This document shows, one piece after another, positions 1 through 64,000 of a stretch of 64,000 nucleotides of DNA. The stretch is from IMG/VR virus record IMGVR_UViG_3300022562_001969, positions 1 to 64,000 of that record; one strand, 5' to 3'. The stretch's first letter is position 1. Each line of letters starts with the position of its first letter. The position numbers and the translations under genes were made by a program. This stretch comes from a virus. The notes under the pieces are model-generated. The model searched no databases and had not been told where the DNA came from. It worked only from the letters and a program-made list of their open reading frames with translations.

Positions 1-651
1 CAGGGCGACCAGGTCGGCGCAACTCAAAGCGGCCTCATCCGGGACGGGTCGGACCAGCGGGGCCACCAATTGAGGCTCCTGCACGCTGGGCAGCGGCAGC
101 CCGATGCAATCCCCCATTTTCGACAGGAGCGGGCTGGGGTTGAGGGTATTGCCGATTAGCACCTGGCCGGTCACCTCATCGTTGCCCGCGTCCAGCCACC
201 AGAGGGGTTGGTTATGAATAATCGACTCCTCCATTTTATCCTCAATGGCCTCGCCAATCGTTCGTCTCGCCTCCGGGTTGTCCACGCAACCCACGACCAG
301 GGTCAAGCGGCCATTGGCGCTCCAATCCGGCCGATAATCAGCCAATAAGGCCGCCTCAAACCGGCCCACTATGGGCGTAATTTGCAGCCCAAAGGCCAGA
401 TTCAGGCGGGTGGCCAGGACCTGCGCCTTGGGGCGGCCCACATCGGCCGGGCAAAAATATTGGCGGCCAATATTCTTTTCTTCCACCTGGTCGAAATCGA
501 CGAAAAGCAGCCTGATTTTTAGCTGCGGATTGCTAACCGCAAACCTGGCCAGGTTGAGGGCGACAAAACTACCGGTGCCCCCACAACCGACCAGGATGAT
601 GACGATATTGTCCGGCCGGCCGATTTGAATTTTATGACGTTTTTGGATCAT
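1..651 (-). CDS. PRTRC-system ThiF/E1-like adenylating protein (partial)
   Basis: The left window edge cuts this gene, so only the N-terminal part (about 217 residues) is visible. Residues 21-28 read VGCGGTGS, the nucleotide-binding glycine loop of the ThiF/MoeB/E1 fold, followed by VDFDQVEEKNIGRQ, the acidic strand and Arg-Gln that contact ATP in this family, and VVGCVDNPEARR, a further typical E1 segment. ThiF/E1 proteins adenylate the C-terminus of a ubiquitin-like protein. The ATG overlaps the stop of the JAB gene as ATGA, so translation is probably coupled. Its place after proteins C, F, B and A matches the PRTRC gene order known from proteobacterial elements. The family call is strong; the activity is inferred from family and context. 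Confidence 0.85.
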   Translation of the reverse strand, partial: MIQKRHKIQIGRPDNIVIILVGCGGTGSFVALNLARFAVSNPQLKIRLLFVDFDQVEEKNIGRQYFCPADVGRPKAQVLATRLNLAFGLQITPIVGRFEAALLADYRPDWSANGRLTLVVGCVDNPEARRTIGEAIEDKMEESIIHNQPLWWLDAGNDEVTGQVLIGNTLNPSPLLSKMGDCIGLPLPSVQEPQLVAPLVRPVPDEAALSCADLVAL

Positions 652-1205
652 GCTTTCACCTCAAATAAAGCGTTTAAACTTACCCGTTGGTACGTCCCCC
701 ACACCCCCACCCGCAGGGCGATCTCCGGACGATCATAAATATGGCCGATCACCCCGTAGAAGCGGCAACCCTGCTCATCCCGGTCATCGGTGGCGCTGAA
801 AAAGGCCCCCATATTGTGATGGCTGTGCAGGTCCAGGATGATTGAGCGATCATCGCCCCCCTGGTAACAGACCCGGCCCGGCGTGGCCAGTTGGCGCGGC
901 AGACTGACCCGCCAGCGCGACCCCAGATAATGGAAGTGGTACATTTGCTCTACAACGACCCGCCGGGCGTGAGCCAGGACTTCATTAAGCCGTTCGATGG
1001 GGATTTTGGCTGTTAATAGGTGTGGCTGGTCGTCAAAATCCGGCAGACCGGCCACCCGGCAACGGACCAGTGGGGCAACCGCCCTAAAGTCAGGGGGACG
1101 CGCCCACTTGTAAAGGCCATTGCCGGCCAACACGTAGGCGTAATATTTCGGCTGCGGCAATGGTTGCCCCCGATAGATGTGATACTCAATTGGATCAGGC
1201 AACAT
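648..1205 (-). CDS. PRTRC-system protein A, JAB/MPN metalloprotease-like
   Basis: A protein of 185 residues. Residues 127-140 read HSHHNMGAFFSATD, which fits the JAMM zinc motif HxH...SxxD of JAB/MPN isopeptidases and is the hallmark of PRTRC protein A. Such proteins release or process ubiquitin-like proteins, and here the substrate would be the Ubl encoded three to four genes upstream. I chose the ATG at 1205 because it overlaps the stop of the zinc-ribbon gene by 11 bp; a longer start at 1235 would add 10 residues with no motif. The final codons overlap the ThiF start (ATGA). Function is inferred from the intact motif and the cassette. Confidence 0.85.
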   Translation of the reverse strand: MLPDPIEYHIYRGQPLPQPKYYAYVLAGNGLYKWARPPDFRAVAPLVRCRVAGLPDFDDQPHLLTAKIPIERLNEVLAHARRVVVEQMYHFHYLGSRWRVSLPRQLATPGRVCYQGGDDRSIILDLHSHHNMGAFFSATDDRDEQGCRFYGVIGHIYDRPEIALRVGVWGTYQRVSLNALFEVKA

Positions 1206-1461
1206 CGTCCACCTCGCAGACAGGGCAGCGATCATAGCTGATATGGACCTCCGCCTCGCACTCCGGGCATAGCCAATAGAAATCTACCCGGTGTTTTTCG
1301 GCGGCGTCTGCCATCTCCAGTTCGAATAGCGCCCCCTGCCCCGCCTTTTGGCCAACACGGGATTTGGGCGCAAATGGTCTCAGGAAACCCCGTTGGGCGA
1401 CGCCACTAAAGAGGGGCAAATCTTCCCCGTTAGGAAACATACAAGCCTGAATATATTTCAC
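1195..1461 (-). CDS. small zinc-ribbon protein inside the PRTRC cassette
   Basis: A predicted protein of 88 residues. The GTG start overlaps the stop of the preceding E2-like gene as GTGA, which is why the shorter start is preferred over a longer open frame to 1548. The C-terminal quarter carries two CxxC knuckles (WLCPEC and RCPVC) spaced by about ten residues, a rubredoxin-type zinc ribbon. The N-terminal half contains conserved-looking PF and RG pairs but no domain that I recognise. It sits between the E2-like and JAB-like genes, where standard PRTRC cassettes have no such gene, so it may be a lineage-specific adaptor. No specific function is claimed. Confidence 0.7.
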   Translation of the reverse strand: MKYIQACMFPNGEDLPLFSGVAQRGFLRPFAPKSRVGQKAGQGALFELEMADAAEKHRVDFYWLCPECEAEVHISYDRCPVCEVDDVA

Positions 1462-2156
1462 CCAATCACCCCCTGCAGCGTGTGCCCCGCCTCGATCAGA
1501 TCGCCCAATGGGTAAACCGTCGCCCCCTTGTCCTGGAGAGTTTGCCACATCTCCAGGACATTTTCCGGGTGAGCGGCGCTCTTTTTGTTGGCCAGATGCC
1601 GGTTGAAGCCACTCTCAAAAAACATATGCAGCGCCTCCCAAATCGTGGCTGAACTGGCGGCCGGAAACGGGGCGTTACCGCCGCAGATCAGGCCGCCCAC
1701 GTCCACATTGGGCGACGGGAAGCGGTATAAAATCGTCTCGGCCCCCGGCGGCTGATCCTGAACCGCAAAAATTTTGTAATCCGTCCCCTGGCCCACAAAA
1801 ACCACGCCGGGCAAGGGAATATGCCAGGTCTTTTTATGGCCGTGGACCGCCACCGGCCAGACCTGCGGCTCGACATAGATCGCCAGCCGTTCAAGCCCAT
1901 CCTTGCGGCCCCAGCATAAACAGCCGGGGGGCAGCAGCCCGCTATGGGCCGTCAGGCCGTTCAGGGCCTGGGCCAGGTCGGTCGGATCAACCGCAAAAAC
2001 GGCCTCCGCCTGGGCCGCCTCGCCGAACTTGGTCGCCAGGATCAGATCGTCATACAAGTCCAGGCGCATCCGCAGCCGGGCGTAATTCTCCGGGTCCAGG
2101 TCCAGGGTGGGGAAAATCAGGTTAGGGGTGGTATAGCTCGCTCTTGTCTCAGTCAT
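1458..2156 (-). CDS. PRTRC-system protein B, prokaryotic E2-like
   Basis: A protein of 232 residues. The start ATG at 2156 has GGAGG eight bases upstream and overlaps the stop of the F-like gene; an ATG three codons earlier is too close to that site. The segment around residues 149-182 (PNVDVGGLICGGN, then a WEA..FFESGF run) resembles the conserved C-terminal block of PRTRC protein B, in which a cysteine lies ahead of an F-x-S-x-F motif. Cys158 is therefore the candidate thioester residue of this E2-like fold. The partner E1-like (ThiF), Ubl and JAB proteins are in the same operon. Assignment rests on motif and synteny; conjugation has not been shown from sequence. Confidence 0.75.
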   Translation of the reverse strand: MTETRASYTTPNLIFPTLDLDPENYARLRMRLDLYDDLILATKFGEAAQAEAVFAVDPTDLAQALNGLTAHSGLLPPGCLCWGRKDGLERLAIYVEPQVWPVAVHGHKKTWHIPLPGVVFVGQGTDYKIFAVQDQPPGAETILYRFPSPNVDVGGLICGGNAPFPAASSATIWEALHMFFESGFNRHLANKKSAAHPENVLEMWQTLQDKGATVYPLGDLIEAGHTLQGVIG

Positions 2157-3021
2157 CGTCGTCATCGCCTCCATCACAGCCAATGATGGCCCAGGCCATC
2201 TCAATGTAGTTGTTGGAATTTTCGTTCAGCCATTGAACCAGCAGCTCCAACTTTTCAACCACTGGCTTGGCTTGTTGCCAATGCTGCCGCAGTAAATTCA
2301 GGTCCTGGTCCCACCTGAACTCGTGAGACCAGGATTCGAATAGATCTTGCGAGGTGTCCAGAATGATATTGCCGGTGTCCCTGGTGGCCACCCCGGCGAT
2401 CTCCGGCAGCCAGCACAGTGGCTCCGGGAAGTGGCTAAAGTCTTCGCTGCGCAGGCGTTCCCGCAGCTGCTCTTTGCTGATTTCAGCCAGATTATCATAT
2501 AACTCAATATCCTCCAGATAGTCAACGGTCAGCGGAATATCATCGTGCAGCAGCCCGGCCAGGATGTGCAAGCCGGGGTAATTCTCAAGGTCCCACTCGT
2601 TGAGGCCATAGCACCGGACCGGGATGCCGGTCAGATATTCAGCCAATTCAAATTCGTAATCGTCGCCATTCATATACGCTTCCCAAAGGTAGTCCAGTAC
2701 ACCATAGCTGCGATATGTTTTTCGCTCAGTCTCCCAATCAATGTGGAACCAATCCGCCTTTTCGACCAGACCGAAAAAATGAGATTGAATACTGATCCAA
2801 TCGGTCCTATCAAAGTTGAGATTCGCCCCCTCCTCCGGGAAATGGGTCTCAATCAGTTGGATGGCTTCCGCCTTCCAACCCCACTCGCGCAGTTGGGCGG
2901 CAATCACCTCTAATCTGAGCGGCCGGAAGCGCTGCAACACCTGCAGCCGGGGCAACCGGGCCGGCCAGGCTAAAAGCCGTCCGGTGTCGTTCGCGTTGGT
3001 ATAGCTCGCAGTTGCAAACAT
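2149..3021 (-). CDS. PRTRC-system protein F-like
   Basis: A protein of 290 residues, rich in Trp, Tyr and acidic residues, ending in a run of five aspartates. In PRTRC cassettes the order is ParB, E, C, F, B, A, ThiF, and this gene lies exactly between C and B, so F is the natural assignment. A segment near the C-terminus (TGNIILDTSQDLF, followed by a W..D.NLLRQHW block) looks like the C-terminal domain of that family. It overlaps the upstream Ubl gene by 52 bp and the downstream protein B gene by 8 bp. Similarity was judged by eye, so the family name is less sure than for A, B, C and ThiF. Confidence 0.55.
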   Translation of the reverse strand: MFATASYTNANDTGRLLAWPARLPRLQVLQRFRPLRLEVIAAQLREWGWKAEAIQLIETHFPEEGANLNFDRTDWISIQSHFFGLVEKADWFHIDWETERKTYRSYGVLDYLWEAYMNGDDYEFELAEYLTGIPVRCYGLNEWDLENYPGLHILAGLLHDDIPLTVDYLEDIELYDNLAEISKEQLRERLRSEDFSHFPEPLCWLPEIAGVATRDTGNIILDTSQDLFESWSHEFRWDQDLNLLRQHWQQAKPVVEKLELLVQWLNENSNNYIEMAWAIIGCDGGDDDDD

Positions 3022-3398
3022 CGGGTCACCACCTTTTCAGATTCTCGGCTGATCCGCTCCGCTTCCGGGATAGCCGCTTCAATATCGGCGGCCAGGCGCA
3101 ATAAATTCTCTGTGCCGCTATCGGCCGCTATCGCCTGTAGCAATTCAACCGCCGCAATTTGCGCCGGCTCAAGGGTCAGCAGGGCCTCGACCACCGGGGC
3201 GCTGCCCTTCGTCCCCACTTTTTTGGCGAAAATGACCTTGCGGGGGGTATCCCCCTGGGCCGGGATCACCGTATAGGTGGCCTGGGCCAATTCGCCAAAG
3301 TGCTGGCTGTAGTGGGCCTGAATCTCCTCGATGGTATAGGCCCCGCCCTCGTCCTTAAATAGTTCCTCGTTATTGTACTCATACACGGTCGCTGTCAT
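2970..3398 (-). CDS. PRTRC-system protein C, ubiquitin-like, with C-terminal extension
   Basis: A protein of 142 residues. Residues 1-65 match the short ubiquitin-like protein C of PRTRC cassettes: a beta-hairpin start, then YTIEEIQAHYSQHFGELAQA, a second hairpin, and the terminal VGTKG at 61-65. In typical family members the protein ends at that glycine (about 65-75 residues). Here 77 more residues follow, mostly helical and acidic. The start ATG at 3398 has GGAGG eight bases upstream and lies inside the last 20 bp of parB. The layout implies a precursor that the JAB protein could cleave after Gly65, but a permanent two-domain protein is equally possible. Confidence 0.75.
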   Translation of the reverse strand: MTATVYEYNNEELFKDEGGAYTIEEIQAHYSQHFGELAQATYTVIPAQGDTPRKVIFAKKVGTKGSAPVVEALLTLEPAQIAAVELLQAIAADSGTENLLRLAADIEAAIPEAERISRESEKVVTRCLQLRAIPTRTTPDGF

Positions 3399-4599
3399 GG
3401 TCATTACCTCCAAAATGCTCAATAACAATCGTTTCAATCGCCTGTTGTAGCAGGCCATAGGTTGTTTGTCGCGTCACCAGTTGGCCCGCGGCTCCGGTGG
3501 TCAGCATCACCGGGCAGGCGGCCGGCGTGGTGGCGTGTTTGATGGTCAGGCTGATCTGTAGGTCGGCCGGCCGGGCCGGGGCTTGTGGTGTAGCCGGGGG
3601 TGGCGGTGGGGGTGGGGCCAATTTTGCCGGTGGAGGGGGCGGCGGGGGTGGGGCCAATTTTGCCGGTGGAGGGGGCGGCGGGGGCAACGGGGACGCCTCG
3701 TCAGGGGGCGCTACCGCTTCCCCTCCGGCGTTCAGCCATTGCGGTTCGTCAGCCGCGGTTGATGTTCGCGCGCGAACATCGGGCGGGGGGGGTGGAGGGG
3801 GAGCCGCTTCCGGTTGCCGCGCCCCGGCCGCCGCCTCGCGTTCAGCCCGCTCGCGCTTGGCCCGCTCATCCGCCTCCCAGCGCCGCAGTTTGGCCGCCTC
3901 TATTTTCCCCTTGATCTTCTCCACCAATTTACGGATTTGATCGCTGGTCAAATCGCCGCCGGCGAGCAACCTTTCCTGAATCGCCGCCGGGGTGGGGCAA
4001 TCCAGGGGCGAATCCGGGCTAAAATCGGGGCTGTCAGACAGGCTGGCTATAGCCAAATCCGCCGCCGAAATCTCCAGCGCCGGTAATAGCTCCATCCCTT
4101 GCCGCTCGCTAATCCGGCCCTGGTCAATGGCCTCAAGGACCCCTGCCGGCAATCTGAGTAAGCGTAATTTGTTGGAGATTGAGCTGCGCCCCATCTGGCG
4201 TAGCCTGGCCAGTTGCTCCTGGGTCAGCTGGCGGCTTTCCATCGTCCGCTGCAACGCCCGCGCCTGCTCGACCGGCGATAAATCGGAGCGGTCCTTATTC
4301 TCATCCCAGGCGATATCATCCATCGCCTGGTCATCCAGCGCGAGCAGGTTGACCGGGAAATACCCGTACTCCCCATCCCCCTCAGCCAGCTGGCGAAAGG
4401 CCCGCAGTCGCCGGTGGCCCTCCGCCAGTTGGATGCGGCCATTAACCCGCCGGCCGGTGGGGACGTGGATCAAGCCCTTTGTGGCCGGCAGGGTGGGCCG
4501 CATGGCCGCAATTTTATCCGCCAATTCGACAATGCCCTCATACCGCTGCCGGGGTTGGTAGGGGTTGTCATCAATTTCATCTAGCCGTATGTAGTCCAT
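3379..4599 (-). CDS. parB: PRTRC-system ParB-family protein with proline-rich tail
   Basis: A protein of 406 residues. Residues near 12-20 read DDNPYQPRQ and are followed by an LAEGHRRLRAF motif, the ParB/Srx CTPase core, then a helix-turn-helix region (LTQEQLARLRQMGRSSISNKLRLLRLP). The second half is a charged coiled segment and three long polyproline stretches (up to 8 prolines) of unknown role, then a compact C-terminal domain that could dimerise. The ATG at 4599 follows AGGAGG and overlaps the upstream stop as TAATG. ParB proteins bind parS palindromes and slide on DNA; an 18-bp palindrome that recurs across the window is present within this gene at 3762-3779. Confidence 0.85.
   Translation of the reverse strand: MDYIRLDEIDDNPYQPRQRYEGIVELADKIAAMRPTLPATKGLIHVPTGRRVNGRIQLAEGHRRLRAFRQLAEGDGEYGYFPVNLLALDDQAMDDIAWDENKDRSDLSPVEQARALQRTMESRQLTQEQLARLRQMGRSSISNKLRLLRLPAGVLEAIDQGRISERQGMELLPALEISAADLAIASLSDSPDFSPDSPLDCPTPAAIQERLLAGGDLTSDQIRKLVEKIKGKIEAAKLRRWEADERAKRERAEREAAAGARQPEAAPPPPPPPDVRARTSTAADEPQWLNAGGEAVAPPDEASPLPPPPPPPAKLAPPPPPPPPAKLAPPPPPPPATPQAPARPADLQISLTIKHATTPAACPVMLTTGAAGQLVTRQTTYGLLQQAIETIVIEHFGGNDHDSDRV
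3762..3779. promoter_or_regulatory. 18-bp palindrome, copy 1 (parS-like candidate)
   Basis: ATGTTCGCGCGCGAACAT, a perfect palindrome inside the parB coding region. Confidence 0.6.
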
Positions 4600-4967
4600 T
4601 ATGCCTCCTGAAAAATAACTTGCTTGATTATCCGCTGGCGACGGTATCGCCCGGGCGCGTCGAAAATCAACTCGCTCCGCAAATACCCTCGCCGGCAATA
4701 TGAATCCAATGTCGCTTTGCTAATGCCCGATTCGCCGGCCACGGCCTTAACCGTAGGTGTTTCCAGCCTCTCGACCGCCGCCTCGATTTTGAGGAGGCGC
4801 TCGTATCGACGCTGATCAAAGTCCACCTGGGGCCGGGCCCCGTCGATGGGGCAAACGTCCTCCGGTCTGGCCTCCGGCATATGGACACATTCCCACAGCG
4901 GACACGCCAGACAAATATCACGGCCCTGGGGGGCCACGGTATAATAAGTTTTTTCAATATCAGCCAT
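4599..4967 (-). CDS. helix-turn-helix protein with N-terminal cysteine cluster
   Basis: A protein of 122 residues. The N-terminus has CLACPLWECVH and a further Cys at about residue 39, a possible zinc or Fe-S site. The C-terminal half (VKAVAGESGISKATLDSYCR followed by a basic RYRRQR segment) resembles a helix-turn-helix. It ends on the parB start codon (TAATG) and its ATG overlaps the gene upstream by 8 bp, so it is part of the same operon. It could regulate the operon or act with ParB on DNA; I do not recognise a named family. Confidence 0.65.
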   Translation of the reverse strand: MADIEKTYYTVAPQGRDICLACPLWECVHMPEARPEDVCPIDGARPQVDFDQRRYERLLKIEAAVERLETPTVKAVAGESGISKATLDSYCRRGYLRSELIFDAPGRYRRQRIIKQVIFQEA

Positions 4968-5382
4968 AGTCCGCCCCCTTTATCCGGCCACGCTCCTCGG
5001 TCAAGCCGGTGGTTCCCAACCAGGGGTCCCACTTAAATAGGCCGTAGTGGCCAACTGCCCCGGCCACCAGATCGGCCACCCCATCACAAGCCATATTGGC
5101 CAACCGCCAGCGCGATCTGAAAGCCCGGCCCCGGCTGGCCGCTTCCGGCGGCTCATGGTAATGGCGGCCGGCAATGGCTTCGTACAGGCTCTGCGCCAGA
5201 TCTCCGCCGATTGCCACCGCGCCCGGATGGCTGTCCAATAACGGCTGGCGCAGGTGGGGATGGTCAAAAGCGACCTGGACGACCCGATAGCTGGCCGGGT
5301 CGATCAGGAGGATGACGTTTTCGGTGTCTATTGTCCGGATATGGGTGGTCGGGCCGGTTGAAAATCTGGTTTGAGCCGTCAT
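4960..5382 (-). CDS. hypothetical protein of the PRTRC operon
   Basis: A protein of 140 residues with no recognised domain. The first half looks like mixed beta structure (NVILLIDPASYRVVQVAF), the second half is Trp- and Gly-rich. It overlaps the genes on both sides by 1-8 bp, which supports its being a real, coupled gene. Confidence 0.6.
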   Translation of the reverse strand: MTAQTRFSTGPTTHIRTIDTENVILLIDPASYRVVQVAFDHPHLRQPLLDSHPGAVAIGGDLAQSLYEAIAGRHYHEPPEAASRGRAFRSRWRLANMACDGVADLVAGAVGHYGLFKWDPWLGTTGLTEERGRIKGADYG

Positions 5383-5780
5383 TAGAAGTCAACCTCCTCA
5401 TAATTGGCCGCCCGGCGGCGCTCATCCACGATCCGGGCCACCTGCTTCTCTACCTCGGCCAGGGCCTCCAGCCGCTCGGCCTCGGCGATCAGGCGATGGA
5501 CCCAGGGGCCATATTTGAAGACGCTGATGAAATGGCCGTAGTTGGTCGCCCGGTAGAGGGTATTTTCCTCAGTGGCCATATTCGAGCCGTCATCAATGCT
5601 GACCACCGCGCTATTGGTCCCCGCGCCAAAGGTGGCGCTGATATGGAGCTTTTCAAATCGGGCGTAATAGTTGATGTGGTTGCTATGGTTATAATAGCGT
5701 TCTTTGGCCACCGTTCTGACCGCCTGGTCGATGTTTAATTCTCTGGCCCGGTGGATGGCCAGTCTTTGTTGCTCGTCCAT
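5382..5780 (-). CDS. hypothetical protein of the PRTRC operon
   Basis: A protein of 132 residues. The first half is rich in aromatic residues and the last 35 residues form a charged helix that may be a coiled coil. GGGGCAACCT precedes the ATG. The stop overlaps the next start by one base. No family recognised. Confidence 0.6.
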   Translation of the reverse strand: MDEQQRLAIHRARELNIDQAVRTVAKERYYNHSNHINYYARFEKLHISATFGAGTNSAVVSIDDGSNMATEENTLYRATNYGHFISVFKYGPWVHRLIAEAERLEALAEVEKQVARIVDERRRAANYEEVDF

Positions 5781-5813
5781 TAGGTTGCCCCTTTCGATAG
5801 TCTCAATTTCTTT

Positions 5814-5835
5814 GCCCCGGCCAGAGCGCCGGGGC
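5814..5835. terminator. GC-rich hairpin between operon genes
   Basis: A perfect 8-bp stem (GCCCCGGC and GCCGGGGC) with a six-base loop lies in the only sizeable gap of this part of the operon. There is no T-run after it in the leftward direction, so it may be a processing or attenuation hairpin and not a strong terminator; rightward it is followed by a T-rich stretch. Confidence 0.4.
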
Positions 5836-5852
5836 CTCTTTATATTACTGAG

Positions 5853-6959
5853 TTAAGCGGCGACTTTGAGGCCGCCATTCATTGCCTTTTCCAGGGTCCG
5901 CCAGGCGTTAACCTGGTCTGTGTCATTGCGTAACTTCGTGGCGGTAACGTGGTCGATCTGGCCGTTCCTGATCGCCTCGCTTACGTTGGCCTGAAATAAT
6001 CGTCGCGCTTCCTCGTTGCTCATGGTCTGCGCGGCGACGGCTACGACCTGGGCCTGGCTCATCGGCGACGCCGGGGGCGCTGGGGGTGTAGCCCGTCGTT
6101 GATCGTGATCCGCAAATGTCTGAGTATTGTCGGTCCACATCCGTTGTTCTTCGGAGCTGATCGGGGCCGGGCCGCTGGGCGGCTGTGGGTTCCGGGGCGG
6201 AGCCGGGTTGTTGTCCCCGCCGCCGTTGGCCAGCGATTCCCGCCAGGCGCGGGCCTCGTCCCAACCGGCGCTCAGGATATGTTGGTAGAGATAATCCGGG
6301 ATAGCCAGCTCTCGCAGGATGTCTATTTGCGTCTGGGGATCAAGGTCCCCTATGGCCACATCCCAGTAGGGCGTAGGCGGAGCTATAGTGTAGGGTGTTG
6401 CGGCGTCAGGAAAAAAGACACGGCCATTACTGCCTATGACAGCATAGTAAAAATAGTGCGGGCAACGTAACCCGCTCAGTTTGTCGGCCGTGGTCAGGAC
6501 CTGGCTGCGGAAATCTCGCAGCACATTCTTAAAACCCTGGGCCACCCTCGATTTTACGCTGAGGACAACCGGCGTTAGCCGGGCCGATTGTTCGATTTCG
6601 GCGGCGTAGCAAAAATAGAGGGTGCGGCTCCGAAAGCCCTCGTCAAAAAGGGGGGTGGCTGACCATTCGGTATTGTCGCCATTTTCCCGGTAGTAGGATG
6701 TATGGCTCTGCACTATGGCCAGATTCATTACCGGTAGCAAGTAGCCAGGTTCTATTACCGTCCCGTTGCGGTGCGGAATTTCCAAAATTTCACCACTGAT
6801 TAAATTTCTAAACTGGCTCAACGGCAATTCAAAGCCGCCGCTGGCCAGGACGCCGGTCGCGCCGGTATAGCCATTGTTCCATTGGAGGGTGGGGTATTCA
6901 TAGCTATTTTCAATGTGATCTTCAGGGGCTTGTCGATTCAAGAAATCATTATTGGTCAT
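5853..6959 (-). CDS. hypothetical protein, possible plasmid/phage single-strand DNA or recombination factor
   Basis: A protein of 368 residues. The first 240 residues are a globular domain with many aromatic residues and a conserved-looking CPHYFYYAVIGSNG segment; residues 250-310 are a low-complexity Pro/Gln linker; the end is a helical segment beginning MSNEEARRLF. Globular domain plus acidic or proline linker is reminiscent of proteins that work on replicating mobile elements, but no motif proves this. It is the largest gene of the upstream half of the PRTRC operon. AGATTAAAC precedes the ATG, with only a weak ribosome binding site. Confidence 0.6.
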   Translation of the reverse strand: MTNNDFLNRQAPEDHIENSYEYPTLQWNNGYTGATGVLASGGFELPLSQFRNLISGEILEIPHRNGTVIEPGYLLPVMNLAIVQSHTSYYRENGDNTEWSATPLFDEGFRSRTLYFCYAAEIEQSARLTPVVLSVKSRVAQGFKNVLRDFRSQVLTTADKLSGLRCPHYFYYAVIGSNGRVFFPDAATPYTIAPPTPYWDVAIGDLDPQTQIDILRELAIPDYLYQHILSAGWDEARAWRESLANGGGDNNPAPPRNPQPPSGPAPISSEEQRMWTDNTQTFADHDQRRATPPAPPASPMSQAQVVAVAAQTMSNEEARRLFQANVSEAIRNGQIDHVTATKLRNDTDQVNAWRTLEKAMNGGLKVAA

Positions 6960-7022
6960 TGTTTAATCTCCATTATTAACCGCACCCCTGGCCGCTATAC
7001 CAGGGCGTAGGCGGCCATAGGG

Positions 7023-7187
7023 TTAAAAAATTGCGTTTAATTCGGTTACGCTGTCTTGCCACGAGTTCGGTAACGGTGGGGCGGTGAGCGCCGCCCGGAT
7101 CTCCGCCCGGCTCATAGAGAGGAAGCGGCCCAGCAAGCCGGCTTCCCGCGAGATGATGTTGCGCCAGCGACGGAGACGACCCAACAT
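7023..7187 (-). CDS. small basic protein coupled to the upstream gene
   Basis: An open frame of 54 residues (MLGRLRRWRNIISREAGLLG at the start). Its ATG overlaps the stop of the upstream gene as TAATG, and a GGAGG-like sequence (GAGGTGGTTTA) lies just upstream inside that gene. The N-terminus is strongly basic and amphipathic. Function unknown. Confidence 0.5.
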   Translation of the reverse strand: MLGRLRRWRNIISREAGLLGRFLSMSRAEIRAALTAPPLPNSWQDSVTELNAIF

Positions 7188-7597
7188 TAAACCACCTCCG
7201 CCATAAAATCGTCGGCCAGGCCCTCAGCCCCCCATTCAGCCCAATCCGTTTCTACTTCAGCGGTCTCGGCCTCGCGGCGGAAATTGGCCAAAATCTCATC
7301 ATCCAGGCGACGCTTGATCTCGGCCGGGCGCAGGCCGTAAGGAAACAGAACCTCTTCATCCTGCCAACGAGCCACCAGGCCAATCCGGCCGGGCGCTATC
7401 TGCCAGACCGGGCAATTGGGGACGCCGGGCCAGGTGTAGCTGTAGCTGCTCGTGGTCTCCTCGGTGAAGCCCAGGTCTGTCAGGGTCTGTTCGCGAAACG
7501 CGGCCCAGTCGCGGGACCGTGGTTGGCCGGTTCCCCCGTCCTTTTTATTGCCGCGCCGCCGGGGGGCGTTTGTCTTGACTTCCAAGTAATTGGTCAT
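7187..7597 (-). CDS. hypothetical protein
   Basis: A protein of 136 residues counted from the ATG at 7597, which follows AAAGGACAAGG; a longer frame to 7666 starts inside an intergenic hairpin and is less likely. The N-terminus is Lys/Arg-rich and the C-terminus Trp/Glu-rich. No family recognised. Confidence 0.6.
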   Translation of the reverse strand: MTNYLEVKTNAPRRRGNKKDGGTGQPRSRDWAAFREQTLTDLGFTEETTSSYSYTWPGVPNCPVWQIAPGRIGLVARWQDEEVLFPYGLRPAEIKRRLDDEILANFRREAETAEVETDWAEWGAEGLADDFMAEVV

Positions 7598-7646
7598 TAT
7601 AATATCCTTGTCCTTTCGCCCCGTGTGGGGCATAAGCATAAAATGG

Positions 7647-7680
7647 GGGACCTCGGAACTTTCCACGGCTACGAGGTCCC
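7647..7680 (-). terminator. terminator-like or attenuator hairpin
   Basis: A perfect 9-bp stem (GGGACCTCG and CGAGGTCCC) with a 16-base loop follows the stop of the upstream gene. In the leftward direction it is followed by CCATTTTATG, a short T-run, so it could partially terminate and reduce expression of the distal operon. Confidence 0.5.
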
Positions 7681-7688
7681 TCGTCTAT

Positions 7689-8159
7689 TTAGAACACCCT
7701 GGTCCAAACTGGTTCAATATCCGCGTTCGGGAAAAGACGCTTCAACAAAGAGCGCCAGGCAACGGCGTCGCTGTATGATACGTTGGCTTTCAGGGGCTGG
7801 CCGTCAATGACCAGGGTGACGCCTTCGGCGTCAAAGATTATGGGTTGGTCGTTTTTGGCTCGAATCCATTGTTGGAATGCCGGGTCCAGGGCGGGTATAA
7901 TGTGGCAGGGCTGGCAATAACCATCATCAGTCAGGCCACCCTCGCAATCGGGACAAATGCCATTATTTATTTTCTCGAAACGATTGATTTTTTGACTGCG
8001 GAGTTCCTTGTACCAATTTTGTTGGCATACACAATCTAAATAACCGCAGGCGACGCAAACATAGGGGCGACCGGAGTCGGCTTCGGTCTGGTCTTCGTCG
8101 CGCTCGGCGGCCTGTTCGCGTTCAAGATAAATCCGATCTAGTTCTGCTTCTGTTAACAT
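7689..8159 (-). CDS. zinc-ribbon hypothetical protein
   Basis: A protein of 156 residues. Two cysteine pairs (YVCVACGYLDCVC and GICPDCEGG..YCQPC) look like tandem zinc ribbons in the first half. The C-terminal 60 residues resemble a small beta/alpha domain. It is the second gene of the leftward operon. No family recognised. Confidence 0.6.
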   Translation of the reverse strand: MLTEAELDRIYLEREQAAERDEDQTEADSGRPYVCVACGYLDCVCQQNWYKELRSQKINRFEKINNGICPDCEGGLTDDGYCQPCHIIPALDPAFQQWIRAKNDQPIIFDAEGVTLVIDGQPLKANVSYSDAVAWRSLLKRLFPNADIEPVWTRVF

Positions 8160-8187
8160 TGTTTTTGCTCCTTAAACTTATTGAAAA

Positions 8188-8445
8188 TTATTGGGCGACG
8201 TAGGCTTTTAGCGCGTCCCACGCCTTAAAATGAAAATCACCCGGATCACCACACGGCCGGTTTTTACCGCGTGTGTTCTCAGGGTGATACCACCAGCCCC
8301 AGGAATAAGGGGGTCTGGTCAAGTTGCTATTATCTGGCTGAAATTTCCAGCCAATAGAAAAAAGATGCGCTACCGTCGCATGTAGATGATCTGCGGTCGG
8401 GTTGATTGTTCTTAATTCTCTGGCTGTCATTTCTGATATGGGCAT
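8188..8445 (-). CDS. hypothetical protein, first gene of the leftward operon
   Basis: A protein of 85 residues, Trp-rich in the middle (YSWGWWYHPEN). AAAGGAACTAAAA precedes the ATG. It is the first gene after the promoter at 8505-8533. Confidence 0.6.
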   Translation of the reverse strand: MPISEMTARELRTINPTADHLHATVAHLFSIGWKFQPDNSNLTRPPYSWGWWYHPENTRGKNRPCGDPGDFHFKAWDALKAYVAQ

Positions 8446-8484
8446 TTTTAGTTCCTTTAAGTCAATTGTTTAATTACAGTATGG

Positions 8485-8502
8485 TATTACAACACTGTAA
8501 GA
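8485..8502. promoter_or_regulatory. operator at the transcription start (imperfect palindrome)
   Basis: TATTACAA-CA-CTGTAAGA, a near copy of the perfect operator at 8553-8570. It covers the predicted start site just after the -10 box. A second pairing, TTACAGT at 8474-8480 with ACTGTAA at 8494-8500, uses the same half-site sequence. Confidence 0.5.
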
Positions 8503-8504
8503 GT

Positions 8505-8533
8505 ATTGTATCATAACTCGAAAAAAAATGCAA
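8505..8533 (-). promoter_or_regulatory. sigma-70 promoter of the leftward PRTRC operon
   Basis: Read leftward: -35 TTGCAT at 8533-8528, a 17-base spacer and -10 TACAAT at 8510-8505. It is placed about 60 bases upstream of the first gene and is the only strong promoter-like match before a long run of coupled genes. Confidence 0.65.
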
Positions 8534-8552
8534 TACCCAATTTTCATATTTG

Positions 8553-8570
8553 TATTACAATTTTGTAATA
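8553..8570. promoter_or_regulatory. operator upstream of the promoter (perfect palindrome)
   Basis: TATTACAA-TT-TTGTAATA, an 18-bp perfect palindrome some 20 bases upstream of the -35 box. Together with the downstream copy it suggests a dimeric repressor that loops or occupies both sides of the promoter. Confidence 0.55.
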
Positions 8571-8582
8571 AGTTTGGGGAAT

Positions 8583-8611
8583 AAAAAAAGCCCTGGCTAA
8601 AACCAGGGCTT
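8583..8611 (-). terminator. intrinsic terminator of the Tat-signal gene
   Basis: AAGCCCTGG and CCAGGGCTT form a 9-bp stem with a six-base loop; read leftward the stem is followed by seven T residues. It ends the gene at 8671-9048. Confidence 0.75.
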
Positions 8612-8670
8612 ATCCAGACCTAAAGGTTTAAAAACCGGTCAGGTTTGTTAGCTCGCTACGCCGCCGCGTA

Positions 8671-9048
8671 TTACTCGTATTTCGGCAACATCTCAAGCGG
8701 ATCACGGCCGGTTATCCGGCCAAGAGCCGTTTCCCACTCTTCACTACAAAGGGTGTTGTCCATGGCCTCAACGGCCTGGACCAGGGCGCCATCCAGGTCC
8801 AGGAGAGCAATAATGTCTACCGCTCCGCTCGCGTCTCGTTTGGGGTTGGCGGCGAAATCGGTCAAGGCCGTAATGGCCTCGGCTAAACGCCCCAGACCGG
8901 GCAAGTCCACCCCGGGGGCTGCTTCTGTCTCCGGCGCAGCTTCGGGCGACAGGAGCGCCGCCGCCAGCAGGCCAGTGGCCGCCAAAAAACGACGACGGCT
9001 TATTTTGTTGATTAAGTTGGAGAATGTTAAAATAGTTTCAGTCTTCAT
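8671..9048 (-). CDS. small Tat-signal secreted protein (cassette copy 1)
   Basis: A protein of 125 residues. The N-terminus has SRRRFLAATGLLAAALL, a twin-arginine signal followed by a hydrophobic stretch, so export is likely. The mature part is about 85 residues, acidic and helical (GRLAEAITALTDFAANPKR), with no recognised domain. A close paralogue is at 37336-37728, and the two share not only the protein but also the promoter, the 5' leader hairpin and the sequence past the stop. Here the stop comes a few codons earlier than in the paralogue, after KYE. Confidence 0.75.
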   Translation of the reverse strand: MKTETILTFSNLINKISRRRFLAATGLLAAALLSPEAAPETEAAPGVDLPGLGRLAEAITALTDFAANPKRDASGAVDIIALLDLDGALVQAVEAMDNTLCSEEWETALGRITGRDPLEMLPKYE

Positions 9049-9075
9049 CAGTACCTCCCGTACTGTTGTGGATTA

Positions 9076-9110
9076 GAGCCGGTTTGATGGTTTCAACATC
9101 AGGCCGGCTC
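9076..9110 (-). promoter_or_regulatory. leader hairpin of cassette copy 1
   Basis: In the 5' untranslated region, GAGCCGG pairs with CCGGCTC and an inner TGATG pairs with CATCA. The same structure is present at 37756-37789 and, with a different but compensating sequence, at 26616-26650. Confidence 0.6.
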
Positions 9111-9130
9111 GTTCGTTTAAAGTTGACCGC

Positions 9131-9159
9131 ATTATATACCCGAAGTCAGGACAGGTCAA
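9131..9159 (-). promoter_or_regulatory. sigma-70 promoter of cassette copy 1
   Basis: Read leftward: TTGACC, 17-base spacer, TATAAT. It is nearly identical in boxes and spacing to the promoters at 26669-26697 and 37810-37838. Confidence 0.8.
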
Positions 9160-9244
9160 ATTCGCGTCAGATTTTTTTACAACGCTTGCGCCGGCGCACA
9201 TTGCCCTCCCCCAAACTTATGCTAAAATAAACATAACCCAAAAC

Positions 9245-9734
9245 AAAAAGGCGCCCCACCTTAGTAATAGCTGATTCTGCAACTGTGGGAATAACCCGCG
9301 AGGACGACTATTTCTTCGGCGTTCTCCACTCAAAACTCCACGAACTTTGGGCGCTTCGCCAAGGCACATCCCTCGAAGACCGCCCCCGCTACACCCCCAC
9401 CACCACCTTCGAAACCTTCCCCTTCCCCTGGCCCCCCGGCCAGGAACCAGCCGGCCACCCCCACGTCCAGGCCATCGCCCAGGCCGCCCAGGAGTTGGTC
9501 GAAAAACGCGACCGCTGGCTCAACCCGGCCGGGATCAGCCAAAAGGACCTCAACAAACGCACTCTGACCAACCTCTACAACCAGCGCCCCACCTGGCTCG
9601 ACCTGGCCCACCAAACCCTCGACCGGGCGGTCTTTGACGCCTACGGCTGGCCCCACGATTTGAGCGATGAGGCGATTTTGGAACGACTGCTGGCCTTGAA
9701 TTTGGAGCGGGCCAAAACCCAACAAACCGGCTAA
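9245..9734 (+). pseudogene. C-terminal remnant of a large DNA methyltransferase (type IIG / restriction-modification type)
   Basis: The frame starting around LVIADSATVG and continuing DDYFFGVLHSKLHELWALRQ, then a TFETFPFPWPPG segment, matches the C-terminal end of long class I DNA methyltransferases of the MmeI/type IIG kind. Only about 160 residues remain: the catalytic NPPY region and everything upstream are missing, and no start codon with a ribosome binding site is present (only a GTG at 9285). This is a decayed end of a defence gene, cut at the boundary with the Tat cassette. Confidence 0.7.
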
Positions 9735-9785
9735 CGCCGCCAGAGGCGACCACTATCATTTCAGGAGCAATTAGTATGGCTGATT

Positions 9786-9799
9786 TTACCACCTGGTAA
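9786..9799. promoter_or_regulatory. palindromic operator upstream of the Cro/CI-like gene
   Basis: TTACCA-CC-TGGTAA is a perfect 14-bp palindrome about 20 bases upstream of the -35 box of the promoter at 9818-9846. It may be the binding site of the adjacent regulator. Confidence 0.4.
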
Positions 9800-9817
9800 T
9801 AATTTTACATCCCTGTA

Positions 9818-9846
9818 TTGCATTACTGAAAAATATATGGTATTAT
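9818..9846 (+). promoter_or_regulatory. promoter of the Cro/CI-like gene
   Basis: TTGCAT at 9818-9823, 17-base spacer, TATTAT at 9841-9846, about 40 bases before the start codon. Confidence 0.5.
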
Positions 9847-9884
9847 ATCTACAAATCATTATGAAGAAAGGAGGTCTATTGGAC

Positions 9885-10178
9885 ATGAGCGGACTGATGG
9901 AGCTGATAAAAGTCAGACAAGGTGATGTTTCGAATGAAAAATATGCCAACCTGATTGGACTGACTGGCGTGTCGTTATGGCGATATCACAACGACAAAAG
10001 CGAAATCAACCTCGAGGCCATACAAAAACTTGGCGCGTTTTTTGCCAACAACAACGACCCGGAAATGGTAGGCGCATTAGCCGCCTACGCGCTTGGGTTG
10101 CCTGTTGATAACACCGCCCTGGGCGCAATAGGCGAAACTGTTCTAAAAACGCTCAAAAATCCAACTCCATCAGTATAA
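9885..10178 (+). CDS. Cro/CI-type helix-turn-helix regulator
   Basis: A protein of 97 residues. Residues around 20-50 (KYANLIGLTGVSLWRYHNDK) read as a helix-turn-helix of the XRE class, with the following helix ending near INLEAIQKL. The start at 9885 is preceded by AAAGGAGG; an ATG at 9861 lies before that site and is less likely. Its position between an outward promoter with a palindrome and an integrase suggests a lysogeny- or plasmid-type repressor. It may also act on the TATTACAA palindromes at 8.5 kb, but that is only a guess from proximity. Confidence 0.7.
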   Translation: MSGLMELIKVRQGDVSNEKYANLIGLTGVSLWRYHNDKSEINLEAIQKLGAFFANNNDPEMVGALAAYALGLPVDNTALGAIGETVLKTLKNPTPSV

Positions 10179-10185
10179 TACAATA

Positions 10186-10213
10186 AAACGCCCTCTTAAA
10201 AAAAAGGACGTTT
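10186..10213. terminator. hairpin after the Cro/CI-like gene
   Basis: AAACGCCCT and AGGACGTTT form an imperfect 9-bp stem around an A-rich loop just after the stop. The T-run is short rightward and better leftward (TTTTATTG), so it may act in both directions. Confidence 0.45.
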
Positions 10214-10348
10214 CATTGTAGATGGATCTGGCCTCTAAGCCCTGATCCTATTCAATCCCGTAGCTTGCCGGCGGGGGATTGAGATCATCACACCAAATGG
10301 TGAATGATTGATGAAAGGAGAGTTGTAATACCTGGGGTGTTTAAAATA

Positions 10349-10447
10349 AAAATCCCCGGTTTCGGTAGCCTCGCTGATTGATCTACTGATCCGAAGTCAG
10401 CTGCTCTTATCCATTGAGCTACGAGGGCGAACGAAACCGAGGATTTT
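10349..10447. repeat. 16-bp inverted repeat enclosing a tRNA-like sequence
   Basis: AAAATCCCCGGTTTCG at 10349-10364 and CGAAACCGAGGATTTT at 10432-10447 are inverted copies with one mismatch. Read leftward, the second arm ends in GGGGATTTTTATTTT, terminator-like. The arms lie within a few bases of the two ends of the tRNA-like sequence. Confidence 0.65.
10368..10428 (-). tRNA. degraded tRNA-Arg(TCG), T-arm missing
   Basis: Read leftward, GCCCTCG (acceptor strand) is followed by TAGCTCAATGGATAAGAGC (D-arm) and GCTGA-CTTCGGA-TCAGT, an anticodon stem-loop with anticodon TCG. After that only about 20 bases remain before CGAGGC, which can pair with the acceptor strand. The T-arm with its TTCGA loop is absent, so the element is about 61 nt where 76 is normal. 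The D-loop also has an extra A. It is a remnant or tRNA-like RNA, not a working tRNA, and it sits next to an integrase, as att sites in tRNA genes do. Confidence 0.65.
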
Positions 10448-10530
10448 CTCGGTCATGATTAATCATTATTATAGCCATTTTTACCATATAGTCAATTCCG
10501 CACCCCCCACCCCGGGCCAAATGAATAACC

Positions 10531-11505
10531 CTACTGATTCTCACTAGTAAGCGCCCGCTGCGCCTCGTCTAATCGTTGGCCCAGCCCGCCGGCCTGATAG
10601 GCCGCCACCTGTTCCTGATTGCGAAGTTGCAAATACACTTCCGTCATTTTTATGGACCGGTGGCCTAACTGATCTTTAACTTTATGAATCGGAATATTTT
10701 GGTCCATCGCCGCCAAAGCGGATGAATGGCGAAGCGCATGGAATTTGCGATGCGGCAGTCCACAATCGCGACAATGCCGCCGCAACATCTGGTTCAGCGC
10801 ATCGCGGCCCAATGGCTTGCCGATCCCCACCCGCCCCCCATAAGAGACAAACAGTTCGGGCGAGCCGGATCGGGGCCGGATCTGCAACCAGGCCAAAAGC
10901 GCGGCGGCTACCTCATCATCAAAGCCGACGAAACGGTCCCGTTTAGATTTTGAGGTTTCTCGCCGGATGAGGGCCTGGCGACCGGGGATATCGACATCGG
11001 TCAGCTTCAAGCAAACAATCTCATTCGCCCTGGCGCCGGTCACATAGGCAAAATAGATGATGGCGTAATCGCGTTTCACCCGTTCATCCTTCTTAAAAAG
11101 GCTTTTAGCCCGGTTAGCCAAATGACGCAGCAATAGGGCAATTTCCTGATCAGTAAAGGCCGTCGGCGACAGGTCCGGCATCCGGGGGAACATCCCGGCC
11201 AGTTTCATCCGCCGCACCGGGTTCTCATCAACGGATAACAGGCCAACCCCTTCGCAATAGTTGAGAAAGGAGCGCAGATGCCGCCAGTAGTTGTGAACCG
11301 TGGCCTCGCTGTTGGACAGACTGACCGTTTCCAGCCAGTCCATCACCAGGTCAACCGAGGGTGGCCACGGCTCCGCCTCGGCGTACTGGGCGAATAGACG
11401 CAGGACGGAATTGTAGGCGCGGCGGGTGCTGGCCGCTTTGAATCGTTTGGCCCGGTTAAATTGGTCAATGTAGCTTAATAGGTCTGTTTCTGTTTCTTGA
11501 ATCAT
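10531..11505 (-). CDS. tyrosine recombinase / integrase
   Basis: A protein of 324 residues. The N-terminal SAM-like core-binding domain (about residues 10-95) is followed by the catalytic domain with Arg in TGARANEI, Lys in SKSKRDR, HALRHSS, the LGH motif and the Tyr nucleophile in TEVYLQL. All catalytic residues are present, so the enzyme should be active. It lies 80 bp from the tRNA-Arg remnant, the expected place for an element integrase. A longer start at 11538 is possible; neither start has a strong ribosome binding site. Confidence 0.9.
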   Translation of the reverse strand: MIQETETDLLSYIDQFNRAKRFKAASTRRAYNSVLRLFAQYAEAEPWPPSVDLVMDWLETVSLSNSEATVHNYWRHLRSFLNYCEGVGLLSVDENPVRRMKLAGMFPRMPDLSPTAFTDQEIALLLRHLANRAKSLFKKDERVKRDYAIIYFAYVTGARANEIVCLKLTDVDIPGRQALIRRETSKSKRDRFVGFDDEVAAALLAWLQIRPRSGSPELFVSYGGRVGIGKPLGRDALNQMLRRHCRDCGLPHRKFHALRHSSALAAMDQNIPIHKVKDQLGHRSIKMTEVYLQLRNQEQVAAYQAGGLGQRLDEAQRALTSENQ

Positions 11506-11570
11506 ACCAAACCAATCGACGAGAGGGGTGATTACCATCTACAACCATCATATCATAAAGAGGTGTTTTT

Positions 11571-11900
11571 GTGATTACATTCGTCAAACCAATATTGATT
11601 TATTTAATCTATGTGGCTGTGGCCATCGCTCTCTGGCATTGGTTGGTGCAACAGCGATGGAAACCGCACGAAGACGCCAGATGGTTGCCCGCCATTTTGT
11701 TCGTGTTTCTACCGGGCTTCTACTTCGTCTGGCTGGAAATGCCGAGCCACTGGATTATCATCGTCCAATTTTTTGGTTTTGTCGCCGCCTTTTTAACGAA
11801 AAAGGGGCTTGATTTTCAATCTGAGACCAGAATAACATCGTCACTGCGGAGGAAAATCTATGACGAACTCGGAGGATCGTCCCCGCATCCCGGATCATGA
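11571..11900 (+). CDS. small membrane protein
   Basis: A protein of 109 residues from a GTG start. Two or three hydrophobic segments are visible (ILIYLIYVAVAIALWHWL, LPAILFVFLPGFYFVW, WIIIVQFFGFVAAFL). The tail is hydrophilic and overlaps the next gene by 41 bp. It opens the rightward block that leads into replication genes. Confidence 0.6.
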   Translation: MITFVKPILIYLIYVAVAIALWHWLVQQRWKPHEDARWLPAILFVFLPGFYFVWLEMPSHWIIIVQFFGFVAAFLTKKGLDFQSETRITSSLRRKIYDELGGSSPHPGS

Positions 11901-12228
11901 GCTGGCCCTGCTGGAAAATAGCATGGCGTTGGTCCTGGACGCTATTCACCACTTACAACGGGCCACTATGTCAACGACCGACCCGGAGACGTTGACCCAT
12001 ATTTACGGGGTGGCCCGCAGTTTAAGCAGACTAAAGAAATTATTGTTGAGCTGGAAACCGCTGCGCACCGGGAACGCCGGCCAGCCGACCCTGACAATGC
12101 CCGCCCCATTGGTCAAAGAAGAGGCCATCAAGGAACTTAATGGCTCCCTCGACTTGCTGGAACAGGCGTTTCAGGAGATAAGCGCCTTAAAAACAAAGCT
12201 AGAAGCCCAAAGGAGCCTGAACGAATGA
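11860..12228 (+). CDS. hypothetical helical protein
   Basis: A protein of 122 residues with long predicted helices, possibly a coiled coil at the C-terminus (LNGSLDLLEQAFQEISALK). GGAGGAAAATCT precedes the ATG. The stop overlaps the next start as ATGA. Confidence 0.6.
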   Translation: MTNSEDRPRIPDHELALLENSMALVLDAIHHLQRATMSTTDPETLTHIYGVARSLSRLKKLLLSWKPLRTGNAGQPTLTMPAPLVKEEAIKELNGSLDLLEQAFQEISALKTKLEAQRSLNE

Positions 12229-12440
12229 AAACAAAATCAATTTATCGTACCTGGGCCAGGGCGGAGGAGGTCCGCCGAAAGACCTTGCGCGCCATACGCC
12301 GCCAGGGCCGGCGTGTCCCCATGCTGCGCATCTACCGGGCAGGGACCGGCTGGGCAATCACCAGCCGCCCGCAGCGCCAACGCCAGGCCACCCCCTATCA
12401 ACGCCGCCCCTGGCGTTGGGAATGGATCAGCGCCAATTGA
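12225..12440 (+). CDS. small, very basic protein
   Basis: A protein of 71 residues with about 18 Arg/Lys. The start overlaps the upstream stop (ATGA) and the stop is directly followed by the next start (TGAATG). Its charge suggests nucleic acid binding; no family recognised. Confidence 0.55.
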   Translation: MKTKSIYRTWARAEEVRRKTLRAIRRQGRRVPMLRIYRAGTGWAITSRPQRQRQATPYQRRPWRWEWISAN

Positions 12441-13466
12441 ATGAGTTACGAATTCCAAAATCGTGTCTTGTCTGTCTCCAAAACAAAACAGTCCCAACGG
12501 CTGCTAATGCTCACCCTGGCCCTGCATGCCGATAAATATGGCGTGTGTTGGCCCTCAGTCAACACCCTGGCCAAAGAACTCAACGCCGCCGTCAGAAATA
12601 CCAACGCCCTCATCGCCAGGCTCAAAGACAGTGGCGAGATAATCATCATCGAGGGGGGAGGGCGCGAAATTAGCAACACCTATATTATCACCCTGGGACA
12701 ATCGGAAACAGATATCGCCCGCATATTAAAAACCCACCCCCGCCTGATCGGGCGTGTAAACCCTGATGATAACATCATAGTATCCAATGACATAAACCCT
12801 GATGATAGTGACATAAACCCTGATGATAGTGACATAAACCCTGATGATAACATCATAGTATCCGATGACATAAACCCTGATGATAGTGGCATAAACCCTG
12901 ATGATAGTGGCATAAACCCTGATGATAGTGGCATAAACCCTGATGATAACATCAGACGAATAGATAGAATATATAGAATCAGTGAATCTAAGAAGAAGAC
13001 ATGTGCGCCTGCGCCTGCGATCACGTTACCCGCTTGCGATCCGGAATTGGGCCGCTGTTATAACATCTATCTCAACAACATGGGAGGCTCGCTGACCGAT
13101 GTCCTGGTGCAGGATATTCGCACCGTTTATTACAGCCTCGCCCCTCCCGGCGGCGAGAAACAGTCAGACTGGTTTGAGTACGCCATCCTGGAGGCGCAAT
13201 CGAACCGGAAAAATAGTTGGTCCTATGTCAAAAAGATCGTCACCGCTATTGCAAATAATGGCAGTTTAGAAAAACATAAGGAGATCCGGCAAAATGGATA
13301 TTCAAACCGCGAATCAGAAACTAATGGCCTTACGCCAGGCGGACGAAATCAAGCGCAATCAACAACGAACGGCCATAGTGGGCCACCCGGCGAATCATAC
13401 GCCGAGTCCTATAGCCGCGTTAACGACGAAAACATTAGCGCCTATATGCGACGTTACTCCAACTGA
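12441..13466 (+). CDS. DnaD-like replication initiator with internal peptide repeats
   Basis: A protein of 341 residues. The N-terminal 85 residues are a winged helix-turn-helix of the phage/plasmid replisome organiser type (SVNTLAKELNAAVRNTNALI). Residues about 105-170 are a repeat of INPDDS-type units. Residues about 225-275 (VQDIRTVYYSLAPP, then NSWSYVKKIVTAI) resemble the C-terminal DnaD/DnaB2 domain that contacts a helicase loader, which is the next gene. The repeats in the DNA are near-perfect and probably form the origin. The last 173 bp overlap the helicase loader in another frame. Confidence 0.75.
   Translation: MSYEFQNRVLSVSKTKQSQRLLMLTLALHADKYGVCWPSVNTLAKELNAAVRNTNALIARLKDSGEIIIIEGGGREISNTYIITLGQSETDIARILKTHPRLIGRVNPDDNIIVSNDINPDDSDINPDDSDINPDDNIIVSDDINPDDSGINPDDSGINPDDSGINPDDNIRRIDRIYRISESKKKTCAPAPAITLPACDPELGRCYNIYLNNMGGSLTDVLVQDIRTVYYSLAPPGGEKQSDWFEYAILEAQSNRKNSWSYVKKIVTAIANNGSLEKHKEIRQNGYSNRESETNGLTPGGRNQAQSTTNGHSGPPGESYAESYSRVNDENISAYMRRYSN
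12757..12954 (+). repeat. iteron-like repeats, candidate replication origin
   Basis: Eight copies of TAAACCCTGATGATA occur at 21-bp spacing, with two 36-bp steps where AACATCATAGTATCC is inserted. They begin near 12757, 12793, 12814, 12835, 12871, 12892, 12913 and 12934. Spacing close to two helical turns and location inside an initiator gene are typical of iteron origins of phages and plasmids. They encode the peptide repeat of the initiator. Function as origin is inference. Confidence 0.7.
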
Positions 13467-14262
13467 GTATGAATGGCGCTGCCCCGATTGCGGCGCCATC
13501 GTCGGCCCGGTCGAAGTGGAGGACCATAAGGGTCATATTTTCTACTATCGCCGCCAGTTTTGCCATTGTGCGGCCCAGAGCGCAAAAAAAACCGAGTATG
13601 AACGCCAGATGGCCTATCAAGACTGGCGCGATCAGGCCCGGCGCTTGGCCGATCAAGCCGGTCTCAATCAGGGGCTCTATGATAGCTTCCGCTTCACCCG
13701 CTGGAATAAGGAACGCCCTCAGTCTAACGCCGGAGAGGTCTTTGACAAGGTCAATCTGTATATCGACCAGGTCCTGAATGATCCTGAGTATCCCCGTCGC
13801 TGGCTGTATCTCTACGGCCCCAACGGCAACGGCAAAACCCACCTGGGGGTGGCCGCCCTGCGCAAAATCGCCCTCTCCAAACTGTGGCGGCCCTATATCG
13901 TGGTCTGGCCGGAATTATGCCAGGCCACTAAAGAGAGCTGGTCGAGCGATCATGGCCCCTCTGAGGGCCAATTGTGGGGACCGGCCAAGACGGCCCCGAT
14001 TTTGTTGCTTGATGACCTGGACAAGGTGACCACCTCCGAGTGGTCGATGGAGAAACTTTTGGGAACGATTCATTGCCGGGTAGTGCGCAGGTTGCCCACC
14101 ATCATCACCGCTAACCGGGCTCTGGATGTACTGAAGAGGCAATGGCAAGGCTCCAAATTGCCCCATGTGCAGGATACCGGCCTGGCCATCCTCTCTCGCA
14201 TCGCCAACGAATTATGGAGTATGATTCGCTTTTCCGGACCCGATCAAAGGTGGATAGACTGA
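13294..14262 (+). CDS. DnaC/IstB-like AAA+ helicase loader
   Basis: A protein of 322 residues. A zinc-binding cluster (CPDCGAI...CHC) is near residues 60-95. The AAA+ domain has Walker A GPNGNGKT at about 175 and Walker B ILLLDDLD at about 235, then ITANR sensor-like and Arg-rich segments. DnaC-type proteins load the replicative helicase at an origin, and the preceding gene is a DnaD-like initiator. It begins 173 bp before the end of that gene, an unusually long overlap. I did not find a strong ribosome binding site; the ATG follows AAGGAGATCCGGCAAA. Confidence 0.85.
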   Translation: MDIQTANQKLMALRQADEIKRNQQRTAIVGHPANHTPSPIAALTTKTLAPICDVTPTEYEWRCPDCGAIVGPVEVEDHKGHIFYYRRQFCHCAAQSAKKTEYERQMAYQDWRDQARRLADQAGLNQGLYDSFRFTRWNKERPQSNAGEVFDKVNLYIDQVLNDPEYPRRWLYLYGPNGNGKTHLGVAALRKIALSKLWRPYIVVWPELCQATKESWSSDHGPSEGQLWGPAKTAPILLLDDLDKVTTSEWSMEKLLGTIHCRVVRRLPTIITANRALDVLKRQWQGSKLPHVQDTGLAILSRIANELWSMIRFSGPDQRWID

Positions 14263-14471
14263 TGCAAAAGGGTGTTGCAATTCGTAAATGTTCGCGCGCG
14301 AACATTGCCACGCCGCTCTATTACGCCGCGCTGAAGCTGGTCGAACTGATTGACCAGCGCCTGGCCACCGGCACAGGCCATTATCGCGACCGCAACGGGC
14401 GGCTACTGACCGATTTGGGCGAGGTGGTGCAGGCTATTATTAGTGGCCATCTGGAAGCGGGTGACCACTAA
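14262..14471 (+). CDS. hypothetical small protein
   Basis: A protein of 69 residues. The ATG overlaps the helicase loader stop (TGATG) and its own stop overlaps the next start (TAATG). It carries one copy of the 18-bp palindrome near its start, encoding CSRAN. No family recognised. Confidence 0.6.
   Translation: MQKGVAIRKCSRANIATPLYYAALKLVELIDQRLATGTGHYRDRNGRLLTDLGEVVQAIISGHLEAGDH
14288..14305. promoter_or_regulatory. 18-bp palindrome, copy 2
   Basis: ATGTTCGCGCGCGAACAT, extended to 20 bp by flanking A/T, at the start of the gene after the helicase loader. Confidence 0.6.
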
Positions 14472-14827
14472 TGAGCAAGCTAATTGGAATCGCCGCCGAA
14501 ATGAAGCGCGAGGCCCGGGCCAATCTGGGCCAACCCGTCCGCCGCCAACTAAAAGGCGGCCTCCACCTGGTCCTGTTGCAAACCATCCGCCAGAGCCAAT
14601 TGTCCCTGATTCGCGATGGCGTCACCCCCTCCCCCAAAGAAGTCGAGGTCATCCGCCGCGATTTCGAGGTCCCGGCGGCGGCCAGGCTGGAGCGGGATCA
14701 AAAGTTAACCCAGGGGCGGTCATTTTATATCGTTCGCCTGATCTGGCCGCAAACCAATCAATTAACCCTCTTCGCGGAAGAGGACAATCGGGTCGTGATG
14801 ACCTGGAAAGGACAATCAACCTTATGA
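14471..14827 (+). CDS. hypothetical protein of the replication block
   Basis: A protein of 118 residues: an N-terminal helical basic part and a C-terminal part that looks like beta strands (RSFYIVRLIWPQTNQLTLF). Coupled to both neighbours by overlapping start and stop codons. No family recognised. Confidence 0.6.
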   Translation: MSKLIGIAAEMKREARANLGQPVRRQLKGGLHLVLLQTIRQSQLSLIRDGVTPSPKEVEVIRRDFEVPAAARLERDQKLTQGRSFYIVRLIWPQTNQLTLFAEEDNRVVMTWKGQSTL

Positions 14828-15549
14828 AGTATTTAGCGTTTGACCTTGAAATTGCAGCGGAGATACCAGAAGGAGAAACCGATTGGAAGCAATACCGCCC
14901 CCTGGGGATCACCTGCGCGGCGGCCGCCGATAACGAGGGGAATTTGTGGAACTGGTGGGCCCACGATGACTATGGGCGATTTACGCCCCGGATGACCGGC
15001 GAGCAATGCCGGCAGATGTTGGCCGATCTGGGCCGGCTGGTCGATGGCTTTGATTACACCCTGCTCACCTGGAATGGCCTGGGCTTTGACTTCGATATTT
15101 TGGCGGAGGAGAGCGGGGAGCCTGAAATATGCAAACGGATGGCCTTGGATCACGTTGATTTAATGTTCCAGTTTTTTTGTTTCAAGGGTTACCCGCTGGG
15201 GCTGGACACCGCCGCAAAGGGGATGGGCCTGCCCGGCAAAACTGAGGGGATGGACAGGGCTAAAGCGCCGGAGTTGTGGGCTGCCGGGGAATATCATAAA
15301 GTCCTGGCGTATGTCAGCCAGGATGTCAAAGTGACCGTCACCTTAGCCCAGGCTATTAAAGCGCGAGGCGCGTTGAACTGGATCAGCCGGTCGGGCCGCG
15401 AAAATCAGTGCCAGTTTTTGGGTTTTATACCGGTCAGAGAGTGTATTACCGTGCCCGGTCCTGACACGTCCTGGATGACCGACCCCTGGCCCCGGTCGAA
15501 ATTTTACGAGTGGACGACGACGGAACAACTGTTAGTAATTGATAATTGA
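14824..15549 (+). CDS. PolB-like 3'-5' exonuclease / RNase H-fold protein
   Basis: A protein of 241 residues. FDLEIA near the start, LTWNGLGFDFDIL at about 80 and YVSQDVKVTV at about 165 give the three acidic motifs of DEDD exonucleases. It is a stand-alone exonuclease domain without a polymerase domain. It follows the DnaD/DnaC pair, so a role in element DNA replication or repair is likely. The final residues (LLVIDN) and stop are formed by the TTGATAATTGATAA repeat after it. Confidence 0.75.
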   Translation: MKYLAFDLEIAAEIPEGETDWKQYRPLGITCAAAADNEGNLWNWWAHDDYGRFTPRMTGEQCRQMLADLGRLVDGFDYTLLTWNGLGFDFDILAEESGEPEICKRMALDHVDLMFQFFCFKGYPLGLDTAAKGMGLPGKTEGMDRAKAPELWAAGEYHKVLAYVSQDVKVTVTLAQAIKARGALNWISRSGRENQCQFLGFIPVRECITVPGPDTSWMTDPWPRSKFYEWTTTEQLLVIDN

Positions 15550-15571
15550 TAATTGATAATTGATAATTGAC
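15536..15571. repeat. TTGATAATTGATAA short tandem repeat
   Basis: Four to five units of the 11-bp sequence TTGATAATTGA, cutting into the exonuclease stop. Related copies are at 26741-26775, 27022-27066 and 49846-49880. Confidence 0.7.
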
Positions 15572-15600
15572 ATTTTGGTTTAATTGAGGAGCTAACAACG

Positions 15601-16350
15601 ATGGAAATCAAAAACGTAACCGTTAAATATGGCCTGACTTACAACCTCGGCGATTATAACAATGTCCGGCCGGAGGTGGTCCTGTCGGCTGAACTGGCGG
15701 CAAATGAGGATCCGGCGGCCGCCTTGACCCTGCTGGAAGATCGAGCCCGGGCGCGGGTAGAGGCGATGGTAGATGAGGCGCTGGAACGGCTGGACGAGGC
15801 GCCATTTTTTTATGATGGCCCGCGATATACGCTTTATACGATGGACACGGATAAATTGGCCGTCATCGCCCCGGCCGGAGATCCCGCTCTGGCAGCGTGG
15901 CATGAGAAAGTCAGGAACCGGCGCTGCGCGGTGGTCAGCGCTGCGCTTGCCAGTGATAAGTATGCCGGTTATCGCCGGTTTGATTGCTCCAGTGGCGATC
16001 TATCTCGTCTGCCGCTATTGGAGAGTTTTAAGCGAATTGTCAACGCCGACTATGACCGCAATGCGACCACTTTCGCTTTGATAATGGCTGACGCTGACAT
16101 TCCCGACGGCTGGCGTTCTTCATCCTGGCATCTATCCAACCGGCTCAGAGAAAATGTGATCATTCAAATCGCGACAGAAGCTCAGGAAAAAGGCGTGGCT
16201 TTCATTGACGCCACCGGCGGCGATTTCACCAAGCTGCCGCCGCCGGTCAGCCGGCCGCCTGAGCCGGCGAGAATAGATGAGGATGAATTCGACGATGAAG
16301 ACGATGAGGATGAATTCGACGATGAAGACGATTATGAAGTCGAATTTTAA
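15601..16350 (+). CDS. hypothetical protein with acidic repeat tail
   Basis: A protein of 249 residues with a well-placed AGGAG upstream. The first 210 residues form a globular alpha/beta protein that I do not recognise. The tail is a duplicated acidic unit (DEDEFDDED) encoded by an exact DNA repeat at 16280-16327. Acidic tails of this kind are common on single-strand DNA binding and DNA-mimic proteins; that is only an analogy. Confidence 0.6.
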   Translation: MEIKNVTVKYGLTYNLGDYNNVRPEVVLSAELAANEDPAAALTLLEDRARARVEAMVDEALERLDEAPFFYDGPRYTLYTMDTDKLAVIAPAGDPALAAWHEKVRNRRCAVVSAALASDKYAGYRRFDCSSGDLSRLPLLESFKRIVNADYDRNATTFALIMADADIPDGWRSSSWHLSNRLRENVIIQIATEAQEKGVAFIDATGGDFTKLPPPVSRPPEPARIDEDEFDDEDDEDEFDDEDDYEVEF

Positions 16351-16552
16351 TTCGTCCGGCGACAGCTCAATCAGCCGCAGCCAATCGGCCGAAACCAGGC
16401 CGGGCCAGATGGTGGATTGGCTGGCTTTATTGGCGGTGTTGTTGGCCGCCCTGGCCATTATCGTGACCAGCGTCGGCCAGGATACCGGGGACGCCAGTTG
16501 CCAACAACAGGCTATTATAAACCAGATTATTAGCGGAGAGAGCGAACGATGA
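16334..16552 (+). CDS. single-pass membrane protein (spanin/holin-size)
   Basis: A protein of 72 residues with one strong transmembrane segment ([19 protein letters not shown]). It overlaps the upstream gene by 17 bp and the dCTP deaminase start by 4 bp. It might be a lysis accessory protein but nothing proves it. Confidence 0.55.
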
Positions 16553-17115
16553 GTATCAAGGCCGATGTTTGGATTGAGAAAATGGCCCTCGAGTACGGCA
16601 TGATTGAGTCCTTTCAGGCCGACCAGGTTCGCGAGGGGGTCATTTCCTACGGCCTCTCTTCCTATGGCTATGACATCCGTGTGGCAGACGAGTTCAAAAT
16701 CTTCACCAACGTCAACACCACCGTCGTCGATCCGAAAAACTTTGATCCTCAATCGTTTGTCGAGTTTCAGGGTGAGATTTGCACCATTCCCCCTAACTCT
16801 TTTGCCCTGGCCCGCAGCGTTGAATATATACGGATGCTGCGTAATGTAATAGGGATTACGTTGGGCAAATCGACTTATGCCCGCTGTGGGGTGATAACGA
16901 ATTTTACCCCCTTAGAAGCTGGTTGGGAGGGCCACATCACCATCGAGATTAGCAATACCACCCCCCTCCCGGCCCGCATCTACGCCAACGAGGGAATCGC
17001 CCAAATCCTGTTTTTCGCCAGCGATGAAGCTTGCCGGGTTAGCTACGCCGACCGGCGCGGCGGCCAGGGCGGCAAGTATCAGGGGCAGCGGGGTATCACG
17101 TTGCCGAGATTGTGA
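16549..17115 (+). CDS. dcd: dCTP deaminase
   Basis: A protein of 188 residues, the usual length. [12 protein letters not shown] near residue 35, [10 protein letters not shown] near 105 and the catalytic segment around [17 protein letters not shown] are all family signatures, including the conserved Glu that activates water. The product dUTP feeds dTMP synthesis. Together with the ribonucleotide reductase 2.7 kb downstream it forms a nucleotide supply set of the kind carried by large phages and plasmids. Start overlaps the upstream stop (ATGA). Confidence 0.95.
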
Positions 17116-17178
17116 CGATGGACGATGGACGACCGACGATAGACGACGGGCACGGCGCCCAAAGGAGGAATCAAGACT

Positions 17179-17658
17179 ATGAGACTACTTGAAAAAATAT
17201 CTGATATGAATTGGTTTTCAGTAAAAGACGGCGATGCCAGAGCATTTGCCCTGATGCGCAGACACTATAGTTTTAATCACTATGCAGACAATAGGCGGGA
17301 AAACCTGAATTATCGGAACCGTTTTTTATTTGTCGGCCCCGGAGAGAAGATGATTTTAATGACTGCCGACTGCAAGGCGCTTTTTGTGTGGCGGAAATTC
17401 ATTGACGCTTCCGGCCAGAATGGCATTAATTGCGCCGTATTTCGCAACGAAAGCGCGTTGCTCTCAAGTAGTTTAATACTGGAAGCTGAAGCGCTCGCCT
17501 GGCGAAGATGGCCAAACGAGCGGTTGTACACCTATGTCAATCCCGACAAGGTGAGCGATAATCCTGGATATTGTTTCAAGTGCGCCGGATGGGTATATGT
17601 GGGAAAGACAAAGTATAATCGGCTCCATATTTTGGAAAAATGCGCCGGAGGGCAATGA
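17179..17658 (+). CDS. conserved phage-type protein, possible GNAT/Mom-like fold
   Basis: A protein of 159 residues with AAAGGAGG upstream. Motifs that look conserved are MRRHYSFNHYAD, WRKFIDASGQNGINCAVFRN, LYTYVNPDKV and NPGYCFKCAGW. The pattern reminds me of phage proteins with an acyltransferase-like fold such as the Mom DNA modification family, but the similarity is by eye only. No catalytic residue can be named with confidence. Confidence 0.6.
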   Translation: MRLLEKISDMNWFSVKDGDARAFALMRRHYSFNHYADNRRENLNYRNRFLFVGPGEKMILMTADCKALFVWRKFIDASGQNGINCAVFRNESALLSSSLILEAEALAWRRWPNERLYTYVNPDKVSDNPGYCFKCAGWVYVGKTKYNRLHILEKCAGGQ

Positions 17659-17987
17659 GGCTCTTGAATAAGGAAATGGAGCCTCATAAATTTGATGCCA
17701 TTTTGGGCGGGGCCGCCCCAACGACAGGGGACCAACGGCATAGGCCAGCCATCCGCAGGGCATAAGCTGCGGACGTAACACCGCCCGATTAGATGATATA
17801 GCCCGGAAGCCATAGCCCATAGGGTTGATATACCGGGACAGGTAGGCCAATAAATCATATATGGCGGAATGGTCTACCCGCAAGCTGAGTGTGCGTGTTG
17901 ACAGTAGGATACTGGAACCGGCTGGCCCGGCCGTCTCAGTAGGGCCCAGAAATATCCACCATTCATTACGTTGAAAGGAAGGTAGAT
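17659..17987. other. 329-bp gap without a supported gene
   Basis: No rightward frame here has a start and coding character. A leftward frame (to 18003) is open across it but overlaps the 17179 gene extensively and has no ribosome binding site. The left part has small GC-rich inverted repeats (GGGGCCGCCCC at 17709). A function in RNA is possible but not shown. Confidence 0.4.
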
Positions 17988-18551
17988 TTGAATCAATTAA
18001 CAAGCATCACTGATCAACCGGCTCGCTGTACTTGCGGCTGGCAGGGGACGGTATGGGATTGCGAGGCCAATGAAGCCGAGGATAGCGATGGGGAACTACT
18101 TTGCCCAAATTGTTTGGCGGAAGTAGCCGTTTATGCGTCGCCAACTTTTAATGAGATTGTGGCCCTGTTGGACCGCTGTGGTTTACCGGTGACGATTCGT
18201 TACGATCCTGAGCGGGCGGCGAATCGGTTTACCGTAATTGGCCCGGCTGAGGTGGGGCGACTGTGCGATACGGATGAGCCGCTGGTAGTTTTGCGCGGGT
18301 GGTTAGTCGAAAGACTGATGATCTGTGATGGTTGCCAACATTTACGAAAAAGCCTTCATCGTTCTGGCAGGAATCCGGTTTATCAATCTCATTGTGAACA
18401 TCCTCAGATTATCCAGGATCACGATGTTATTTGTAGAGGCAGGATGAATATGGTCAAAAGGCCGGGCCGATATATTATCAGAAGCGCGTCAATTCAAATC
18501 AATAGGCCCAATTGGTGTCCAATATTAAATAATAAAGAGCTAGAGGCATAA
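17988..18551 (+). CDS. zinc-ribbon hypothetical protein
   Basis: A protein of 187 residues from a TTG start behind GAAAGGAAGG. Cysteine pairs CTCGW..., LCPNCL form an N-terminal zinc ribbon, and CDGCQH with a later Cys/His set forms a second possible metal site. No family recognised; it is part of the rightward block. Confidence 0.55.
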   Translation: MNQLTSITDQPARCTCGWQGTVWDCEANEAEDSDGELLCPNCLAEVAVYASPTFNEIVALLDRCGLPVTIRYDPERAANRFTVIGPAEVGRLCDTDEPLVVLRGWLVERLMICDGCQHLRKSLHRSGRNPVYQSHCEHPQIIQDHDVICRGRMNMVKRPGRYIIRSASIQINRPNWCPILNNKELEA

Positions 18552-18553
18552 TC

Positions 18554-19141
18554 ATGGCATTTGATCCGCAAAGTTGGAATAAACAATTCTTGGCCAGCCC
18601 CGGCTACAATGACGCCCAAAATTATGGGGCGCAGATTAAGACCACGCCCGGCGCAACGTGGCGGGTGATCGGGGTGCATCATCTGAGCGGGGCGGAGAAT
18701 ATGGGCAATCACCATATTTATTGCGATGTCCTGGCCGCAGGGGGAGAACGGGTTAACCTGGCCCGTTTGAGGTTATTGCAAGGCCAACAAGCCCCGGTGT
18801 ACGCCGTAATTGACAAGCCGGCCAATGAGCCGGGGACCAACTTCCCCCTCTGGGGCGAGACGCCGGCAACGGTGATGGTGGCCGGCGCGACCAGCGATTC
18901 GGTCAGCGGTCTGCGGATCAACCATGCGGACGAGGAGATCGGCAATACAATCGGCCATCATTCGTTTTATGTGGTTTGGCAAGCCGCCGCCGGGGTGGTT
19001 GAGCCGGAGCCTGAGCCGGAGCCGCCCGCTGAAACTGTTAGCGTCTTGACCTTGCGGGTAAAACGCGAGGATTTGCTAAAGATTAGCCCCGATGCGGCCG
19101 GGTTTATCGAGTTGGTTTTTGATGTGCAGGGGCCGAAATGA
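18554..19141 (+). CDS. hypothetical beta-rich protein
   Basis: A protein of 195 residues. The first 140 residues look like a beta-sandwich (VIGVHHLSGAENMGNHHIY and SVSGLRINHADEEIGNTIGH segments), then an EPEPEPEP linker and a short C-terminal strand region. The design suggests a carbohydrate- or surface-binding module, without a firm family. Confidence 0.55.
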   Translation: MAFDPQSWNKQFLASPGYNDAQNYGAQIKTTPGATWRVIGVHHLSGAENMGNHHIYCDVLAAGGERVNLARLRLLQGQQAPVYAVIDKPANEPGTNFPLWGETPATVMVAGATSDSVSGLRINHADEEIGNTIGHHSFYVVWQAAAGVVEPEPEPEPPAETVSVLTLRVKREDLLKISPDAAGFIELVFDVQGPK

Positions 19142-19188
19142 ACTATTACTACGCCTGGAAGAATAACGAGAAAGGAGGAATCAAGACG

Positions 19189-19473
19189 ATGAGCAAAGAA
19201 AAGCCGATTTGGCGAGACGGGGAACCTGAAAACTTAGCAGCGGCAGCGAATGATGCGTTGGAGTGGCTTAGATTATTTCAGAATTATTTAAGCCAACATA
19301 TCACTTCTGAAAAATCGGAGTGGGATCAAGCCAAAATAACGCTTGGCGGAGCTATAAGGAACTTATTGGCTTATCTCCCATCCGGCGAACCGCTGTATTT
19401 GGAAACTCACACAAAAACCGGGGTGGTTTTTGAGGTGGTAATATCATCGCAGAAAAAGATAGCGACGAAATGA
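19189..19473 (+). CDS. hypothetical small protein
   Basis: A protein of 94 residues. The chosen ATG follows AAAGGAGGAATCAAGACG, the same leader as before the gene at 17179; an earlier ATG at 19138 overlaps the upstream stop and would add 17 residues. No family recognised. Confidence 0.5.
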   Translation: MSKEKPIWRDGEPENLAAAANDALEWLRLFQNYLSQHITSEKSEWDQAKITLGGAIRNLLAYLPSGEPLYLETHTKTGVVFEVVISSQKKIATK

Positions 19474-19553
19474 ACTATTACTACCGCCAGTGTCGAGTTA
19501 TCGCTCACGGCGCAACTACGACGCGCAGCCGTTGAAGGATGAAAGGTGCGATA

Positions 19554-19763
19554 ATGGCTAGATTGACAATCATGGCAAGCGAGAAACAAGCGATTGAGAT
19601 TGGAGGGCTGGTTGACGAGTTAGGAGTTGGATTTTATCGTGACGTTAAAGCAAAGTCAGGAGTCGGTAGAATGAAACCTTTCTCTCATCTAACCAGGTTA
19701 GAGGCTGATACAGTTATCGAGATGTTGAAGACTGAATTAAATAAGCAGTCTTCATCTCATTAA
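19554..19763 (+). CDS. hypothetical small protein
   Basis: A protein of 69 residues, with GAAAGGTGCGATA before the ATG. It lies just upstream of the ribonucleotide reductase gene. No family recognised. Confidence 0.5.
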   Translation: MARLTIMASEKQAIEIGGLVDELGVGFYRDVKAKSGVGRMKPFSHLTRLEADTVIEMLKTELNKQSSSH

Positions 19764-19782
19764 ACTAAACGAGGTAAATATA

Positions 19783-22242
19783 GTGAATAGCGAATTAAAT
19801 GAAGTAAAGACCGAGCAAGGATTCACCCCGGTCGAATGGACTGAATCGGCGTTAAGAATTCTAAGAGAGCGCTACCTGCAATCGGGCGAAAGCCCGGAGG
19901 ATATGCTTAGGCGCGTGGCCGGAGCCATAGCTGAGGGGGACCGGGATGTAATAAGAGCAAAGTGGGAGGATCGTATTAAACATCATGAAAAGGCCGATAA
20001 CCCTAGCGTTAAGACCGATATCGAAGCGATGGTTGAATCCGAAATAAGTAAGATCGCCAAAGAATTTTACGACCTGATGGCCAGCCATAAATTTATGCCA
20101 AATTCGCCCACCCTGATGAACGCCGGGCTGGATAATGATCTGCAATACTCGGCCTGTTATGTTTTGCCGGTTGAAGATAGCATTGAGGGTATCTTTGATG
20201 CGATTAAGCACGCCGCGCTGATTCACAAAACCGGCGGCGGGACGGGCTTCGCCTTTAGTCGTTTGCGCCCCAATGGAAACCGGGTCAATACCAGCGGCGG
20301 GGTGGCCAGCGGCCCGGTGAGCTTTATGAGGGTCTTTGATGGGGCCACTGAAGCCATTAAGCAAGGCGGCCGCCGCCGGGGGGCCAATATGGGCATCCTC
20401 CGGGTTGATCACCCCGACATAGAAGAATTTATCAGCTGTAAACTCGACGGCGGGATCACGAATTTTAATATCTCGGTGGCCGTCACTGAAGCCTTTATGG
20501 ACGCATTGTTAAACCATAGCAACGACAGCGTGGTTGGTAGCAACTATAATTTAATCGCCCAACCAGGCTGGCCCAAGTCAAACGGAGATGGAGTTTACGA
20601 GGGGGGCGAGGTCATTGGCCAGAAAAACGCTCGGCAGATTTGGGACATGATCGTAGACGCAGCCTGGCATACTGGGGACCCAGGGTTAATTTTCCTGGAT
20701 CGGATAAATCATAGCGGCGCTAACCCCGTTCCCGATTTATACAACATAGAGACGTGTAACCCGTGCGGTGAACAAAATTTATATCCAAATGACGCTTGCA
20801 ACCTCGGTTCTATAAACCTGTCCAAATTCATCGTAAATGGCGATTTCGATTGGGAAGAACTTTCAGACGCCGTAAAAACTGCGGTCCATTTCCTGGATAA
20901 CGTAATCACCGTAAATCCATATCCTCTGCCTGAGATAGACAAAATGGTCAAATCAGTCAGGCGAATTGGTCTGGGCGTAATGGGTTGGGCGGACGTTCTA
21001 TTTGAGTTGGGAATTCCGTATAACAGCGAACGCGCGCTTGGTCTGGCGGCTACGGTCAGCACACACATTAATGCGGTGGCCACCGTAGCGTCTAAAGGCT
21101 TGTCGAAAGAAAGAGGCGTTTTCCCGTTGTGGGACAAAAGCATTTATAAATATGGTCCAGAATTAAGAAACGGAACTTTGACCACCATCGCCCCCACCGG
21201 CTCAATTAGCATCATCGCGGGTTGCAGCAGCGGCATTGAGCCAATTTTTGCCCTGGCCTATCAACACAAAGTTAAGCAGCCCGATGGCGAGCGGGTGTTA
21301 ACCTTTGTCAATCCAATATTTGAACGAGTGGCCAGGGAAAAGGGCTTTTGGCGTGATGATTTGAAAGAAAAAATCCTTGAAACCGGGTCTTGTCAGGGGG
21401 CGCCGGAAGTCCCTGAAGATGTTCGAAATGTATTTGTGACCGCTCATGAGATCAGCCCGGATTGGCACGTTCGTATGCAAGCGGCCTTCCAGAAACATAC
21501 CGATAATGGGGTTAGCAAGACGATCAATCTACCTAATAGCGCCACCCGCCAGGATATTGAAGACGCTTACCTGTTGGCCTATCAAACCGGGTGTTTGGGG
21601 ATTACGGTTTTTCGGGACGGCTGCAAAAGCGAACAAGTGCTAAATGTGGGGGTCAAAAAAGAGACAACGCCGGCCAAAGCAAATGGAGACTTGACCGGCG
21701 GGGCCTCAACCATCAGTAAAACCCCTAAAGTGCGACCGGTGAAATTGCATGGCGCCACCTACCGCAAGAAGACACCGGTCGGCACAGCCTATATTACCGT
21801 CAACGCCAATGGCGATGGTGATCAAGACCCCTTTGAGGTCTTCATCAATGTGGGCAAGGCCGGCTCCGATGTGGCCGCCGACGCTGAGGGCCTGGGCCGC
21901 TTGATTAGTCTCATTTTACGCCTGCCCGGCCCTCTAAGCGCTACCGAGCGAGCCAAAGATATTGTCAGCCAACTACGCGGCATTGGGTCCGGCCGGGCGC
22001 AGGGCTTTGGCCCGAATCGGGTGATGAGCCTGGCGGACGGCGTGGCCCAGGCCCTGGCCGAGCGTCTGGGGATTCAGCTGACGGTCAGTTTGCCCGGCTT
22101 GCCCGATGTGGGTGAGAGCGCGCCGGGCGAGCAGCCTCTGGGCCGGCCGGCCGGCGACCTGTGCCCGGAATGTGGCCAGGCGGCTTTTGTGCTTGAGGAG
22201 GGGTGTCAGAAATGTTATGGTTGTGGGTTTAGTGAATGTTGA
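19783..22242 (+). CDS. nrdJ: adenosylcobalamin-dependent ribonucleoside-diphosphate reductase (class II)
   Basis: A protein of 819 residues from a GTG start. NSPTLMNAG, SACYVLPVEDS, KTGGGTGFAFSRLRP and NPCGEQNL are signatures of the class II (NrdJ) enzyme, with the Cys pairs and the catalytic NPCGE loop intact. The C-terminal 40 residues (CPECGQAAFVLEEGCQKC) form a zinc-ribbon-like tail with Cys pairs usual for this subclass. It reduces ribonucleotides with B12 and needs no oxygen, so it could work in any growth state of the host. Neighbour to dcd; both supply DNA precursors for the element. Confidence 0.95.
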   Translation: MNSELNEVKTEQGFTPVEWTESALRILRERYLQSGESPEDMLRRVAGAIAEGDRDVIRAKWEDRIKHHEKADNPSVKTDIEAMVESEISKIAKEFYDLMASHKFMPNSPTLMNAGLDNDLQYSACYVLPVEDSIEGIFDAIKHAALIHKTGGGTGFAFSRLRPNGNRVNTSGGVASGPVSFMRVFDGATEAIKQGGRRRGANMGILRVDHPDIEEFISCKLDGGITNFNISVAVTEAFMDALLNHSNDSVVGSNYNLIAQPGWPKSNGDGVYEGGEVIGQKNARQIWDMIVDAAWHTGDPGLIFLDRINHSGANPVPDLYNIETCNPCGEQNLYPNDACNLGSINLSKFIVNGDFDWEELSDAVKTAVHFLDNVITVNPYPLPEIDKMVKSVRRIGLGVMGWADVLFELGIPYNSERALGLAATVSTHINAVATVASKGLSKERGVFPLWDKSIYKYGPELRNGTLTTIAPTGSISIIAGCSSGIEPIFALAYQHKVKQPDGERVLTFVNPIFERVAREKGFWRDDLKEKILETGSCQGAPEVPEDVRNVFVTAHEISPDWHVRMQAAFQKHTDNGVSKTINLPNSATRQDIEDAYLLAYQTGCLGITVFRDGCKSEQVLNVGVKKETTPAKANGDLTGGASTISKTPKVRPVKLHGATYRKKTPVGTAYITVNANGDGDQDPFEVFINVGKAGSDVAADAEGLGRLISLILRLPGPLSATERAKDIVSQLRGIGSGRAQGFGPNRVMSLADGVAQALAERLGIQLTVSLPGLPDVGESAPGEQPLGRPAGDLCPECGQAAFVLEEGCQKCYGCGFSEC

Positions 22243-22243
22243 A

Positions 22244-22726
22244 ATGAAAATGATATTTATTAAACCGGACTTAGAAGCGATTACCTTGTGGGAGCCGTGG
22301 GCCACTCTGGTGGCCTATGGATACAAACAATATGAAACGCGATCCTGGCAGACACAGCATCGAGGGCCATTGCTGATTCACGCCGCCAGGCGGCCGCCCA
22401 TGGCAGCGGATTTATCGCCCGCTCCTATTCGCCAGGCATTGGATGAAATTGGTATCAAGGCTGAAACTGATTTCCATTTAGGTTGCGGGATAGCCATTGT
22501 GCAACTAACGGGAGTTTATCGAACTGAAGCGATAGTAGATAGATTGACTGACCAGGATTTAGCTTTTGGTGATTTTGCACTTGATCGTTACACCTGGGTC
22601 TTAATCGCTCCCCAACGCTTAAAAGAACCATTGCCATTGCGTGACCAAGAGGGAATATGGTCAGTAAGCGATGATGTAGCAAGGCGACTGCGGGCTTTTG
22701 AATTAGCAGGTGTTAAAAGTATATGA
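22244..22726 (+). CDS. ASCH/PUA-like domain protein
   Basis: A protein of 160 residues. ITLWEPWATLVAYGYKQYET followed by RGPLLIHAAR is the classic start of ASCH-domain proteins, an RNA-binding PUA-like fold. Common in phages and mobile elements; ligand unknown. Start ATG lies one base after the nrdJ stop. Confidence 0.8.
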   Translation: MKMIFIKPDLEAITLWEPWATLVAYGYKQYETRSWQTQHRGPLLIHAARRPPMAADLSPAPIRQALDEIGIKAETDFHLGCGIAIVQLTGVYRTEAIVDRLTDQDLAFGDFALDRYTWVLIAPQRLKEPLPLRDQEGIWSVSDDVARRLRAFELAGVKSI

Positions 22727-22881
22727 AGATCATAGTCAGAAGCAGAGCGGGCGGCTATTCTGGCCCGCTGCGTGGTTAAACGGCGGGGTGGCTTTGGCTT
22801 ATTTCGTAGTTTCAATGTGCCCCCTAAAGGGCAACGGGATCGCAGAAAATTTATTCAGCAATCACAGGAGGATACAGGCGC

Positions 22882-23838
22882 GTGAGTTTTGAGATCAGGC
22901 GGAGATCGAAGCCGGTGGGCGTTTTCTCGGACAACGGGACGTTGGGGCTGGATGTTTATTTGAGGCACATTGGCGGCCACGGTTATTTGAGCCGGGCCGG
23001 GGAATTGGCGCTATTTAACCAACTGGATGAGGCTTATCCGGAGCGGCTGGCCGCTAAACCGGGGGCCAGTTTCCCGGTCAACTGCCGGCCGATTGTCGCT
23101 GAAATCTCCGGCTATTATTACAAATTGGTGGTGGCGGTGGCCAACGGCTACAAAGGGGGCCACACCCTCCCTTTCGCCGATCTCATCCAGGCCGGCAATG
23201 AGGGCCTGCTGCGGGCGATCTGGCGCTTTGATCAATCTCGCGGCCATCGCTTTTCCACCTACGCCACCTATTGGATCAGGCAGGCTGTTCTCCGGGCCAT
23301 CCCGGAGCAGGGTCGCGCCATCCGGCTGCCGGTTTACCAATATAGCCGCTGGGTGCAGATCTGCCAATTGATAGATAATGGGGATCGGGATCAGGAGCCG
23401 GATTGGGCGGAAATCGCCCGGAAAGTCAGCACCGCCGAGGCCCCGGTTACACCGGGGGGGGCGGTCCAGACCTTCCACCTGGGGCTGCGGTCGTTGACAG
23501 TCTCGCTGGATGAGCAATGGTACCCGGAGGAGGAGGAGACCGATAAATACGCGACAATTGCCGCCGAAACGCCGGGCGCGGAAGCGCTGATGGAAAAGAT
23601 GGACGCCGCCGAAGTCATTAACCGGGCTTTAGATAAGCTGCCGGCCCGGCTGGCCAAAATCATCAGCCTCCGCTTTGGCCTGTCCGGGGACGCCCCGCTG
23701 ATCCTGGAAGATATTGCCAAAAAGTTTGGTCTGACCCGGGAGCGGGTCCGCCAACTGGAAAAGGAGGCGCTGGTGATGCTGCGCCAAAATGGCGACCTGG
23801 CCTGTTTGGTCGCGAAAAGTGAGACTGAAGATGGCTGA
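22882..23838 (+). CDS. sigma-70 family RNA polymerase sigma factor
   Basis: A protein of 318 residues from a GTG start behind AGGAGG. Region 1.2 (LDVYLRHIGGHGYLSRAGEL), region 2 (LIQAGNEGLLRAIWRFDQSR and FSTYATYWIRQAVLRAI) and region 4 (LTRERVRQLEKEAL) are all present, so it is a group 1/2-like (RpoD-type) factor and not an ECF factor. Being at the end of a phage-like rightward block, it probably directs host polymerase to element promoters. Confidence 0.9.
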   Translation: MSFEIRRRSKPVGVFSDNGTLGLDVYLRHIGGHGYLSRAGELALFNQLDEAYPERLAAKPGASFPVNCRPIVAEISGYYYKLVVAVANGYKGGHTLPFADLIQAGNEGLLRAIWRFDQSRGHRFSTYATYWIRQAVLRAIPEQGRAIRLPVYQYSRWVQICQLIDNGDRDQEPDWAEIARKVSTAEAPVTPGGAVQTFHLGLRSLTVSLDEQWYPEEEETDKYATIAAETPGAEALMEKMDAAEVINRALDKLPARLAKIISLRFGLSGDAPLILEDIAKKFGLTRERVRQLEKEALVMLRQNGDLACLVAKSETEDG

Positions 23839-23856
23839 CGAAATCGGTTTCAATCG

Positions 23857-23893
23857 GTTTCAATCTCTCATTCGAGATAATCGGCCTTTGAAC
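23857..23893. CRISPR. solitary 37-bp CRISPR repeat
   Basis: A complete, exact copy of the repeat of the array at 25478-26098, lying 1.6 kb away, 18 bp after the sigma factor stop. It is preceded by a partial duplicate of its first nine bases (GTTTCAATCGGTTTCAATC). Read leftward it encodes the last residues and stop of a small protein. Confidence 0.9.
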
Positions 23894-24036
23894 GCGGCGT
23901 AGGCCGGGGCCGGCGCTCGCAAGGGAATGACGCCCGGCCGCTCGGCCGCGCCAGGCGCTAACCCCAACCAGACCAGGAGGCCCAACAAGCCCAGCAGCCC
24001 CCATTTGATATATGACAAAATATGGCTATAATTCAT
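23860..24036 (-). CDS. small membrane peptide ending inside a CRISPR repeat
   Basis: An open frame of 58 residues. GAGGAG lies about 12 bases before the ATG. Residues 12-30 (WGLLGLLGLLVWLGLAPGA) are a strong transmembrane or signal segment; the rest is basic. The last ten codons (FKGRLSRMRD) and the TGA stop are read from the solitary CRISPR repeat. It may be a truncated protein whose end was replaced by the repeat. It is below usual annotation length, so certainty is modest. Confidence 0.45.
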   Translation of the reverse strand: MNYSHILSYIKWGLLGLLGLLVWLGLAPGAAERPGVIPLRAPAPAYAAFKGRLSRMRD

Positions 24037-24087
24037 CTTAGTCTTTACTCCTCTCTTTATACGTCAGGAGTTTGGATAATGAGTGAA

Positions 24088-24123
24088 GCCCCCCGCCTAT
24101 CAGTAAAGCGGGGGACTTTTTTT
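24088..24123 (+). terminator. intrinsic terminator
   Basis: CCCCCGC and GCGGGGG form the stem with an 11-base loop, followed by AC and seven T residues. It ends the rightward replication/sigma block and faces the leftward toxin genes. Confidence 0.75.
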
Positions 24124-24146
24124 ATGATCTGATTGGTAACCCCCTA

Positions 24147-24431
24147 TTAAGGATTTCTGTATATATCGTGATGCCCAATTTTTCTGAAAACAAAGGTAAT
24201 TTCGCCAGTTTCGTCGTCTTCTTCCCGGTGAAATGTAAAGACATACCCAAGTGTTATATGGCCTTCCCAGATATCAGAATGTCCCTTCATTGGCTTAATC
24301 CGTAATGAGGGATGATAAGGATGGAAAGGCTGTTCTTTGAATAACTTAAAGCTTTTTTTTGCTTGGTCTCGAATGTCAGTCGGCAATTGCTCAAAACACT
24401 TGCGAAAATGCCGGGTTACACGATATTTCAT
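24147..24431 (-). CDS. RelE/ParE-superfamily toxin
   Basis: A protein of 94 residues beginning MKYRVTRHFRKCFEQLP, then KPMKGHSDIWEGHITLGYVF, IGHHDIYRNP at the end: the usual order of a RelE/YafQ-type mRNA interferase, with C-terminal His/Tyr residues. The start at 24431 is just after the upstream stop at 24442; a longer frame exists but overlaps the partner gene. Together with the next gene upstream it looks like a toxin-antitoxin pair. Confidence 0.7.
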   Translation of the reverse strand: MKYRVTRHFRKCFEQLPTDIRDQAKKSFKLFKEQPFHPYHPSLRIKPMKGHSDIWEGHITLGYVFTFHREEDDETGEITFVFRKIGHHDIYRNP

Positions 24432-24441
24432 TATTGATAGG

Positions 24442-24765
24442 TTATAATGTCTCCAGGAAACCATCGAGCGAGTCAAAATCTTCGTACTGTCCGGTTTGTA
24501 AGTCGCGTTCAACTTCGCGTTCCCCGGCTTGCCATTCCGGTGTCCAGAACCAGGCCTGGGTTTGATCGGTTTCAACCGTTATCAAGCTGGAGGATGTATA
24601 TATATTGGCGATCAATTGGCCGGTCATTACATTATTTCGCACATCAAATATATAAAAACAGGCCGGCGGTTGTCCCCATTCTTCTTCGCCAGGATGACTA
24701 TGAATAAAAATAGCGGCTGATCCTTCTTCACTTGAAGCCAGCGTTTTGGTGTTACTTTCAATCAT
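24442..24765 (-). CDS. putative antitoxin partner
   Basis: A protein of 107 residues directly upstream of the RelE-like gene and in the same operon. The C-terminus is acidic (QTGQYEDFDSLDGFLETL), like the toxin-binding tail of many antitoxins. The N-terminal part has no clear DNA-binding motif. Start at ATG 24765, inside the end of the gene before it. The pairing is inferred from context. Confidence 0.5.
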   Translation of the reverse strand: MIESNTKTLASSEEGSAAIFIHSHPGEEEWGQPPACFYIFDVRNNVMTGQLIANIYTSSSLITVETDQTQAWFWTPEWQAGEREVERDLQTGQYEDFDSLDGFLETL

Positions 24766-25441
24766 GGTTGTTCCCCTGTATAAATGTTTTGACTTGATTT
24801 TCAATAAACCTGTCAACCTCGGTGATCCGGTCTGTTGGCTTAAATTCCCCTGTTTGTACCCACTTAAAAATAGCCTCGATAAAGAATTGTTTTGTATTCC
24901 CTAGATATGACTCTATTTTGATCTCTATTTGCGGCGAACCATCATCAGTGTGGGGCATAACAAATCTAAGCCCCCCCCCCAGAATTGGCCTGCCAAATAT
25001 GGATAATGACGCTTCAGGCTGTCTTAAGCGAGTGACCCATAATTCTTGAAATGCATGGTCACCTGAAGCTTGATAAAGATAACGAATAGATGCGTCACAA
25101 GATAAAATCTGACGCGATCCTGTCCAGGTAGACCGGAAAGCTTGAATAACCATATCGACGATTCTGGAAAATTCATCCGGTATATAGGTCGGATTAGGGT
25201 TAGCGATTATGAGTAACTGGCCGATAGGAGCATCAATATTGGCCCCAATTTTTATTTGAAGCGGCGGCGTCTTTTTGAGAATCAGTATCCCATTATCAGC
25301 TGTTAGCTCACCTCTATCATAATCAACGCCAGCGTTCAATATCGCTTGTTGAAAGGCGATCAATCGTTGTTTATTTATTTCAGGTGGGGGGGATAAAACA
25401 TAATTAATTCCTAAATGTAACAAAACCCCTTCATCATGCAT
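24758..25441 (-). CDS. hypothetical protein upstream of the toxin pair
   Basis: A protein of 227 residues that overlaps the antitoxin-like gene by 8 bp and lies between it and the CRISPR array. No domain recognised; mixed alpha/beta composition. Its operon position suggests a third component of the module. Confidence 0.5.
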   Translation of the reverse strand: MHDEGVLLHLGINYVLSPPPEINKQRLIAFQQAILNAGVDYDRGELTADNGILILKKTPPLQIKIGANIDAPIGQLLIIANPNPTYIPDEFSRIVDMVIQAFRSTWTGSRQILSCDASIRYLYQASGDHAFQELWVTRLRQPEASLSIFGRPILGGGLRFVMPHTDDGSPQIEIKIESYLGNTKQFFIEAIFKWVQTGEFKPTDRITEVDRFIENQVKTFIQGNNHD

Positions 25442-25477
25442 TCCTTAAACCCCTTTCTGTAAAAGTTTTGAAGATGA

Positions 25478-26098
25478 GTTTCAATCTCTCATTCGAGATA
25501 ATCGGCCTTTGAACCTGACGCAAAAAGCGGCGCAAAAAATGGCGCAGATTGAGTTTCAATCTCTCATTCGAGATAATCGGCCTTTGAACAGCATCTAACC
25601 ACATCTAGCAATAGGCAAAAAAGAGGTTTCAATCTCTCATTCGAGATAATCGGCCTTTGAACATAAAAATAGTATACCATAAATTTGCCGAGTGTGCAGT
25701 TTCAATCTCTCATTCGAGATAATCGGCCTTTGAACTGATGTTAAGATTGTGGGGACGGTGGCCAGCTTGTTGTTTCAATCTCTCATTCGAGATAATCGGC
25801 CTTTGAACCAGATAATGGCCAAGGTTGCCAAGTATTACGGTGTGTTTCAATCTCTCATTCGAGATAATCGGCCTTTGAACAGGACAAATGAGCGGAATTG
25901 TAGAGGTTGTAAACGGGTTTCAATCTCTCATTCGAGATAATCGGCCTTTGAACAGTGACGATCCACTAGCAGGCGCAACTTTTTAAGGAGTTTCAATCTC
26001 TCATTCGAGATAATCGGCCTTTGAACGCGGGCGCAATTGGATGAGGCCATCAATGAGGCGGGTTTCAATCTCTCATTCGAGATAATCGGCCTTTGAAC
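25478..26098. CRISPR. CRISPR array, 9 repeats of 37 bp
   Basis: Nine copies of a 37-bp repeat that starts GTTTCAATCTCTCATTC and ends GGCCTTTGAAC, at 25478, 25553, 25626, 25699, 25772, 25844, 25917, 25990 and 26062, all identical as far as I can see. Eight spacers of 35-38 bp. The repeat has a short TCTC/GAGA inverted repeat. No cas gene lies next to it in the window, so the effector must be elsewhere. Type cannot be given safely from the repeat alone; direction of transcription is unknown. The identical repeats imply recent activity or conservation. Confidence 0.95.
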
Positions 26099-26133
26099 AG
26101 CGGTCGTCCATCGTCTATCGTCGCCGGTCGTCG

Positions 26134-26586
26134 TCAGTTCCGCAGGCGCTTAATCCGGTCCATCTTGCGGGTCATGAGGCCGCTCAAGCGATAAATGGCC
26201 TTAACCACGATAGCCTGACGGCTGAGGCCGAGCAGCAGGCCGTCGTGATAGCTGGAAAGGTCGCCGATGTGGGAGGCGATGGCCGGGCTGTGGAAGCCGG
26301 GCCGGGGGTAGTCGTGGGCGAAGCGGTTGCGGATGTGGTTAATGATCGTCAGGTCGTCAAAGTCGGCCTGGTCTATCAGGCCGGTGCAGAGGGCCAGCCG
26401 GCGGCGGGTGACCGCCCGTTCCAGGAGGGCCGTTTTCTGGGTTTTGCTGCCCAGGAGGGCCACGTCCAGGAGTCGGTAGAGGACCTGGTCCAGGTGGGCC
26501 GCGCCGCGAATGGCGATCTCGGAATCGATGACGGTCTTGATTTGGGGATTGGTTTGGGGCTGTGCTAAAATAGATACAGCTTGCAT
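26134..26586 (-). CDS. MltR-like protein (cassette copy 2)
   Basis: A protein of 150 residues. The core (ALCTGLIDQADFDDL then IINHIRNRFAH) matches the MltR-type family, whose members bear a conserved RN.FAH motif. The start ATG at 26586 follows AAGGAGTGAACTTACC. The first 15 residues (ILAQPQTNPQI) are almost the same as those of the unrelated Tat-signal protein at 37336-37728 (ILAHPQTNNQI), and promoter and leader are shared as well. Function of the family here is unknown; the name MltR refers to a mannitol operon regulator. Confidence 0.7.
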   Translation of the reverse strand: MQAVSILAQPQTNPQIKTVIDSEIAIRGAAHLDQVLYRLLDVALLGSKTQKTALLERAVTRRRLALCTGLIDQADFDDLTIINHIRNRFAHDYPRPGFHSPAIASHIGDLSSYHDGLLLGLSRQAIVVKAIYRLSGLMTRKMDRIKRLRN

Positions 26587-26615
26587 GGTAAGTTCACTCC
26601 TTACTGTGCTTGTTA

Positions 26616-26650
26616 GAGTTCCGTCGGTGGTATCAACACCGGCGGAATTC
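26616..26650 (-). promoter_or_regulatory. leader hairpin of cassette copy 2
   Basis: Read leftward, GAATTCCG pairs with CGGAACTC and CCGGTG with CACCG around TTGATAC. The loop and position equal those of copies 1 and 3 while the stem sequence differs, i.e. the structure is kept more than the sequence. Confidence 0.55.
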
Positions 26651-26668
26651 GTCATTTAATTGACCTTC

Positions 26669-26697
26669 ATTATAAATCTGTTTGGGGAAAAGGTCAA
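26669..26697 (-). promoter_or_regulatory. sigma-70 promoter of cassette copy 2
   Basis: Read leftward: TTGACC, 17-base spacer, TATAAT. Confidence 0.8.
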
Positions 26698-26709
26698 AAA
26701 GCGGGGGGG

Positions 26710-26727
26710 ATGTTCGCACGCGAACAT
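26710..26727. promoter_or_regulatory. 18-bp palindrome, copy 3
   Basis: ATGTTCGCACGCGAACAT, one internal mismatch, intergenic, just upstream of the promoter of cassette copy 2 and next to GACGATAGACG repeat. Confidence 0.6.
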
Positions 26728-26740
26728 TCGACGATAGACG

Positions 26741-26775
26741 TTGATAATTGACAATTGACAATTGACAATTGACAA
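26741..26775. repeat. TTGACAATTGACAA short tandem repeat
   Basis: Four units of TTGAYAA, followed immediately by GACGATGGAC-type repeats (26777-26801). Confidence 0.7.
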
Positions 26776-26818
26776 TGGTCGTCCATCGTCCATCGTCGTC
26801 TAATTGATTTCATGCGCG

Positions 26819-26847
26819 TTGACAGGCGGGCATAATATATGTATCAT
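26819..26847 (+). promoter_or_regulatory. promoter TTGACA-17-TATCAT
   Basis: TTGACA at 26819-26824 and TATCAT at 26842-26847. The next ATG is at 26855, so transcription would start at or next to the start codon. Confidence 0.55.
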
Positions 26848-26854
26848 ATGTAAT

Positions 26855-27025
26855 ATGACGACAGAACGCGAACCGGAAAAAATGAAACCGTATCCTGTAA
26901 ATTTTCCGCCCAGCCTATGGCTGGCTGCCCGCCGTAAAGCGGGGGTGCGTTCGCTGGCCGGGATTATCCGGCGGCTGATAATAATGTGGTTAAGGGAGGA
27001 GGTTGTTCTGATGGATGATGAATAG
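26855..27025 (+). CDS. small ribbon-helix-helix-like protein
   Basis: A protein of 56 residues: a short beta-like segment (YPVNFPPSLWLAAR) followed by helices (SLAGIIRRLIIMWL), the pattern of MetJ/Arc-type regulators. If the ATG at 26855 is right the mRNA is nearly leaderless; an ATG at 26882 is an alternative. It may regulate the following membrane protein set. Confidence 0.5.
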   Translation: MTTEREPEKMKPYPVNFPPSLWLAARRKAGVRSLAGIIRRLIIMWLREEVVLMDDE

Positions 27026-27066
27026 ATAATAGATAATTGTCAATTGTCAATTATCAATTGTCAATT
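27022..27066. repeat. TTGTCAATTGTCAATTATCAA short repeat
   Basis: Same family as the copies at 15.5, 26.7 and 49.8 kb, here in the inverse orientation. Confidence 0.65.
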
Positions 27067-27205
27067 ATAAACAGAGGGCCATCCGGGTGCAACCGGTGGC
27101 CCCGCTTACATACTATATCAGGGGCACAGCATGCAAGGTACTTTTTATTTTACCAACGATAAAAAAAATAGACAAATGCCGCCGCCCCCTTTCAATTTTT
27201 TGTTA

Positions 27206-27234
27206 GTTTTCCCCACAGGCGTGGGGGTGAACCG
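27206..27234 (-). CRISPR. solitary type I-E-like repeat in a 5' untranslated region
   Basis: A 29-bp sequence (GTTTTCCCCACAGGCGTGGG... to ...GTGAACCG) differing by one or two bases from the repeats at 37194 and 39042. It ends 9 bp before the start codon of the gene at 27244 and directly abuts its GGGAGGAG ribosome binding site. Confidence 0.8.
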
Positions 27235-27243
27235 GGAGGAGCT

Positions 27244-27996
27244 ATGGCAAAGCGTAGGGTTAAGTGCCCGCAGTGCGGGTATAGACACATCATCAACATT
27301 CCCAGTCGGAAAGCGATGACGGTGGGCGTGCGAGCCAAACGGATCACGGCCAACCAGTTTGAATACACCCTAAACGGTCCCGCCGAAATCTCGGATGACG
27401 CCAGATTTAGCACGGTGGCTGACGACCTGGTCCTGTCCGGCGCGTTTGGCGGCGCGTTGGGAGCCGTGGCGGGGGGCGCGGTGGCTGTCTTCGCGCCGGA
27501 GTACGCCCTGCACGGGGCCGGCGTGGGCATGAGCGCCGGGGTAGCCCTGGCCTGGGGCTGGTTGTGCGCGGAACATAACCAACGGCTGAAACGGGTGTTG
27601 CCCTGGTTCGTTGAGCAGCGGCAAAACTGGAAACGGCCCGAGCTGGGGGACGATGGCGAGATCAGGCTGACGGTAGATCATCTCCATCGGGACAGCTACA
27701 GCGAGCAAGGCCGCTCCATCGCCCTCCTGGGGACCCTACCGGTCGATGTGGAGCGCTTCCGGGCCTGGGCGCAAGGGGCCATCCGGGGCGATAGCCTGGC
27801 CATCAAACACTGGACGGGAGCCGAACGGCCTTTCAGCCGGGATGAGTATGATCGCCTGCTGCTCAAAATGAGGGCGGCCAATATAGTGACCAATCTGCCG
27901 GGGAAGGGCAATACCCTGACCAATCCCGGCAAGCACGCTCTGAAACGTATCCTGGCCGAGACCCCCTCCCCTACCCCGGCTGAGGAGCGTGCGTGA
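27244..27996 (+). CDS. zinc-ribbon membrane protein
   Basis: A protein of 250 residues. It starts MAKRRVKCPQCGYRH, a zinc-ribbon half-site; residues about 65-105 are a glycine/alanine-rich hydrophobic hairpin (GAFGGALGAVAGGAVAVF, GVGMSAGVALAWGWL), likely two membrane passes; the rest is a soluble domain with a helix-turn-helix-like end (NIVTNLPGKGNTL). Ribosome binding site GGGAGGAG. It begins a set of three to five rightward genes with membrane character. No named family. Confidence 0.6.
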   Translation: MAKRRVKCPQCGYRHIINIPSRKAMTVGVRAKRITANQFEYTLNGPAEISDDARFSTVADDLVLSGAFGGALGAVAGGAVAVFAPEYALHGAGVGMSAGVALAWGWLCAEHNQRLKRVLPWFVEQRQNWKRPELGDDGEIRLTVDHLHRDSYSEQGRSIALLGTLPVDVERFRAWAQGAIRGDSLAIKHWTGAERPFSRDEYDRLLLKMRAANIVTNLPGKGNTLTNPGKHALKRILAETPSPTPAEERA

Positions 27997-28202
27997 TGCC
28001 AAAAAGCCCGGAAAATGCACGCACGCACGTGCCCGCCCGCTCCAGATGGGGCTATAGCGTCTCCTATTGGCCCAGCAAAAGCGAATTCAGGATTGTTAAC
28101 TATGGCCAGGGGGAGCTGATCAAGTCGTTGCTGTTTTGGTGGCGTTTGCGCCGCCATCCCTCATTTAAGAATGTACGATGGTCGTTAATCACTGATTGGT
28201 AA
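27996..28202 (+). CDS. small hypothetical protein
   Basis: A protein of 68 residues, Trp- and Arg-rich; its ATG overlaps the upstream stop (TGATG). The stop is 6 bp before the next gene. Confidence 0.5.
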   Translation: MPKSPENARTHVPARSRWGYSVSYWPSKSEFRIVNYGQGELIKSLLFWWRLRRHPSFKNVRWSLITDW

Positions 28203-28208
28203 GGTGCT

Positions 28209-29024
28209 ATGACAAAACCAGACAATAAACAGAAACCTTTCATCATCCGCTATAGAGAATTTTGGACCAATGTCCAGGCGATGATCTTCTACCCCTTCCA
28301 GAATATCGGCCCTTTCATTGTGGCCGCTATGCCGGCGCTCTTCACCGGCCATAGCGTCTACACCTGGTACGCGGAAACCAGCGCCGCCTGGCTGGCCATG
28401 CTCATTAGCTGCGTGGTGGCTATTGCCATGGAGGCGATCAATATCAACGTGGTCCATACATCCCTCGATCTTTTTGAGCAAAAACAAAATGGCAAGGGTT
28501 GGCTGATGGCCCTTTTCTCCCTCATTGTAATGGCCCTGGTTTCGACCGTTATCGGCTTCAGTGAAGGGGACCTATCCCCCTTGATCAAGGGGTTGGCCGT
28601 CTCCAGCCCCTGGCTCACCGGCATTGTCTACCTGGCGGTCGGGATGGCGCAGGGCATCCACCAGGAGAAACAGCAAGCCGATTTGGACAGAAACGAGCGG
28701 CGTCAATCCGAGGCGGAACAACGTGAGTTCGAGCGACAATTGAAGCTAAAAGAGATAGACAAAAATCACGAATTACGATTAGCCAAAATTGAAGCGGCTA
28801 AAAGTGTTCAATCGAGTGTCAAGCCAACTGTTCAATCGAGTGTCAAGGGGTTGACACCTGAAGATGTCAAAAACGCTGTTTCCCAATCGGAAAAGCCGGT
28901 TAACATTACACAATTGGCTAAAGATTTACAAGTAAGCCGGACAACACTTTACACTAAACTGAACGGTCTGGTAGATAGTGGGGAAATGATTAAAAATGGG
29001 AACGGTTACGAGGTAATCAAATAA
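28209..29024 (+). CDS. membrane protein with C-terminal helix-turn-helix
   Basis: A protein of 271 residues. About four hydrophobic segments are seen between residues 30 and 155 (including WLAMLISCVVAIAMEAININ and LMALFSLIVMALVSTVIGF). Residues 160-200 are a charged coiled coil, and the C-terminus (NITQLAKDLQVSRTTLYTKL) is a winged helix-turn-helix. A 21-bp direct repeat (GTTCAATCGAGTGTCAAG) lies at 28807-28847. A membrane-anchored DNA-binding protein of a mobile element is a reasonable reading; family unknown. Confidence 0.6.
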   Translation: MTKPDNKQKPFIIRYREFWTNVQAMIFYPFQNIGPFIVAAMPALFTGHSVYTWYAETSAAWLAMLISCVVAIAMEAININVVHTSLDLFEQKQNGKGWLMALFSLIVMALVSTVIGFSEGDLSPLIKGLAVSSPWLTGIVYLAVGMAQGIHQEKQQADLDRNERRQSEAEQREFERQLKLKEIDKNHELRLAKIEAAKSVQSSVKPTVQSSVKGLTPEDVKNAVSQSEKPVNITQLAKDLQVSRTTLYTKLNGLVDSGEMIKNGNGYEVIK

Positions 29025-29038
29025 TTTATGAAGACCGC

Positions 29039-29173
29039 TTGGTCAAACGCTGTTTATGGTGCAATGGTTTAGGTTATGATACCTACCTGGGCCACACTTG
29101 CGATATGTGTAACGGCAAAGGTGGAAAATGGGAACGGGTGAGGGTACTAGTAGGTGAGGAAGTAATAGAATGA
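29039..29173 (+). CDS. mini zinc-finger protein with DnaJ-type CxxCxGxG motifs
   Basis: An open frame of 44 residues from a TTG start, containing CLWCNGLGYD and CDMCNGKGGK, two copies of the DnaJ zinc-finger half. The stop overlaps the lipoprotein start (ATGA). No good ribosome binding site is visible, so the exact start is uncertain, but the paired motif is hard to get by chance. Confidence 0.55.
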   Translation: MVKRCLWCNGLGYDTYLGHTCDMCNGKGGKWERVRVLVGEEVIE

Positions 29174-29661
29174 GAAAAATAATGCTCTTGGCATTAACTT
29201 TAATTATCTTGACAGGCTGCAATAGTAGCGTCAAAAACGCTAAAGCCGAAGCCATACGTCACCAGACTGACCGCGCAGACGATTGGCACATTGCCAGATT
29301 AGAGGAATCCGAGGCTTTAATGCCAGTCAGAATTATGGTCAAGGAAGTGCTTTGGTATACCGGTATGGTTAGCGGTATCCTTCTCCTTTTAGGTAGCGGC
29401 CTGGCCGGTGGCTGGTGGATGGTAGGCACATCAGTCAACAGGGTGAAATTTCACCGGGTCAGTCTGGATGTCCAGACAAGGCAGTATCCACTGTTGGTTT
29501 ATGGCAACGGCCGGCGGGTCTTCAACCCGAATACCGGCGAACGGCTATTGTTGGCCGAAAACAGTGAAGCGTCTTTGACCCGGATCGAGGCCAGTACAAA
29601 GGTACAACTGGCGGGGATGCTACCGGATCGGATGATAATAGATGATCCTCATCATCACTAA
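29170..29661 (+). CDS. lipoprotein with one transmembrane segment
   Basis: A protein of 163 residues. The N-terminus is a lipoprotein signal with lipobox LTGC at residues 15-18. A second hydrophobic segment (MVSGILLLLGSGLAGGWWMV) is near residue 70. In the same frame after the TAA, 38 further codons are open (ERQIIMVVGPGQSRG) before the repeat at 29.76 kb, perhaps a lost C-terminus. Confidence 0.6.
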   Translation: MRKIMLLALTLIILTGCNSSVKNAKAEAIRHQTDRADDWHIARLEESEALMPVRIMVKEVLWYTGMVSGILLLLGSGLAGGWWMVGTSVNRVKFHRVSLDVQTRQYPLLVYGNGRRVFNPNTGERLLLAENSEASLTRIEASTKVQLAGMLPDRMIIDDPHHH

Positions 29662-29756
29662 CCCCACCAGGCGCAGCCGGTCATCGAGCGGCAGATTATC
29701 ATGGTGGTGGGGCCGGGTCAGTCGCGGGGGGAGATGTGGCGGCAGTTAAGCGCGAG

Positions 29757-29835
29757 CTATGACGATAGACGACGGTAGACGATAGACGATAGACGGCCGG
29801 TGACCGTTTAGCTATCGTCCATCGTCCATCGTCGA
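29757..29835. repeat. GACGATAGAC / GACGATGGAC repeats
   Basis: Units of GACGATAGAC(GG) in one orientation run into inverse units (CATCGTC) leading up to palindrome copy 4. This dispersed family recurs between many genes in the window. Confidence 0.75.
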
Positions 29836-29853
29836 ATGTTCGCGTGCGAACAC
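29836..29853. promoter_or_regulatory. 18-bp palindrome, copy 4
   Basis: ATGTTCGCGTGCGAACAC, intergenic, directly after GACGATGGAC-type repeats. Confidence 0.6.
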
Positions 29854-29864
29854 TTACCTTAGAT

Positions 29865-30074
29865 CTACTCTTCGCCGGTGGCGTAACCCAGTATCTGACC
29901 TATCGGCCGCCCGGTGACAATCTCCAGCAAAGTGTCAGTGTCATCCGGACCAACCTCATCAAATCGCCTCGCCAAATGCGATACAACCTGAAATACGGCT
30001 TCCTGGACGGCCAGGGCCTCGGCCGGGTCTATCTGGTCGGCCGGAGTGTTACCAGCACTCGGGCGGCCTGCCAA
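29865..30074 (-). CDS. small hypothetical protein
   Basis: A protein of 69 residues from a TTG start behind AAGGATTTGA. Helical and acidic (VFQVVSHLARRFDEVGPDD). Same orientation as the three genes upstream. A rightward frame over the same bases is open too but has no ribosome binding site. Confidence 0.45.
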   Translation of the reverse strand: MAGRPSAGNTPADQIDPAEALAVQEAVFQVVSHLARRFDEVGPDDTDTLLEIVTGRPIGQILGYATGEE

Positions 30075-30125
30075 TCAAATCCTTACCAGGTGGACGCGGA
30101 TGAGGGGAGTTTTATGGTTAGTGAG

Positions 30126-30533
30126 TCAAGGTTGTGAGGTAGGGTCTTGAGGACCTTGGATGATCATTTGTTCACCGCTCTCTGCTTCGGCCAGAGCGCG
30201 AAGCAACCGTTCCTGGAAACGCCGGCTATCTTCCTGGTCTACATCCGACTTTTTGAACATTTTTATATAAAACGCCTTGTAGGAACATTGCCAATGGCTA
30301 CCAACATAATAAACCCGGTGACGGCCAATTCTGATTTTGCGAACATTTTCCAAACCTGGCGGCATCCGCTTCAGCTTTTTATCGGAGGCGTCTAACGACC
30401 CCCTCCGCTCAGAGTTGGCCTCGTCGGCAAAACCAAAGAGCCTTTTTTCGATCATTGTCTTATCTCTGCTATTGGCGCGTTGAAGCTGGTCCAGTTGTTT
30501 ATCGACCGTCTTATTTATCGAGATCGAGCACAC
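30126..30533 (-). CDS. RelE-like toxin
   Basis: A protein of 135 residues from a GTG start. The segment RKIRIGRHRVYYVGSHWQCS followed by YKAFYIKMFKKSDVD resembles the core of RelE/HigB-type proteins. The GTG lies inside the end of the upstream gene, so the two are coupled as in toxin-antitoxin operons. Confidence 0.55.
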   Translation of the reverse strand: MCSISINKTVDKQLDQLQRANSRDKTMIEKRLFGFADEANSERRGSLDASDKKLKRMPPGLENVRKIRIGRHRVYYVGSHWQCSYKAFYIKMFKKSDVDQEDSRRFQERLLRALAEAESGEQMIIQGPQDPTSQP

Positions 30534-31017
30534 GATACGTCTCCTGATCTTTAAAGGCTTTTTCTAATTGGATCAGTAAGGTATCATCCCGGATCAGGCG
30601 CTCATCTTCTAACGCATCAAGATCGATCCCCCGGATATTGAATTGAGCCATCTTCCGCAAGAAAGAAATGGCGCTATTGATCTGGGCGAAGGATAGATTA
30701 GGGAATTCTCCCTGTAATTCGTCATAATCTATAAGGCCGTCCAGGGCCTCCACAAATTCGTAGAGGGAGACTGATTGCCCGTCGTTCCCGACCAATACCG
30801 GGAGAAATCCAAGGTCTGGGTTCAGGTGAATATAGCCGCCGGTGGCTTTATTCCACGCCTCAAAAGAACTAAGGACGCTTGTACGGGTAGTTAGTTTCAG
30901 GCTGTCCCTTAGAAACCGCTCAATCAGGTAATTTGTTTGGCCGGAGGGGCCACTATCCTGAACAATAAAAACAAGTCTGTTCTCAGCCTCGGTTGTTTTG
31001 ACAATAGGATCATTCAT
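30511..31017 (-). CDS. putative antitoxin, DUF433-like C-terminus
   Basis: A protein of 168 residues. The C-terminal part (YDELQGEFPNLSFAQINSAI) resembles DUF433-type antitoxin regions. The N-terminal half is unrecognised. It overlaps the RelE-like gene by 23 bp and the DUF3467-like gene by 8 bp. Confidence 0.5.
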   Translation of the reverse strand: MNDPIVKTTEAENRLVFIVQDSGPSGQTNYLIERFLRDSLKLTTRTSVLSSFEAWNKATGGYIHLNPDLGFLPVLVGNDGQSVSLYEFVEALDGLIDYDELQGEFPNLSFAQINSAISFLRKMAQFNIRGIDLDALEDERLIRDDTLLIQLEKAFKDQETYRVLDLDK

Positions 31018-31339
31018 CAGCTGTTTGTCCTTCCAAAGCTTTACGCGCTTCAGGCGTTAATCGATTTTCCGGATTAGCCTCAATCTCTCCAAATAGTTGC
31101 TCATAGGCATTGAGGCTATTTGTTAAAGCATCGGCAACACGTTTGGCATGGGGGACGCTCAGATAAATTTTCGCCACGCCAACCGCCCCATCAGATTCTA
31201 CATTCTTCTTTAAGCCAAAGTGCAAGACAATTTCTTCGGCGGTCACTTTTATTTCCATCAGGTCCGAGTAACACACCTTTTGATCAGGCGCATCAAGGAT
31301 TTTTTCTTTCCTTTTCGCCACTTTGTCATCATCGGCCAT
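31010..31339 (-). CDS. DUF3467-like protein
   Basis: A protein of 109 residues. EIKVTAEEIVLHFG, then KIYLSVPHAKRVADAL and AYEQLFGEIE, fits the DUF3467 pattern. The ATG at 31339 follows TGGAGGACCATA; an upstream frame is not used. Family function unknown. Confidence 0.7.
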   Translation of the reverse strand: MADDDKVAKRKEKILDAPDQKVCYSDLMEIKVTAEEIVLHFGLKKNVESDGAVGVAKIYLSVPHAKRVADALTNSLNAYEQLFGEIEANPENRLTPEARKALEGQTADE

Positions 31340-31430
31340 TATGGTCCTCCAAACTGGACTGTATTTTGTTCTGTTTATAACTATACTATAGCCGATCATT
31401 ATCTGGCAAAAACGATAAATCTTTCGTCGA

Positions 31431-31448
31431 ATGTTCGCACGCGAACAT
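31431..31448. promoter_or_regulatory. 18-bp palindrome, copy 5
   Basis: ATGTTCGCACGCGAACAT, intergenic, followed by a GACGATGGACG repeat. Confidence 0.6.
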
Positions 31449-31514
31449 TGACGATGGACGATTGACGACCGCTGTCTTTTAGTTGTGGCTGGTTTGGTGT
31501 CGGGTGGCTCTTTG

Positions 31515-31546
31515 GCAGTTTGGACGATGGACGATGGACGACCGCC
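31515..31546. repeat. GACGATGGAC repeats
   Basis: Two to three units directly at the 3' end of the methyltransferase-Mrr gene. Confidence 0.7.
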
Positions 31547-31549
31547 GGT

Positions 31550-33199
31550 TTATATCTCCAACCGCCCTTGTGTTGGCCCTGCTCTTTCTTCTCTTTGGGC
31601 TTGTTTGAAGGTTCCATAGGCGGGCGGCATTTGTACACTTGCCCCCCCTAACAACGCCTCAATGGTAAGTATCTGAATTTTAGGGTATTTTTGGCCCCAG
31701 GCTACAGCCTCATAAAAACCGGCTGACACCGCCTCCTGGATCATCGGCTGCGTTGGTTCTTCCAGGGTGATAAAAACGCCGATAGCCGCCTTTTCCCGTT
31801 CAACCGTCCCAACCAGATCACGAATATCCCGGCTTGACACCTTGCCGCTCTTGACTTGCGCTAAAACCCGCTTAGGTTTGCCTTTTGCCGTATCAATAAA
31901 GGTGATAACCCCATCGATCCCTTTATCCGCTCCTTTTTTGCCCTTTTTACTGCCCTGGGTCGCTTTGCCCGGTCTGGCCCTAACTAACGACAAGGCCCAC
32001 CATTCAAACTGAAAGCGGTCTTGTTCTGCCAGAAAACGAGCAGAGCCTATTGTTTCAGGCTCGCCCTTGACTTCAAACGTTGTGTCCGGAAAGGCTTCTT
32101 GTAGACGATATTTTTGCAAGGCAATAGATAAATGGGTGATGTCAATACCTATCCACTTTCGGCCTAGTTTTTCAGCGGCTACTATCGCAGTACCACAACC
32201 GCAAAATGGATCAAGGACTACATCACCAGGGTTGCTACTGGCTGAAATGATACGTTCTAGTAAAGGTAAAGGTTTTTGTGTAGGATAACCCAGACGTTCA
32301 GCATCAGAACTTTGCAAAGGATTTATATCAGCCCAAATGTTTGTAATAATTGTTCCTTTTTGTTCGTTCAAAAAACGTTTAAGCGCAGGACGTTTACTAA
32401 AATCATAGGAACCATCTTTGTGACGTGGATAATAAATGCGCCCTTCATCGTGTAACTTTTGCATGGTTTCAGGTTTATAACGCCAACCTTTAGCAGGATA
32501 CGGAAAGCCTAGCCATTCGTACATCATATTGGGTCTAGGATTTGGACTTGTCATATTATCCAAACGATATAAACCGCGTCCATTATTATCATCAAATCGG
32601 TAATTTTTTTGGATATATTCCAAATCATATGGTCCATATTGAACAATAAACAGGTTTTTTTTGGAACGTTTATAAAAAAGAATTATGTCAGCAATATCAG
32701 CAAATTTCGTCTTTGCGTCACTATGGGCTGACTGTCGTTTCCAAATAATTTCATTGCCAAAGTTCTCAGCCCCAAAAATAGTATCAAGGATGACCTTCAA
32801 ATAATGGCTTGCTGTTGGGTCACAATGCAGATATAAGCTACCAGTAGGGTTCAATACCCGATGAAGTTCAACCAATCGACTAGCCATCATAACCAAATAA
32901 GCCATCATTTGGTTAGCGCCAATAAAATCACGCATGGCCCCAATCATCTTACTTATATGATCTGGTGATTCTGTTATCAATTCGTGATAGGTTTCCTCAG
33001 CGGCCGCGTTCCAGTGCCAAGTATCATCAAAAGCCGTTATCTGCGCCTGGCTATCTTGCCCACTTTCATCTTTGAATAAGACATTATAGCTGCGCTTTGA
33101 GTTAAAGGGGGGGTCAAGATAGACTAAATCAATACTTTCATCTGCTATGTAATCACGTAGAATTTGAAGGTTATCGCCATAATAAAGGGTATTTTTCAT
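31550..33199 (-). CDS. DNA methyltransferase fused to a Mrr-like nuclease domain
   Basis: A protein of 549 residues. LVYLDPPFNSKRSYNVLF at 25-42 is the DPPF catalytic motif of beta-class adenine/cytosine-N4 methyltransferases, and GDVVLDPFCGCGTAIVAAEK at about 325 is the AdoMet motif, in the order of the beta class. Residues about 420-535 (GIDGVITF, AQVKSGKVSSRDIRDL, GVFITLEEPTQPM) form an Mrr_cat-type endonuclease domain with the D...QxK triad. So modification and restriction are in one chain, a type IIG-like arrangement with the nuclease at the C-terminus. The start at 33199 was chosen at the domain start; a longer frame to 33412 runs through repeat sequence. Confidence 0.85.
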   Translation of the reverse strand: MKNTLYYGDNLQILRDYIADESIDLVYLDPPFNSKRSYNVLFKDESGQDSQAQITAFDDTWHWNAAAEETYHELITESPDHISKMIGAMRDFIGANQMMAYLVMMASRLVELHRVLNPTGSLYLHCDPTASHYLKVILDTIFGAENFGNEIIWKRQSAHSDAKTKFADIADIILFYKRSKKNLFIVQYGPYDLEYIQKNYRFDDNNGRGLYRLDNMTSPNPRPNMMYEWLGFPYPAKGWRYKPETMQKLHDEGRIYYPRHKDGSYDFSKRPALKRFLNEQKGTIITNIWADINPLQSSDAERLGYPTQKPLPLLERIISASSNPGDVVLDPFCGCGTAIVAAEKLGRKWIGIDITHLSIALQKYRLQEAFPDTTFEVKGEPETIGSARFLAEQDRFQFEWWALSLVRARPGKATQGSKKGKKGADKGIDGVITFIDTAKGKPKRVLAQVKSGKVSSRDIRDLVGTVEREKAAIGVFITLEEPTQPMIQEAVSAGFYEAVAWGQKYPKIQILTIEALLGGASVQMPPAYGTFKQAQREERAGPTQGRLEI

Positions 33200-33304
33200 T
33201 GGTTGACCACCTGACCAGGCCAGGCTATAACAAATGGCAAGTGAACGGTTCACCATCATGCCCGTGGAGAATACCCTGATTTTATCCGAGTTTGGGATGA
33301 CAGG

Positions 33305-33343
33305 CAAAAAAGACGGTCGTCCATCGTCCATCGCCCATCGTCG
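33305..33343. repeat. GACGATGGAC repeats (inverse)
   Basis: CGTCCATCGTCCATCGCCCA units in the gap between the methyltransferase and the STAND gene. Confidence 0.65.
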
Positions 33344-33391
33344 GTTACTTGTTTTCAGGCCAAAAGGGTATATAATTGATTTAGCGACATT

Positions 33392-33420
33392 TTGGCTTGA
33401 TAGTCTGATCAAGATATAAT
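33392..33420 (+). promoter_or_regulatory. promoter upstream of the STAND gene
   Basis: TTGGCT, 17-base spacer, TATAAT. It is 150 bases upstream of the start codon and immediately precedes a structured leader. Confidence 0.55.
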
Positions 33421-33426
33421 AGTAAA

Positions 33427-33495
33427 AGAAGCTCCAACCTCTGACAGGCTATCTGTCCAAAGTGTCGCAACTTGAGAGGTCTGGGGCTTCTTTTT
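33427..33495 (+). ncRNA. structured leader or small RNA with terminator
   Basis: AGAAGCTCCAACCTCT at 33427-33442 pairs with AGAGGTCTGGGGCTTCT near 33475-33491 over about 16 bp (one bulge), enclosing an inner hairpin GACAG-GCTAT-CTGTC. Five T residues follow. With the promoter ending at 33420 this gives a 65-75 nt RNA that stops 80 bases before the STAND gene unless the terminator is read through. Confidence 0.5.
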
Positions 33496-33575
33496 GGTGC
33501 TTCAGGATTTTCCGTGGGAACCACTATATCGCCATACAAGAAAAGTAAGCCAACTTTCAAAGATAGGTTCGCAAG

Positions 33576-35627
33576 ATGACTGAAAGCCGCCAACCTGGTA
33601 GGAATTTTAGGGATGAATTACTTAAGATTTTGTCAGGGATGACCGCTTTGGATGACCCTGACAACCGATATCGGCTATTGGACAAGTTGCCACTAGAGGC
33701 AGTAGCAACCATACGACGCAATTCTGCTAAGGGGACCGACCTATACAATATCGTTCAGGCTGCCGAAGGATGGGGACAATTGACCTCTGGAGAGTGGGCC
33801 TTGGTCGTTATCGCCCAAAACGCCCTATCTCTAGTTAAAGGAACCCACCCCGGTCGTCAGCTAGAGGCTCTTTTAGCTGAAAGGGTTATTCATCAGGCCA
33901 AGCCAGGCCGGCAGATCCCCCTTGATCTGCCAGCGCGAGAGGAGAATTTTATAGACCGTAAGGACGAACTGGTATCTCTACTCACCGAATTACAACCAGG
34001 ACGAGTAGTCACTTTGACTGGGCCGGGGGGCATGGGCAAGACTGCCCTGGCCGCGGAAGCCGTTGGCCAACTGGTGGTTGATCATAAGCCCCCTGAGCGT
34101 TTCCCGGATGGCATCTTCTTTCATAGCTTTTACAACCAACCCCAAGCCGGTTTAGCCCTGGAAAGTCTGGCCCTGGCCTTTGGCGAGGAAGCCAGGCCAA
34201 CGGCCCAGGTAGCGGCACAACGGGCGTTGAGCGGCCGGCAGGCCTTATTGGTGTTGGATGGCGCTGAAGATGCGGATGACTTGGCGGCCGTGTTAGCGGT
34301 GCGCGGGGGGTGTGGGGTTTTAATAACCAGCCGTAATCGGGGCGATGCGCCGGCCGTGTTGCAAGACCTGGCGCCCCTCAAACAGCAAGACGCCCTGGAC
34401 TTATTACAACGCTGGGCTGAAGCGCAGCTTGATGACCAGGCGGCGGCCATTGCCATCTGCGAACTGGTGGGGAGGCTGCCGCTGGCGGTGCGTCTGGTAG
34501 GGCGGTATCTGCGTGAGACCGGGGAGACGGCCAGCGAGTATCTAGCCTGGTTACAAGAAACCCCGTTAGAGGCCCTGAACCAGGGGCGGCGACGCGAAGA
34601 AAGTATACCTGTCTTACTTGAGCGCAGTCTAAAGCAGGTCAGTGAGGCGGCGCGGCAAGTGTTGGCGGTGGCCGGCCGGCTGGCGCTGGCCCCGCTGCAA
34701 CAAGAGGTGATGGGGGCCGCTTTGGCAGCCGAAGCGCGTGAGGTGAGACAGTGGTTAGGAGAATTGGTGCGCTATGGCTTGCTGAGCCGGGACAAAGGGC
34801 GTTATGCCATCAGTCACGCCCTCATTCACACCTACGCCAGTGAGCGGCTCAATGTGGCGGAGGAGATGGTCGAGCGGTTGGTGGCTTTCTATGTCGCTTT
34901 GGCTGAACACTTTAGCCAGCAAGGATTGGCAGGCTACCAGGCGCTTGATGGGGAGCGGCCTCACCTGCTGCGCTTGATTGCAGGCTGCGCGAAAGGAGAT
35001 GATTGGCTGGGGGTTCGCAAGCTGGTCTGGGCCATTGATGGTTATTTGTCAATTCAGGGTCACGCCAGCGAACGACAAACTGCCCTAGCGACAGGGCTAA
35101 CAGCCGCCCAACAACTGGGCGACCGCCAAGATGAAGGGGCATTTTTAGGCAGCCTGGGGACCGCCTACTACGACCAGGGGGAGCTGGACAAAGCCATCGC
35201 CCATTCTCAGCAAGCCCTGGTCATCCACCGCGAGATTGGCTACCGCCAGGGGGAGGCTGCTGTTTTAGGCTACCTGGGAACCGCCTACAGCATCCAGGGG
35301 GAGCTGGCCAAAGGCATCGACCATTATCAGCAAGCCCTGGTCATCCACCGCGAGATTGGCTACCGCCAGGGGGAGGCTTATAATTTAGGCATCCTGGGTC
35401 TCGCCTACCGCGCCCAGGGGGAGAGGGCCAAAGCCAGAGAATACTTAGCCCAGGCGCTCACTATTTTTGAGGCGATCAAATCGCCCCAGGCAGACGCAAT
35501 TCGTGAACAGTTGACTATGCTGACTATGTTAGGCCGCCTCCATATACTCTTAGCAATGTGTCAGGCCATCTACGAGAAAGGATTGATGAGGCAGCTTTTG
35601 CCGCTTTTCAAAAGGCTTATTCACTAA
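33576..35627 (+). CDS. STAND NTPase (EAD - NB-ARC - TPR), probable antiphage sensor
   Basis: A protein of 683 residues. Residues 1-100 (LLKILSGMTALDDPDNRYRL, WALVVIAQNALSLVKGTHPG) look like an effector-associated domain of the EAD class. The NB-ARC-type ATPase has Walker A GPGGMGKT at 149-156, Walker B LLVLDGAED at 224-232, and GRLPLAVRLVGRYL as the GxP motif. The C-terminus holds about three TPR repeats, two of them nearly identical at DNA level (about 120-bp period, 35200-35440). Such proteins oligomerise on sensing an invader and recruit an effector through the EAD. No effector with a matching EAD is seen nearby. Confidence 0.8.
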   Translation: MTESRQPGRNFRDELLKILSGMTALDDPDNRYRLLDKLPLEAVATIRRNSAKGTDLYNIVQAAEGWGQLTSGEWALVVIAQNALSLVKGTHPGRQLEALLAERVIHQAKPGRQIPLDLPAREENFIDRKDELVSLLTELQPGRVVTLTGPGGMGKTALAAEAVGQLVVDHKPPERFPDGIFFHSFYNQPQAGLALESLALAFGEEARPTAQVAAQRALSGRQALLVLDGAEDADDLAAVLAVRGGCGVLITSRNRGDAPAVLQDLAPLKQQDALDLLQRWAEAQLDDQAAAIAICELVGRLPLAVRLVGRYLRETGETASEYLAWLQETPLEALNQGRRREESIPVLLERSLKQVSEAARQVLAVAGRLALAPLQQEVMGAALAAEAREVRQWLGELVRYGLLSRDKGRYAISHALIHTYASERLNVAEEMVERLVAFYVALAEHFSQQGLAGYQALDGERPHLLRLIAGCAKGDDWLGVRKLVWAIDGYLSIQGHASERQTALATGLTAAQQLGDRQDEGAFLGSLGTAYYDQGELDKAIAHSQQALVIHREIGYRQGEAAVLGYLGTAYSIQGELAKGIDHYQQALVIHREIGYRQGEAYNLGILGLAYRAQGERAKAREYLAQALTIFEAIKSPQADAIREQLTMLTMLGRLHILLAMCQAIYEKGLMRQLLPLFKRLIH

Positions 35628-35914
35628 AGACAATGCGTGAGGCAGCAACTCAGTTTCCGGCAATGACTGAGGAGACGTTTCGGGACGCTGTAAAGGCGTT
35701 CATAGATGAGCAAGTGCCAAAGAACTATATATTTTCGTTTAAGCAACGATTGATGTGGTTAGGTCAACTTCTTGATGAGTGGCCAGATGAACCAGTCTCA
35801 GGATCGTTAAAAAAGGAAACTTCCGCTGTGAGATCTATAATCAAGCCAAAATCGCTTAAAGAGCGGAAGAAGATTAAAGCGCAAAGGAAGTGGTGGCAGT
35901 TTTGGAAGAAATGA
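35558..35914 (+). CDS. small protein overlapping the STAND 3' end (possible shifted C-terminus)
   Basis: A frame of 118 residues from a GTG, overlapping the last 70 bp of the STAND gene in another frame. IDEAAFAAFQKAYSLKTMRE followed by RLMWLGQLLDEW reads as a helical domain; the end is very basic (KKIKAQRKWWQFWKK). It may be a separate coupled gene or the true C-terminal domain of the STAND protein reached by a frameshift. Confidence 0.5.
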   Translation: MSGHLRERIDEAAFAAFQKAYSLKTMREAATQFPAMTEETFRDAVKAFIDEQVPKNYIFSFKQRLMWLGQLLDEWPDEPVSGSLKKETSAVRSIIKPKSLKERKKIKAQRKWWQFWKK

Positions 35915-35931
35915 GGTTGATTTTTAGCTTT

Positions 35932-36130
35932 GGACGATGGACGACCGGCGGCGACTTAAGACTGCGGCCGCCCATCGTCCATCGTCCATCGTCGCCAAGG
36001 CGAAGCGACCACCGACGACACAACACCGCCGCCCATCGTCCATCGTCCATCGTCGCCAAGGCGAAGCGACCACCGACGACACAACACCGCCGCCCGCCGT
36101 CCATCGTCTATCGTCCATCGTCCGTCGTCA
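35932..36130. repeat. GACGATGGAC minisatellite with 61-bp higher-order unit
   Basis: CATCGTCCATCGTCCATCGT runs alternate with GCCAAGGCGAAGCGACCACC; the combined unit of about 61 bp occurs twice plus a part. It runs into the end of the recombinase gene, supplying its last codons (TTDDGR) and stop. Confidence 0.8.
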
Positions 36131-37049
36131 GCCCCCGGTACGCCCGGGCCCGGGCCTCATCCCGGCCGCGCAGATAGACCGAAGTCGTGGCGATGTCCGC
36201 ATGGCCCAATTGGTCGCGCACCTTGTCCAGGGAGACGCCGGCTTCGAGGGCCAGCAAAGCCGAGGTGTGGCGCAGGGCGTGAAAGTAAGCCCGGGGCAAG
36301 CCGGCCGCCCTGGCCCGGCGCTTGAACAGTTGGCTCACCCCGGAGGCGGTCAGGCCGGGCCCCGGGCGGCCCCAGCGCCAGGCCGGGAAGACATGAGCGG
36401 GCCGGTGGCCACCCTCGGCCAGATAACGTTGCCAGGCCCACAAATCCCCTTTGACCGCCAAATTAAAATAGACCACCCGCCCCCGGCGCGTCTTGGCCGT
36501 CTCCGCCGCCACCTCGGCGGCCAGCTCGGCCAGGCGCAGTTGCTCCCAGCGCAGGGCGGCCACTTCCCCGGCCCGGCAGCCGGTGACCAGGGCAAAATGG
36601 ACCAGGGCCAGGTCGCGCAGCTCACGCCCCTCGCCGGCGGCGGCCGCCCGGCGCAACTGGGCCAGCAGGCGCTCCACTTCGGCCCGGCTGAGGGCCACCG
36701 GCGGCAGGTGGGGCCGGGGCGGCAAGAGGCGCAATTGGGCAATTTGCCGGGTCGGGTTGCGGTTGGCCTCAATGATCTCTAATTGTTCCAAAAAGTTGAA
36801 AAATGCGCGCAGGTGGGTATAATAGGTGCGCACCGTCACCTCTCCACCGGCGGTGGAGTCTATCCAGCCCATTACCTGACCGGCCGTGACCGGCCAGGCC
36901 GGGCCGATGTAGTCGGCGAAGCGGCTTAAGATATTGGTGTAGTTCTGTAGCGTCTTCGGCCGCCACGAACGTCTCTTGAGAGTGATAAAACCTTTAATGT
37001 GCCCTCCCAGAATGGTATCCGGGAGGGACACAGAAGGCGGCGTAGCCAT
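36108..37049 (-). CDS. tyrosine recombinase
   Basis: A protein of 313 residues. Core-binding domain at 10-100; catalytic Arg in TGCRAGEV, Lys in KTRRGRV region, HALRHTS, LGHADI and Tyr in TTSVYLRG are all there. It resembles the first integrase in layout but is more GC-rich and only distantly similar. The last six residues come from the minisatellite. Its target is unknown; stand-alone XerC/D-like or integron-like use cannot be told apart. Confidence 0.85.
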   Translation of the reverse strand: MATPPSVSLPDTILGGHIKGFITLKRRSWRPKTLQNYTNILSRFADYIGPAWPVTAGQVMGWIDSTAGGEVTVRTYYTHLRAFFNFLEQLEIIEANRNPTRQIAQLRLLPPRPHLPPVALSRAEVERLLAQLRRAAAAGEGRELRDLALVHFALVTGCRAGEVAALRWEQLRLAELAAEVAAETAKTRRGRVVYFNLAVKGDLWAWQRYLAEGGHRPAHVFPAWRWGRPGPGLTASGVSQLFKRRARAAGLPRAYFHALRHTSALLALEAGVSLDKVRDQLGHADIATTSVYLRGRDEARARAYRGLTTDDGR

Positions 37050-37071
37050 ACGATTGGAGGCTCCGGAGAGA

Positions 37072-37152
37072 CTTCGGAGTCAAAACCTTTAGGTTTTTCT
37101 TCGGAGTCGAAACCTTTAGGTTTTTCTTCGGAGTCAAAACCTTTAGGTTTTT
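37072..37152. repeat. three tandem 27-bp repeats
   Basis: Three copies of CTTCGGAGTC(A/G)AAACCTTTAGGTTTTT. Each contains AAACCTTTAGGTTT, an inverted repeat, so the block can form hairpins. The block is open in frame leftward but no gene is called. Confidence 0.85.
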
Positions 37153-37193
37153 CAAGCCTGAAGGCTTGGACTCCTCTATTCCGGAGTCGAAAC

Positions 37194-37222
37194 CGGTTCA
37201 CCCCCACGTCTGTGGGGAATAC
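37194..37222. CRISPR. solitary type I-E-like repeat
   Basis: 29 bp, CGGTTCACCCCCACGTCTGT to GGGGAATAC, one base from the repeats at 39042 and 39096. No second copy adjoins it. Confidence 0.8.
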
Positions 37223-37293
37223 GGGCTCCGGTTAATGCCCAAACCTAAAGGCTTGGACTCCTTTGAGCCTTTGAGCCTTTGAGCCTAAAATAA

Positions 37294-37326
37294 AAACCTG
37301 ACCGGTTTTTGAAACCAGTCAGGTTT
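37294..37326 (-). terminator. terminator of cassette copy 3
   Basis: AAACCTGACCGGTTT and AAACCAGTCAGGTTT form a 15-bp stem with one wobble and a three-base loop; leftward it is followed by TTTTTATTTT. The right arm is also found after the Tat gene at 8.65 kb. Confidence 0.8.
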
Positions 37327-37335
37327 GTTACCTCG

Positions 37336-37728
37336 CTACGCCGCCGTGCGTTGCTGGTATTCCACCAGCATCTCGACCGGATCGCGGCCGGCCACGCGGC
37401 CCAGGGCCTCTTCCCAGTCGCCGCTGTGGAGGATGGCGTTGAGGGATTCGACGGCCTGCACCAGGGCCACCTCAAGGTCCAGCAGGGCGACGATGTCCAC
37501 CGCCCCACTCGCCTCTCTGGTAGGGTTGGCGGCGAAGTCAGTCAGGGCCGCAATGGCCTCGACCAGTCTCGCCAGCCCGGGCAACTCAGCGCCGGGGGCT
37601 ACTTCTGCTTCCGGCGCCAGCTCGCCCAACGCCAGGCTGGCCGCCAGCAGACCGGTTGCCGCCAGAAATCCGCGACGGTCTATTTGGTTGTTGGTTTGGG
37701 GGTGTGCTAAAATACGTTCAGTTCTCAT
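37336..37728 (-). CDS. small Tat-signal secreted protein (cassette copy 3)
   Basis: A protein of 130 residues, paralogue of 8671-9048. The N-terminus has DRRGFLAATGLLAASLALG, a twin-arginine signal; the mature part contains LTDFAANPTREASGAVDIV, nearly identical to copy 1. The first residues (ILAHPQTNNQI) match the MltR-like protein at 26 kb, not copy 1. Function unknown; export through Tat suggests a folded or cofactor-bound protein. Confidence 0.75.
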   Translation of the reverse strand: MRTERILAHPQTNNQIDRRGFLAATGLLAASLALGELAPEAEVAPGAELPGLARLVEAIAALTDFAANPTREASGAVDIVALLDLEVALVQAVESLNAILHSGDWEEALGRVAGRDPVEMLVEYQQRTAA

Positions 37729-37913
37729 GGTAAGCTCCTCTTACTGTGTGAATTAGGGCCGGTTTGATGTTTCAGCATCAGGCCGGCTCGTTCGTTTAAA
37801 GTTGACCACATTATATGCCCAAACTCAGCATTAGTCAAATCCGGCTCAGGATTTATTTTTTTACGACGCTTGCGGCTGGCCGCCGGGCGACGTATACTAA
37901 TAGTAGCTCTCAT
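37725..37913 (-). CDS. small basic peptide with cassette-like leader (weak)
   Basis: An open frame of 62 residues whose 5' side (hairpin, then CACAGTAAGGAGATACC before the ATG) has the architecture of the three cassettes. The N-terminus is basic (RRPAASRKRRKK), but the rest runs through the promoter of copy 3. Either a fourth, degraded cassette or a short real peptide. Confidence 0.3.
   Translation of the reverse strand: MRATISIRRPAASRKRRKKINPEPDLTNAEFGHIMWSTLNERAGLMLKHQTGPNSHSKRSLP
37756..37789 (-). promoter_or_regulatory. leader hairpin of cassette copy 3
   Basis: Read leftward, GAGCCGG pairs with CCGGCCC and TGATG with CATCA around CTGAAA; same place and shape as copy 1. Confidence 0.6.
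37810..37838 (-). promoter_or_regulatory. sigma-70 promoter of cassette copy 3
   Basis: Read leftward: TTGACT, 17-base spacer, TATAAT. Confidence 0.8.
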
Positions 37914-37940
37914 GGTATCTCCTTACTGTGAGAGTATGGT

Positions 37941-37980
37941 TTCGCCTCGTTTTTTAGCCCGCGAGGCGAAGCCTGTTTTT
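37941..37980 (-). promoter_or_regulatory. leader hairpin resembling a CRISPR spacer
   Basis: TTCGCCTCG and CGAGGCGAA form a 9-bp stem. The stretch 37955-37980 read leftward matches spacer 2 of the type I-C-like array in 24 of 26 bases. Confidence 0.55.
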
Positions 37981-37982
37981 TT

Positions 37983-38290
37983 GGACGATAGACGATGGAC
38001 GATGGACGGCGGGCGGCGGTTTGACGGGCGGCGGTCGTCCATCGTCGGTCGTCGCTTCGCCTTGACGACGATAGACGATGGACGGCGGTTTGACGGTCGT
38101 CGGTCGTCCATCGTCGGTCGTCACTTTGCCTTGGCGACGCTAGACGATAGACGATAGACCGCGGTTTGACGGTCGTCTATCGTCCATCGTCGGTCGTCAC
38201 TTCGCCTTGGCGACGCTAGACGATAGACGATGGATGGCTGTATGGCATCGTCGGTCGTCGGTCGTCGGTCGTCGTTCCGCCAGGCGTCAA
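37983..38290. repeat. GACGATGGAC minisatellite, about 68-bp units
   Basis: Three or more copies of a unit made of GCGGTTTGACGGTCGTC, CATCGTCGGTCGTC, a short CTTCGCCTTGGCGACG hairpin and GACGATAGACGATAGAC. The unit shares parts with the block at 35932-36130. Confidence 0.8.
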
Positions 38291-38495
38291 CTTGTTTGGA
38301 TAGCATACCTCTACGTAGGTCTCCCGTTAGGTTTCCGTTTTGCCGGTTTGGTAAAACGGCCTTGCTGGGGGGGGATTATCGTATCATAGGTGGGGGGGAT
38401 CTGTCAAGCGGTTTTAAGCTTCGCGACGATGGACGATAGACGACCGGCGACTAACGACGACCGTCTCTTTTGTTTATTTGTTTATTTGTTTATTT
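38291..38495. other. gap without gene
   Basis: Contains one further GACGATGGAC stretch (38425-38460) and a TTTATTTG tetramer run that borders the CRISPR array. No coding frame supported. Confidence 0.5.
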
Positions 38496-38854
38496 ATTTC
38501 AATCCACGCCCCCCGTGAGGGGAGCGACTTCGGTGAAGGAAAAAATTCCTTAACCGATGGGGTTTCAATCCACGCCCCCCGCGAGGGGAGCGACATAAAA
38601 ACAGGCTTCGCTTTGCGGGCTATTTCAATCCACGCCCCCCGCGAGGGGAGCGACTTGGCCGGTCAAGGTGATCCGCCAACCGGTTGCGGTTTCAATCCAC
38701 GCCCCCCGCGAGGGGAGCGACTTGCTGAAACGTTCGTGGTAGACTGTTTCAGTTTGTTTCAATCCACGCCCCCCACAAGGGGAGCGACGCGACCAGCTCA
38801 TCACTATCCAATTCAAAAAGCGTTTCAATCCACGCCCCCCACAAGGGGAGCGAC
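38496..38854 (-). CRISPR. type I-C-like CRISPR array, 6 repeats of 33 bp
   Basis: Repeats at 38496, 38562, 38622, 38689, 38756 and 38822; read leftward they start GTCGCTCCCC and end GTGGATTGAAAC, the well-known form of type I-C repeats. The central four bases vary: CGTGAGG once, CGCGAGG three times, CACAAGG twice at the right. Spacers are 33, 27, 34, 34 and 33 bp. Two repeats begin with A in place of G (38496, 38622). By the I-C orientation, transcription is leftward and the leader is on the right. No cas genes are near. Confidence 0.9.
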
Positions 38855-38860
38855 GGCAAC

Positions 38861-38878
38861 ATCTGGGTATACCCAGAT
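38861..38878. promoter_or_regulatory. 18-bp palindrome in the array leader
   Basis: ATCTGGGTATACCCAGAT is a perfect palindrome six bases beyond the leader-side repeat, followed by an AT-rich stretch (TATACATAATATATATT). It could be an integration or regulator site. Confidence 0.5.
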
Positions 38879-39041
38879 TATACATAATATATATTGTGGC
38901 GCCTTTTTTGTCAATCGGACAACCGGCTCAATATTGCTCGCTAAATGTTCTTTTTTGGGGTGGTTAAGGTACAAAATAGGCGCGAACCCTCCGGGCAATG
39001 GCTGGGCGCTTGGGGTTCGCAAACCCAGATTAAAGGATGAT

Positions 39042-39124
39042 CGGTTCACCCCCACGCCTGTGGGGAATACTCGTCCATCGTCCATCGTCGCGAAGCGGTT
39101 CACCCCCCCGCCTGTGGGGAATAC
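39042..39124. CRISPR. type I-E-like mini-array, 2 repeats
   Basis: 29-bp repeats at 39042-39070 and 39096-39124 with a 25-bp spacer. The spacer (CGTCCATCGTCCATCGTCG core) is made of the GACGATGGAC dispersed repeat and is shorter than the usual 32-33 bp. Confidence 0.8.
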
Positions 39125-39163
39125 GCTCCAAAACGTTATAAAGTTTTAATGTTACAACCGTTC

Positions 39164-39259
39164 GCTAGCTTAGAACACGGATATGGGGAGGGTAACGGAT
39201 TTTCGACCTGGCTATAAGTAATCCGTTACCTTCTGCCAATCCGCTGTTCTCAAGCTAAC
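39164..39259. repeat. long imperfect inverted repeat
   Basis: The left arm (GCTAGCTTAGAACACGGAT ... GGTAACGGATT) and right arm (AATCCGTTACC ... ATCCGCTGTTCTCAAGCTAAC) pair over about 38 bases with a loop of 18. The innermost 10-11 bp pair perfectly. There is no T-run. It lies between the CRISPR region and the end of the tail operon. Confidence 0.65.
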
Positions 39260-39284
39260 CGTGCAATAGCAGCAACGCCCAAAC

Positions 39285-39415
39285 GGTCGTCCATCGTCCA
39301 TCGTCAGCCGTCTATCGTCCACCGTCCATCGTCACCCCCGGGCAGCCTTCGACAAGCTCAGGCTGCTGCGGTCGTCCATCGTCGGTCGTCCATCGTCGGT
39401 CGTCCATCGTCGCCC
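39285..39415. repeat. GACGATGGAC repeats invading the last tail gene
   Basis: Inverse CATCGTCCATCGTC units flank a GCAGCC...GGCTGC hairpin (39352-39371). The repeat provides the last 30 codons of the gene at 39312. Confidence 0.75.
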
Positions 39416-39617
39416 CCCGGGCGGCCAGCGCCGTATTAAGCGCCTTGAGTTCCGCCTCAAGATCACCTATTTTTTTTTGCAAAGCGGTTTCGTTGGCGGC
39501 CATCTTGGCCAACCGCTTCTCCAGGGTAATATTCAGGAGAAGCGCCTGGCTTAATAGTGAGCCCCAGCGTTGGCCGAGGGTATCGACCAGCTCCAAAATT
39601 TGCTGTTCGGTCATCAT
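39312..39617 (-). CDS. tail-module coiled-coil protein with repeat-derived end
   Basis: A protein of 101 residues. Residues 1-68 form a helical coiled coil (RLAKMAANETALQKKIGDLE). Residues from about 69 (TMDDRRWTTDDGRP) are translated from GACGATGGAC repeat, so the natural end was probably replaced. Start overlaps the upstream stop. Confidence 0.55.
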   Translation of the reverse strand: MMTEQQILELVDTLGQRWGSLLSQALLLNITLEKRLAKMAANETALQKKIGDLEAELKALNTALAARGATMDDRRWTTDDGRPQQPELVEGCPGVTMDGGR

Positions 39618-39880
39618 GGTCTCTCGAACAGGAATTGGTCAATGTTCGTACCGTGGCCGCCCGCTAACCAGATATTCAGTAGGTCATTGATTGATGAATA
39701 TGCGTTGTCATACTGCGTTTTATTAACCGCTCGCCCGTCAAAATCCCCGCTGACCAATGCAATATAATTATTATGAGTATGCCTGCTATACAATCCTTCT
39801 AAGTCGGTCAAAATCTTTCTAAATTCTTGTAATTTCTGACCGGTTTCTTCGATGTGACTGTTAAACGTATTTATTGCCAT
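39614..39880 (-). CDS. small tail-module protein
   Basis: A protein of 88 residues, helical (EETGQKLQEFRKILTDLEGL) with a Tyr/Asn-rich middle. It lies between the fibre and the coiled-coil protein. Unknown function. Confidence 0.5.
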   Translation of the reverse strand: MAINTFNSHIEETGQKLQEFRKILTDLEGLYSRHTHNNYIALVSGDFDGRAVNKTQYDNAYSSINDLLNIWLAGGHGTNIDQFLFERP

Positions 39881-39884
39881 ATTA

Positions 39885-41567
39885 TTATCCTAAAATTCCC
39901 GCTGTCTGAAAATCGTTAATGAGTGTTCCCAGCACGTCGGCTATTTCGGCCAATGTCGTACTATCCGCGTCGAATGACCTGTCCGTGGTGACATTGGTCG
40001 GCGTGTAGGTTTGCAAGCCGCCGTCTTTGGCAATGATAACCGTATTGCCGGAGCTAAAAACTACTTTTTGCTGAGTGGTTCCCCCCCCATCATCCTCAGC
40101 GTATAGACGAGTGGTGTTTGCCCCGCCTGCGCCCGGCGCAGTCATCTCTGTAAATTCAATATCTCCCGCCCCCAGGTCGATTTTGGCTGATGGTGAGGCT
40201 ACGCCAACGCCAATATTAGCGGCGGCGGTAATGACCAACCTGTTACCACTGCCCCCTACCGTAAACCGCATCTCATCAGCCGAGTGGTTGTAGACAAACT
40301 GACCAACATTGGCGCTACTGGCGTCGCCAAAATCTATAATGGAGTTTGCCGCCGCGCCCCCTATCAGGGTTAGGCGGACATTGTCTGTAGTATTGACGTT
40401 GTTTTGGACAAAAATCCCGTTACCCGTTGGGATGGAGGGCAACGAGCCGGCTCCGCCAGTAACGTGCAATTTGTATTGCGGGCTGCTTTCACTGATGCCG
40501 ACATTGCCACCCGGCAACACCCGTAATCTTTCGACATTGCCGCCGCTATTATTGGGACTGGTTTTAATGAAAAATGACATCGGCACGGTATTGGCGGCCA
40601 CACTGCCCTCTATCTCGGCCCCAAACTGGGCGGCCAGATTATAATCGGTGCCGTCGTGGGCCTCAAAATTGAACAGCCCTACAGTGTCTCCAGCCTGAAC
40701 TGCCGCCCCCCCGGCTCTGGCTCGCAAAAATGCGGCCTGGCTGCCACGCCCGGCCGTATCCGATTGTCGCGACAACACGATAGCGCGGACGTTGGCCACG
40801 TCCGCATCCTGCACGGACAGTTGCGCCTGAGTGACCGTACCTTGAAACGTATATTGCGTATCGGCCGACCTGATACTAACAGCCTCATTAGTCACATCGA
40901 CATTAAACACCGGCGCGCCGCCATCAGCGTCCAATACCTGGAAAAAGTCCGTACTATCAGTCGTTGGTTGTAGCTTTATCTGGCCGGTAGAGGTAGGTTT
41001 AATGGTTAAGTCGTGGCTGGCGTCTACCGCCAGCGTGGCGTAGACCGAATTATCCGTATGGGTGAGCCGTAGTTGCGGGCCGGCGTTATTGAGGATGTCC
41101 ACCTGATTGCGAGGCGTGGCCACGCCAACGCCGAAAAAGCCGTCACTGCCCCGCAAAAACATATCGCCATTGAAATTGATGTCCACATCCCCTGAGCCGG
41201 GGCCAAGGGTAATCAAATCCTGGGTGGTCTCTGTCAATTTCAGCATCGACAGGCCGCCAGCGGTAAACTCTATCTCATCGTCAGCGAAACAAATTTTGGT
41301 GTCCGGGTCGCCAGTGTGAATGATGCAATCGGCCAGGGTCAGATTACCCACCCCACTCAGATCGCCGGTGATAATCAGGTTTCCGGCCAGGGTGACATCG
41401 CCGTTATTGTCAACGCTCACAGCCGGATCAACCGTCCCATCCGGCGAGACCATGACGCTATGAGGCGGCGCTTCCAGAGTTTTCAATTGGTTCAGATCGG
41501 TAATTAGCCGGATCATCCCCTGATTGCTTTGCTGGCCAATCACCTCGTTGAAATTTGGATCAGGCAT
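39885..41567 (-). CDS. phage tail fibre / tip-associated protein
   Basis: A protein of 560 residues. It contains serial beta-rich repeats of the fibre type (GNLIITGDLSGVGNLTLA, FFGVGVATPRNQVDI, NIGVGVASPSAKIDL) and ends in a small helical domain. The VGV.TP motif repeats every 100-130 residues as in trimeric side-fibre proteins. Adsorption structure is the likely role. Its ATG is followed upstream by the Gp37-like gene with a one-base overlap. Confidence 0.65.
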   Translation of the reverse strand: MPDPNFNEVIGQQSNQGMIRLITDLNQLKTLEAPPHSVMVSPDGTVDPAVSVDNNGDVTLAGNLIITGDLSGVGNLTLADCIIHTGDPDTKICFADDEIEFTAGGLSMLKLTETTQDLITLGPGSGDVDINFNGDMFLRGSDGFFGVGVATPRNQVDILNNAGPQLRLTHTDNSVYATLAVDASHDLTIKPTSTGQIKLQPTTDSTDFFQVLDADGGAPVFNVDVTNEAVSIRSADTQYTFQGTVTQAQLSVQDADVANVRAIVLSRQSDTAGRGSQAAFLRARAGGAAVQAGDTVGLFNFEAHDGTDYNLAAQFGAEIEGSVAANTVPMSFFIKTSPNNSGGNVERLRVLPGGNVGISESSPQYKLHVTGGAGSLPSIPTGNGIFVQNNVNTTDNVRLTLIGGAAANSIIDFGDASSANVGQFVYNHSADEMRFTVGGSGNRLVITAAANIGVGVASPSAKIDLGAGDIEFTEMTAPGAGGANTTRLYAEDDGGGTTQQKVVFSSGNTVIIAKDGGLQTYTPTNVTTDRSFDADSTTLAEIADVLGTLINDFQTAGILG

Positions 41568-42727
41568 TATATATCCTCAAACTCCATCCGGATTTCATCC
41601 ACCTCCTCGCCATCCGGGTTGACGCTGGTGGAGATGCTGCGCAATTGTTTGTTCACCCGCACCCCGGAGCGATTGGACTGCGCAGTCACAAAATCGGCCA
41701 GAAAATAATCCCGGTATAACACCTGCGCCCCCCGGCGCGGGTTGAAGTTGAATTGCTCTTTGGAGACCAGCTCCTTCAGCTTGGCCTTGGCCGACCCTAC
41801 CAGGTCGGCCGCCGTGTCACTCTGCACCGAGTTGACCACGCTCTCACGCTGGGCGATACCCGACACCGCCAGGCTGTCCGTGTCGGTGGCCACCTCTACC
41901 CGGCGATCAGAGCCATAGCCCTGCCCCAGGGCGACCACCACATTGGCTTCGTTGTAGCGGCTGCGGCTGAGGCGCTCCGACTGAATGTTGCCCAATTGCG
42001 CGCTGAAAATGAGAGGGGCGTTGCCGGCGGCGTTTAGACCACCGCTGCCAATGTGCAGCCCCTCGGTGGTCCGGTCAATGCCCAATTGACCGACCTCAAA
42101 TTGAAACTGAAACCCACCCAGATAAGTCACCCGGAAATCGACCTTGTCGGTGATGGCGGCGTTATTCTCGCGGGTGAAATCGCTAATCTCGCGGATGGTG
42201 GCCATTAAATTCTTTCTGGCCTTGGAGCCGGACCAGGTTCCCCCCAGGATCGGATCCGCCGCCAGAGTGACCAAATTCTGGGCCGGATAGTCGCGGCTGG
42301 CCGTCCCACCGGCCCCCACGTTTTCATACACGTATGAGAGCATGACGCTGGAAGCGGCCCCGCTTTTGTTGGCCTGGGCGCTGTCGGTCGGATATAAAAT
42401 CCAGGTTTTTTCTAATAGCTCCTCCATCGCCGGGCCGTAGGAAGTGTAAATCTGCTGGCCGTTTGGCGAGAGTGAATCGCTAAAAGTTTTGTGGATACCG
42501 TTGAAGATGTTGAGCCAGTCAATGCCAAAGGTGTTATCCTGAAACCAAATCCGGACAATGGAGTCGTCCTGAATTTCGCCAATGCGACTATCAAACCCGG
42601 ATAAGGTGAGCTGGTATTCCCCCTTGGCCGAGATACGTTGGGTGAAAGAGAGCGAGCGGAAATCCTCAAAAATGGCCACAGTGGAGCCGGCCGAGTTTTC
42701 AATATCCACCCGATAAAGAACCGGCAT
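41567..42727 (-). CDS. Siphovirus Gp37-like tail protein
   Basis: A protein of 386 residues. The start (YRVDIENSAGSTVAIFEDF followed by FTQRISAKGEYQLTLSG) and the layout ending in a GEEVDEIRMEFEDI strand are like the ReqiPepy6 Gp37-type proteins of siphoviruses that sit at the tail tip (Tal/hub position). Follows the tandem paralogues in the operon. Confidence 0.65.
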   Translation of the reverse strand: MPVLYRVDIENSAGSTVAIFEDFRSLSFTQRISAKGEYQLTLSGFDSRIGEIQDDSIVRIWFQDNTFGIDWLNIFNGIHKTFSDSLSPNGQQIYTSYGPAMEELLEKTWILYPTDSAQANKSGAASSVMLSYVYENVGAGGTASRDYPAQNLVTLAADPILGGTWSGSKARKNLMATIREISDFTRENNAAITDKVDFRVTYLGGFQFQFEVGQLGIDRTTEGLHIGSGGLNAAGNAPLIFSAQLGNIQSERLSRSRYNEANVVVALGQGYGSDRRVEVATDTDSLAVSGIAQRESVVNSVQSDTAADLVGSAKAKLKELVSKEQFNFNPRRGAQVLYRDYFLADFVTAQSNRSGVRVNKQLRSISTSVNPDGEEVDEIRMEFEDI

Positions 42728-43725
42728 TAGATCAGCCCCATCAATGTTATACTCGACCCATCGGCGAAATTCCCGGCCGCCACTGCAATATCAATTCGAG
42801 TAATAGCGCCTGTGTTCCGCCACCAGGCCGCCCCCTGGGTAATTTCAAAAGCGGCGCCGTCCCCGAAGAAAGTATTTTTGGAAAGGGCGTTTTTATACCC
42901 GGTGGTTAATCTGTAAAACGGTATCAGAATTTCAAAGCTGTCATAATAATCAGTGGTCCCATTGGCCGCAGTTGTTTTCATATTGCCAATGGACGTGTCG
43001 GCTGCCGCATCGGTCTCGCTCAGTGTGCCGGCTGAGTTAGCTGTGTGCGCAATCCAGTCGTAATTAGCCCCCCCGTCACTGTTGAAGGTCATTTGTAGAG
43101 CGACAGATGCAGCCGCAGTGGTGCCTCTGATACGACCTTTCAACAACAGGTGGGAGAAAAGAGGGGCAATACTTGAAAAAGTGGCCGTGGCGGAGCCACC
43201 GGCGCTGGTAAATACGCCCAGTTTGACCGCCGTCCCTGAAGGGGTGGCCAACACCCGGGCGTCCGAAATGGAAGAGAAATTACCAGCCCCATCCAGGACG
43301 ACATCTACAATGGGCACTTCCCAGGTGGCGGCGGTCTGGGTCAAAACAGCCTTAGAGCTGACTGCGCCGCCTATCCGGGCCAGCCTGACTGTCTGAGAGG
43401 CCGCCACACGCTGCAAAACAATGATATCGGTGGCGTTGATGTTGCCGGGGCTGGCGTTAATATCAAAATCGACATTGGCGTCATTGGTATAAACCCAACC
43501 CTCGACAATGCCCACCCCGCTGGCGATACGGACGGTGGAACCGGCTGGGTTCGTCGGTTCTAACAGACCAGAGTAAGGGGATTGGGTCCAGTAGATCACC
43601 CCGGCCGTGTCAGGGGTGATATTGCTTAAAAATTTGTTTGTGTCCTCCACAATAGCCAGGCTGTAAGAGGAGGCGCCCCCGTCTCCGGCGACTGTGCAAC
43701 TCCATGGAAATGAAAATTCTGTCAT
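42727..43725 (-). CDS. tail-module structural protein, tandem paralogue A
   Basis: A protein of 332 residues from ATG 43725 (TAATG overlap). It begins FSFPWSCTVAGDGGASSYSL and is clearly homologous to the next gene; shared stretches include YTNDANVDFDIN and LTQTAATWEVP. Beta-rich with Ala/Thr/Ser, as baseplate or fibre proteins are. A longer frame to 43827 lies within the paralogue and is not used. Confidence 0.65.
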   Translation of the reverse strand: MTEFSFPWSCTVAGDGGASSYSLAIVEDTNKFLSNITPDTAGVIYWTQSPYSGLLEPTNPAGSTVRIASGVGIVEGWVYTNDANVDFDINASPGNINATDIIVLQRVAASQTVRLARIGGAVSSKAVLTQTAATWEVPIVDVVLDGAGNFSSISDARVLATPSGTAVKLGVFTSAGGSATATFSSIAPLFSHLLLKGRIRGTTAAASVALQMTFNSDGGANYDWIAHTANSAGTLSETDAAADTSIGNMKTTAANGTTDYYDSFEILIPFYRLTTGYKNALSKNTFFGDGAAFEITQGAAWWRNTGAITRIDIAVAAGNFADGSSITLMGLI

Positions 43726-44699
43726 TATACTACTCCATATAGCGTCATCGCAGTGCCGGCTCCGCCACCAGCCGCCACAACTACTCTTAAGGAATTTATG
43801 GGAGAGGCGGAACGAAAAAACCAGCATCCACTCCGGCTAATCTTGAAATCTGCCACACTCTGGAAAAATGCGCTGCGGGTCAGAAAACTTTTGGCGGGGG
43901 CATTGGTAGCGTAGTCAGGCATAAGGATTTCAAAAACGCTAAAATAGTTGGCCGTGCTGTTGGTCTCAACCGCTGTATAACTGGCGCCTCCCCCCGTGCC
44001 GTTCGTCTCGGACTGAGTACCGCTTGCGTCGGCCGAATGAATTATTTGAGAGCCAATCGGTACACTGGTGTTAACTTGCAGGCTGATGAATGAGGAAACA
44101 GTGGCGTTGCCACGCCCAATCAGTTTTAATGCAGAGAAAACGGGGGGGATATTATCGAACCGGTTATCCAGCGTGTCGAATATTTCCGCTATTTTTATTA
44201 TTGTCCCGGACGATACGGCCAAAGCTCTGACATCGGTTATTGAGACTAACTTCCCCGTTCCATCCAGGGACAATTCCACCAGGGGCACTTCCCAGGTGGC
44301 GGCGGTTTGGGTCAGCGTGGCTTTGGCGTTTGCTTCCCCCCGCAGTCGCACTAATCGCACGGTCTGATTAATCAAAGAGCGGCGTAAAACAATGATATCA
44401 GTGGCGCTGGCGTTGCCGGGGTTGCCGTTAATATCAAAATCGACATTGGCGTCATTGGTATACAGCCACCCCTCTACAAAGCCCACCCCACTGGCGATAC
44501 GGACGGTATTGACACCATCTGGCAAACTCGGTCCTAATAAATTTTCGTAGGGTGATGTTGTCCAATAAACGACCCCATTTTCGGTGGGATTGAAATTACA
44601 CAACAAGCGATTGGTCGCGGTCACCATACTCAAGCTGAGCGAATTCGGGCCACCGTCGCCGGTGGCCGTACAACTCCAGGGAAAGGAAAATTGGGTCAT
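43725..44699 (-). CDS. tail-module structural protein, tandem paralogue B
   Basis: A protein of 324 residues, homologous over its length to paralogue A (about half identical by eye, higher in the first 180 residues). It follows the Dit-like gene. The pair probably arose by duplication and may form two different parts of the tail tip. Confidence 0.65.
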   Translation of the reverse strand: MTQFSFPWSCTATGDGGPNSLSLSMVTATNRLLCNFNPTENGVVYWTTSPYENLLGPSLPDGVNTVRIASGVGFVEGWLYTNDANVDFDINGNPGNASATDIIVLRRSLINQTVRLVRLRGEANAKATLTQTAATWEVPLVELSLDGTGKLVSITDVRALAVSSGTIIKIAEIFDTLDNRFDNIPPVFSALKLIGRGNATVSSFISLQVNTSVPIGSQIIHSADASGTQSETNGTGGGASYTAVETNSTANYFSVFEILMPDYATNAPAKSFLTRSAFFQSVADFKISRSGCWFFRSASPINSLRVVVAAGGGAGTAMTLYGVV

Positions 44700-44708
44700 C
44701 GGTCTACC

Positions 44709-45650
44709 TCAACAGGGCGCAAAGGCCGAAATATGGCGCACATAATAGGTAAAGGTCACCTGCGAGACGCCCTCCTCTACCGCCGCGCCCACGACGGTGA
44801 TGGAGTTGTCGCCGCTGGCGGTCAAATCCCCCACGGTGGCCAGGGCAAAGGTCGCCAGGTCGGAATCGCTGGAAACTGTGCCAATCAGGTTAACCCCCAG
44901 GTCGTTGAGGACGGTGACCGTATTGGGCAGGATGGTGATGGTCACCGTCTCGCCACTGGCCACAATGTAATCCAGTTGAATACTCTGGCCGGTGGTGTTG
45001 TTGATGATTTCCGGCGAGGTCATGGGGCCGGTAATGACGATGGTGATCTGATCACCTTCCCAGGTGCCCGGGTAATTGATGGTCGTGGTGGTGGCGATAT
45101 AGTCATTGGCCAGGCAGGTGTCCAGACAGGTGTCCAGACAGGCCCCGGTGATGGTTGAGGTAAACGTTTCGGTCAGGGCCGTGGGCAGCCGCCAAATGGG
45201 GTCCTCGCAAAAAAAGCGCACCGATTCGCGCAAATCGGCCGTGGACAGGCTGCTCTCCCCATCCCAATTGCCGGCCGGCCCTTCCAGGATTCTGGCCCCG
45301 ATCTCAATCTCGACATTATCGGGCCGGATAAAGAGCAATGTCCCGGCGGCGACCACACTGGACCGGTTGGGCCGTAAGGCGTTAATCATCTCGGCCTCAT
45401 TGCACCAAAAATCATCCCGCAGGCAACCCCGCTCGTAGAGTTGCAGATTGATAATCCGGGCGTCCAGCCGGAAATCGCGCACCGTGACCCCGTTCTGGAA
45501 GGGCCCGCGATCTTGCAGATAGGTAATCGGCGGCATCCCGGCCGCTTGCCAGGACATCAGCGCCCGCCGGCCGCCAAAAAGGGGATATTGCACCCCGTCC
45601 GGCGTGATATAGTAGGCGAATTCAATTAGCTGATAATTTCGATTAAACAT
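44709..45650 (-). CDS. Dit-like distal tail protein
   Basis: A protein of 313 residues directly after the tape measure gene, the usual place for Dit. The first 150 residues (DGVQYPLFGGRRALMSWQ, DFRLDARIINLQLYERG, FFCEDPIWRL) fit the phage-tail (Dit N-terminal) family. A CLDTCLDTCL Cys repeat at residue 170 separates an extra Ig-like C-terminal domain. Confidence 0.7.
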   Translation of the reverse strand: MFNRNYQLIEFAYYITPDGVQYPLFGGRRALMSWQAAGMPPITYLQDRGPFQNGVTVRDFRLDARIINLQLYERGCLRDDFWCNEAEMINALRPNRSSVVAAGTLLFIRPDNVEIEIGARILEGPAGNWDGESSLSTADLRESVRFFCEDPIWRLPTALTETFTSTITGACLDTCLDTCLANDYIATTTTINYPGTWEGDQITIVITGPMTSPEIINNTTGQSIQLDYIVASGETVTITILPNTVTVLNDLGVNLIGTVSSDSDLATFALATVGDLTASGDNSITVVGAAVEEGVSQVTFTYYVRHISAFAPC

Positions 45651-45656
45651 AGCCTT

Positions 45657-48600
45657 TTATGGCGCGCTGGCCAAAATATAGGATAACTGGGATTGATCCG
45701 CAATCGGCGTCCCGCTATTATTGGTATAGTTAACCGTGGTGTTATTGGTGGTGTTATTTTGCGAGAGCGCGCTGTTAGTGATTTGCTGGGCCGACGCCGG
45801 TTGCTCATAAACGCCCGCCTCCACCTGGGCCACAATCTGGTCAAAGGTCAGGCCGCTCGAAAAGGCGGTCGAGGGCACAATCCGGGCCAACTCGCGCACC
45901 TGATCCAATATCTGGCTGAAGGTCATCCCGCTATCCAGCCCGCCCAGGCTTAAAAATCGTTGTTCAGCGACTTTTTGCATATCGCCCGCGGATAAAGGCG
46001 GCGGCGGCGCGGGGGGTGGGGGCGGTGGCGGCGGTGGGGGGGGCGGTGGCGGGGGCGGCAAGGCCGGGGTGGACCGCTGAGACATCATCTGGATGAACCT
46101 ATCCCATTCGCTCATCTCCGGGCCCTGCACATCCAACTTTATCGGAGGCGGCGAGGTGATCACCAAATCCTTATTGATCTGGGAGACCGTATTTTTGAGC
46201 GCCCCTCGTTGGCTCTCAATGCCCCCGACCAGGCCGGTCATGATATCGGTGCCGATGCCGGCAAAGACGGTACTGGGCGATCTGATGCCCAGTACGGCTT
46301 TAGCCTGGCTAATGGCCCGGCTGACCACATCGCCCAGGGCGTTTACGATCTGGGAGGCGTTGGTCACAATGCCCGATAATAGCCCCTGCATCAGGCTGGC
46401 CGCAACGGTCACGAATTGAGGGACGCTGCTTTGTAGCAGGCCAATGGCCTCCCGGACCAGGGTGGCAATGCCCACCAAGAAATTAGCTACAAACCGTTTC
46501 CCGGCCTCGATGATGGCCGTAAACATATCCGGGATGATCGAGCCGCCGATCAGGGCGTCGGACAGAGAGGTGAAGTAGTCAATGACGCCGGTGACCAGGC
46601 CGCTAATCAGGGAGTAGATAGTTTGCACGAAGCCGGTCACCAGACCGACGACGCCACTGATTAAGCCCCCGACGATATTTTTTAGCCCCTGGCCCATCTG
46701 CGTCCAGGCCGCCTGCACCTGCTCGCTATTGCCTTGGAATAGGCCGACAACCAACTGCACAAAGCCGGTTATAAATTGCACGACGCCGGTCAAGGCGGTA
46801 GTGATCCCGGTGGCCACCTTTATGAAGGTGTCAATCAGGGGGCCAATGGCCTGCGAGATACCGGTCACCATCCCCACCGCCACCCCGACCGCAGCCAACA
46901 TTGCCGCCCCGATGACCGTCAAGACAACGGTGATGGCCGGCTGTAACGCCTGCCACAATTGGCCCAGTTGAGCCAGGAGTGGCCCAAAACGGCCCAGGGC
47001 GGCTGAGGCGTTTTCAACGAAAGTGGCGATAACCGGCCCAATTAAAGAGATAGCCACCCCAATGACAGTGGAGATCAGAGACCATGCGGTGGCGATGACG
47101 CGCTGAACATTTTCCCAGGTGTCCCGGATTGTCTGGCGAATACCCTCGCTATTTTTCTCCAAAAAGGCCAGCATATTGGCCAGCCCATCCCGGATGGCGA
47201 CCACTATCCGGCCCAGGCTGAGGAAGATCGTATCCGAGATATTGCTCATAGAATTACTGGCGTCGCGGTCACTTTTTCCCCAGAATGTGCGCCAGATACC
47301 GCCAATCGTCTCCAACGCTCCACTAAAAATTTCCTGAATAATCGGGAAGGCAGCCCCTAAAATATCCTGCACCAGGCCAAACGCCTCTTTTACCACCCCC
47401 CCATATTCCGCCCAGAATGAGGCCCAGAAGATTTTTAAGGCGTCAAATGTTTCGGTTATGAAGCCACTGATAAAGCTGATGGCCGTCTGGGTCTTTTCCT
47501 GGATGCCGCCCCAATTGTTGCTCCAGACCACCCCCAGGGCCACCACCGCGCCGGCCACCAGGCCAATCGGCGAGAGCAACAGCCCAATCGCGCTCACCAG
47601 GGCTGTAATGCCAAGGTAAATAGCGCCGCCGGCCAAAATGCCCCCGATAGCGATCAAAACCCCCTTGAGCGCCTCCGCATGGTCAGAGACAAAGTCGCCA
47701 ATCGTCATCCCCAGGTTGATAACGCCGGCGGCAAAGTTTTTGATCCGGGTTAACTCCGGCCCTTCTACCCCAAAGGCGGCCAGCCCGGCGATAAAGGAAT
47801 CTAGTAGCCCTTGTCCCCCTAGCAAACTGCCGATGAAGGTAGTCAGACCCTCGCCGGCCCGTTTGAAGAAATCTACAAATGGCTCCGCGTTATTGGCCAC
47901 AAAATCAGTGATAGCCCGGACAACGGCCGTCAGAGCGGGCAGCAAGGCCGTCCCCAGTTGGAGCTGGATGTCCTCAACCACCCCGCCCAAAATGTCCATT
48001 GCCCCGGCGAAGTTGTCAACCCGGGTCGCCGCCGCTTCCTGGGCCTGTCCAGAGGCGTTGACCGTGGTGGAAAGGGCCTCAAATTCAGAGCGAGTCAGGC
48101 CGGCCAGGGCCAGCACTGTCCGGGCAGCGTCCGCTCCCCCCAGGGCGGTGGCGGTCTGAGCTTGCTGGGCCTCTGTCATCCCACTAAAGGCCCCGTGTAA
48201 TTGGTCCACCACCTCGGCCATTGACCGCATTTGGCCAGATTCGTCGAAAAGGGTGATACCCAATTCGTCCAATGTCTCCTGCAGCTTGTCGGTCGGAGCG
48301 GCCAATCGTTGCAAAAAAGTCTTGAAACTGGTGCCGGCGTCGGCCCCGCTACTGAATGAAGAGGCTGAAGCGGCCAGGACGGTATTCAGGTCGCCAAAGC
48401 TGACCCCCATCCCGGCGGCGATCCCCCCGGCGTTGGCCAGAGCCAACCCGTAGTCATTAATATCGAATTTAGAGGCCGTGGTCACCCCGGTGATGCCATC
48501 AATGGCGGTTGACATATCGTTGGCTTCAATGTGAAACAGGGCCATCGCGTCGGTGGCAATATCGGCCGCTCTGGAAAAATCGGCTCCGGTCGCGTTCGAC

Positions 48601-49064
48601 AGAGCCACGGTAGCCCGGGCCGCGCCGGAGACAATATCCTCTACCTGTAAACCGTTTTTCGCCAGCATCTCAATAGCCTGGGCCGCCTCCAATGAAGAAA
48701 CCTTCAGATTGGGATCCATCCCCAGGTCAGACACCAGCTTCTTTAGCTGGCTCATCTCATCATCGCTGGCCCCCAGGACGGCGTTAACGCCATCCATCTG
48801 GACTTCCAGATCGGCGGCCATTGAGACGCTATTGGAGAGGAAACCGCCGGCAGCCTGAGTGACCGAGGTGAAACCCCTGGCCAGGAGAGACAGGCCCCCC
48901 GTGGCCAGGTTGCCCAGGACCGTACCGAAGGCGACCGAGCCGGCCCCGGCCCCTTTGACGGTCTTTTCAAACCCATCAACGGAGCCGGAGGCTTTATTCA
49001 TCCCTTGGATAAAGCCGCCCTCGTTCTCCAGTATCAACCTTGCCCCAACCGGTTTTAAGGCCAT
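45657..49064 (-). CDS. tail tape measure protein
   Basis: A protein of 1135 residues. FEKTVKGAGAGSVAFGTVLG near the start, then the TP901-type core (ALSNATGADFSRAADIATDA, SFGDLNTVLAASASSFSSGA), several hydrophobic segments in the middle and a polyproline stretch at about residue 1000. Tape measure length sets tail length: 1135 residues would give a tail of about 160-170 nm using 1.5 Angstrom per residue. The region codes for no lytic domain that I can see. Confidence 0.9.
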   Translation of the reverse strand: MALKPVGARLILENEGGFIQGMNKASGSVDGFEKTVKGAGAGSVAFGTVLGNLATGGLSLLARGFTSVTQAAGGFLSNSVSMAADLEVQMDGVNAVLGASDDEMSQLKKLVSDLGMDPNLKVSSLEAAQAIEMLAKNGLQVEDIVSGAARATVALSNATGADFSRAADIATDAMALFHIEANDMSTAIDGITGVTTASKFDINDYGLALANAGGIAAGMGVSFGDLNTVLAASASSFSSGADAGTSFKTFLQRLAAPTDKLQETLDELGITLFDESGQMRSMAEVVDQLHGAFSGMTEAQQAQTATALGGADAARTVLALAGLTRSEFEALSTTVNASGQAQEAAATRVDNFAGAMDILGGVVEDIQLQLGTALLPALTAVVRAITDFVANNAEPFVDFFKRAGEGLTTFIGSLLGGQGLLDSFIAGLAAFGVEGPELTRIKNFAAGVINLGMTIGDFVSDHAEALKGVLIAIGGILAGGAIYLGITALVSAIGLLLSPIGLVAGAVVALGVVWSNNWGGIQEKTQTAISFISGFITETFDALKIFWASFWAEYGGVVKEAFGLVQDILGAAFPIIQEIFSGALETIGGIWRTFWGKSDRDASNSMSNISDTIFLSLGRIVVAIRDGLANMLAFLEKNSEGIRQTIRDTWENVQRVIATAWSLISTVIGVAISLIGPVIATFVENASAALGRFGPLLAQLGQLWQALQPAITVVLTVIGAAMLAAVGVAVGMVTGISQAIGPLIDTFIKVATGITTALTGVVQFITGFVQLVVGLFQGNSEQVQAAWTQMGQGLKNIVGGLISGVVGLVTGFVQTIYSLISGLVTGVIDYFTSLSDALIGGSIIPDMFTAIIEAGKRFVANFLVGIATLVREAIGLLQSSVPQFVTVAASLMQGLLSGIVTNASQIVNALGDVVSRAISQAKAVLGIRSPSTVFAGIGTDIMTGLVGGIESQRGALKNTVSQINKDLVITSPPPIKLDVQGPEMSEWDRFIQMMSQRSTPALPPPPPPPPPPPPPPPPAPPPPLSAGDMQKVAEQRFLSLGGLDSGMTFSQILDQVRELARIVPSTAFSSGLTFDQIVAQVEAGVYEQPASAQQITNSALSQNNTTNNTTVNYTNNSGTPIADQSQLSYILASAP

Positions 49065-49074
49065 TTAAACAGCG

Positions 49075-49278
49075 TCATCTCCTGCCACGGCGTGGCGGCC
49101 GGGGGCGGGGGGGCTGGGCGCGTTTTCTGGGGCGATTGGCGTGGGCCACCACGGCCTCAATTTGTTGTTTGGTTTCAAAATGGGCGATCAATTTTTCTTG
49201 ATAATCCACCGGTTTTTGTCTGAACTCCTCATAACTCAGCTGGTCGGCGTGGGCGGCCTCAATCCAATTCATCTCCAC
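49075..49278 (-). CDS. tail assembly chaperone, T-type part (likely frameshift product)
   Basis: Residues LSYEEFRQKPVDYQEKLIAH followed by an Arg/Pro-rich tail. Its only in-frame start is a GTG with no ribosome binding site. The same frame is open upstream through the end of the G-type gene to about 49392, so it is probably made as a +1 (or -2) frameshift extension of that protein, as in many siphoviruses. Confidence 0.65.
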   Translation of the reverse strand: MEMNWIEAAHADQLSYEEFRQKPVDYQEKLIAHFETKQQIEAVVAHANRPRKRAQPPRPRPPRRGRR

Positions 49279-49339
49279 GCCATGGATCGTAATGCCGGAA
49301 CGGGGCGCAACGCAGCGCCAGATGTCGCGGCCCTTATAT

Positions 49340-49816
49340 CTAACGTCGAAAGTTTTGCTTGGCCGCCTCGACGCCCTCCCGGCTCGGGTCCTTTAAGCCG
49401 GACACCGCGTTGAGAATATCCCGTAAATCCTGGTCGTTCCCGATTGCGATTTCGGTCAACCAGACCAATTGGTCCGATTCGGGCAACTGCTCGTCCGAAA
49501 GAATTTCGCGCAATTCCGCCACCTCTTTTTTCTGGGCCTCAGTCAATTTTTGTTTGGCGGCCAGGCGCTTAATCATGCGATCTGTCACCTCAAGCTGGAG
49601 CAAATTCTCCCAGACTTTGATCGACTCAATGTAATCCGGGTCGGCGTGATTTCGTTCGACGACCCGTTTGCCCAGCAGCTCCACCTCAACCAGCGGCGGC
49701 TTCGGCTGGGGGATTTCCCGCCGCACCTTTAAGCCCAGGCTCACCTGGGAAATTGGGAAAATCTGGATCGTTTCACCGGTGCTTTCGCACAGATACGGTG
49801 TTAGTTTGACAGTCAT
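49340..49816 (-). CDS. tail assembly chaperone, G-type
   Basis: A protein of 158 residues located between the tail tube and tape measure genes, where gpG-type chaperones always lie. Helical and highly charged in the C-terminal half. ACAGGAGGGACCTGTAA precedes the ATG. The ending QNFRR overlaps the open T frame by about 50 bp. Confidence 0.7.
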   Translation of the reverse strand: MTVKLTPYLCESTGETIQIFPISQVSLGLKVRREIPQPKPPLVEVELLGKRVVERNHADPDYIESIKVWENLLQLEVTDRMIKRLAAKQKLTEAQKKEVAELREILSDEQLPESDQLVWLTEIAIGNDQDLRDILNAVSGLKDPSREGVEAAKQNFRR

Positions 49817-49845
49817 TTACAGGTCCCTCCTGTGTGATAAAAAAA

Positions 49846-49880
49846 AATGTCAATTATCAATTGTCAATTATCAATTACTA
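49846..49880. repeat. TTGATAATTGACAA short repeat
   Basis: Units of TCAATTATCAATTG between the tail tube and chaperone genes; the same family as at 15.5 and 26.7 kb, here inside the phage module. Confidence 0.65.
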
Positions 49881-49881
49881 A

Positions 49882-51441
49882 TTAGCCGCGCACCGGGGCC
49901 GCCCCGATCAGGATGATGCCATCTGTACCGTTGCCGGCCAGGCCGCCAAAGACCAGGTTGTTGGCCGCCACGGCCTGGTTACTGACCACCGGATAGGCTA
50001 ACCGGTTTACCCGGTCCAGCGTGGGGAAGGTGTTGACCGAAATGTCGGCTTCCCAGGTGCGGCCGCCGTTAATGGTGGCGTAGAAAATCGCGGCTGGGCC
50101 ACTGGTGGCGGCCACAATATAGCCGACTTCGTCGGTGGCAAAAACGATGTCCTGTACCGTAGCCGGCGCGCCGGCGGTAGCGGCCGGCAAGGTGGTCTCA
50201 TTCCAGGCCGTTTCCCCCCGGTTGTTGGTCCAGTAAACATCACCCTCACTATCCCCTACCCACCAACGAAACTCATCAATCACTTCCAGGGCGTCCAGGC
50301 TGAAAGCGGCCGGGGCGTTACTGGCCACGGCAAAGGTGCTACCCCGATTGAGCGAGTAAATAATGGCCGCCCCATCGCCTACCGCCACCACCGTATTTTC
50401 ATAGCCATCAATCCGGTTAAGATTATCTGTGGCAGTGTTGGCCGGGTCCAGAACGTCTACTCCGCTGGTGATCACTTCCGATTTGTAGATGTAGCCGCCA
50501 TCACCGCAGAAATAAATCTCACGCGGGTTAGAGACCCAGATGTCATTGGGGGCGTTGCCGCTGACGAAACCAGTGGTGACCTTGCTCCAGGTTCCGGGAA
50601 TACCGGTGATACTATTCAGGGTAGAGATAAAGTAGCCGCCGGTAGCCCCATCGTTGAAGACGACAATGAGCCGCTGGCCCACCACATCAATCGCCTTGGG
50701 GATATCGTTGCTGGTCGCTCCATTGATGGCCGCCACCGTCCAGGTCAGGCCACCGTCCAGGCTATAAGCCACGCTTGGCCCCACGCCGGGAGAGGCGACG
50801 GTATTGTTCAGGACGGCGTATACCAACTTTGTGCCATTGTCATTAGGCCCACAGGCCCCACAACGGACCTTGGAGCCATAAACGACATCAATCACTTCGC
50901 TGGCGACCTCGGCGGCGGCTTTTTCACCGACGCTCATGCCGGCGACCACATATACCCCCGACTGGGCGGTGTAATCCTGGTCATCCTGGACCATTGAGTC
51001 GCCGTCGAAAGCGCTGCCGCCCGCAGTGGTAGAGGTTGATTTGGCGTTCGAGTAGATTTTGACGTAATCGGCCGCGTTGCGGGTGAAGACGCCGGGGTCT
51101 TTACATTTCCCGGTGACCTCGTAATAGTCAACCACGCAGTCGCGCAGGTCATACAATTGGCGAGGAATGGCCCCATGATGTTGCAGGAAATTGACGGTAA
51201 AGGTGTCAAAATCCGGGGCTGAAACTTCTGTCCCCACCCGGCGAAACTTTTTAAACTCGCTGGGGTCGCCCACGTTGATTGGGCTAATATCGCCATCGGG
51301 CAAGGTCCCGCTTTCAATGACCATGTACTGGCCATCAACGCCGGCGTAAAAAATGGGATTGTCGGCCCCGGGGCCTTGCGGTTGGTAAAAATACCGCTTA
51401 TGTTGTTGGGTTACGATCTGATCTGCTGTTGGCAGTGGCAT
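49882..51441 (-). CDS. tail tube protein fused to a beta-propeller
   Basis: A protein of 519 residues. The first 165 residues are plausibly the tail tube domain, given the gene's position. The rest has repeats ending in GGLTW, NRGSTF, NRGETAW and NGGRTWE, the BNR/sialidase-type asp-box motif of beta-propellers, with blades of about 50-60 residues. CGACGPND at about 190 is a Cys pair at the junction. The propeller would decorate the outside of the tube and may bind the host surface. Confidence 0.65.
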   Translation of the reverse strand: MPLPTADQIVTQQHKRYFYQPQGPGADNPIFYAGVDGQYMVIESGTLPDGDISPINVGDPSEFKKFRRVGTEVSAPDFDTFTVNFLQHHGAIPRQLYDLRDCVVDYYEVTGKCKDPGVFTRNAADYVKIYSNAKSTSTTAGGSAFDGDSMVQDDQDYTAQSGVYVVAGMSVGEKAAAEVASEVIDVVYGSKVRCGACGPNDNGTKLVYAVLNNTVASPGVGPSVAYSLDGGLTWTVAAINGATSNDIPKAIDVVGQRLIVVFNDGATGGYFISTLNSITGIPGTWSKVTTGFVSGNAPNDIWVSNPREIYFCGDGGYIYKSEVITSGVDVLDPANTATDNLNRIDGYENTVVAVGDGAAIIYSLNRGSTFAVASNAPAAFSLDALEVIDEFRWWVGDSEGDVYWTNNRGETAWNETTLPAATAGAPATVQDIVFATDEVGYIVAATSGPAAIFYATINGGRTWEADISVNTFPTLDRVNRLAYPVVSNQAVAANNLVFGGLAGNGTDGIILIGAAPVRG

Positions 51442-51460
51442 AATATGCTCCTTTAAGAAA

Positions 51461-52810
51461 TTAAACTGATACCCCGCGAGACATCACGAGGTTTTTAACC
51501 TGTTTCCAGGCGTAAATATGACCGGAGAGCGTGCCAAATGGATTATTCAGATCCTCCGGGCTAACACTGTAACGCTCATCATTGGTCCCCCCCACTCTGG
51601 CCCGGTCAAACTGCCACCGCCATAGCCGTTGGTTGGCGTTGTCGCAGCCACAAATCCGGTAGGGGGCTAATTCGGCCATCGCCAGCCGGGCCACAATATG
51701 GCGCCACGAGCCGCCATAGCGGACCGAGCTATTGATTTCGCTTTCGTCCGCTCCGGCCAGATAGCGGATAGTCACCCGGTCTGGCTGGCGGCAAACAGAC
51801 CAATTGACGGCCACATAGCGCTCATTGGTCGCGTCCCAGACAGCCTCGCCGACCGCAATCTCACCCAGGCGGTTGTCCCGGATGACCGCCCTGGCCAGGG
51901 CATAAGCCTGCGCGGCCGGATCGTTGGCGTAAGGATCAAATTCGGCCGATCCGGCGCAGGAGAGGCACGGGCAACAATTGTAAGGGGGGTCGGTTTCCCA
52001 GATTAGCATGGCCTGGGCCGTCTGAGGCGTGATCCCATTCGGGTCGGTATATACGCGCTGCACCGACAACTGGGTGACAAAATTAGCGGCGTCCGTGGGG
52101 TCAAGTTGTTGCGGATTCCAGGTCTGATACAAAACCGGCTTGACCAATAACCAACGCCGCCCGGTAATGGTGGCCACTGTGCCGGATACGGTCACCTGCA
52201 CCGGCTCGATCTGCCAGCGGGGGCTGATCGGATCGCCAAAGCGGTCGGCTGAAATGAAATAGACCGCTATTTCAGCCGGGTCTGTGCCGGCGGTAACGGC
52301 GGCGGTGACGGTAAACGTGTCATCCAGGCCGCCGTTAAAAATTTCCGAGTAGGTCACCGGGTTGTCGCCCAGGTCTTCGAACGCCGCTGTGCCAATAGCG
52401 CGAATAAATCCCTCCCCGGCGTCAATCGCCAGATAGCGGCCGGTGGCGTCGGCCGGGCTGCCGAATTCCATACGCCGGTCATAAGGCCGGGGATATTGGA
52501 AGGTTTTCTCCACGTACTGGGGAGCTACCCGAAAATTGAGATATTCAAATAACCGTTGCTGGGCCGTTTCAATACTTTCCCGGATTTGTTCGCGCCCGGC
52601 CACGTCCGCATTTTGCCAGGCGTGTTCATAAACCAGGCCGTTGCAGGCGCTATCTATCTCCAGCCCGGCGATACTGTTGGTAGCCATTTGCCAAAAATGC
52701 CAGGGATGATAGCCCAAAATTTGCCGCCACGCTTCCAGGGAAAGCCCCAAAGCGCCACTGGCGGTGGATAACGTTGACGTTGTGACCGGCGTGCCGATGA
52801 TACCACCCAT
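51461..52810 (-). CDS. head-tail region structural protein
   Basis: A protein of 449 residues: a helical N-terminus (LGLSLEAWRQILGYHPWHFW), beta domains in the middle, a CCPCLSCAG cysteine cluster at about residue 285 and a C-terminal part with ICGCDNANQRLWRWQFD. Its position just before the tail tube gene suggests a connector or completion protein. No family recognised. Confidence 0.5.
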   Translation of the reverse strand: MGGIIGTPVTTSTLSTASGALGLSLEAWRQILGYHPWHFWQMATNSIAGLEIDSACNGLVYEHAWQNADVAGREQIRESIETAQQRLFEYLNFRVAPQYVEKTFQYPRPYDRRMEFGSPADATGRYLAIDAGEGFIRAIGTAAFEDLGDNPVTYSEIFNGGLDDTFTVTAAVTAGTDPAEIAVYFISADRFGDPISPRWQIEPVQVTVSGTVATITGRRWLLVKPVLYQTWNPQQLDPTDAANFVTQLSVQRVYTDPNGITPQTAQAMLIWETDPPYNCCPCLSCAGSAEFDPYANDPAAQAYALARAVIRDNRLGEIAVGEAVWDATNERYVAVNWSVCRQPDRVTIRYLAGADESEINSSVRYGGSWRHIVARLAMAELAPYRICGCDNANQRLWRWQFDRARVGGTNDERYSVSPEDLNNPFGTLSGHIYAWKQVKNLVMSRGVSV

Positions 52811-53349
52811 TAGCTGACCACCTCCGTGTCAGGGTTCGGAAAGGTGTAGCCCGCTTTCTGAACCCAGATGAAATAAGTGCCCGGATCAAGGAACGGCTTT
52901 TCGTTGTTTGTGGCGTCGCGGGCCACGCCAAAGGTGTCTGTAACCCCCCGCCAGACGACATTAGCGCCGGCGTTATCGGTGGCGATGGAGACATTAGCCC
53001 CCTCAATCGGGTTACCGCTTCCCGCTTCGGTGACCGTATAGGTGTAGTCAACCCCGGCCACATTTCGGGCTTTGACCACATATTCCAGATTTTGCTGGAT
53101 GGCCCCGGTCCCGGTTACCCGGATTGATACCGGGCCAACCGTGTCCGCTTCGGCCGCTGTGCTGAGATAGGTGTACCAGCCGTCACTCATCTCGGCTTTG
53201 GTTCCTCCGCTGGCGGCAAACGCGCCGCCGTTTTTGGCGATTTCCAGGGTAAAGCCCGCTCCCAGGCCGCTCACCTCGTTGCCGCTGGCGTCCACCATGA
53301 CAAAGGTAATCCTATTCTGTTGGCTTTGCTCCCACATAAAGCCGGGCAT
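52810..53349 (-). CDS. structural protein with Ig-like / carboxypeptidase-regulatory-like domain
   Basis: A protein of 179 residues. The second half (YTVTEAGSGNPIEGANVSIA ... YFIWVQKAGYTF) is a typical CarboxypepD_reg-like Ig fold common on virion surfaces. The first half is a further beta domain. Confidence 0.6.
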   Translation of the reverse strand: MPGFMWEQSQQNRITFVMVDASGNEVSGLGAGFTLEIAKNGGAFAASGGTKAEMSDGWYTYLSTAAEADTVGPVSIRVTGTGAIQQNLEYVVKARNVAGVDYTYTVTEAGSGNPIEGANVSIATDNAGANVVWRGVTDTFGVARDATNNEKPFLDPGTYFIWVQKAGYTFPNPDTEVVS

Positions 53350-53354
53350 TACCC

Positions 53355-53615
53355 TTATCCTCCCACCTTATCCCTGGTTTTTATCGTATCCTGCACGCGG
53401 ACGCCCAGCGTTTTGGGGTGCCCCTCTGGCGTCAGTTCGACCGGCGCTTCTTGCTTTTGGGGTTGCGGTAATCTGGCAAAAAGATCAACCACATCCTGCC
53501 TGAATTTGAGAAAACAAAGCAGGGCCTCGATTGCCTTATCCGCGTCCTCTACCGGCGTCTCAAATTTAGCCGCTATCTCCCGGGCGAATTGTTGCCGGGC
53601 CGGGGTATTAATCAC
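53355..53615 (-). CDS. small phage protein
   Basis: A protein of 86 residues starting at GTG, which overlaps the upstream stop (GTGA) and follows GGGGAGGTGTTCCC. Helical. Unknown function. Confidence 0.55.
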   Translation of the reverse strand: MINTPARQQFAREIAAKFETPVEDADKAIEALLCFLKFRQDVVDLFARLPQPQKQEAPVELTPEGHPKTLGVRVQDTIKTRDKVGG

Positions 53616-54451
53616 GGGAACACCTCCCCATCGGGGTTGATATGTTGGCAAAATATGGCGGTGTCCACCAGGAACGGGTACGTCATTTCCTGATAGGCGT
53701 CCCAGCCGGCTTTTTTGAAATAGCCCTCTTTCATCACCCGGTTGCACCAATTCAGGTCGGAAGTGCCCCCGAAAATACTCATATTTTGCGGTTCTTCCGG
53801 GTCGTACCAGATATCGCGGGGGCTTTCGAAGACGCGCCGGGTTTGTTGGCCGCCTACCTGATATGGGTCGCTATCGGCCCACATCTCACGCAGAATGCCC
53901 ATATGGATTAGCAAGATGCCCGTGGGCACGCCATCGGCCCAGACCTTATCTCCCAGCTCGAAATCGGTATAAACCGAATTGCCGCGCCCCCGAAAAACGA
54001 GCGGGTACGATGGCCGCCCGCGACAAAAATAAAGCCCGCTGACGACCGGCGTCTCTTCCTTGAGCATATATTCATTAAATCTGATAAAAGCGTCGGGGGG
54101 CATAATGACATCATGCTCAATTAGTAATAGCCACTCCATCTCTTTTTCGATGGCGTATTTGACAATCAGGTTTTGGGCGTCGGCCACCTGGTAGCGGAGG
54201 GGCATATAGGCGCTAATGAATTGGTTCATATACAAATAAGACCAATTCATCGGAATGACCTGGCCGTAGCGGGCCCCCACCCATTCGATTCTGACCAGGC
54301 CGGTGACGGGGGTGCCGATCATAACCCGGTTAATATAGGAGTTGCCATTTTCATCAATGATGGTCCGGTATTGACGCACCGGGCTATTCGTATTTCGTTT
54401 CGGAAATAGCCTCTCCGGCGTTTCCGTTTTCGTCTGCGTTCCGTTTAACAA
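53612..54451 (-). CDS. GT-A fold glycosyltransferase-like protein
   Basis: A protein of 279 residues from a TTG start behind GAGGTG. MIGTPVTGLVRIEWV, then EWLLLIEHDVIMPPDAFIRF with EHD as the DxD-like metal site, and SGLYFCRGRPSYPLVF. Such phage enzymes glycosylate virion or host components. The gene overlaps the methyltransferase end by 68 bp. Confidence 0.65.
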   Translation of the reverse strand: MLNGTQTKTETPERLFPKRNTNSPVRQYRTIIDENGNSYINRVMIGTPVTGLVRIEWVGARYGQVIPMNWSYLYMNQFISAYMPLRYQVADAQNLIVKYAIEKEMEWLLLIEHDVIMPPDAFIRFNEYMLKEETPVVSGLYFCRGRPSYPLVFRGRGNSVYTDFELGDKVWADGVPTGILLIHMGILREMWADSDPYQVGGQQTRRVFESPRDIWYDPEEPQNMSIFGGTSDLNWCNRVMKEGYFKKAGWDAYQEMTYPFLVDTAIFCQHINPDGEVFP

Positions 54452-55052
54452 GGATCACCTCAATATTTGCGTCCGGAGACCAGTTCAAAAACTTGATCTC
54501 CCAGGGCTTAGGCCGGTAAATGTTATAAAGGAGGCCGTTAGTTCGATTTTCGTATGGATCAAAATAGGCCCAGGTGGTTTCATTGATTTCGTTGATGTGG
54601 GTTGGGTCCTGCAAAAAACCGTTTGAGCGGCCGTGCGGGCAACAAATGGCGAATTTCGCGCCAGGTTTCAAAATTCGCCACACCTCATTCATAAACCGGA
54701 TAAAAGTGGGGACCGGCTCGATATCCCCGATGTAGGCGGCAATTTCGCTCTGGCTGATCAGTTCCCGATCCAGGAGCAACCGGATCAACCCCAACAGGCG
54801 TGGGTCAGGCAGAAAGGGGGGAATATGCTCCACCAGGTGGCTGGAGATAGCGTTGATTACGCTTTCGTCGGGTAGCGGCCAGGGGAATTTTTGAATATCC
54901 CAAACAATATCCACGCCGGGCAGTGGCCGGATGTCCAGCCCGACAAACCCTGCTTGCTTGTTGCCCCCACACCCGATGTCGAGCATAATGCCTGTCTGCT
55001 TTTGCAGGACCGTGGTTACGGCCTCATCATTAGCCGGTAAAGTCAATGTCAT
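54384..55052 (-). CDS. class I SAM-dependent methyltransferase
   Basis: A protein of 222 residues. MLDIGCGGNKQAGFVGLDIR is motif I, VEHIPPF and EVWRILKPGAKFAICCPHG are the later strand motifs of the Rossmann fold. Paired with the glycosyltransferase, a sugar methylation role is plausible. Confidence 0.75.
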   Translation of the reverse strand: MTLTLPANDEAVTTVLQKQTGIMLDIGCGGNKQAGFVGLDIRPLPGVDIVWDIQKFPWPLPDESVINAISSHLVEHIPPFLPDPRLLGLIRLLLDRELISQSEIAAYIGDIEPVPTFIRFMNEVWRILKPGAKFAICCPHGRSNGFLQDPTHINEINETTWAYFDPYENRTNGLLYNIYRPKPWEIKFLNWSPDANIEVILVKRNADENGNAGEAISETKYE

Positions 55053-55515
55053 AAGTCACGTTTACATTTTGGTTGGTGTTCACCTGCGAACTGGCGTAGG
55101 TGTTACCGGCGAAAATCGTGCCGGTATCGGTATTGGATTGCTGGAAGAGCCCCACATTGGAAATGTTGGCCGTATTGGTCACAAACGATTGGGTGCTATC
55201 AAACGTGGCGGTGACTCGCAGGCGGCTGCTGGCCGAGGTGGCCAGAGTGGCCGCCGCCCGGCTATTAGCGCCGTGGGTCAATTCCCCCGGTAGCCCGGTC
55301 GCGGTATCGTTGACGGTTGTGCCGGTGCCCAGGGCGACGTGGGAGACCCGCAGGCTGCCGGCGCCGCCACTCATCAATTGCAAGATGTAGCGGTCCATCC
55401 CCTCGTTGGTGACGTTATTGGGCACATAGCCCGAATCGCCCACGATTTCGCCATCCTGCGTGATCTGGATGCGGTAAAACCCTTTAATCTTGGCTCTATC
55501 TTGTTGTCTCATCAC
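55030..55515 (-). CDS. tail fibre-type structural protein
   Basis: A protein of 161 residues: SGYVPNNVTNEGMDRYILQL then HVALGTGTTVNDTATGLPGE, a common N-terminal pattern of phage tail-collar or fibre proteins. Confidence 0.55.
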   Translation of the reverse strand: MMRQQDRAKIKGFYRIQITQDGEIVGDSGYVPNNVTNEGMDRYILQLMSGGAGSLRVSHVALGTGTTVNDTATGLPGELTHGANSRAAATLATSASSRLRVTATFDSTQSFVTNTANISNVGLFQQSNTDTGTIFAGNTYASSQVNTNQNVNVTYDIDFTG

Positions 55516-55531
55516 ATAACTCCTTTAAGAC

Positions 55532-57202
55532 CTACATATTCTTAAACATTCCCCGGAACATTCCTTTGAAAACGACCTCCCGCAAAAATGCGGCTACAAT
55601 CAAAAGGGTGACCGTATCGCTAACGCCAATAGTCTCCGCCGCCTGGATGAATAGTTCCGGTAAAAGCGCTGTGGTTGCCTCGCTGATTGCTACTGTTTCC
55701 GAGGCGTTAATAAAGCTGGTCAATTGGGCAGCCATCAGTTCAGTCATGGTGATCGTCTCGCCTGCCGCTATATTCAGGCTGAATAGGACCTGCGCACTTT
55801 CGGCCAGGGTGATGGCCTCAGCCACAACCACAAAACTGGTCAAGAGCAGACCGGCCGTCTCGCTTAGACTGATGCCGTCTGAAACCAGGATTTGTAACGC
55901 CCCCACGGCCTGAATGAGAACCGAGATGATTTCCGAAATGGTGATAGTTTCCGAAACGGTGATGAAGTTGGTTAAGAGCAACTTGATCGTTTCATTGATG
56001 GTCACTGTCTCGGAGGCGTTTACCATGCTGGTCAAGAGGAGGGTGATTGTTTCACTCAGGCTGATCCCATCCGAAACACTAATAAAACTGGATAAGAGTA
56101 GCTTGACCGCTTCGCCAATGGTGACGCTATCAGCCACGGCAATCAGATTGATTAAGGCCACATTGACCGCTTCCACTATGCTGATCGGATCGCTAACCTG
56201 AATAAAACTGGTCAGCAGCAACGCGGCGGCTTCGTTAACCGTGATAGTCTCGGAAACATTAACGAAACTGGTCAGGAGTAGTTTGACCGTCTCGCCAATG
56301 GTGACGCTATCAGAAACCATCAACTGCAAAACGCCTTCAATCTGGACAATGACGCTAACCGCCTCGCCAAGACTGATACTATCAGCCGCCCGGATAAAAC
56401 TGGTCAGGAGTAGTTTGACTGTCTCGCCAATGGTGACACCATCCGAGACGCTAATCAGATGCGCCAGGGTCAAGGCGACTGTTTCCGGGATGGTTACGCC
56501 ATCAGAAACCTGGATCAAATGAATCAGGGCCAAATTGACCGCTTCAGTTATAGCAATCGGGTCGCTGACCTGAATGAAACCGACCAGCGCCATGCTAACC
56601 GTTTCGCTTAAGCTGATCGTTTCGCTGGCCTGAATGAAACCGGTTAAAAGCGCCTTAACCGTCTCACCTACGGTTACACTATCCGAGACGCTAATCAGAT
56701 TGATCAGGGTCACGGCTACCGCTTCGCTGATCGTTACACTGTCCGAGACGTTGACGAAACTGGTCAAAAGCAGCTTAATCGGCGTCGAAATCGTCAGGCT
56801 TTCCGAAACGCTAATAAAACTCGTCAACAGGGGGCTGGCCGTTTCGTTTAAGCTGATCCCATCGGAAACATTAATGAAACTGGTCAAAAGTAGTTTGACC
56901 GCTTCACTGACAATCACACTCTCAGTAACCGTCACCATGTGCGTCAAGATCATATTGACCGCTTCAGCCACCGTAATGGTGTCCGAAACACCAACGAAAT
57001 TGACGACCAGCAATTTAACGGCTTCCGAAATCGTCACCCCTTCAGAAGCGCTGATAGCCAGCGGATTAGCTGCTGCATACTCATAAAAATATTCCCGGTC
57101 TGTAAGCCACCGGTCAAAATCGCCACTGCTACCGGCCAGCGGTTTTAATACCTGGAAGGAAGTCTGAGCCGTGATCCAGGTGTTAAAAATGGTTGAGGTC
57201 AT
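55532..57202 (-). CDS. highly repetitive fibre-like protein
   Basis: A protein of 556 residues. From residue about 50 it is about 19 tandem copies of a 24-27-residue unit of the form VSDSVTIGEAVKLLLTSFI. The consensus alternates short strands and a helix-like LLLTSF segment. The first 45 residues and the last 30 (LREVVFKGMFRGMFKNM) are non-repetitive. At DNA level the copies are diverged, so the repeat is old but kept in register. Possible elongated fibre or adhesin; function is inferred from context only. Confidence 0.6.
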   Translation of the reverse strand: MTSTIFNTWITAQTSFQVLKPLAGSSGDFDRWLTDREYFYEYAAANPLAISASEGVTISEAVKLLVVNFVGVSDTITVAEAVNMILTHMVTVTESVIVSEAVKLLLTSFINVSDGISLNETASPLLTSFISVSESLTISTPIKLLLTSFVNVSDSVTISEAVAVTLINLISVSDSVTVGETVKALLTGFIQASETISLSETVSMALVGFIQVSDPIAITEAVNLALIHLIQVSDGVTIPETVALTLAHLISVSDGVTIGETVKLLLTSFIRAADSISLGEAVSVIVQIEGVLQLMVSDSVTIGETVKLLLTSFVNVSETITVNEAAALLLTSFIQVSDPISIVEAVNVALINLIAVADSVTIGEAVKLLLSSFISVSDGISLSETITLLLTSMVNASETVTINETIKLLLTNFITVSETITISEIISVLIQAVGALQILVSDGISLSETAGLLLTSFVVVAEAITLAESAQVLFSLNIAAGETITMTELMAAQLTSFINASETVAISEATTALLPELFIQAAETIGVSDTVTLLIVAAFLREVVFKGMFRGMFKNM

Positions 57203-57286
57203 TTAGCGCCGCTCCCTCTTCAAATAGCCCGACTTGGGAGGAAAATCGGAGGCTTTGGGTCGTTTGATATAAACGCGCCAGGGCAT
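57203..57286 (-). CDS. 27-residue basic peptide, coupled on both sides
   Basis: MPWRVYIKRPKASDFPPKSG and a basic end. The ATG overlaps the stop of the beta-helix gene (TGATG) and its TAA is directly followed by the ATG of the repetitive protein. Tight packing on both sides suggests a real, translated micro-gene. Confidence 0.45.
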   Translation of the reverse strand: MPWRVYIKRPKASDFPPKSGYLKRERR

Positions 57287-58671
57287 CAGCTCACCTCCAG
57301 ATCATCAAAATAGGTGGCGTAGCTACCGGAGGTGGCTGTATTGTTGCTGACCAGTTCCACAATGAAATAGTCAGGCGTGGCCGCCGGCGTAAACGTATCG
57401 CTCAATTGGTTCCAGGCGCCACTTGACCCGACATCGGTCGTCGTCCGATCCGCTTGCCCCGGCTGCTTGATAATCATCTGGGGATTTGTGCCGGCGTAAT
57501 TGGCCTCGCGTCGCACGTAGACGCTAACCGTGGTGCTGATCGCCGCGCCGGCTGGCACAATGAATTGGCGACGGTCGGCGTCAGGCATTTGGGCGGCCGC
57601 CGTGCCACTGCGCACCGTAGTGGTCTCCCGTTGGAAATCATTAAATTGGGTCGTCCCCCACGATTTCTTGGCCGAGGTGGTAGGCCGCGCTATGCCGAAA
57701 ATATCGTCTGTCGCTTCACCTGTCCCCGCAATAGCGGCGATGGGTGACCATTCAGAAAGGGCGCTAAAAAACCAGGGGACCAATCTGAATTCAGCCAACA
57801 AAATGGGCAACGCGAAAAGCGGCGGGTAGGTCTGGCTATTCGAGCCGGTGGCTGTGTTGGCGCGGTCGGTGCTGTTGTTGAAAAAGGTATTGTAATCTTC
57901 AACGATATCGCCGGTGACTGTCCCCACGAGCGCCGTGTTATCGGTATTGGTGAAAATCGAATTATTGACGCTGGTGAATTGGCCGGCCCCGGTGCCGGCG
58001 GTGACGGTCACATCTATCCCATTACTCCCGGAAGCGAAAAAGAGACAATTCTTAAAAAGGGTATCGCCGATTCGGTCAATCCTGGCTATAGCGGCGGCAG
58101 AGGAGATGAAAAGGCAGTTTTCAATCAAATGGTTGGTCCCGGTCACCACCGAGGTGTGAGTTAGCCGGATATGATTGCCTGAACAACCAATGAAAACACA
58201 TCGCCGGCAGGTGAAGTCACTTTGGCTCGCGCCGTCAACCCGGATGCTGGTGGCGGTGGCGCTGAAGGCGCAATCTTCTACGATCCAGTTGGTGCCATTG
58301 GTATTGTTAATGGCCGAGACCGAGGGCAGATCAAAATGAAACCCCCGGAAAGTGCGGTAGTCGAACGAGGTGCCGCTGATACAATTAGAGCGGGTGGTGG
58401 TTTGATCATCGTCTGATCCGGTTATCCTGACCACGCCCCCCACGCCATCGGTGTTAACCCCGCTGACATCGGCGATGTAAGTGATCGGGGAACCCGAAGA
58501 GCCGGAAACGTCAACCGTCAACGTTTCCCGGTAGACGCCCGGCCCCACATATACCGTGTCGCCGGCGGTGACCGCAATATCTTCTACGCCGTTGAGTGTT
58601 AACTTTCTATTAGCCCAGCTAGTCCCCGAATTGCCGTTATTGCCTCCGGGTCCCACGAAGTAATCGGTCAC
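57286..58671 (-). CDS. right-handed beta-helix protein (tail spike-like)
   Basis: A protein of 461 residues. DYFVGPGGNNGNSGTSWANR and AGDTVYVGPGVYRETLTVDV are the typical start of pectate-lyase-like phage spikes; the coils (NWIVEDCAFS, CRRCVFIGC, HLIENCLFIS, LFKNCLFFAS) repeat about every 22-25 residues. The C-terminal 130 residues are a beta-sandwich, carbohydrate-binding-like. Likely degrades or binds a host surface polysaccharide. Confidence 0.75.
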   Translation of the reverse strand: MTDYFVGPGGNNGNSGTSWANRKLTLNGVEDIAVTAGDTVYVGPGVYRETLTVDVSGSSGSPITYIADVSGVNTDGVGGVVRITGSDDDQTTTRSNCISGTSFDYRTFRGFHFDLPSVSAINNTNGTNWIVEDCAFSATATSIRVDGASQSDFTCRRCVFIGCSGNHIRLTHTSVVTGTNHLIENCLFISSAAAIARIDRIGDTLFKNCLFFASGSNGIDVTVTAGTGAGQFTSVNNSIFTNTDNTALVGTVTGDIVEDYNTFFNNSTDRANTATGSNSQTYPPLFALPILLAEFRLVPWFFSALSEWSPIAAIAGTGEATDDIFGIARPTTSAKKSWGTTQFNDFQRETTTVRSGTAAAQMPDADRRQFIVPAGAAISTTVSVYVRREANYAGTNPQMIIKQPGQADRTTTDVGSSGAWNQLSDTFTPAATPDYFIVELVSNNTATSGSYATYFDDLEVS

Positions 58672-58919
58672 GGACTATCCACTCCTGCGATTTCACGTAA
58701 AGCGGCCAACATCAGCTCGGTCAGATGTTGTTTAAGCCATTGGTTACTGATGGCCGGGTTGCCCAAAATGTTGGGGAACAAAATTGTCTGGCTGACGCTG
58801 CCGGGGGTACCATCATTTTTAATCCACTCGATGAATAGATCGACTGAGTATTGATCAACCAGTACCTGGGCGCCGGTGGCCTGATAATTTTCTATGGTTA
58901 CGTTGACATTGCGGGCCAT
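58668..58919 (-). CDS. small phage structural protein
   Basis: A protein of 83 residues; its stop overlaps the beta-helix start and its start overlaps the upstream stop. Mixed beta and helical. Unknown function. Confidence 0.5.
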   Translation of the reverse strand: MARNVNVTIENYQATGAQVLVDQYSVDLFIEWIKNDGTPGSVSQTILFPNILGNPAISNQWLKQHLTELMLAALREIAGVDSP

Positions 58920-59200
58920 TATTTCTCCATCCCATAATCAATTAAGCGTCGCGCCCCTTCGGCCACGGCCAACCATTCTCGCAGCCGGGGCGGGGCAATG
59001 ATAAAAACCAGCGCCAGCCAAAATGAAATGCAGTAAGGGCAGCTAAACCCCCGATAAATCCAGTGATCGGGGGGGTAATGGTCATAGATATAATTTCTAA
59101 GGCGGCCAAAAATATCGGCCGGTCCATCCTCGGTCAAAATCATCCAGGTTAGCCGGTAAGCCGCCAGGACCGCCAAACAGAGGTCAAGCCCGCGTTGCAT
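58919..59200 (-). CDS. DUF1360-like membrane protein
   Basis: A protein of 93 residues. AAYRLTWMILTEDGPADIFG and FSCPYCISFWLALVFII match the DUF1360 pattern of phage and bacterial small membrane proteins, with the CxxC in the second hydrophobic segment. The ATG lies inside the end of the glycosyltransferase gene. Confidence 0.7.
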   Translation of the reverse strand: MQRGLDLCLAVLAAYRLTWMILTEDGPADIFGRLRNYIYDHYPPDHWIYRGFSCPYCISFWLALVFIIAPPRLREWLAVAEGARRLIDYGMEK

Positions 59201-62138
59201 TACGTACATCTCGCACCGTAATCAACCCATCTTTCCCGGTGCCGGTGATGGTGTGCAGATCAATCCCCGCTTCCGTCGCCCGTTCAATGGCGGTCGGGGT
59301 GGCGTTAATCGTCCCATTGGTTTGGCCAATCTCTTCCGGCGGACTGGTGGCCACCGCCTCTTGACTGATAGCCTGATAATTGATGGCCACCGGCGGCGGT
59401 AAATTTGAGCTATTCGTCGCCGTTTGGGGCGTCTCCTCTACCCTCCACTCCCCGGTCGATTTTAACCGCTCAACGTCCGCCGGATCGGCGTCGATGTAGC
59501 GACCCACGGCGTTATTGCCGCCGCGATAGGTTCGAGTTAATTTCACGCCGCCCACCCGGACATAATCTTTCGAGCCGGGGCGGCTGCCAACAAACTTCAT
59601 TCTGGTCATGCTGTTCGTCTCCTGATTAGTTTCTTCTTCCAGCGCAGCCGCAGCCATCTGTCCCCAGATAGTCGCTTTTTTCGCCTTCAGCAATACATTC
59701 GCGCCATTACCACGGCATCCACAACTCATGATCTCATTCGCTCCTGTGTAATAGGCTTGATAGCGTTTTTTTAGGATTGGTAAAAGCTCTTTCATCTGCG
59801 AGGCGGCCCGGTCGCGCCGTTGACCGCTATAGTTGCGATAGACAAACGTTTCTACCGGCAACAAAACGCCACACACGCCATTAATGGCGCATTTAAGGGC
59901 AAAGTCCCAATCTTCCCAGCCGGGCAACGCCTCATCAAAGCCCCCCACCCCGATGGCGTCCTGCCGCCACATCAGCACATTCATGGCGTGCTGTCCGTGC
60001 CAATCGGTCTGGACGTATGGCTTCAGGCGCTCGTGTTTCATCTTCCCCTGCGGGCTGACAGAGATGTAGTTGCTATAGATGTAGCGGCTCGCGCCGTGTT
60101 TGATGAACGCCTGCAAACTGTCGTGTAGAGCGTTTGAGAGTAGCCAGTCATCGCCATCCAAAAAATAAACCAACTCCCCCTTGGCGGCTTGCAGCCCCAG
60201 GTTACGGGCGTGACCCGCCCCACGCGGGGCATTCTCTGTTTCCAGGATGGTGGCCCACTGGTGACCCGGCAGAGGTAACGGTCGCCCGGTGTCGTTAATA
60301 ACGATGGCTTCCCAGTTGGTGACTGCTTGAGCGTGCAGGCTGTCCAGGGCGTCAAGGACATATTCACTATGCCCCGGGCCGACCGGGATGATAACGCTAA
60401 TTAACGGGTCTTGTTGGTGGTCAATATTCCAACTTTTTATATCGGAGGGCGGCTTGGCCTGCGCTCCAAAGGGTACTAAGAGGGGCGGCGGCGTGAGCCG
60501 TTTGGCCATCGCTCGCGTGCCCTCATGATAATTCGAGGCCAGCCGCCAGCCATACCAGGCGCACCAGTCGCCATCACCATCCGCATATTTTTGGCGCTCT
60601 GTACTCCCTTTTGAATCCGGGCGCAAGCGGTAAAAGATAGTGGGTTGATCAGTGACCTTTTTAGCCCGGAAGCCGAATGAGGTCAGCCGGCACCAGAGCG
60701 AGGCGTCTTCTGCTCGCCAATCACGCCGGCGATAGCCGCCTGAATTTTCAAGCGCTTCCCGGCGCATCAGAGCGCAATAAAAGGGCTGGTTGATGTGGGC
60801 CATTTGCGCCAGCCAGTTGAATTCATTGGCCTGGCTGATCTCGCTATGGAATGATTGGCCATCCTCACTCATCATCAGTAGATTGCCATAGGCGATGTGA
60901 ATTGAGGGGTCTTTATCCAGGGCCTCCATTAAGGGCAATAATCCGGCCGGCGTCAGCATATCATCCGCGTCCAGCGGGAAAACATACTCGCCGCTGCTAA
61001 ACGAAAAGCCGAAATTTCTGGCCCCGGAGAGACCCAGGTTATGCTCCGGCTCCCGGTAAATAAACCGCTCGTCCCTGGCGCAAAAGAGTCTGGCCACGCT
61101 GCGGGTGTCATCGCTTGATTTGTCATCAACGATAACACATTCCCAATTATCAAATGGCAGCCCCAGCACGCTGCTGAGACAGGCTTCCAGATAACGGCCC
61201 AGGTTGTAGCAGGTAACAATGATGGACACCTTGGGGCGGGGGGTGTTCGCGCGCGAACATTGTTCATGGAAAATATTCGCGTACTGTTCGATTTTATTGA
61301 GCCAGCCCCAGCGTTCGCGGACATCGGCCAGACAGTTGGCGCTCAGGCGATCCCTTTCAACCCAGGCGGTGTTGACCGCCTCGATCAGGGCGTCATAATC
61401 TTCAAACGGGACCAGGTAGCCGGTCTGGCCGGGGATGATAATCTCGGAGTTGCCCCCAAAATCCCAGCCGACCACGGGCACGCCACAGGCCATCGCCTCC
61501 AAGGTGCCAATGCCAAACGTCTCCCGGGCGGTTGATAGATATAGCCCGGCTTCCTGGATGTAGGGTTTCATCTGCTGGTAAGGCTGCGGGCCGATCACCT
61601 TGATATTGCCGGCTGTGCGCGGGCCAATCGTGGAGACAAAGGTTTGTTTGGGGAGTCGTTGGGCCAGATTGATCATCTGATTGACATTAGAAACGACATC
61701 CGAGCGGGCTTTATTCCACAGGATATAGCCGCCATTATTACCGGGCGCCCATTCGTCCGGATCGACGCCATGATGGATGGGCCTGACCGGCCGGTAAATG
61801 CCCCGCCGCAACGCCCTCGCGACCCAATGAGAAGGGGCGGTCACTATTTTCGCCCGAACCATATTTTCGATGACCATCTGATTGGCCAGATAACAATCAG
61901 GCGGCCAATCGTAATTGGACCAATAGAGGCCGTGACAGGAAGCGACCAGGGGCTTATGGGGCGGGTAATCAACCAGGTCGCCGGCGTGGCAATTGATAAC
62001 ATCGGCCTCGTCTGGCTTATCAACCACTTCTACCTCGAAAATAGGCAGGTATTTGCGCTGGGCTTCAATTACCCGGCGGATGCCGCCATCAGCCCGATCC
62101 GGGTTTTTTAATTGGGGAGAGATGTATACTTTGGTCAT
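59184..62138 (-). CDS. triple glycosyltransferase (GT4 - GT2 - GT2) with C-terminal PSBD-like domain
   Basis: A protein of 984 residues. Residues 1-290 are a GT4/GT-B enzyme (STARETFGIGTLEAMACGVP). From about 300 comes a GT2 domain (VSIIVTCYNLGRYLEACLSS, DADD site), and from about 575 a second GT2 (ISVIIPVGPGHSEYVLDAL, DGDDW site). Then SCGCRGNGANV, a linker, and at the very end TPTAIERATEAGIDLHTITG and GTGKDGLITVRDV, a peripheral subunit-binding (E3-binding) type domain. All three metal or donor motifs look intact. It probably builds a glycan on the virion or host envelope; the PSBD-like tail may anchor it to a structural protein. Confidence 0.8.
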   Translation of the reverse strand: MTKVYISPQLKNPDRADGGIRRVIEAQRKYLPIFEVEVVDKPDEADVINCHAGDLVDYPPHKPLVASCHGLYWSNYDWPPDCYLANQMVIENMVRAKIVTAPSHWVARALRRGIYRPVRPIHHGVDPDEWAPGNNGGYILWNKARSDVVSNVNQMINLAQRLPKQTFVSTIGPRTAGNIKVIGPQPYQQMKPYIQEAGLYLSTARETFGIGTLEAMACGVPVVGWDFGGNSEIIIPGQTGYLVPFEDYDALIEAVNTAWVERDRLSANCLADVRERWGWLNKIEQYANIFHEQCSRANTPRPKVSIIVTCYNLGRYLEACLSSVLGLPFDNWECVIVDDKSSDDTRSVARLFCARDERFIYREPEHNLGLSGARNFGFSFSSGEYVFPLDADDMLTPAGLLPLMEALDKDPSIHIAYGNLLMMSEDGQSFHSEISQANEFNWLAQMAHINQPFYCALMRREALENSGGYRRRDWRAEDASLWCRLTSFGFRAKKVTDQPTIFYRLRPDSKGSTERQKYADGDGDWCAWYGWRLASNYHEGTRAMAKRLTPPPLLVPFGAQAKPPSDIKSWNIDHQQDPLISVIIPVGPGHSEYVLDALDSLHAQAVTNWEAIVINDTGRPLPLPGHQWATILETENAPRGAGHARNLGLQAAKGELVYFLDGDDWLLSNALHDSLQAFIKHGASRYIYSNYISVSPQGKMKHERLKPYVQTDWHGQHAMNVLMWRQDAIGVGGFDEALPGWEDWDFALKCAINGVCGVLLPVETFVYRNYSGQRRDRAASQMKELLPILKKRYQAYYTGANEIMSCGCRGNGANVLLKAKKATIWGQMAAAALEEETNQETNSMTRMKFVGSRPGSKDYVRVGGVKLTRTYRGGNNAVGRYIDADPADVERLKSTGEWRVEETPQTATNSSNLPPPVAINYQAISQEAVATSPPEEIGQTNGTINATPTAIERATEAGIDLHTITGTGKDGLITVRDVRNATRA
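61243..61260. promoter_or_regulatory. 18-bp palindrome, copy 6
   Basis: GTGTTCGCGCGCGAACAT, inside the large glycosyltransferase gene of the tail module. Confidence 0.6.
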
Positions 62139-62139
62139 T

Positions 62140-63378
62140 TTACACCGCCACCAGGTTGTAGTCCCAGGAAGCCGTTATATTCGTGTCTGTATCTGACACG
62201 CTAATCACCGCCAGCCTGATATTAGTTAAGGCGTCAAACACAAGCCCACTTTCCGGCTTGTTTAGGGGGCTGCTGGTAGTAATCTCGAAATTTCGCTTGG
62301 TTATCCAGGAGCCGCCACTGATTCGCGACTGTAATTCAATGTTGGCGCTTCCAGGCAGGCCATTGGCCCGGGCGCAGTAGACGAAAAGTTGTTTGATCTG
62401 GTATTTCATCCCGGCAGGAACGGTATCTGTCGCTTGCTGCGTTTGCCCTTTGCCGGGGGGAATGTAGGCCAGAACGGTAGATAAGTCATTGGGGACGCCA
62501 CCGGTGTGGGCGTTTTGGGTATTGAGATAGACGTGCCCCACATTTATATTTTCATTGCTAACGACCAACCGGTTGCTATCCAGTCCTGTTACCCCCAGGC
62601 TGACCGCCGTCTGACCATTAAGGTTGACTGTTATTGTCTGCCGGTTCCCGTCGCTATCCAGATAATACACATCCACATCCACATCGGTGTCGCTGCCGCT
62701 ACTGGAGGATAGATAAAGCGATTGGGCGCTGGTCGGAAAGGTTTTTCTGTCAACCCGATTAGCCAGGTTATCATCGGCCAATCGCCATGCGTCCACGGTA
62801 TTGTCCGCCGCGTCCAGAAATTTCACTCCACCGAATTTCTCATCTTCCAAGATACCACCAATGCGTCCCAGCGCCAGGTCTACTGACGTAGGCACCGAGC
62901 GCACAATGATAGCGTCCGCGTCTGCGGCAATGCTCAGATTCAGGGGGGCGTTCCCTTGCCGAAACATTCCCCAAAATGTACTCAGGGAGAAACTTCCCTG
63001 AGCTACGGAACCATTGAGAAATCGCACCCGGGTGGGGCGTGGCAGTTTAACCGCCGTGTGGAATTCCGGTGTGTTCGCCGCCACCGAAAAACCATTTGTC
63101 GGGAAGGCTCGCCAGGAGCCTCCCTCATCTTGAAACTCAAAAAACAGCGTGCCATCCTGGTCGGCCACGCAAAAAACGCCAATATCAGGATAGCCATTCT
63201 CTTCACCCTCGCCGGTAAATTCACCATCAGATCCCAAAATAGTCGTACTGCTATTAGCCGTAGATTTGATACCGGTTTGGCCAATCTGGGACAAGTCCAG
63301 CGAAACGGGCACTGATATATCGGCGGCGGCTGAGGCGATATGAATAGGCGTGGCGGCAGCCCCTATTAGTTTTGCCAT
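62140..63378 (-). CDS. virion structural protein
   Basis: A protein of 412 residues, beta-rich and low in Cys, with several strand blocks (DVDVDVYYLDSDGNRQTITV, LVVSNENINVGHVYLN). Lies between glycosyltransferase genes at the head side of the module. No family recognised. Confidence 0.55.
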   Translation of the reverse strand: MAKLIGAAATPIHIASAAADISVPVSLDLSQIGQTGIKSTANSSTTILGSDGEFTGEGEENGYPDIGVFCVADQDGTLFFEFQDEGGSWRAFPTNGFSVAANTPEFHTAVKLPRPTRVRFLNGSVAQGSFSLSTFWGMFRQGNAPLNLSIAADADAIIVRSVPTSVDLALGRIGGILEDEKFGGVKFLDAADNTVDAWRLADDNLANRVDRKTFPTSAQSLYLSSSSGSDTDVDVDVYYLDSDGNRQTITVNLNGQTAVSLGVTGLDSNRLVVSNENINVGHVYLNTQNAHTGGVPNDLSTVLAYIPPGKGQTQQATDTVPAGMKYQIKQLFVYCARANGLPGSANIELQSRISGGSWITKRNFEITTSSPLNKPESGLVFDALTNIRLAVISVSDTDTNITASWDYNLVAV

Positions 63379-64000
63379 CAGTAGCTCCTCTCCGCGCCAA
63401 TATGGCCGAATAGGCCCCAGGTGCCTATATCAATCGGAATCAGGATGTCAGGACCTTTTCTTTGCTGCACCCGGGTGTCATAAGCCACCTCGGTGTCGCC
63501 CGGTTTTAGGCCGGTCGGGTAATCGCCATAGGCCTGGTGAAAGCGGTTGTGACGCAGGGAGGGGTTACCGGAGAAATAATAAGCCGGCCCTTTTTGTAGT
63601 TTGAGATAGACCTGCGCGCCGTCGCCAACGATTTGGCCCTGCAACCCGACCGGGATGCGACCCAGCCGGATCATACCCACGTCAGACTGGTTAATGAGCG
63701 CCTGCTCATAATGGCTGGGATTAAAGGGGCGATCTAATACCCAATCATCCTCCAGCCACATGGTCACCGGGTCGTGTTTGGCTGATTCCCGCCAGGCGAT
63801 ATTGGCCAGCGCCCCGTACCCGATGCGAGACGAATAAAGGCTGATCATATCAAAACCGATTTCTGTTTCCAGCGCCTTGAGGTGATCAATCGGGCTACCA
63901 TCGTCAACCACCAGCCAACGGGCCGGATAATCCAGCCGCTCCTTAATGGCCCGGATGGTGGCCAGAGCGTAAGCGGTGCGAGCGTAGGTTTGCAGGATGA
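63378..64000 (-). CDS. GT2-like glycosyltransferase (partial)
   Basis: The gene runs off the right edge; about 207 residues are visible. ARWLVVDDGSPIDHLKALET and VTMWLEDDWVLDRPFNPSHY give the nucleotide and metal-binding (EDD) sites of a GT-A fold. The C-terminus (DIGTWGLFGHIGAERSY) is complete. It is the third glycosyltransferase gene of the tail module. Confidence 0.65.
   Translation of the reverse strand, partial: ILQTYARTAYALATIRAIKERLDYPARWLVVDDGSPIDHLKALETEIGFDMISLYSSRIGYGALANIAWRESAKHDPVTMWLEDDWVLDRPFNPSHYEQALINQSDVGMIRLGRIPVGLQGQIVGDGAQVYLKLQKGPAYYFSGNPSLRHNRFHQAYGDYPTGLKPGDTEVAYDTRVQQRKGPDILIPIDIGTWGLFGHIGAERSY

Follow-up and report, generated by a model that had tools for sequence, protein, structure and literature searches.

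The window analysed here, a stretch of 64,000 nucleotides, belongs to a virus record of 86 kb in IMG/VR, which carries siphophage tail genes and a gene for a tyrosine recombinase, and the start of the window falls inside a minus-strand cassette of ParB-like, ubiquitin-like (Ubl), F-position, E2-D, CxxC-frame, JAB and E1 genes. The ParB-family gene (3379..4698; TIGR00180 82 bits, HTH_ParB) lies 5' of the Ubl gene, a PRTRC-C-like open frame for a putative ubiquitin-like precursor of 142 aa (2970..3398; GGAGG 8 nt before ATG 3398). The F-position gene (2149..3021), whose ATG overlaps the last 52 nt of the Ubl tail, has a counterpart at the same place in cyanobacterial plasmids, and is followed by the gene for a PRTRC B-like E2 family D protein (1458..2204; PF14460 73.5 bits) with an active-site Cys invariant in alignment A1. 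The PRTRC A-like JAB/JAMM metalloprotease (648..1235; Prok-JAB 27.3 bits, TIGR03735 48.6 bits) is the proposed maturation enzyme; its JAMM motif is intact, as the earlier note had it, with E96, H137, H139, S147 and D150 invariant among 31 JABs, and the PDB entry that its model (pLDDT 94) matches best in fold is 6fnn, the complex of Caldiarchaeum ubiquitin with an Rpn11 homologue (E 4.7e-5). Between E2 and JAB lies a small open frame with CxxC pairs (1195..1548), possibly a zinc ribbon, which may or may not be a gene and matched no Pfam or NCBIfam family above cut-off. The E1-like ThiF protein (1..651) is cut by the record start, and a complete copy of 344 aa with a zinc-ribbon-like C terminus is present in a second IMG/VR contig of the same lineage (L002, 7754-8788); cyanobacterial E1s are without this C-terminal extension (about 8600-8788 in L002). 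An E3-like or targeting role is possible for either the CxxC frame or the E1 extension.

The proteins of the window miss the NCBIfam PRTRC cut-offs (A 48.6 bits against 101.8, B 61.9 against 131.45, C 16.6 against 45.95 and ParB 43.6 against 278.6), yet those of Pfam for E2-D and Prok-JAB are reached and the gene order is that of PRTRC or operon type 6d (ParB-like, Ubl, F-position, E2-D, JAB, ThiF-type E1), and we therefore regard the cassette as a diverged branch of PRTRC. Cassettes of cyanobacterial and Pseudomonas plasmids (L007, L012, L329, L328) were seen close to dnaN, dnaX or primase genes of the plasmid, which hints at a connection of the cassette with replication. Elsewhere in the window, a gene for an NB-ARC/NACHT-TPR protein that contains the effector-associated domain EAD8 (33567-35627, plus strand) stands beside one for a fusion of a DNA methylase with a nuclease domain of Mrr type (31550-33448, minus strand), a pair that possibly represents phage-borne defence. 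In an odd combination, the C-terminal part of a double glycosyltransferase (59184-62174, minus strand) matches the E3-binding domain of dehydrogenase complexes.

Ubl and tail are encoded by a single uninterrupted minus-strand ORF with its stop codon at 2970-2972, in which VGTKG (3204..3218) occupies residues 61-65 of the 142-aa form and is followed by 77 residues, as described in the earlier note; an in-frame alternative start at ATG 3404 would give 144 aa. The identical protein is encoded by L002, where the DNA of the region is 99.99% identical, which argues against an assembly error with the caveat that both contigs may stem from one sample. The part up to VGTKG (3204..3398) is tentatively assigned to the ubiquitin-like beta-grasp domains by a weak TIGR03738 score (16.6 bits), by the alignment of 35 homologues (A5) and by AlphaFold2, which, when run with these homologues, modelled the Ubl strands and helix between residues 6 and 60 of the 144-aa form with a pLDDT of about 92 in a topology that fits a beta-grasp; Foldseek matched the Ubl model to ubiquilin, SUMO and the PB1 domain with weak scores (E 0.2 or worse). 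A linker of low confidence (pLDDT down to 64) that includes GTKG was modelled at residues 61-70 in 144-aa numbering, followed by confident helices over residues 69-131 and a disordered end with DGF, so that the tail (2973..3203) is predicted to consist of a helical domain and a disordered C-terminal peptide. The junction Lys-Gly is invariant in A5, and the conservation of GxKG, the drop in pLDDT and natural stops in related loci mark the position behind the last Gly of VGTKG as the putative JAB cleavage site; its motif ends in a single Gly and not in a di-glycine, as in nearly all relatives. Database look-ups of the whole Ubl-tail protein in phages and plasmids gave no match, and its identity to homologues is 33% at best, with none close enough for a selection test.

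Relatives of the cassette were found through E1 and E2 and traced in plasmids, genomes and viral contigs, the E2 alignment being too variable for scanning. The 269 loci with recognisable Ubl and E1 were reduced to 213 by filtering and de-replication and to 212 by leaving out one dead cassette (L192, G135:C11), first scored as extended with JAB, in which a 625-bp deletion removes the catalytic part of JAB and the GxGGxG loop of E1, fusing the JAB N-terminal domain to E1, and where the gene for a Ubl extended by two residues persists. A degenerate JAB-less cassette (L159, 3797-7852) stayed outside the table as it failed the E-value filter; its Ubl is without GxKG, its E1 reads GLGGGG, its E2-D, F and GF-tail genes are still there, and it is the only JAB-less locus with a Ubl candidate not ending at a C-terminal Gly/Ala. 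On a Candidatus Chlorohelix plasmid (L005/L011), an IS21 element was observed at the expected Ubl position, 5' of F, E2-D, JAB and E1. Among the 212 loci, in which Pseudomonadota PRTRC plasmids are thinly sampled, the Ubl ends exactly at its C-terminal residue in 54, carries one to seven further residues in 36 and 30 or more in 122, shares that are no census since the loci came via E1 relatives of the window. The view of the earlier note, that a family member usually ends at the Gly, applies to 54 of 212 loci in a sample centred on the window's E1 relatives and was not confirmed.

The tail of the window belongs to a helical family common to Cyanobacteriota, Chloroflexota and Acidobacteriota, which is fused to the Ubl in 58 of the 213 loci and encoded by a separate gene, mostly directly behind, in another 38; on cyanobacterial plasmids the fused form was found in Anabaena, Gloeothece, Nostoc and Leptolyngbya and the split form in Pseudanabaena, Planktothrix and Oscillatoria. 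Gly-Phe (2973..2978 in the window) is the C-terminal end of 80 of the 96 tails of this family, usually as x-P-x-Gly-Phe-COOH, and related tails lacking it end in GW, VL, FI or GM. At this end, Gly is written with any of its four codons, Phe with either of two and the stop with any of three, from which it follows that the protein end and not the DNA is under selection, and by which an origin of Gly-Phe as a by-product of the overlap with the next gene was ruled out. No convincing Pfam, NCBIfam or PDB family was found for the tail, and fold and sequence searches returned no known relative. In other loci, different tails stand behind the same GxKG, at least five of them unrelated in sequence to that of the window. 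Six clusters of 64, 13, 7, 6, 5 and 3 members were obtained, together with one pair and 21 singletons; profile-profile comparison showed no convincing similarity among clusters (best hhalign probability 18%), and GxKG itself is retained in exact, short and long Ubl forms. Two tails behind GTKG (L107, L151) show Cys/His patterns of small zinc fingers (CVLC...H..GC; CLKC), and PRTRC cassettes of viral contigs (L225-L304) carry other tails of 60-70 aa behind AVGTKG (HVCPLLDEE, ...VVLP and WLDDxDAEF families).

An extended Ubl was accompanied by a JAB gene in 158 loci and lacked it in none, whereas exact forms were found with (25) and without (29) JAB (Fisher 3.8e-21), absence of JAB meaning absence at the locus, with a genome-wide check for the two natural experiments described below; in the JAB-less loci kept, the Ubl is exact at its C-terminal residue in 29 of 29. 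As the loci are related, the dependence was tested again along a tree of E1, built by a quick maximum-likelihood method and weak at many of its branches, where Pagel's dependent model was preferred over the independent one with an LR of 44.3 (p 5.5e-9) and, after removal of 18 loci of a large JAB-less viral-contig clade, of 31.2 (p 2.8e-6), several rates being at their bounds. JAB changed about 8 times and the extension about 20 times on this tree, and four independent pairs were supporting and none contrary, a number at which the sign test alone cannot reach 0.05. Judged by gene content, the extension appears to depend on the JAB gene in a strictly one-way manner. In turn, the 25 loci with JAB and an exact Gly imply that JAB must do something else too, probably deconjugation.

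Most weight for the dependence on JAB is carried by the natural experiments in Planktothrix and Chloroflexota. In Planktothrix (L013, L060, L067), TGA stands directly behind the Gly codon, and between otherwise collinear flanks the JAB gene has been deleted cleanly; a protein search found JAB neither elsewhere in two whole genomes nor on the third record, a plasmid. JAB-bearing sisters at an E1 distance of 0.05-0.06 have GSKG followed by two residues (VK, VR or AR), the junction reading GGA GTA AAA TAA or similar. Despite the loss of JAB, Planktothrix keeps the tail ending in ...GF as a separate gene. Likewise, the Ubl ends with AGTKG-stop in two Chloroflexota genomes in which no JAB was found (L199/L201), one of which (L201) has a separate tail ORF ending in ...VVGW, and their nearest JAB-bearing relative (L207) reads AGTKGARA. 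Chroococcidiopsis was ruled out as an exception, its JAB adjoining a relocated E1 on the same plasmid.

Considering these findings, we regard it as very probable on comparative grounds that the window gene encodes a pro-ubiquitin-like precursor which JAB would cut after the Gly, freeing the Ubl and a second conserved protein. The suggestion of the earlier note that the protein needs maturation is hence backed by the distribution of extensions, also after correction for relatedness, and at nucleotide level by one pair of close lineages in which a stop behind the Gly accompanies the loss of JAB. It is favoured because extensions occur only with JAB and JAB loss goes along with a stop exactly behind the Gly, and because GxKG persists in front of sequences that divide into at least six unrelated clusters; the AlphaFold2 model, with two confident parts and a low-confidence linker at the site, and the match of the JAB model to 6fnn, which by analogy recalls the Caldiarchaeum precedent, would be in line with it, as would the linear-fusion cleavage by CBASS Cap3 and the JAB processing predicted for operons of this type (see below). 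Counted against it are the JAB in the 25 exact-Gly loci, the few changes of JAB, the Pagel rates at their bounds and the single Gly. The earlier note had offered a fused effector domain as the alternative; the tail indeed represents a conserved domain with its own gene in other lineages, but this does not compete with a precursor. Similarly, of a tail shared by most homologues and never cleaved, which the note had set against its own suggestion, the first part is found, as most homologues share a tail, while the dependence on JAB argues for cleavage.

That the fusion stays whole as a two-domain scaffold or adaptor, with JAB only stripping Ubl from conjugated targets, would agree with the conserved domain and C terminus of the tail and with the retention of JAB in 25 loci that have no need of maturation; we nevertheless consider it unlikely, since it predicts neither the absence of extensions from all JAB-less loci nor the pairing of JAB loss with a stop exactly behind the Gly, and gives no need to retain GxKG before at least six unrelated tails. 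For QbsE-type sulfur carriers with short C-terminal extensions, trimming by JAB has been proposed, and JAB might accordingly trim the final Phe of the tail so that the Gly before it is activated, for which the high conservation of GF-COOH at protein level could speak. This is very improbable and was rejected as GF persists on the separate tail gene of Planktothrix where JAB was lost; moreover, related tails have other ends and whole clades with the same E1, E2 and JAB have no GF tail. That two genes were joined by a frameshift, by a missed stop or by a sequencing error, the last of which had been raised in the earlier note, may come to mind because in several lineages the Ubl and the tail have neighbouring genes of their own, but such an artefact has next to no probability: it is refuted by the identical protein in the second contig and by the same in-frame fusion in 58 de-replicated loci from several phyla.

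For the precursor, we propose that translation would yield Ubl-VGTKG-tail, that the adjacent JAB/JAMM protease would cut behind the last Gly in the flexible linker, and that the free Ubl C terminus would be adenylated by the ThiF-type E1 and transferred through the family-D E2, while the tail would be released as a second protein in an amount equal to that of Ubl. The cleavage, its exact site, the blockage of E1 by the tail and the role of the tail are what we infer. The tail appears to have a function of its own because it is kept as a separate gene after JAB loss, and once freed it probably docks via its C-terminal peptide onto some other part of the cassette or element, the docking role of the GF end being our guess. 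More tentatively, and with somewhat less than even chances, bacterial mobile elements may use a ubiquitin-fusion strategy in which one Ubl acts as a leader that can be cut off a set of unrelated cargo proteins and cutting by JAB provides Ubl and cargo in equal amounts, the helical GF-ended cargo being a partner of the conjugation system, e.g., a targeting or E3-like adaptor docking by its C-terminal peptide. PRTRC cassettes occur widely on plasmids of bacteria and on phage-like elements and have hardly been studied; of the papers that a full-text search found to use the word PRTRC, none is about its function by title and abstract. As read from the sequences, our data would assign the cassette JAB a specific job, maturation, which was previously only predicted. 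Within the scope of these searches, the extended forms, the tail families, among them a previously undescribed one with a conserved C-terminal Gly-Phe, the JAB-less cassettes and the one-way dependence on JAB are new, and natural sequence pairs differing in few residues and one gene are at hand.

In eukaryotes, ubiquitin fusions (Ub-L40, Ub-S31) and the precursors of ubiquitin, SUMO and NEDD8 are processed by proteases that free the Ubl from unrelated proteins or a few residues. The cassettes resemble them in that different unrelated sequences stand behind the terminal Gly of one Ubl; however, the eukaryotic enzymes are cysteine proteases whereas the cassette has a JAMM metalloprotease in the same operon, and its tails resemble neither a ribosomal protein nor any other Pfam family. 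Of the features of a JAMM-matured precursor, an extension behind the Gly, a dedicated JAMM protease with intact E/HxH/S/D and dependence of the extension on the protease gene are found here, and a di-glycine at the putative cleavage site is not. In Caldiarchaeum subterraneum, a 9-residue extension stops E1 activation of pro-ubiquitin until Rpn11 removes it, and a stop codon behind the di-glycine makes the protease dispensable (PMC5654768); the Planktothrix stop codon is the natural counterpart of that construct. Both systems combine a Ubl bearing a C-terminal extension with a JAMM protease encoded beside it and E1 and E2 in the operon, but the 9 residues behind a di-glycine in Caldiarchaeum contrast with a predicted folded domain of 77 residues behind GTKG in the window, which elsewhere is a separate gene. 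Bacterial CBASS Cap3 cleaves a linear fusion at the cGAS C terminus (PMC10097602), and Cap2/Cap3 are like the cassette in comprising a bacterial E1/E2 and a JAB that is able, as proposed for the cassette, to cut behind the C-terminal residue of the modifier in a linear fusion, with the difference that in CBASS the modifier is the cGAS-like enzyme itself. Finally, in operon type 6d as described by Iyer et al. (2006), the Ubl is standalone with a C-terminal Gly, JAB is always adjacent and was predicted both to process and to remove the Ubl (PMC1779556). Type 6d, or PRTRC (TIGR03734, 03735, 03737, 03738), shares with the window the order of Ubl, helical protein, E2-D, JAB and E1 with ParB upstream, whereas in the window the Ubl is extended instead of ending at the conserved Gly, and relatives without JAB exist.
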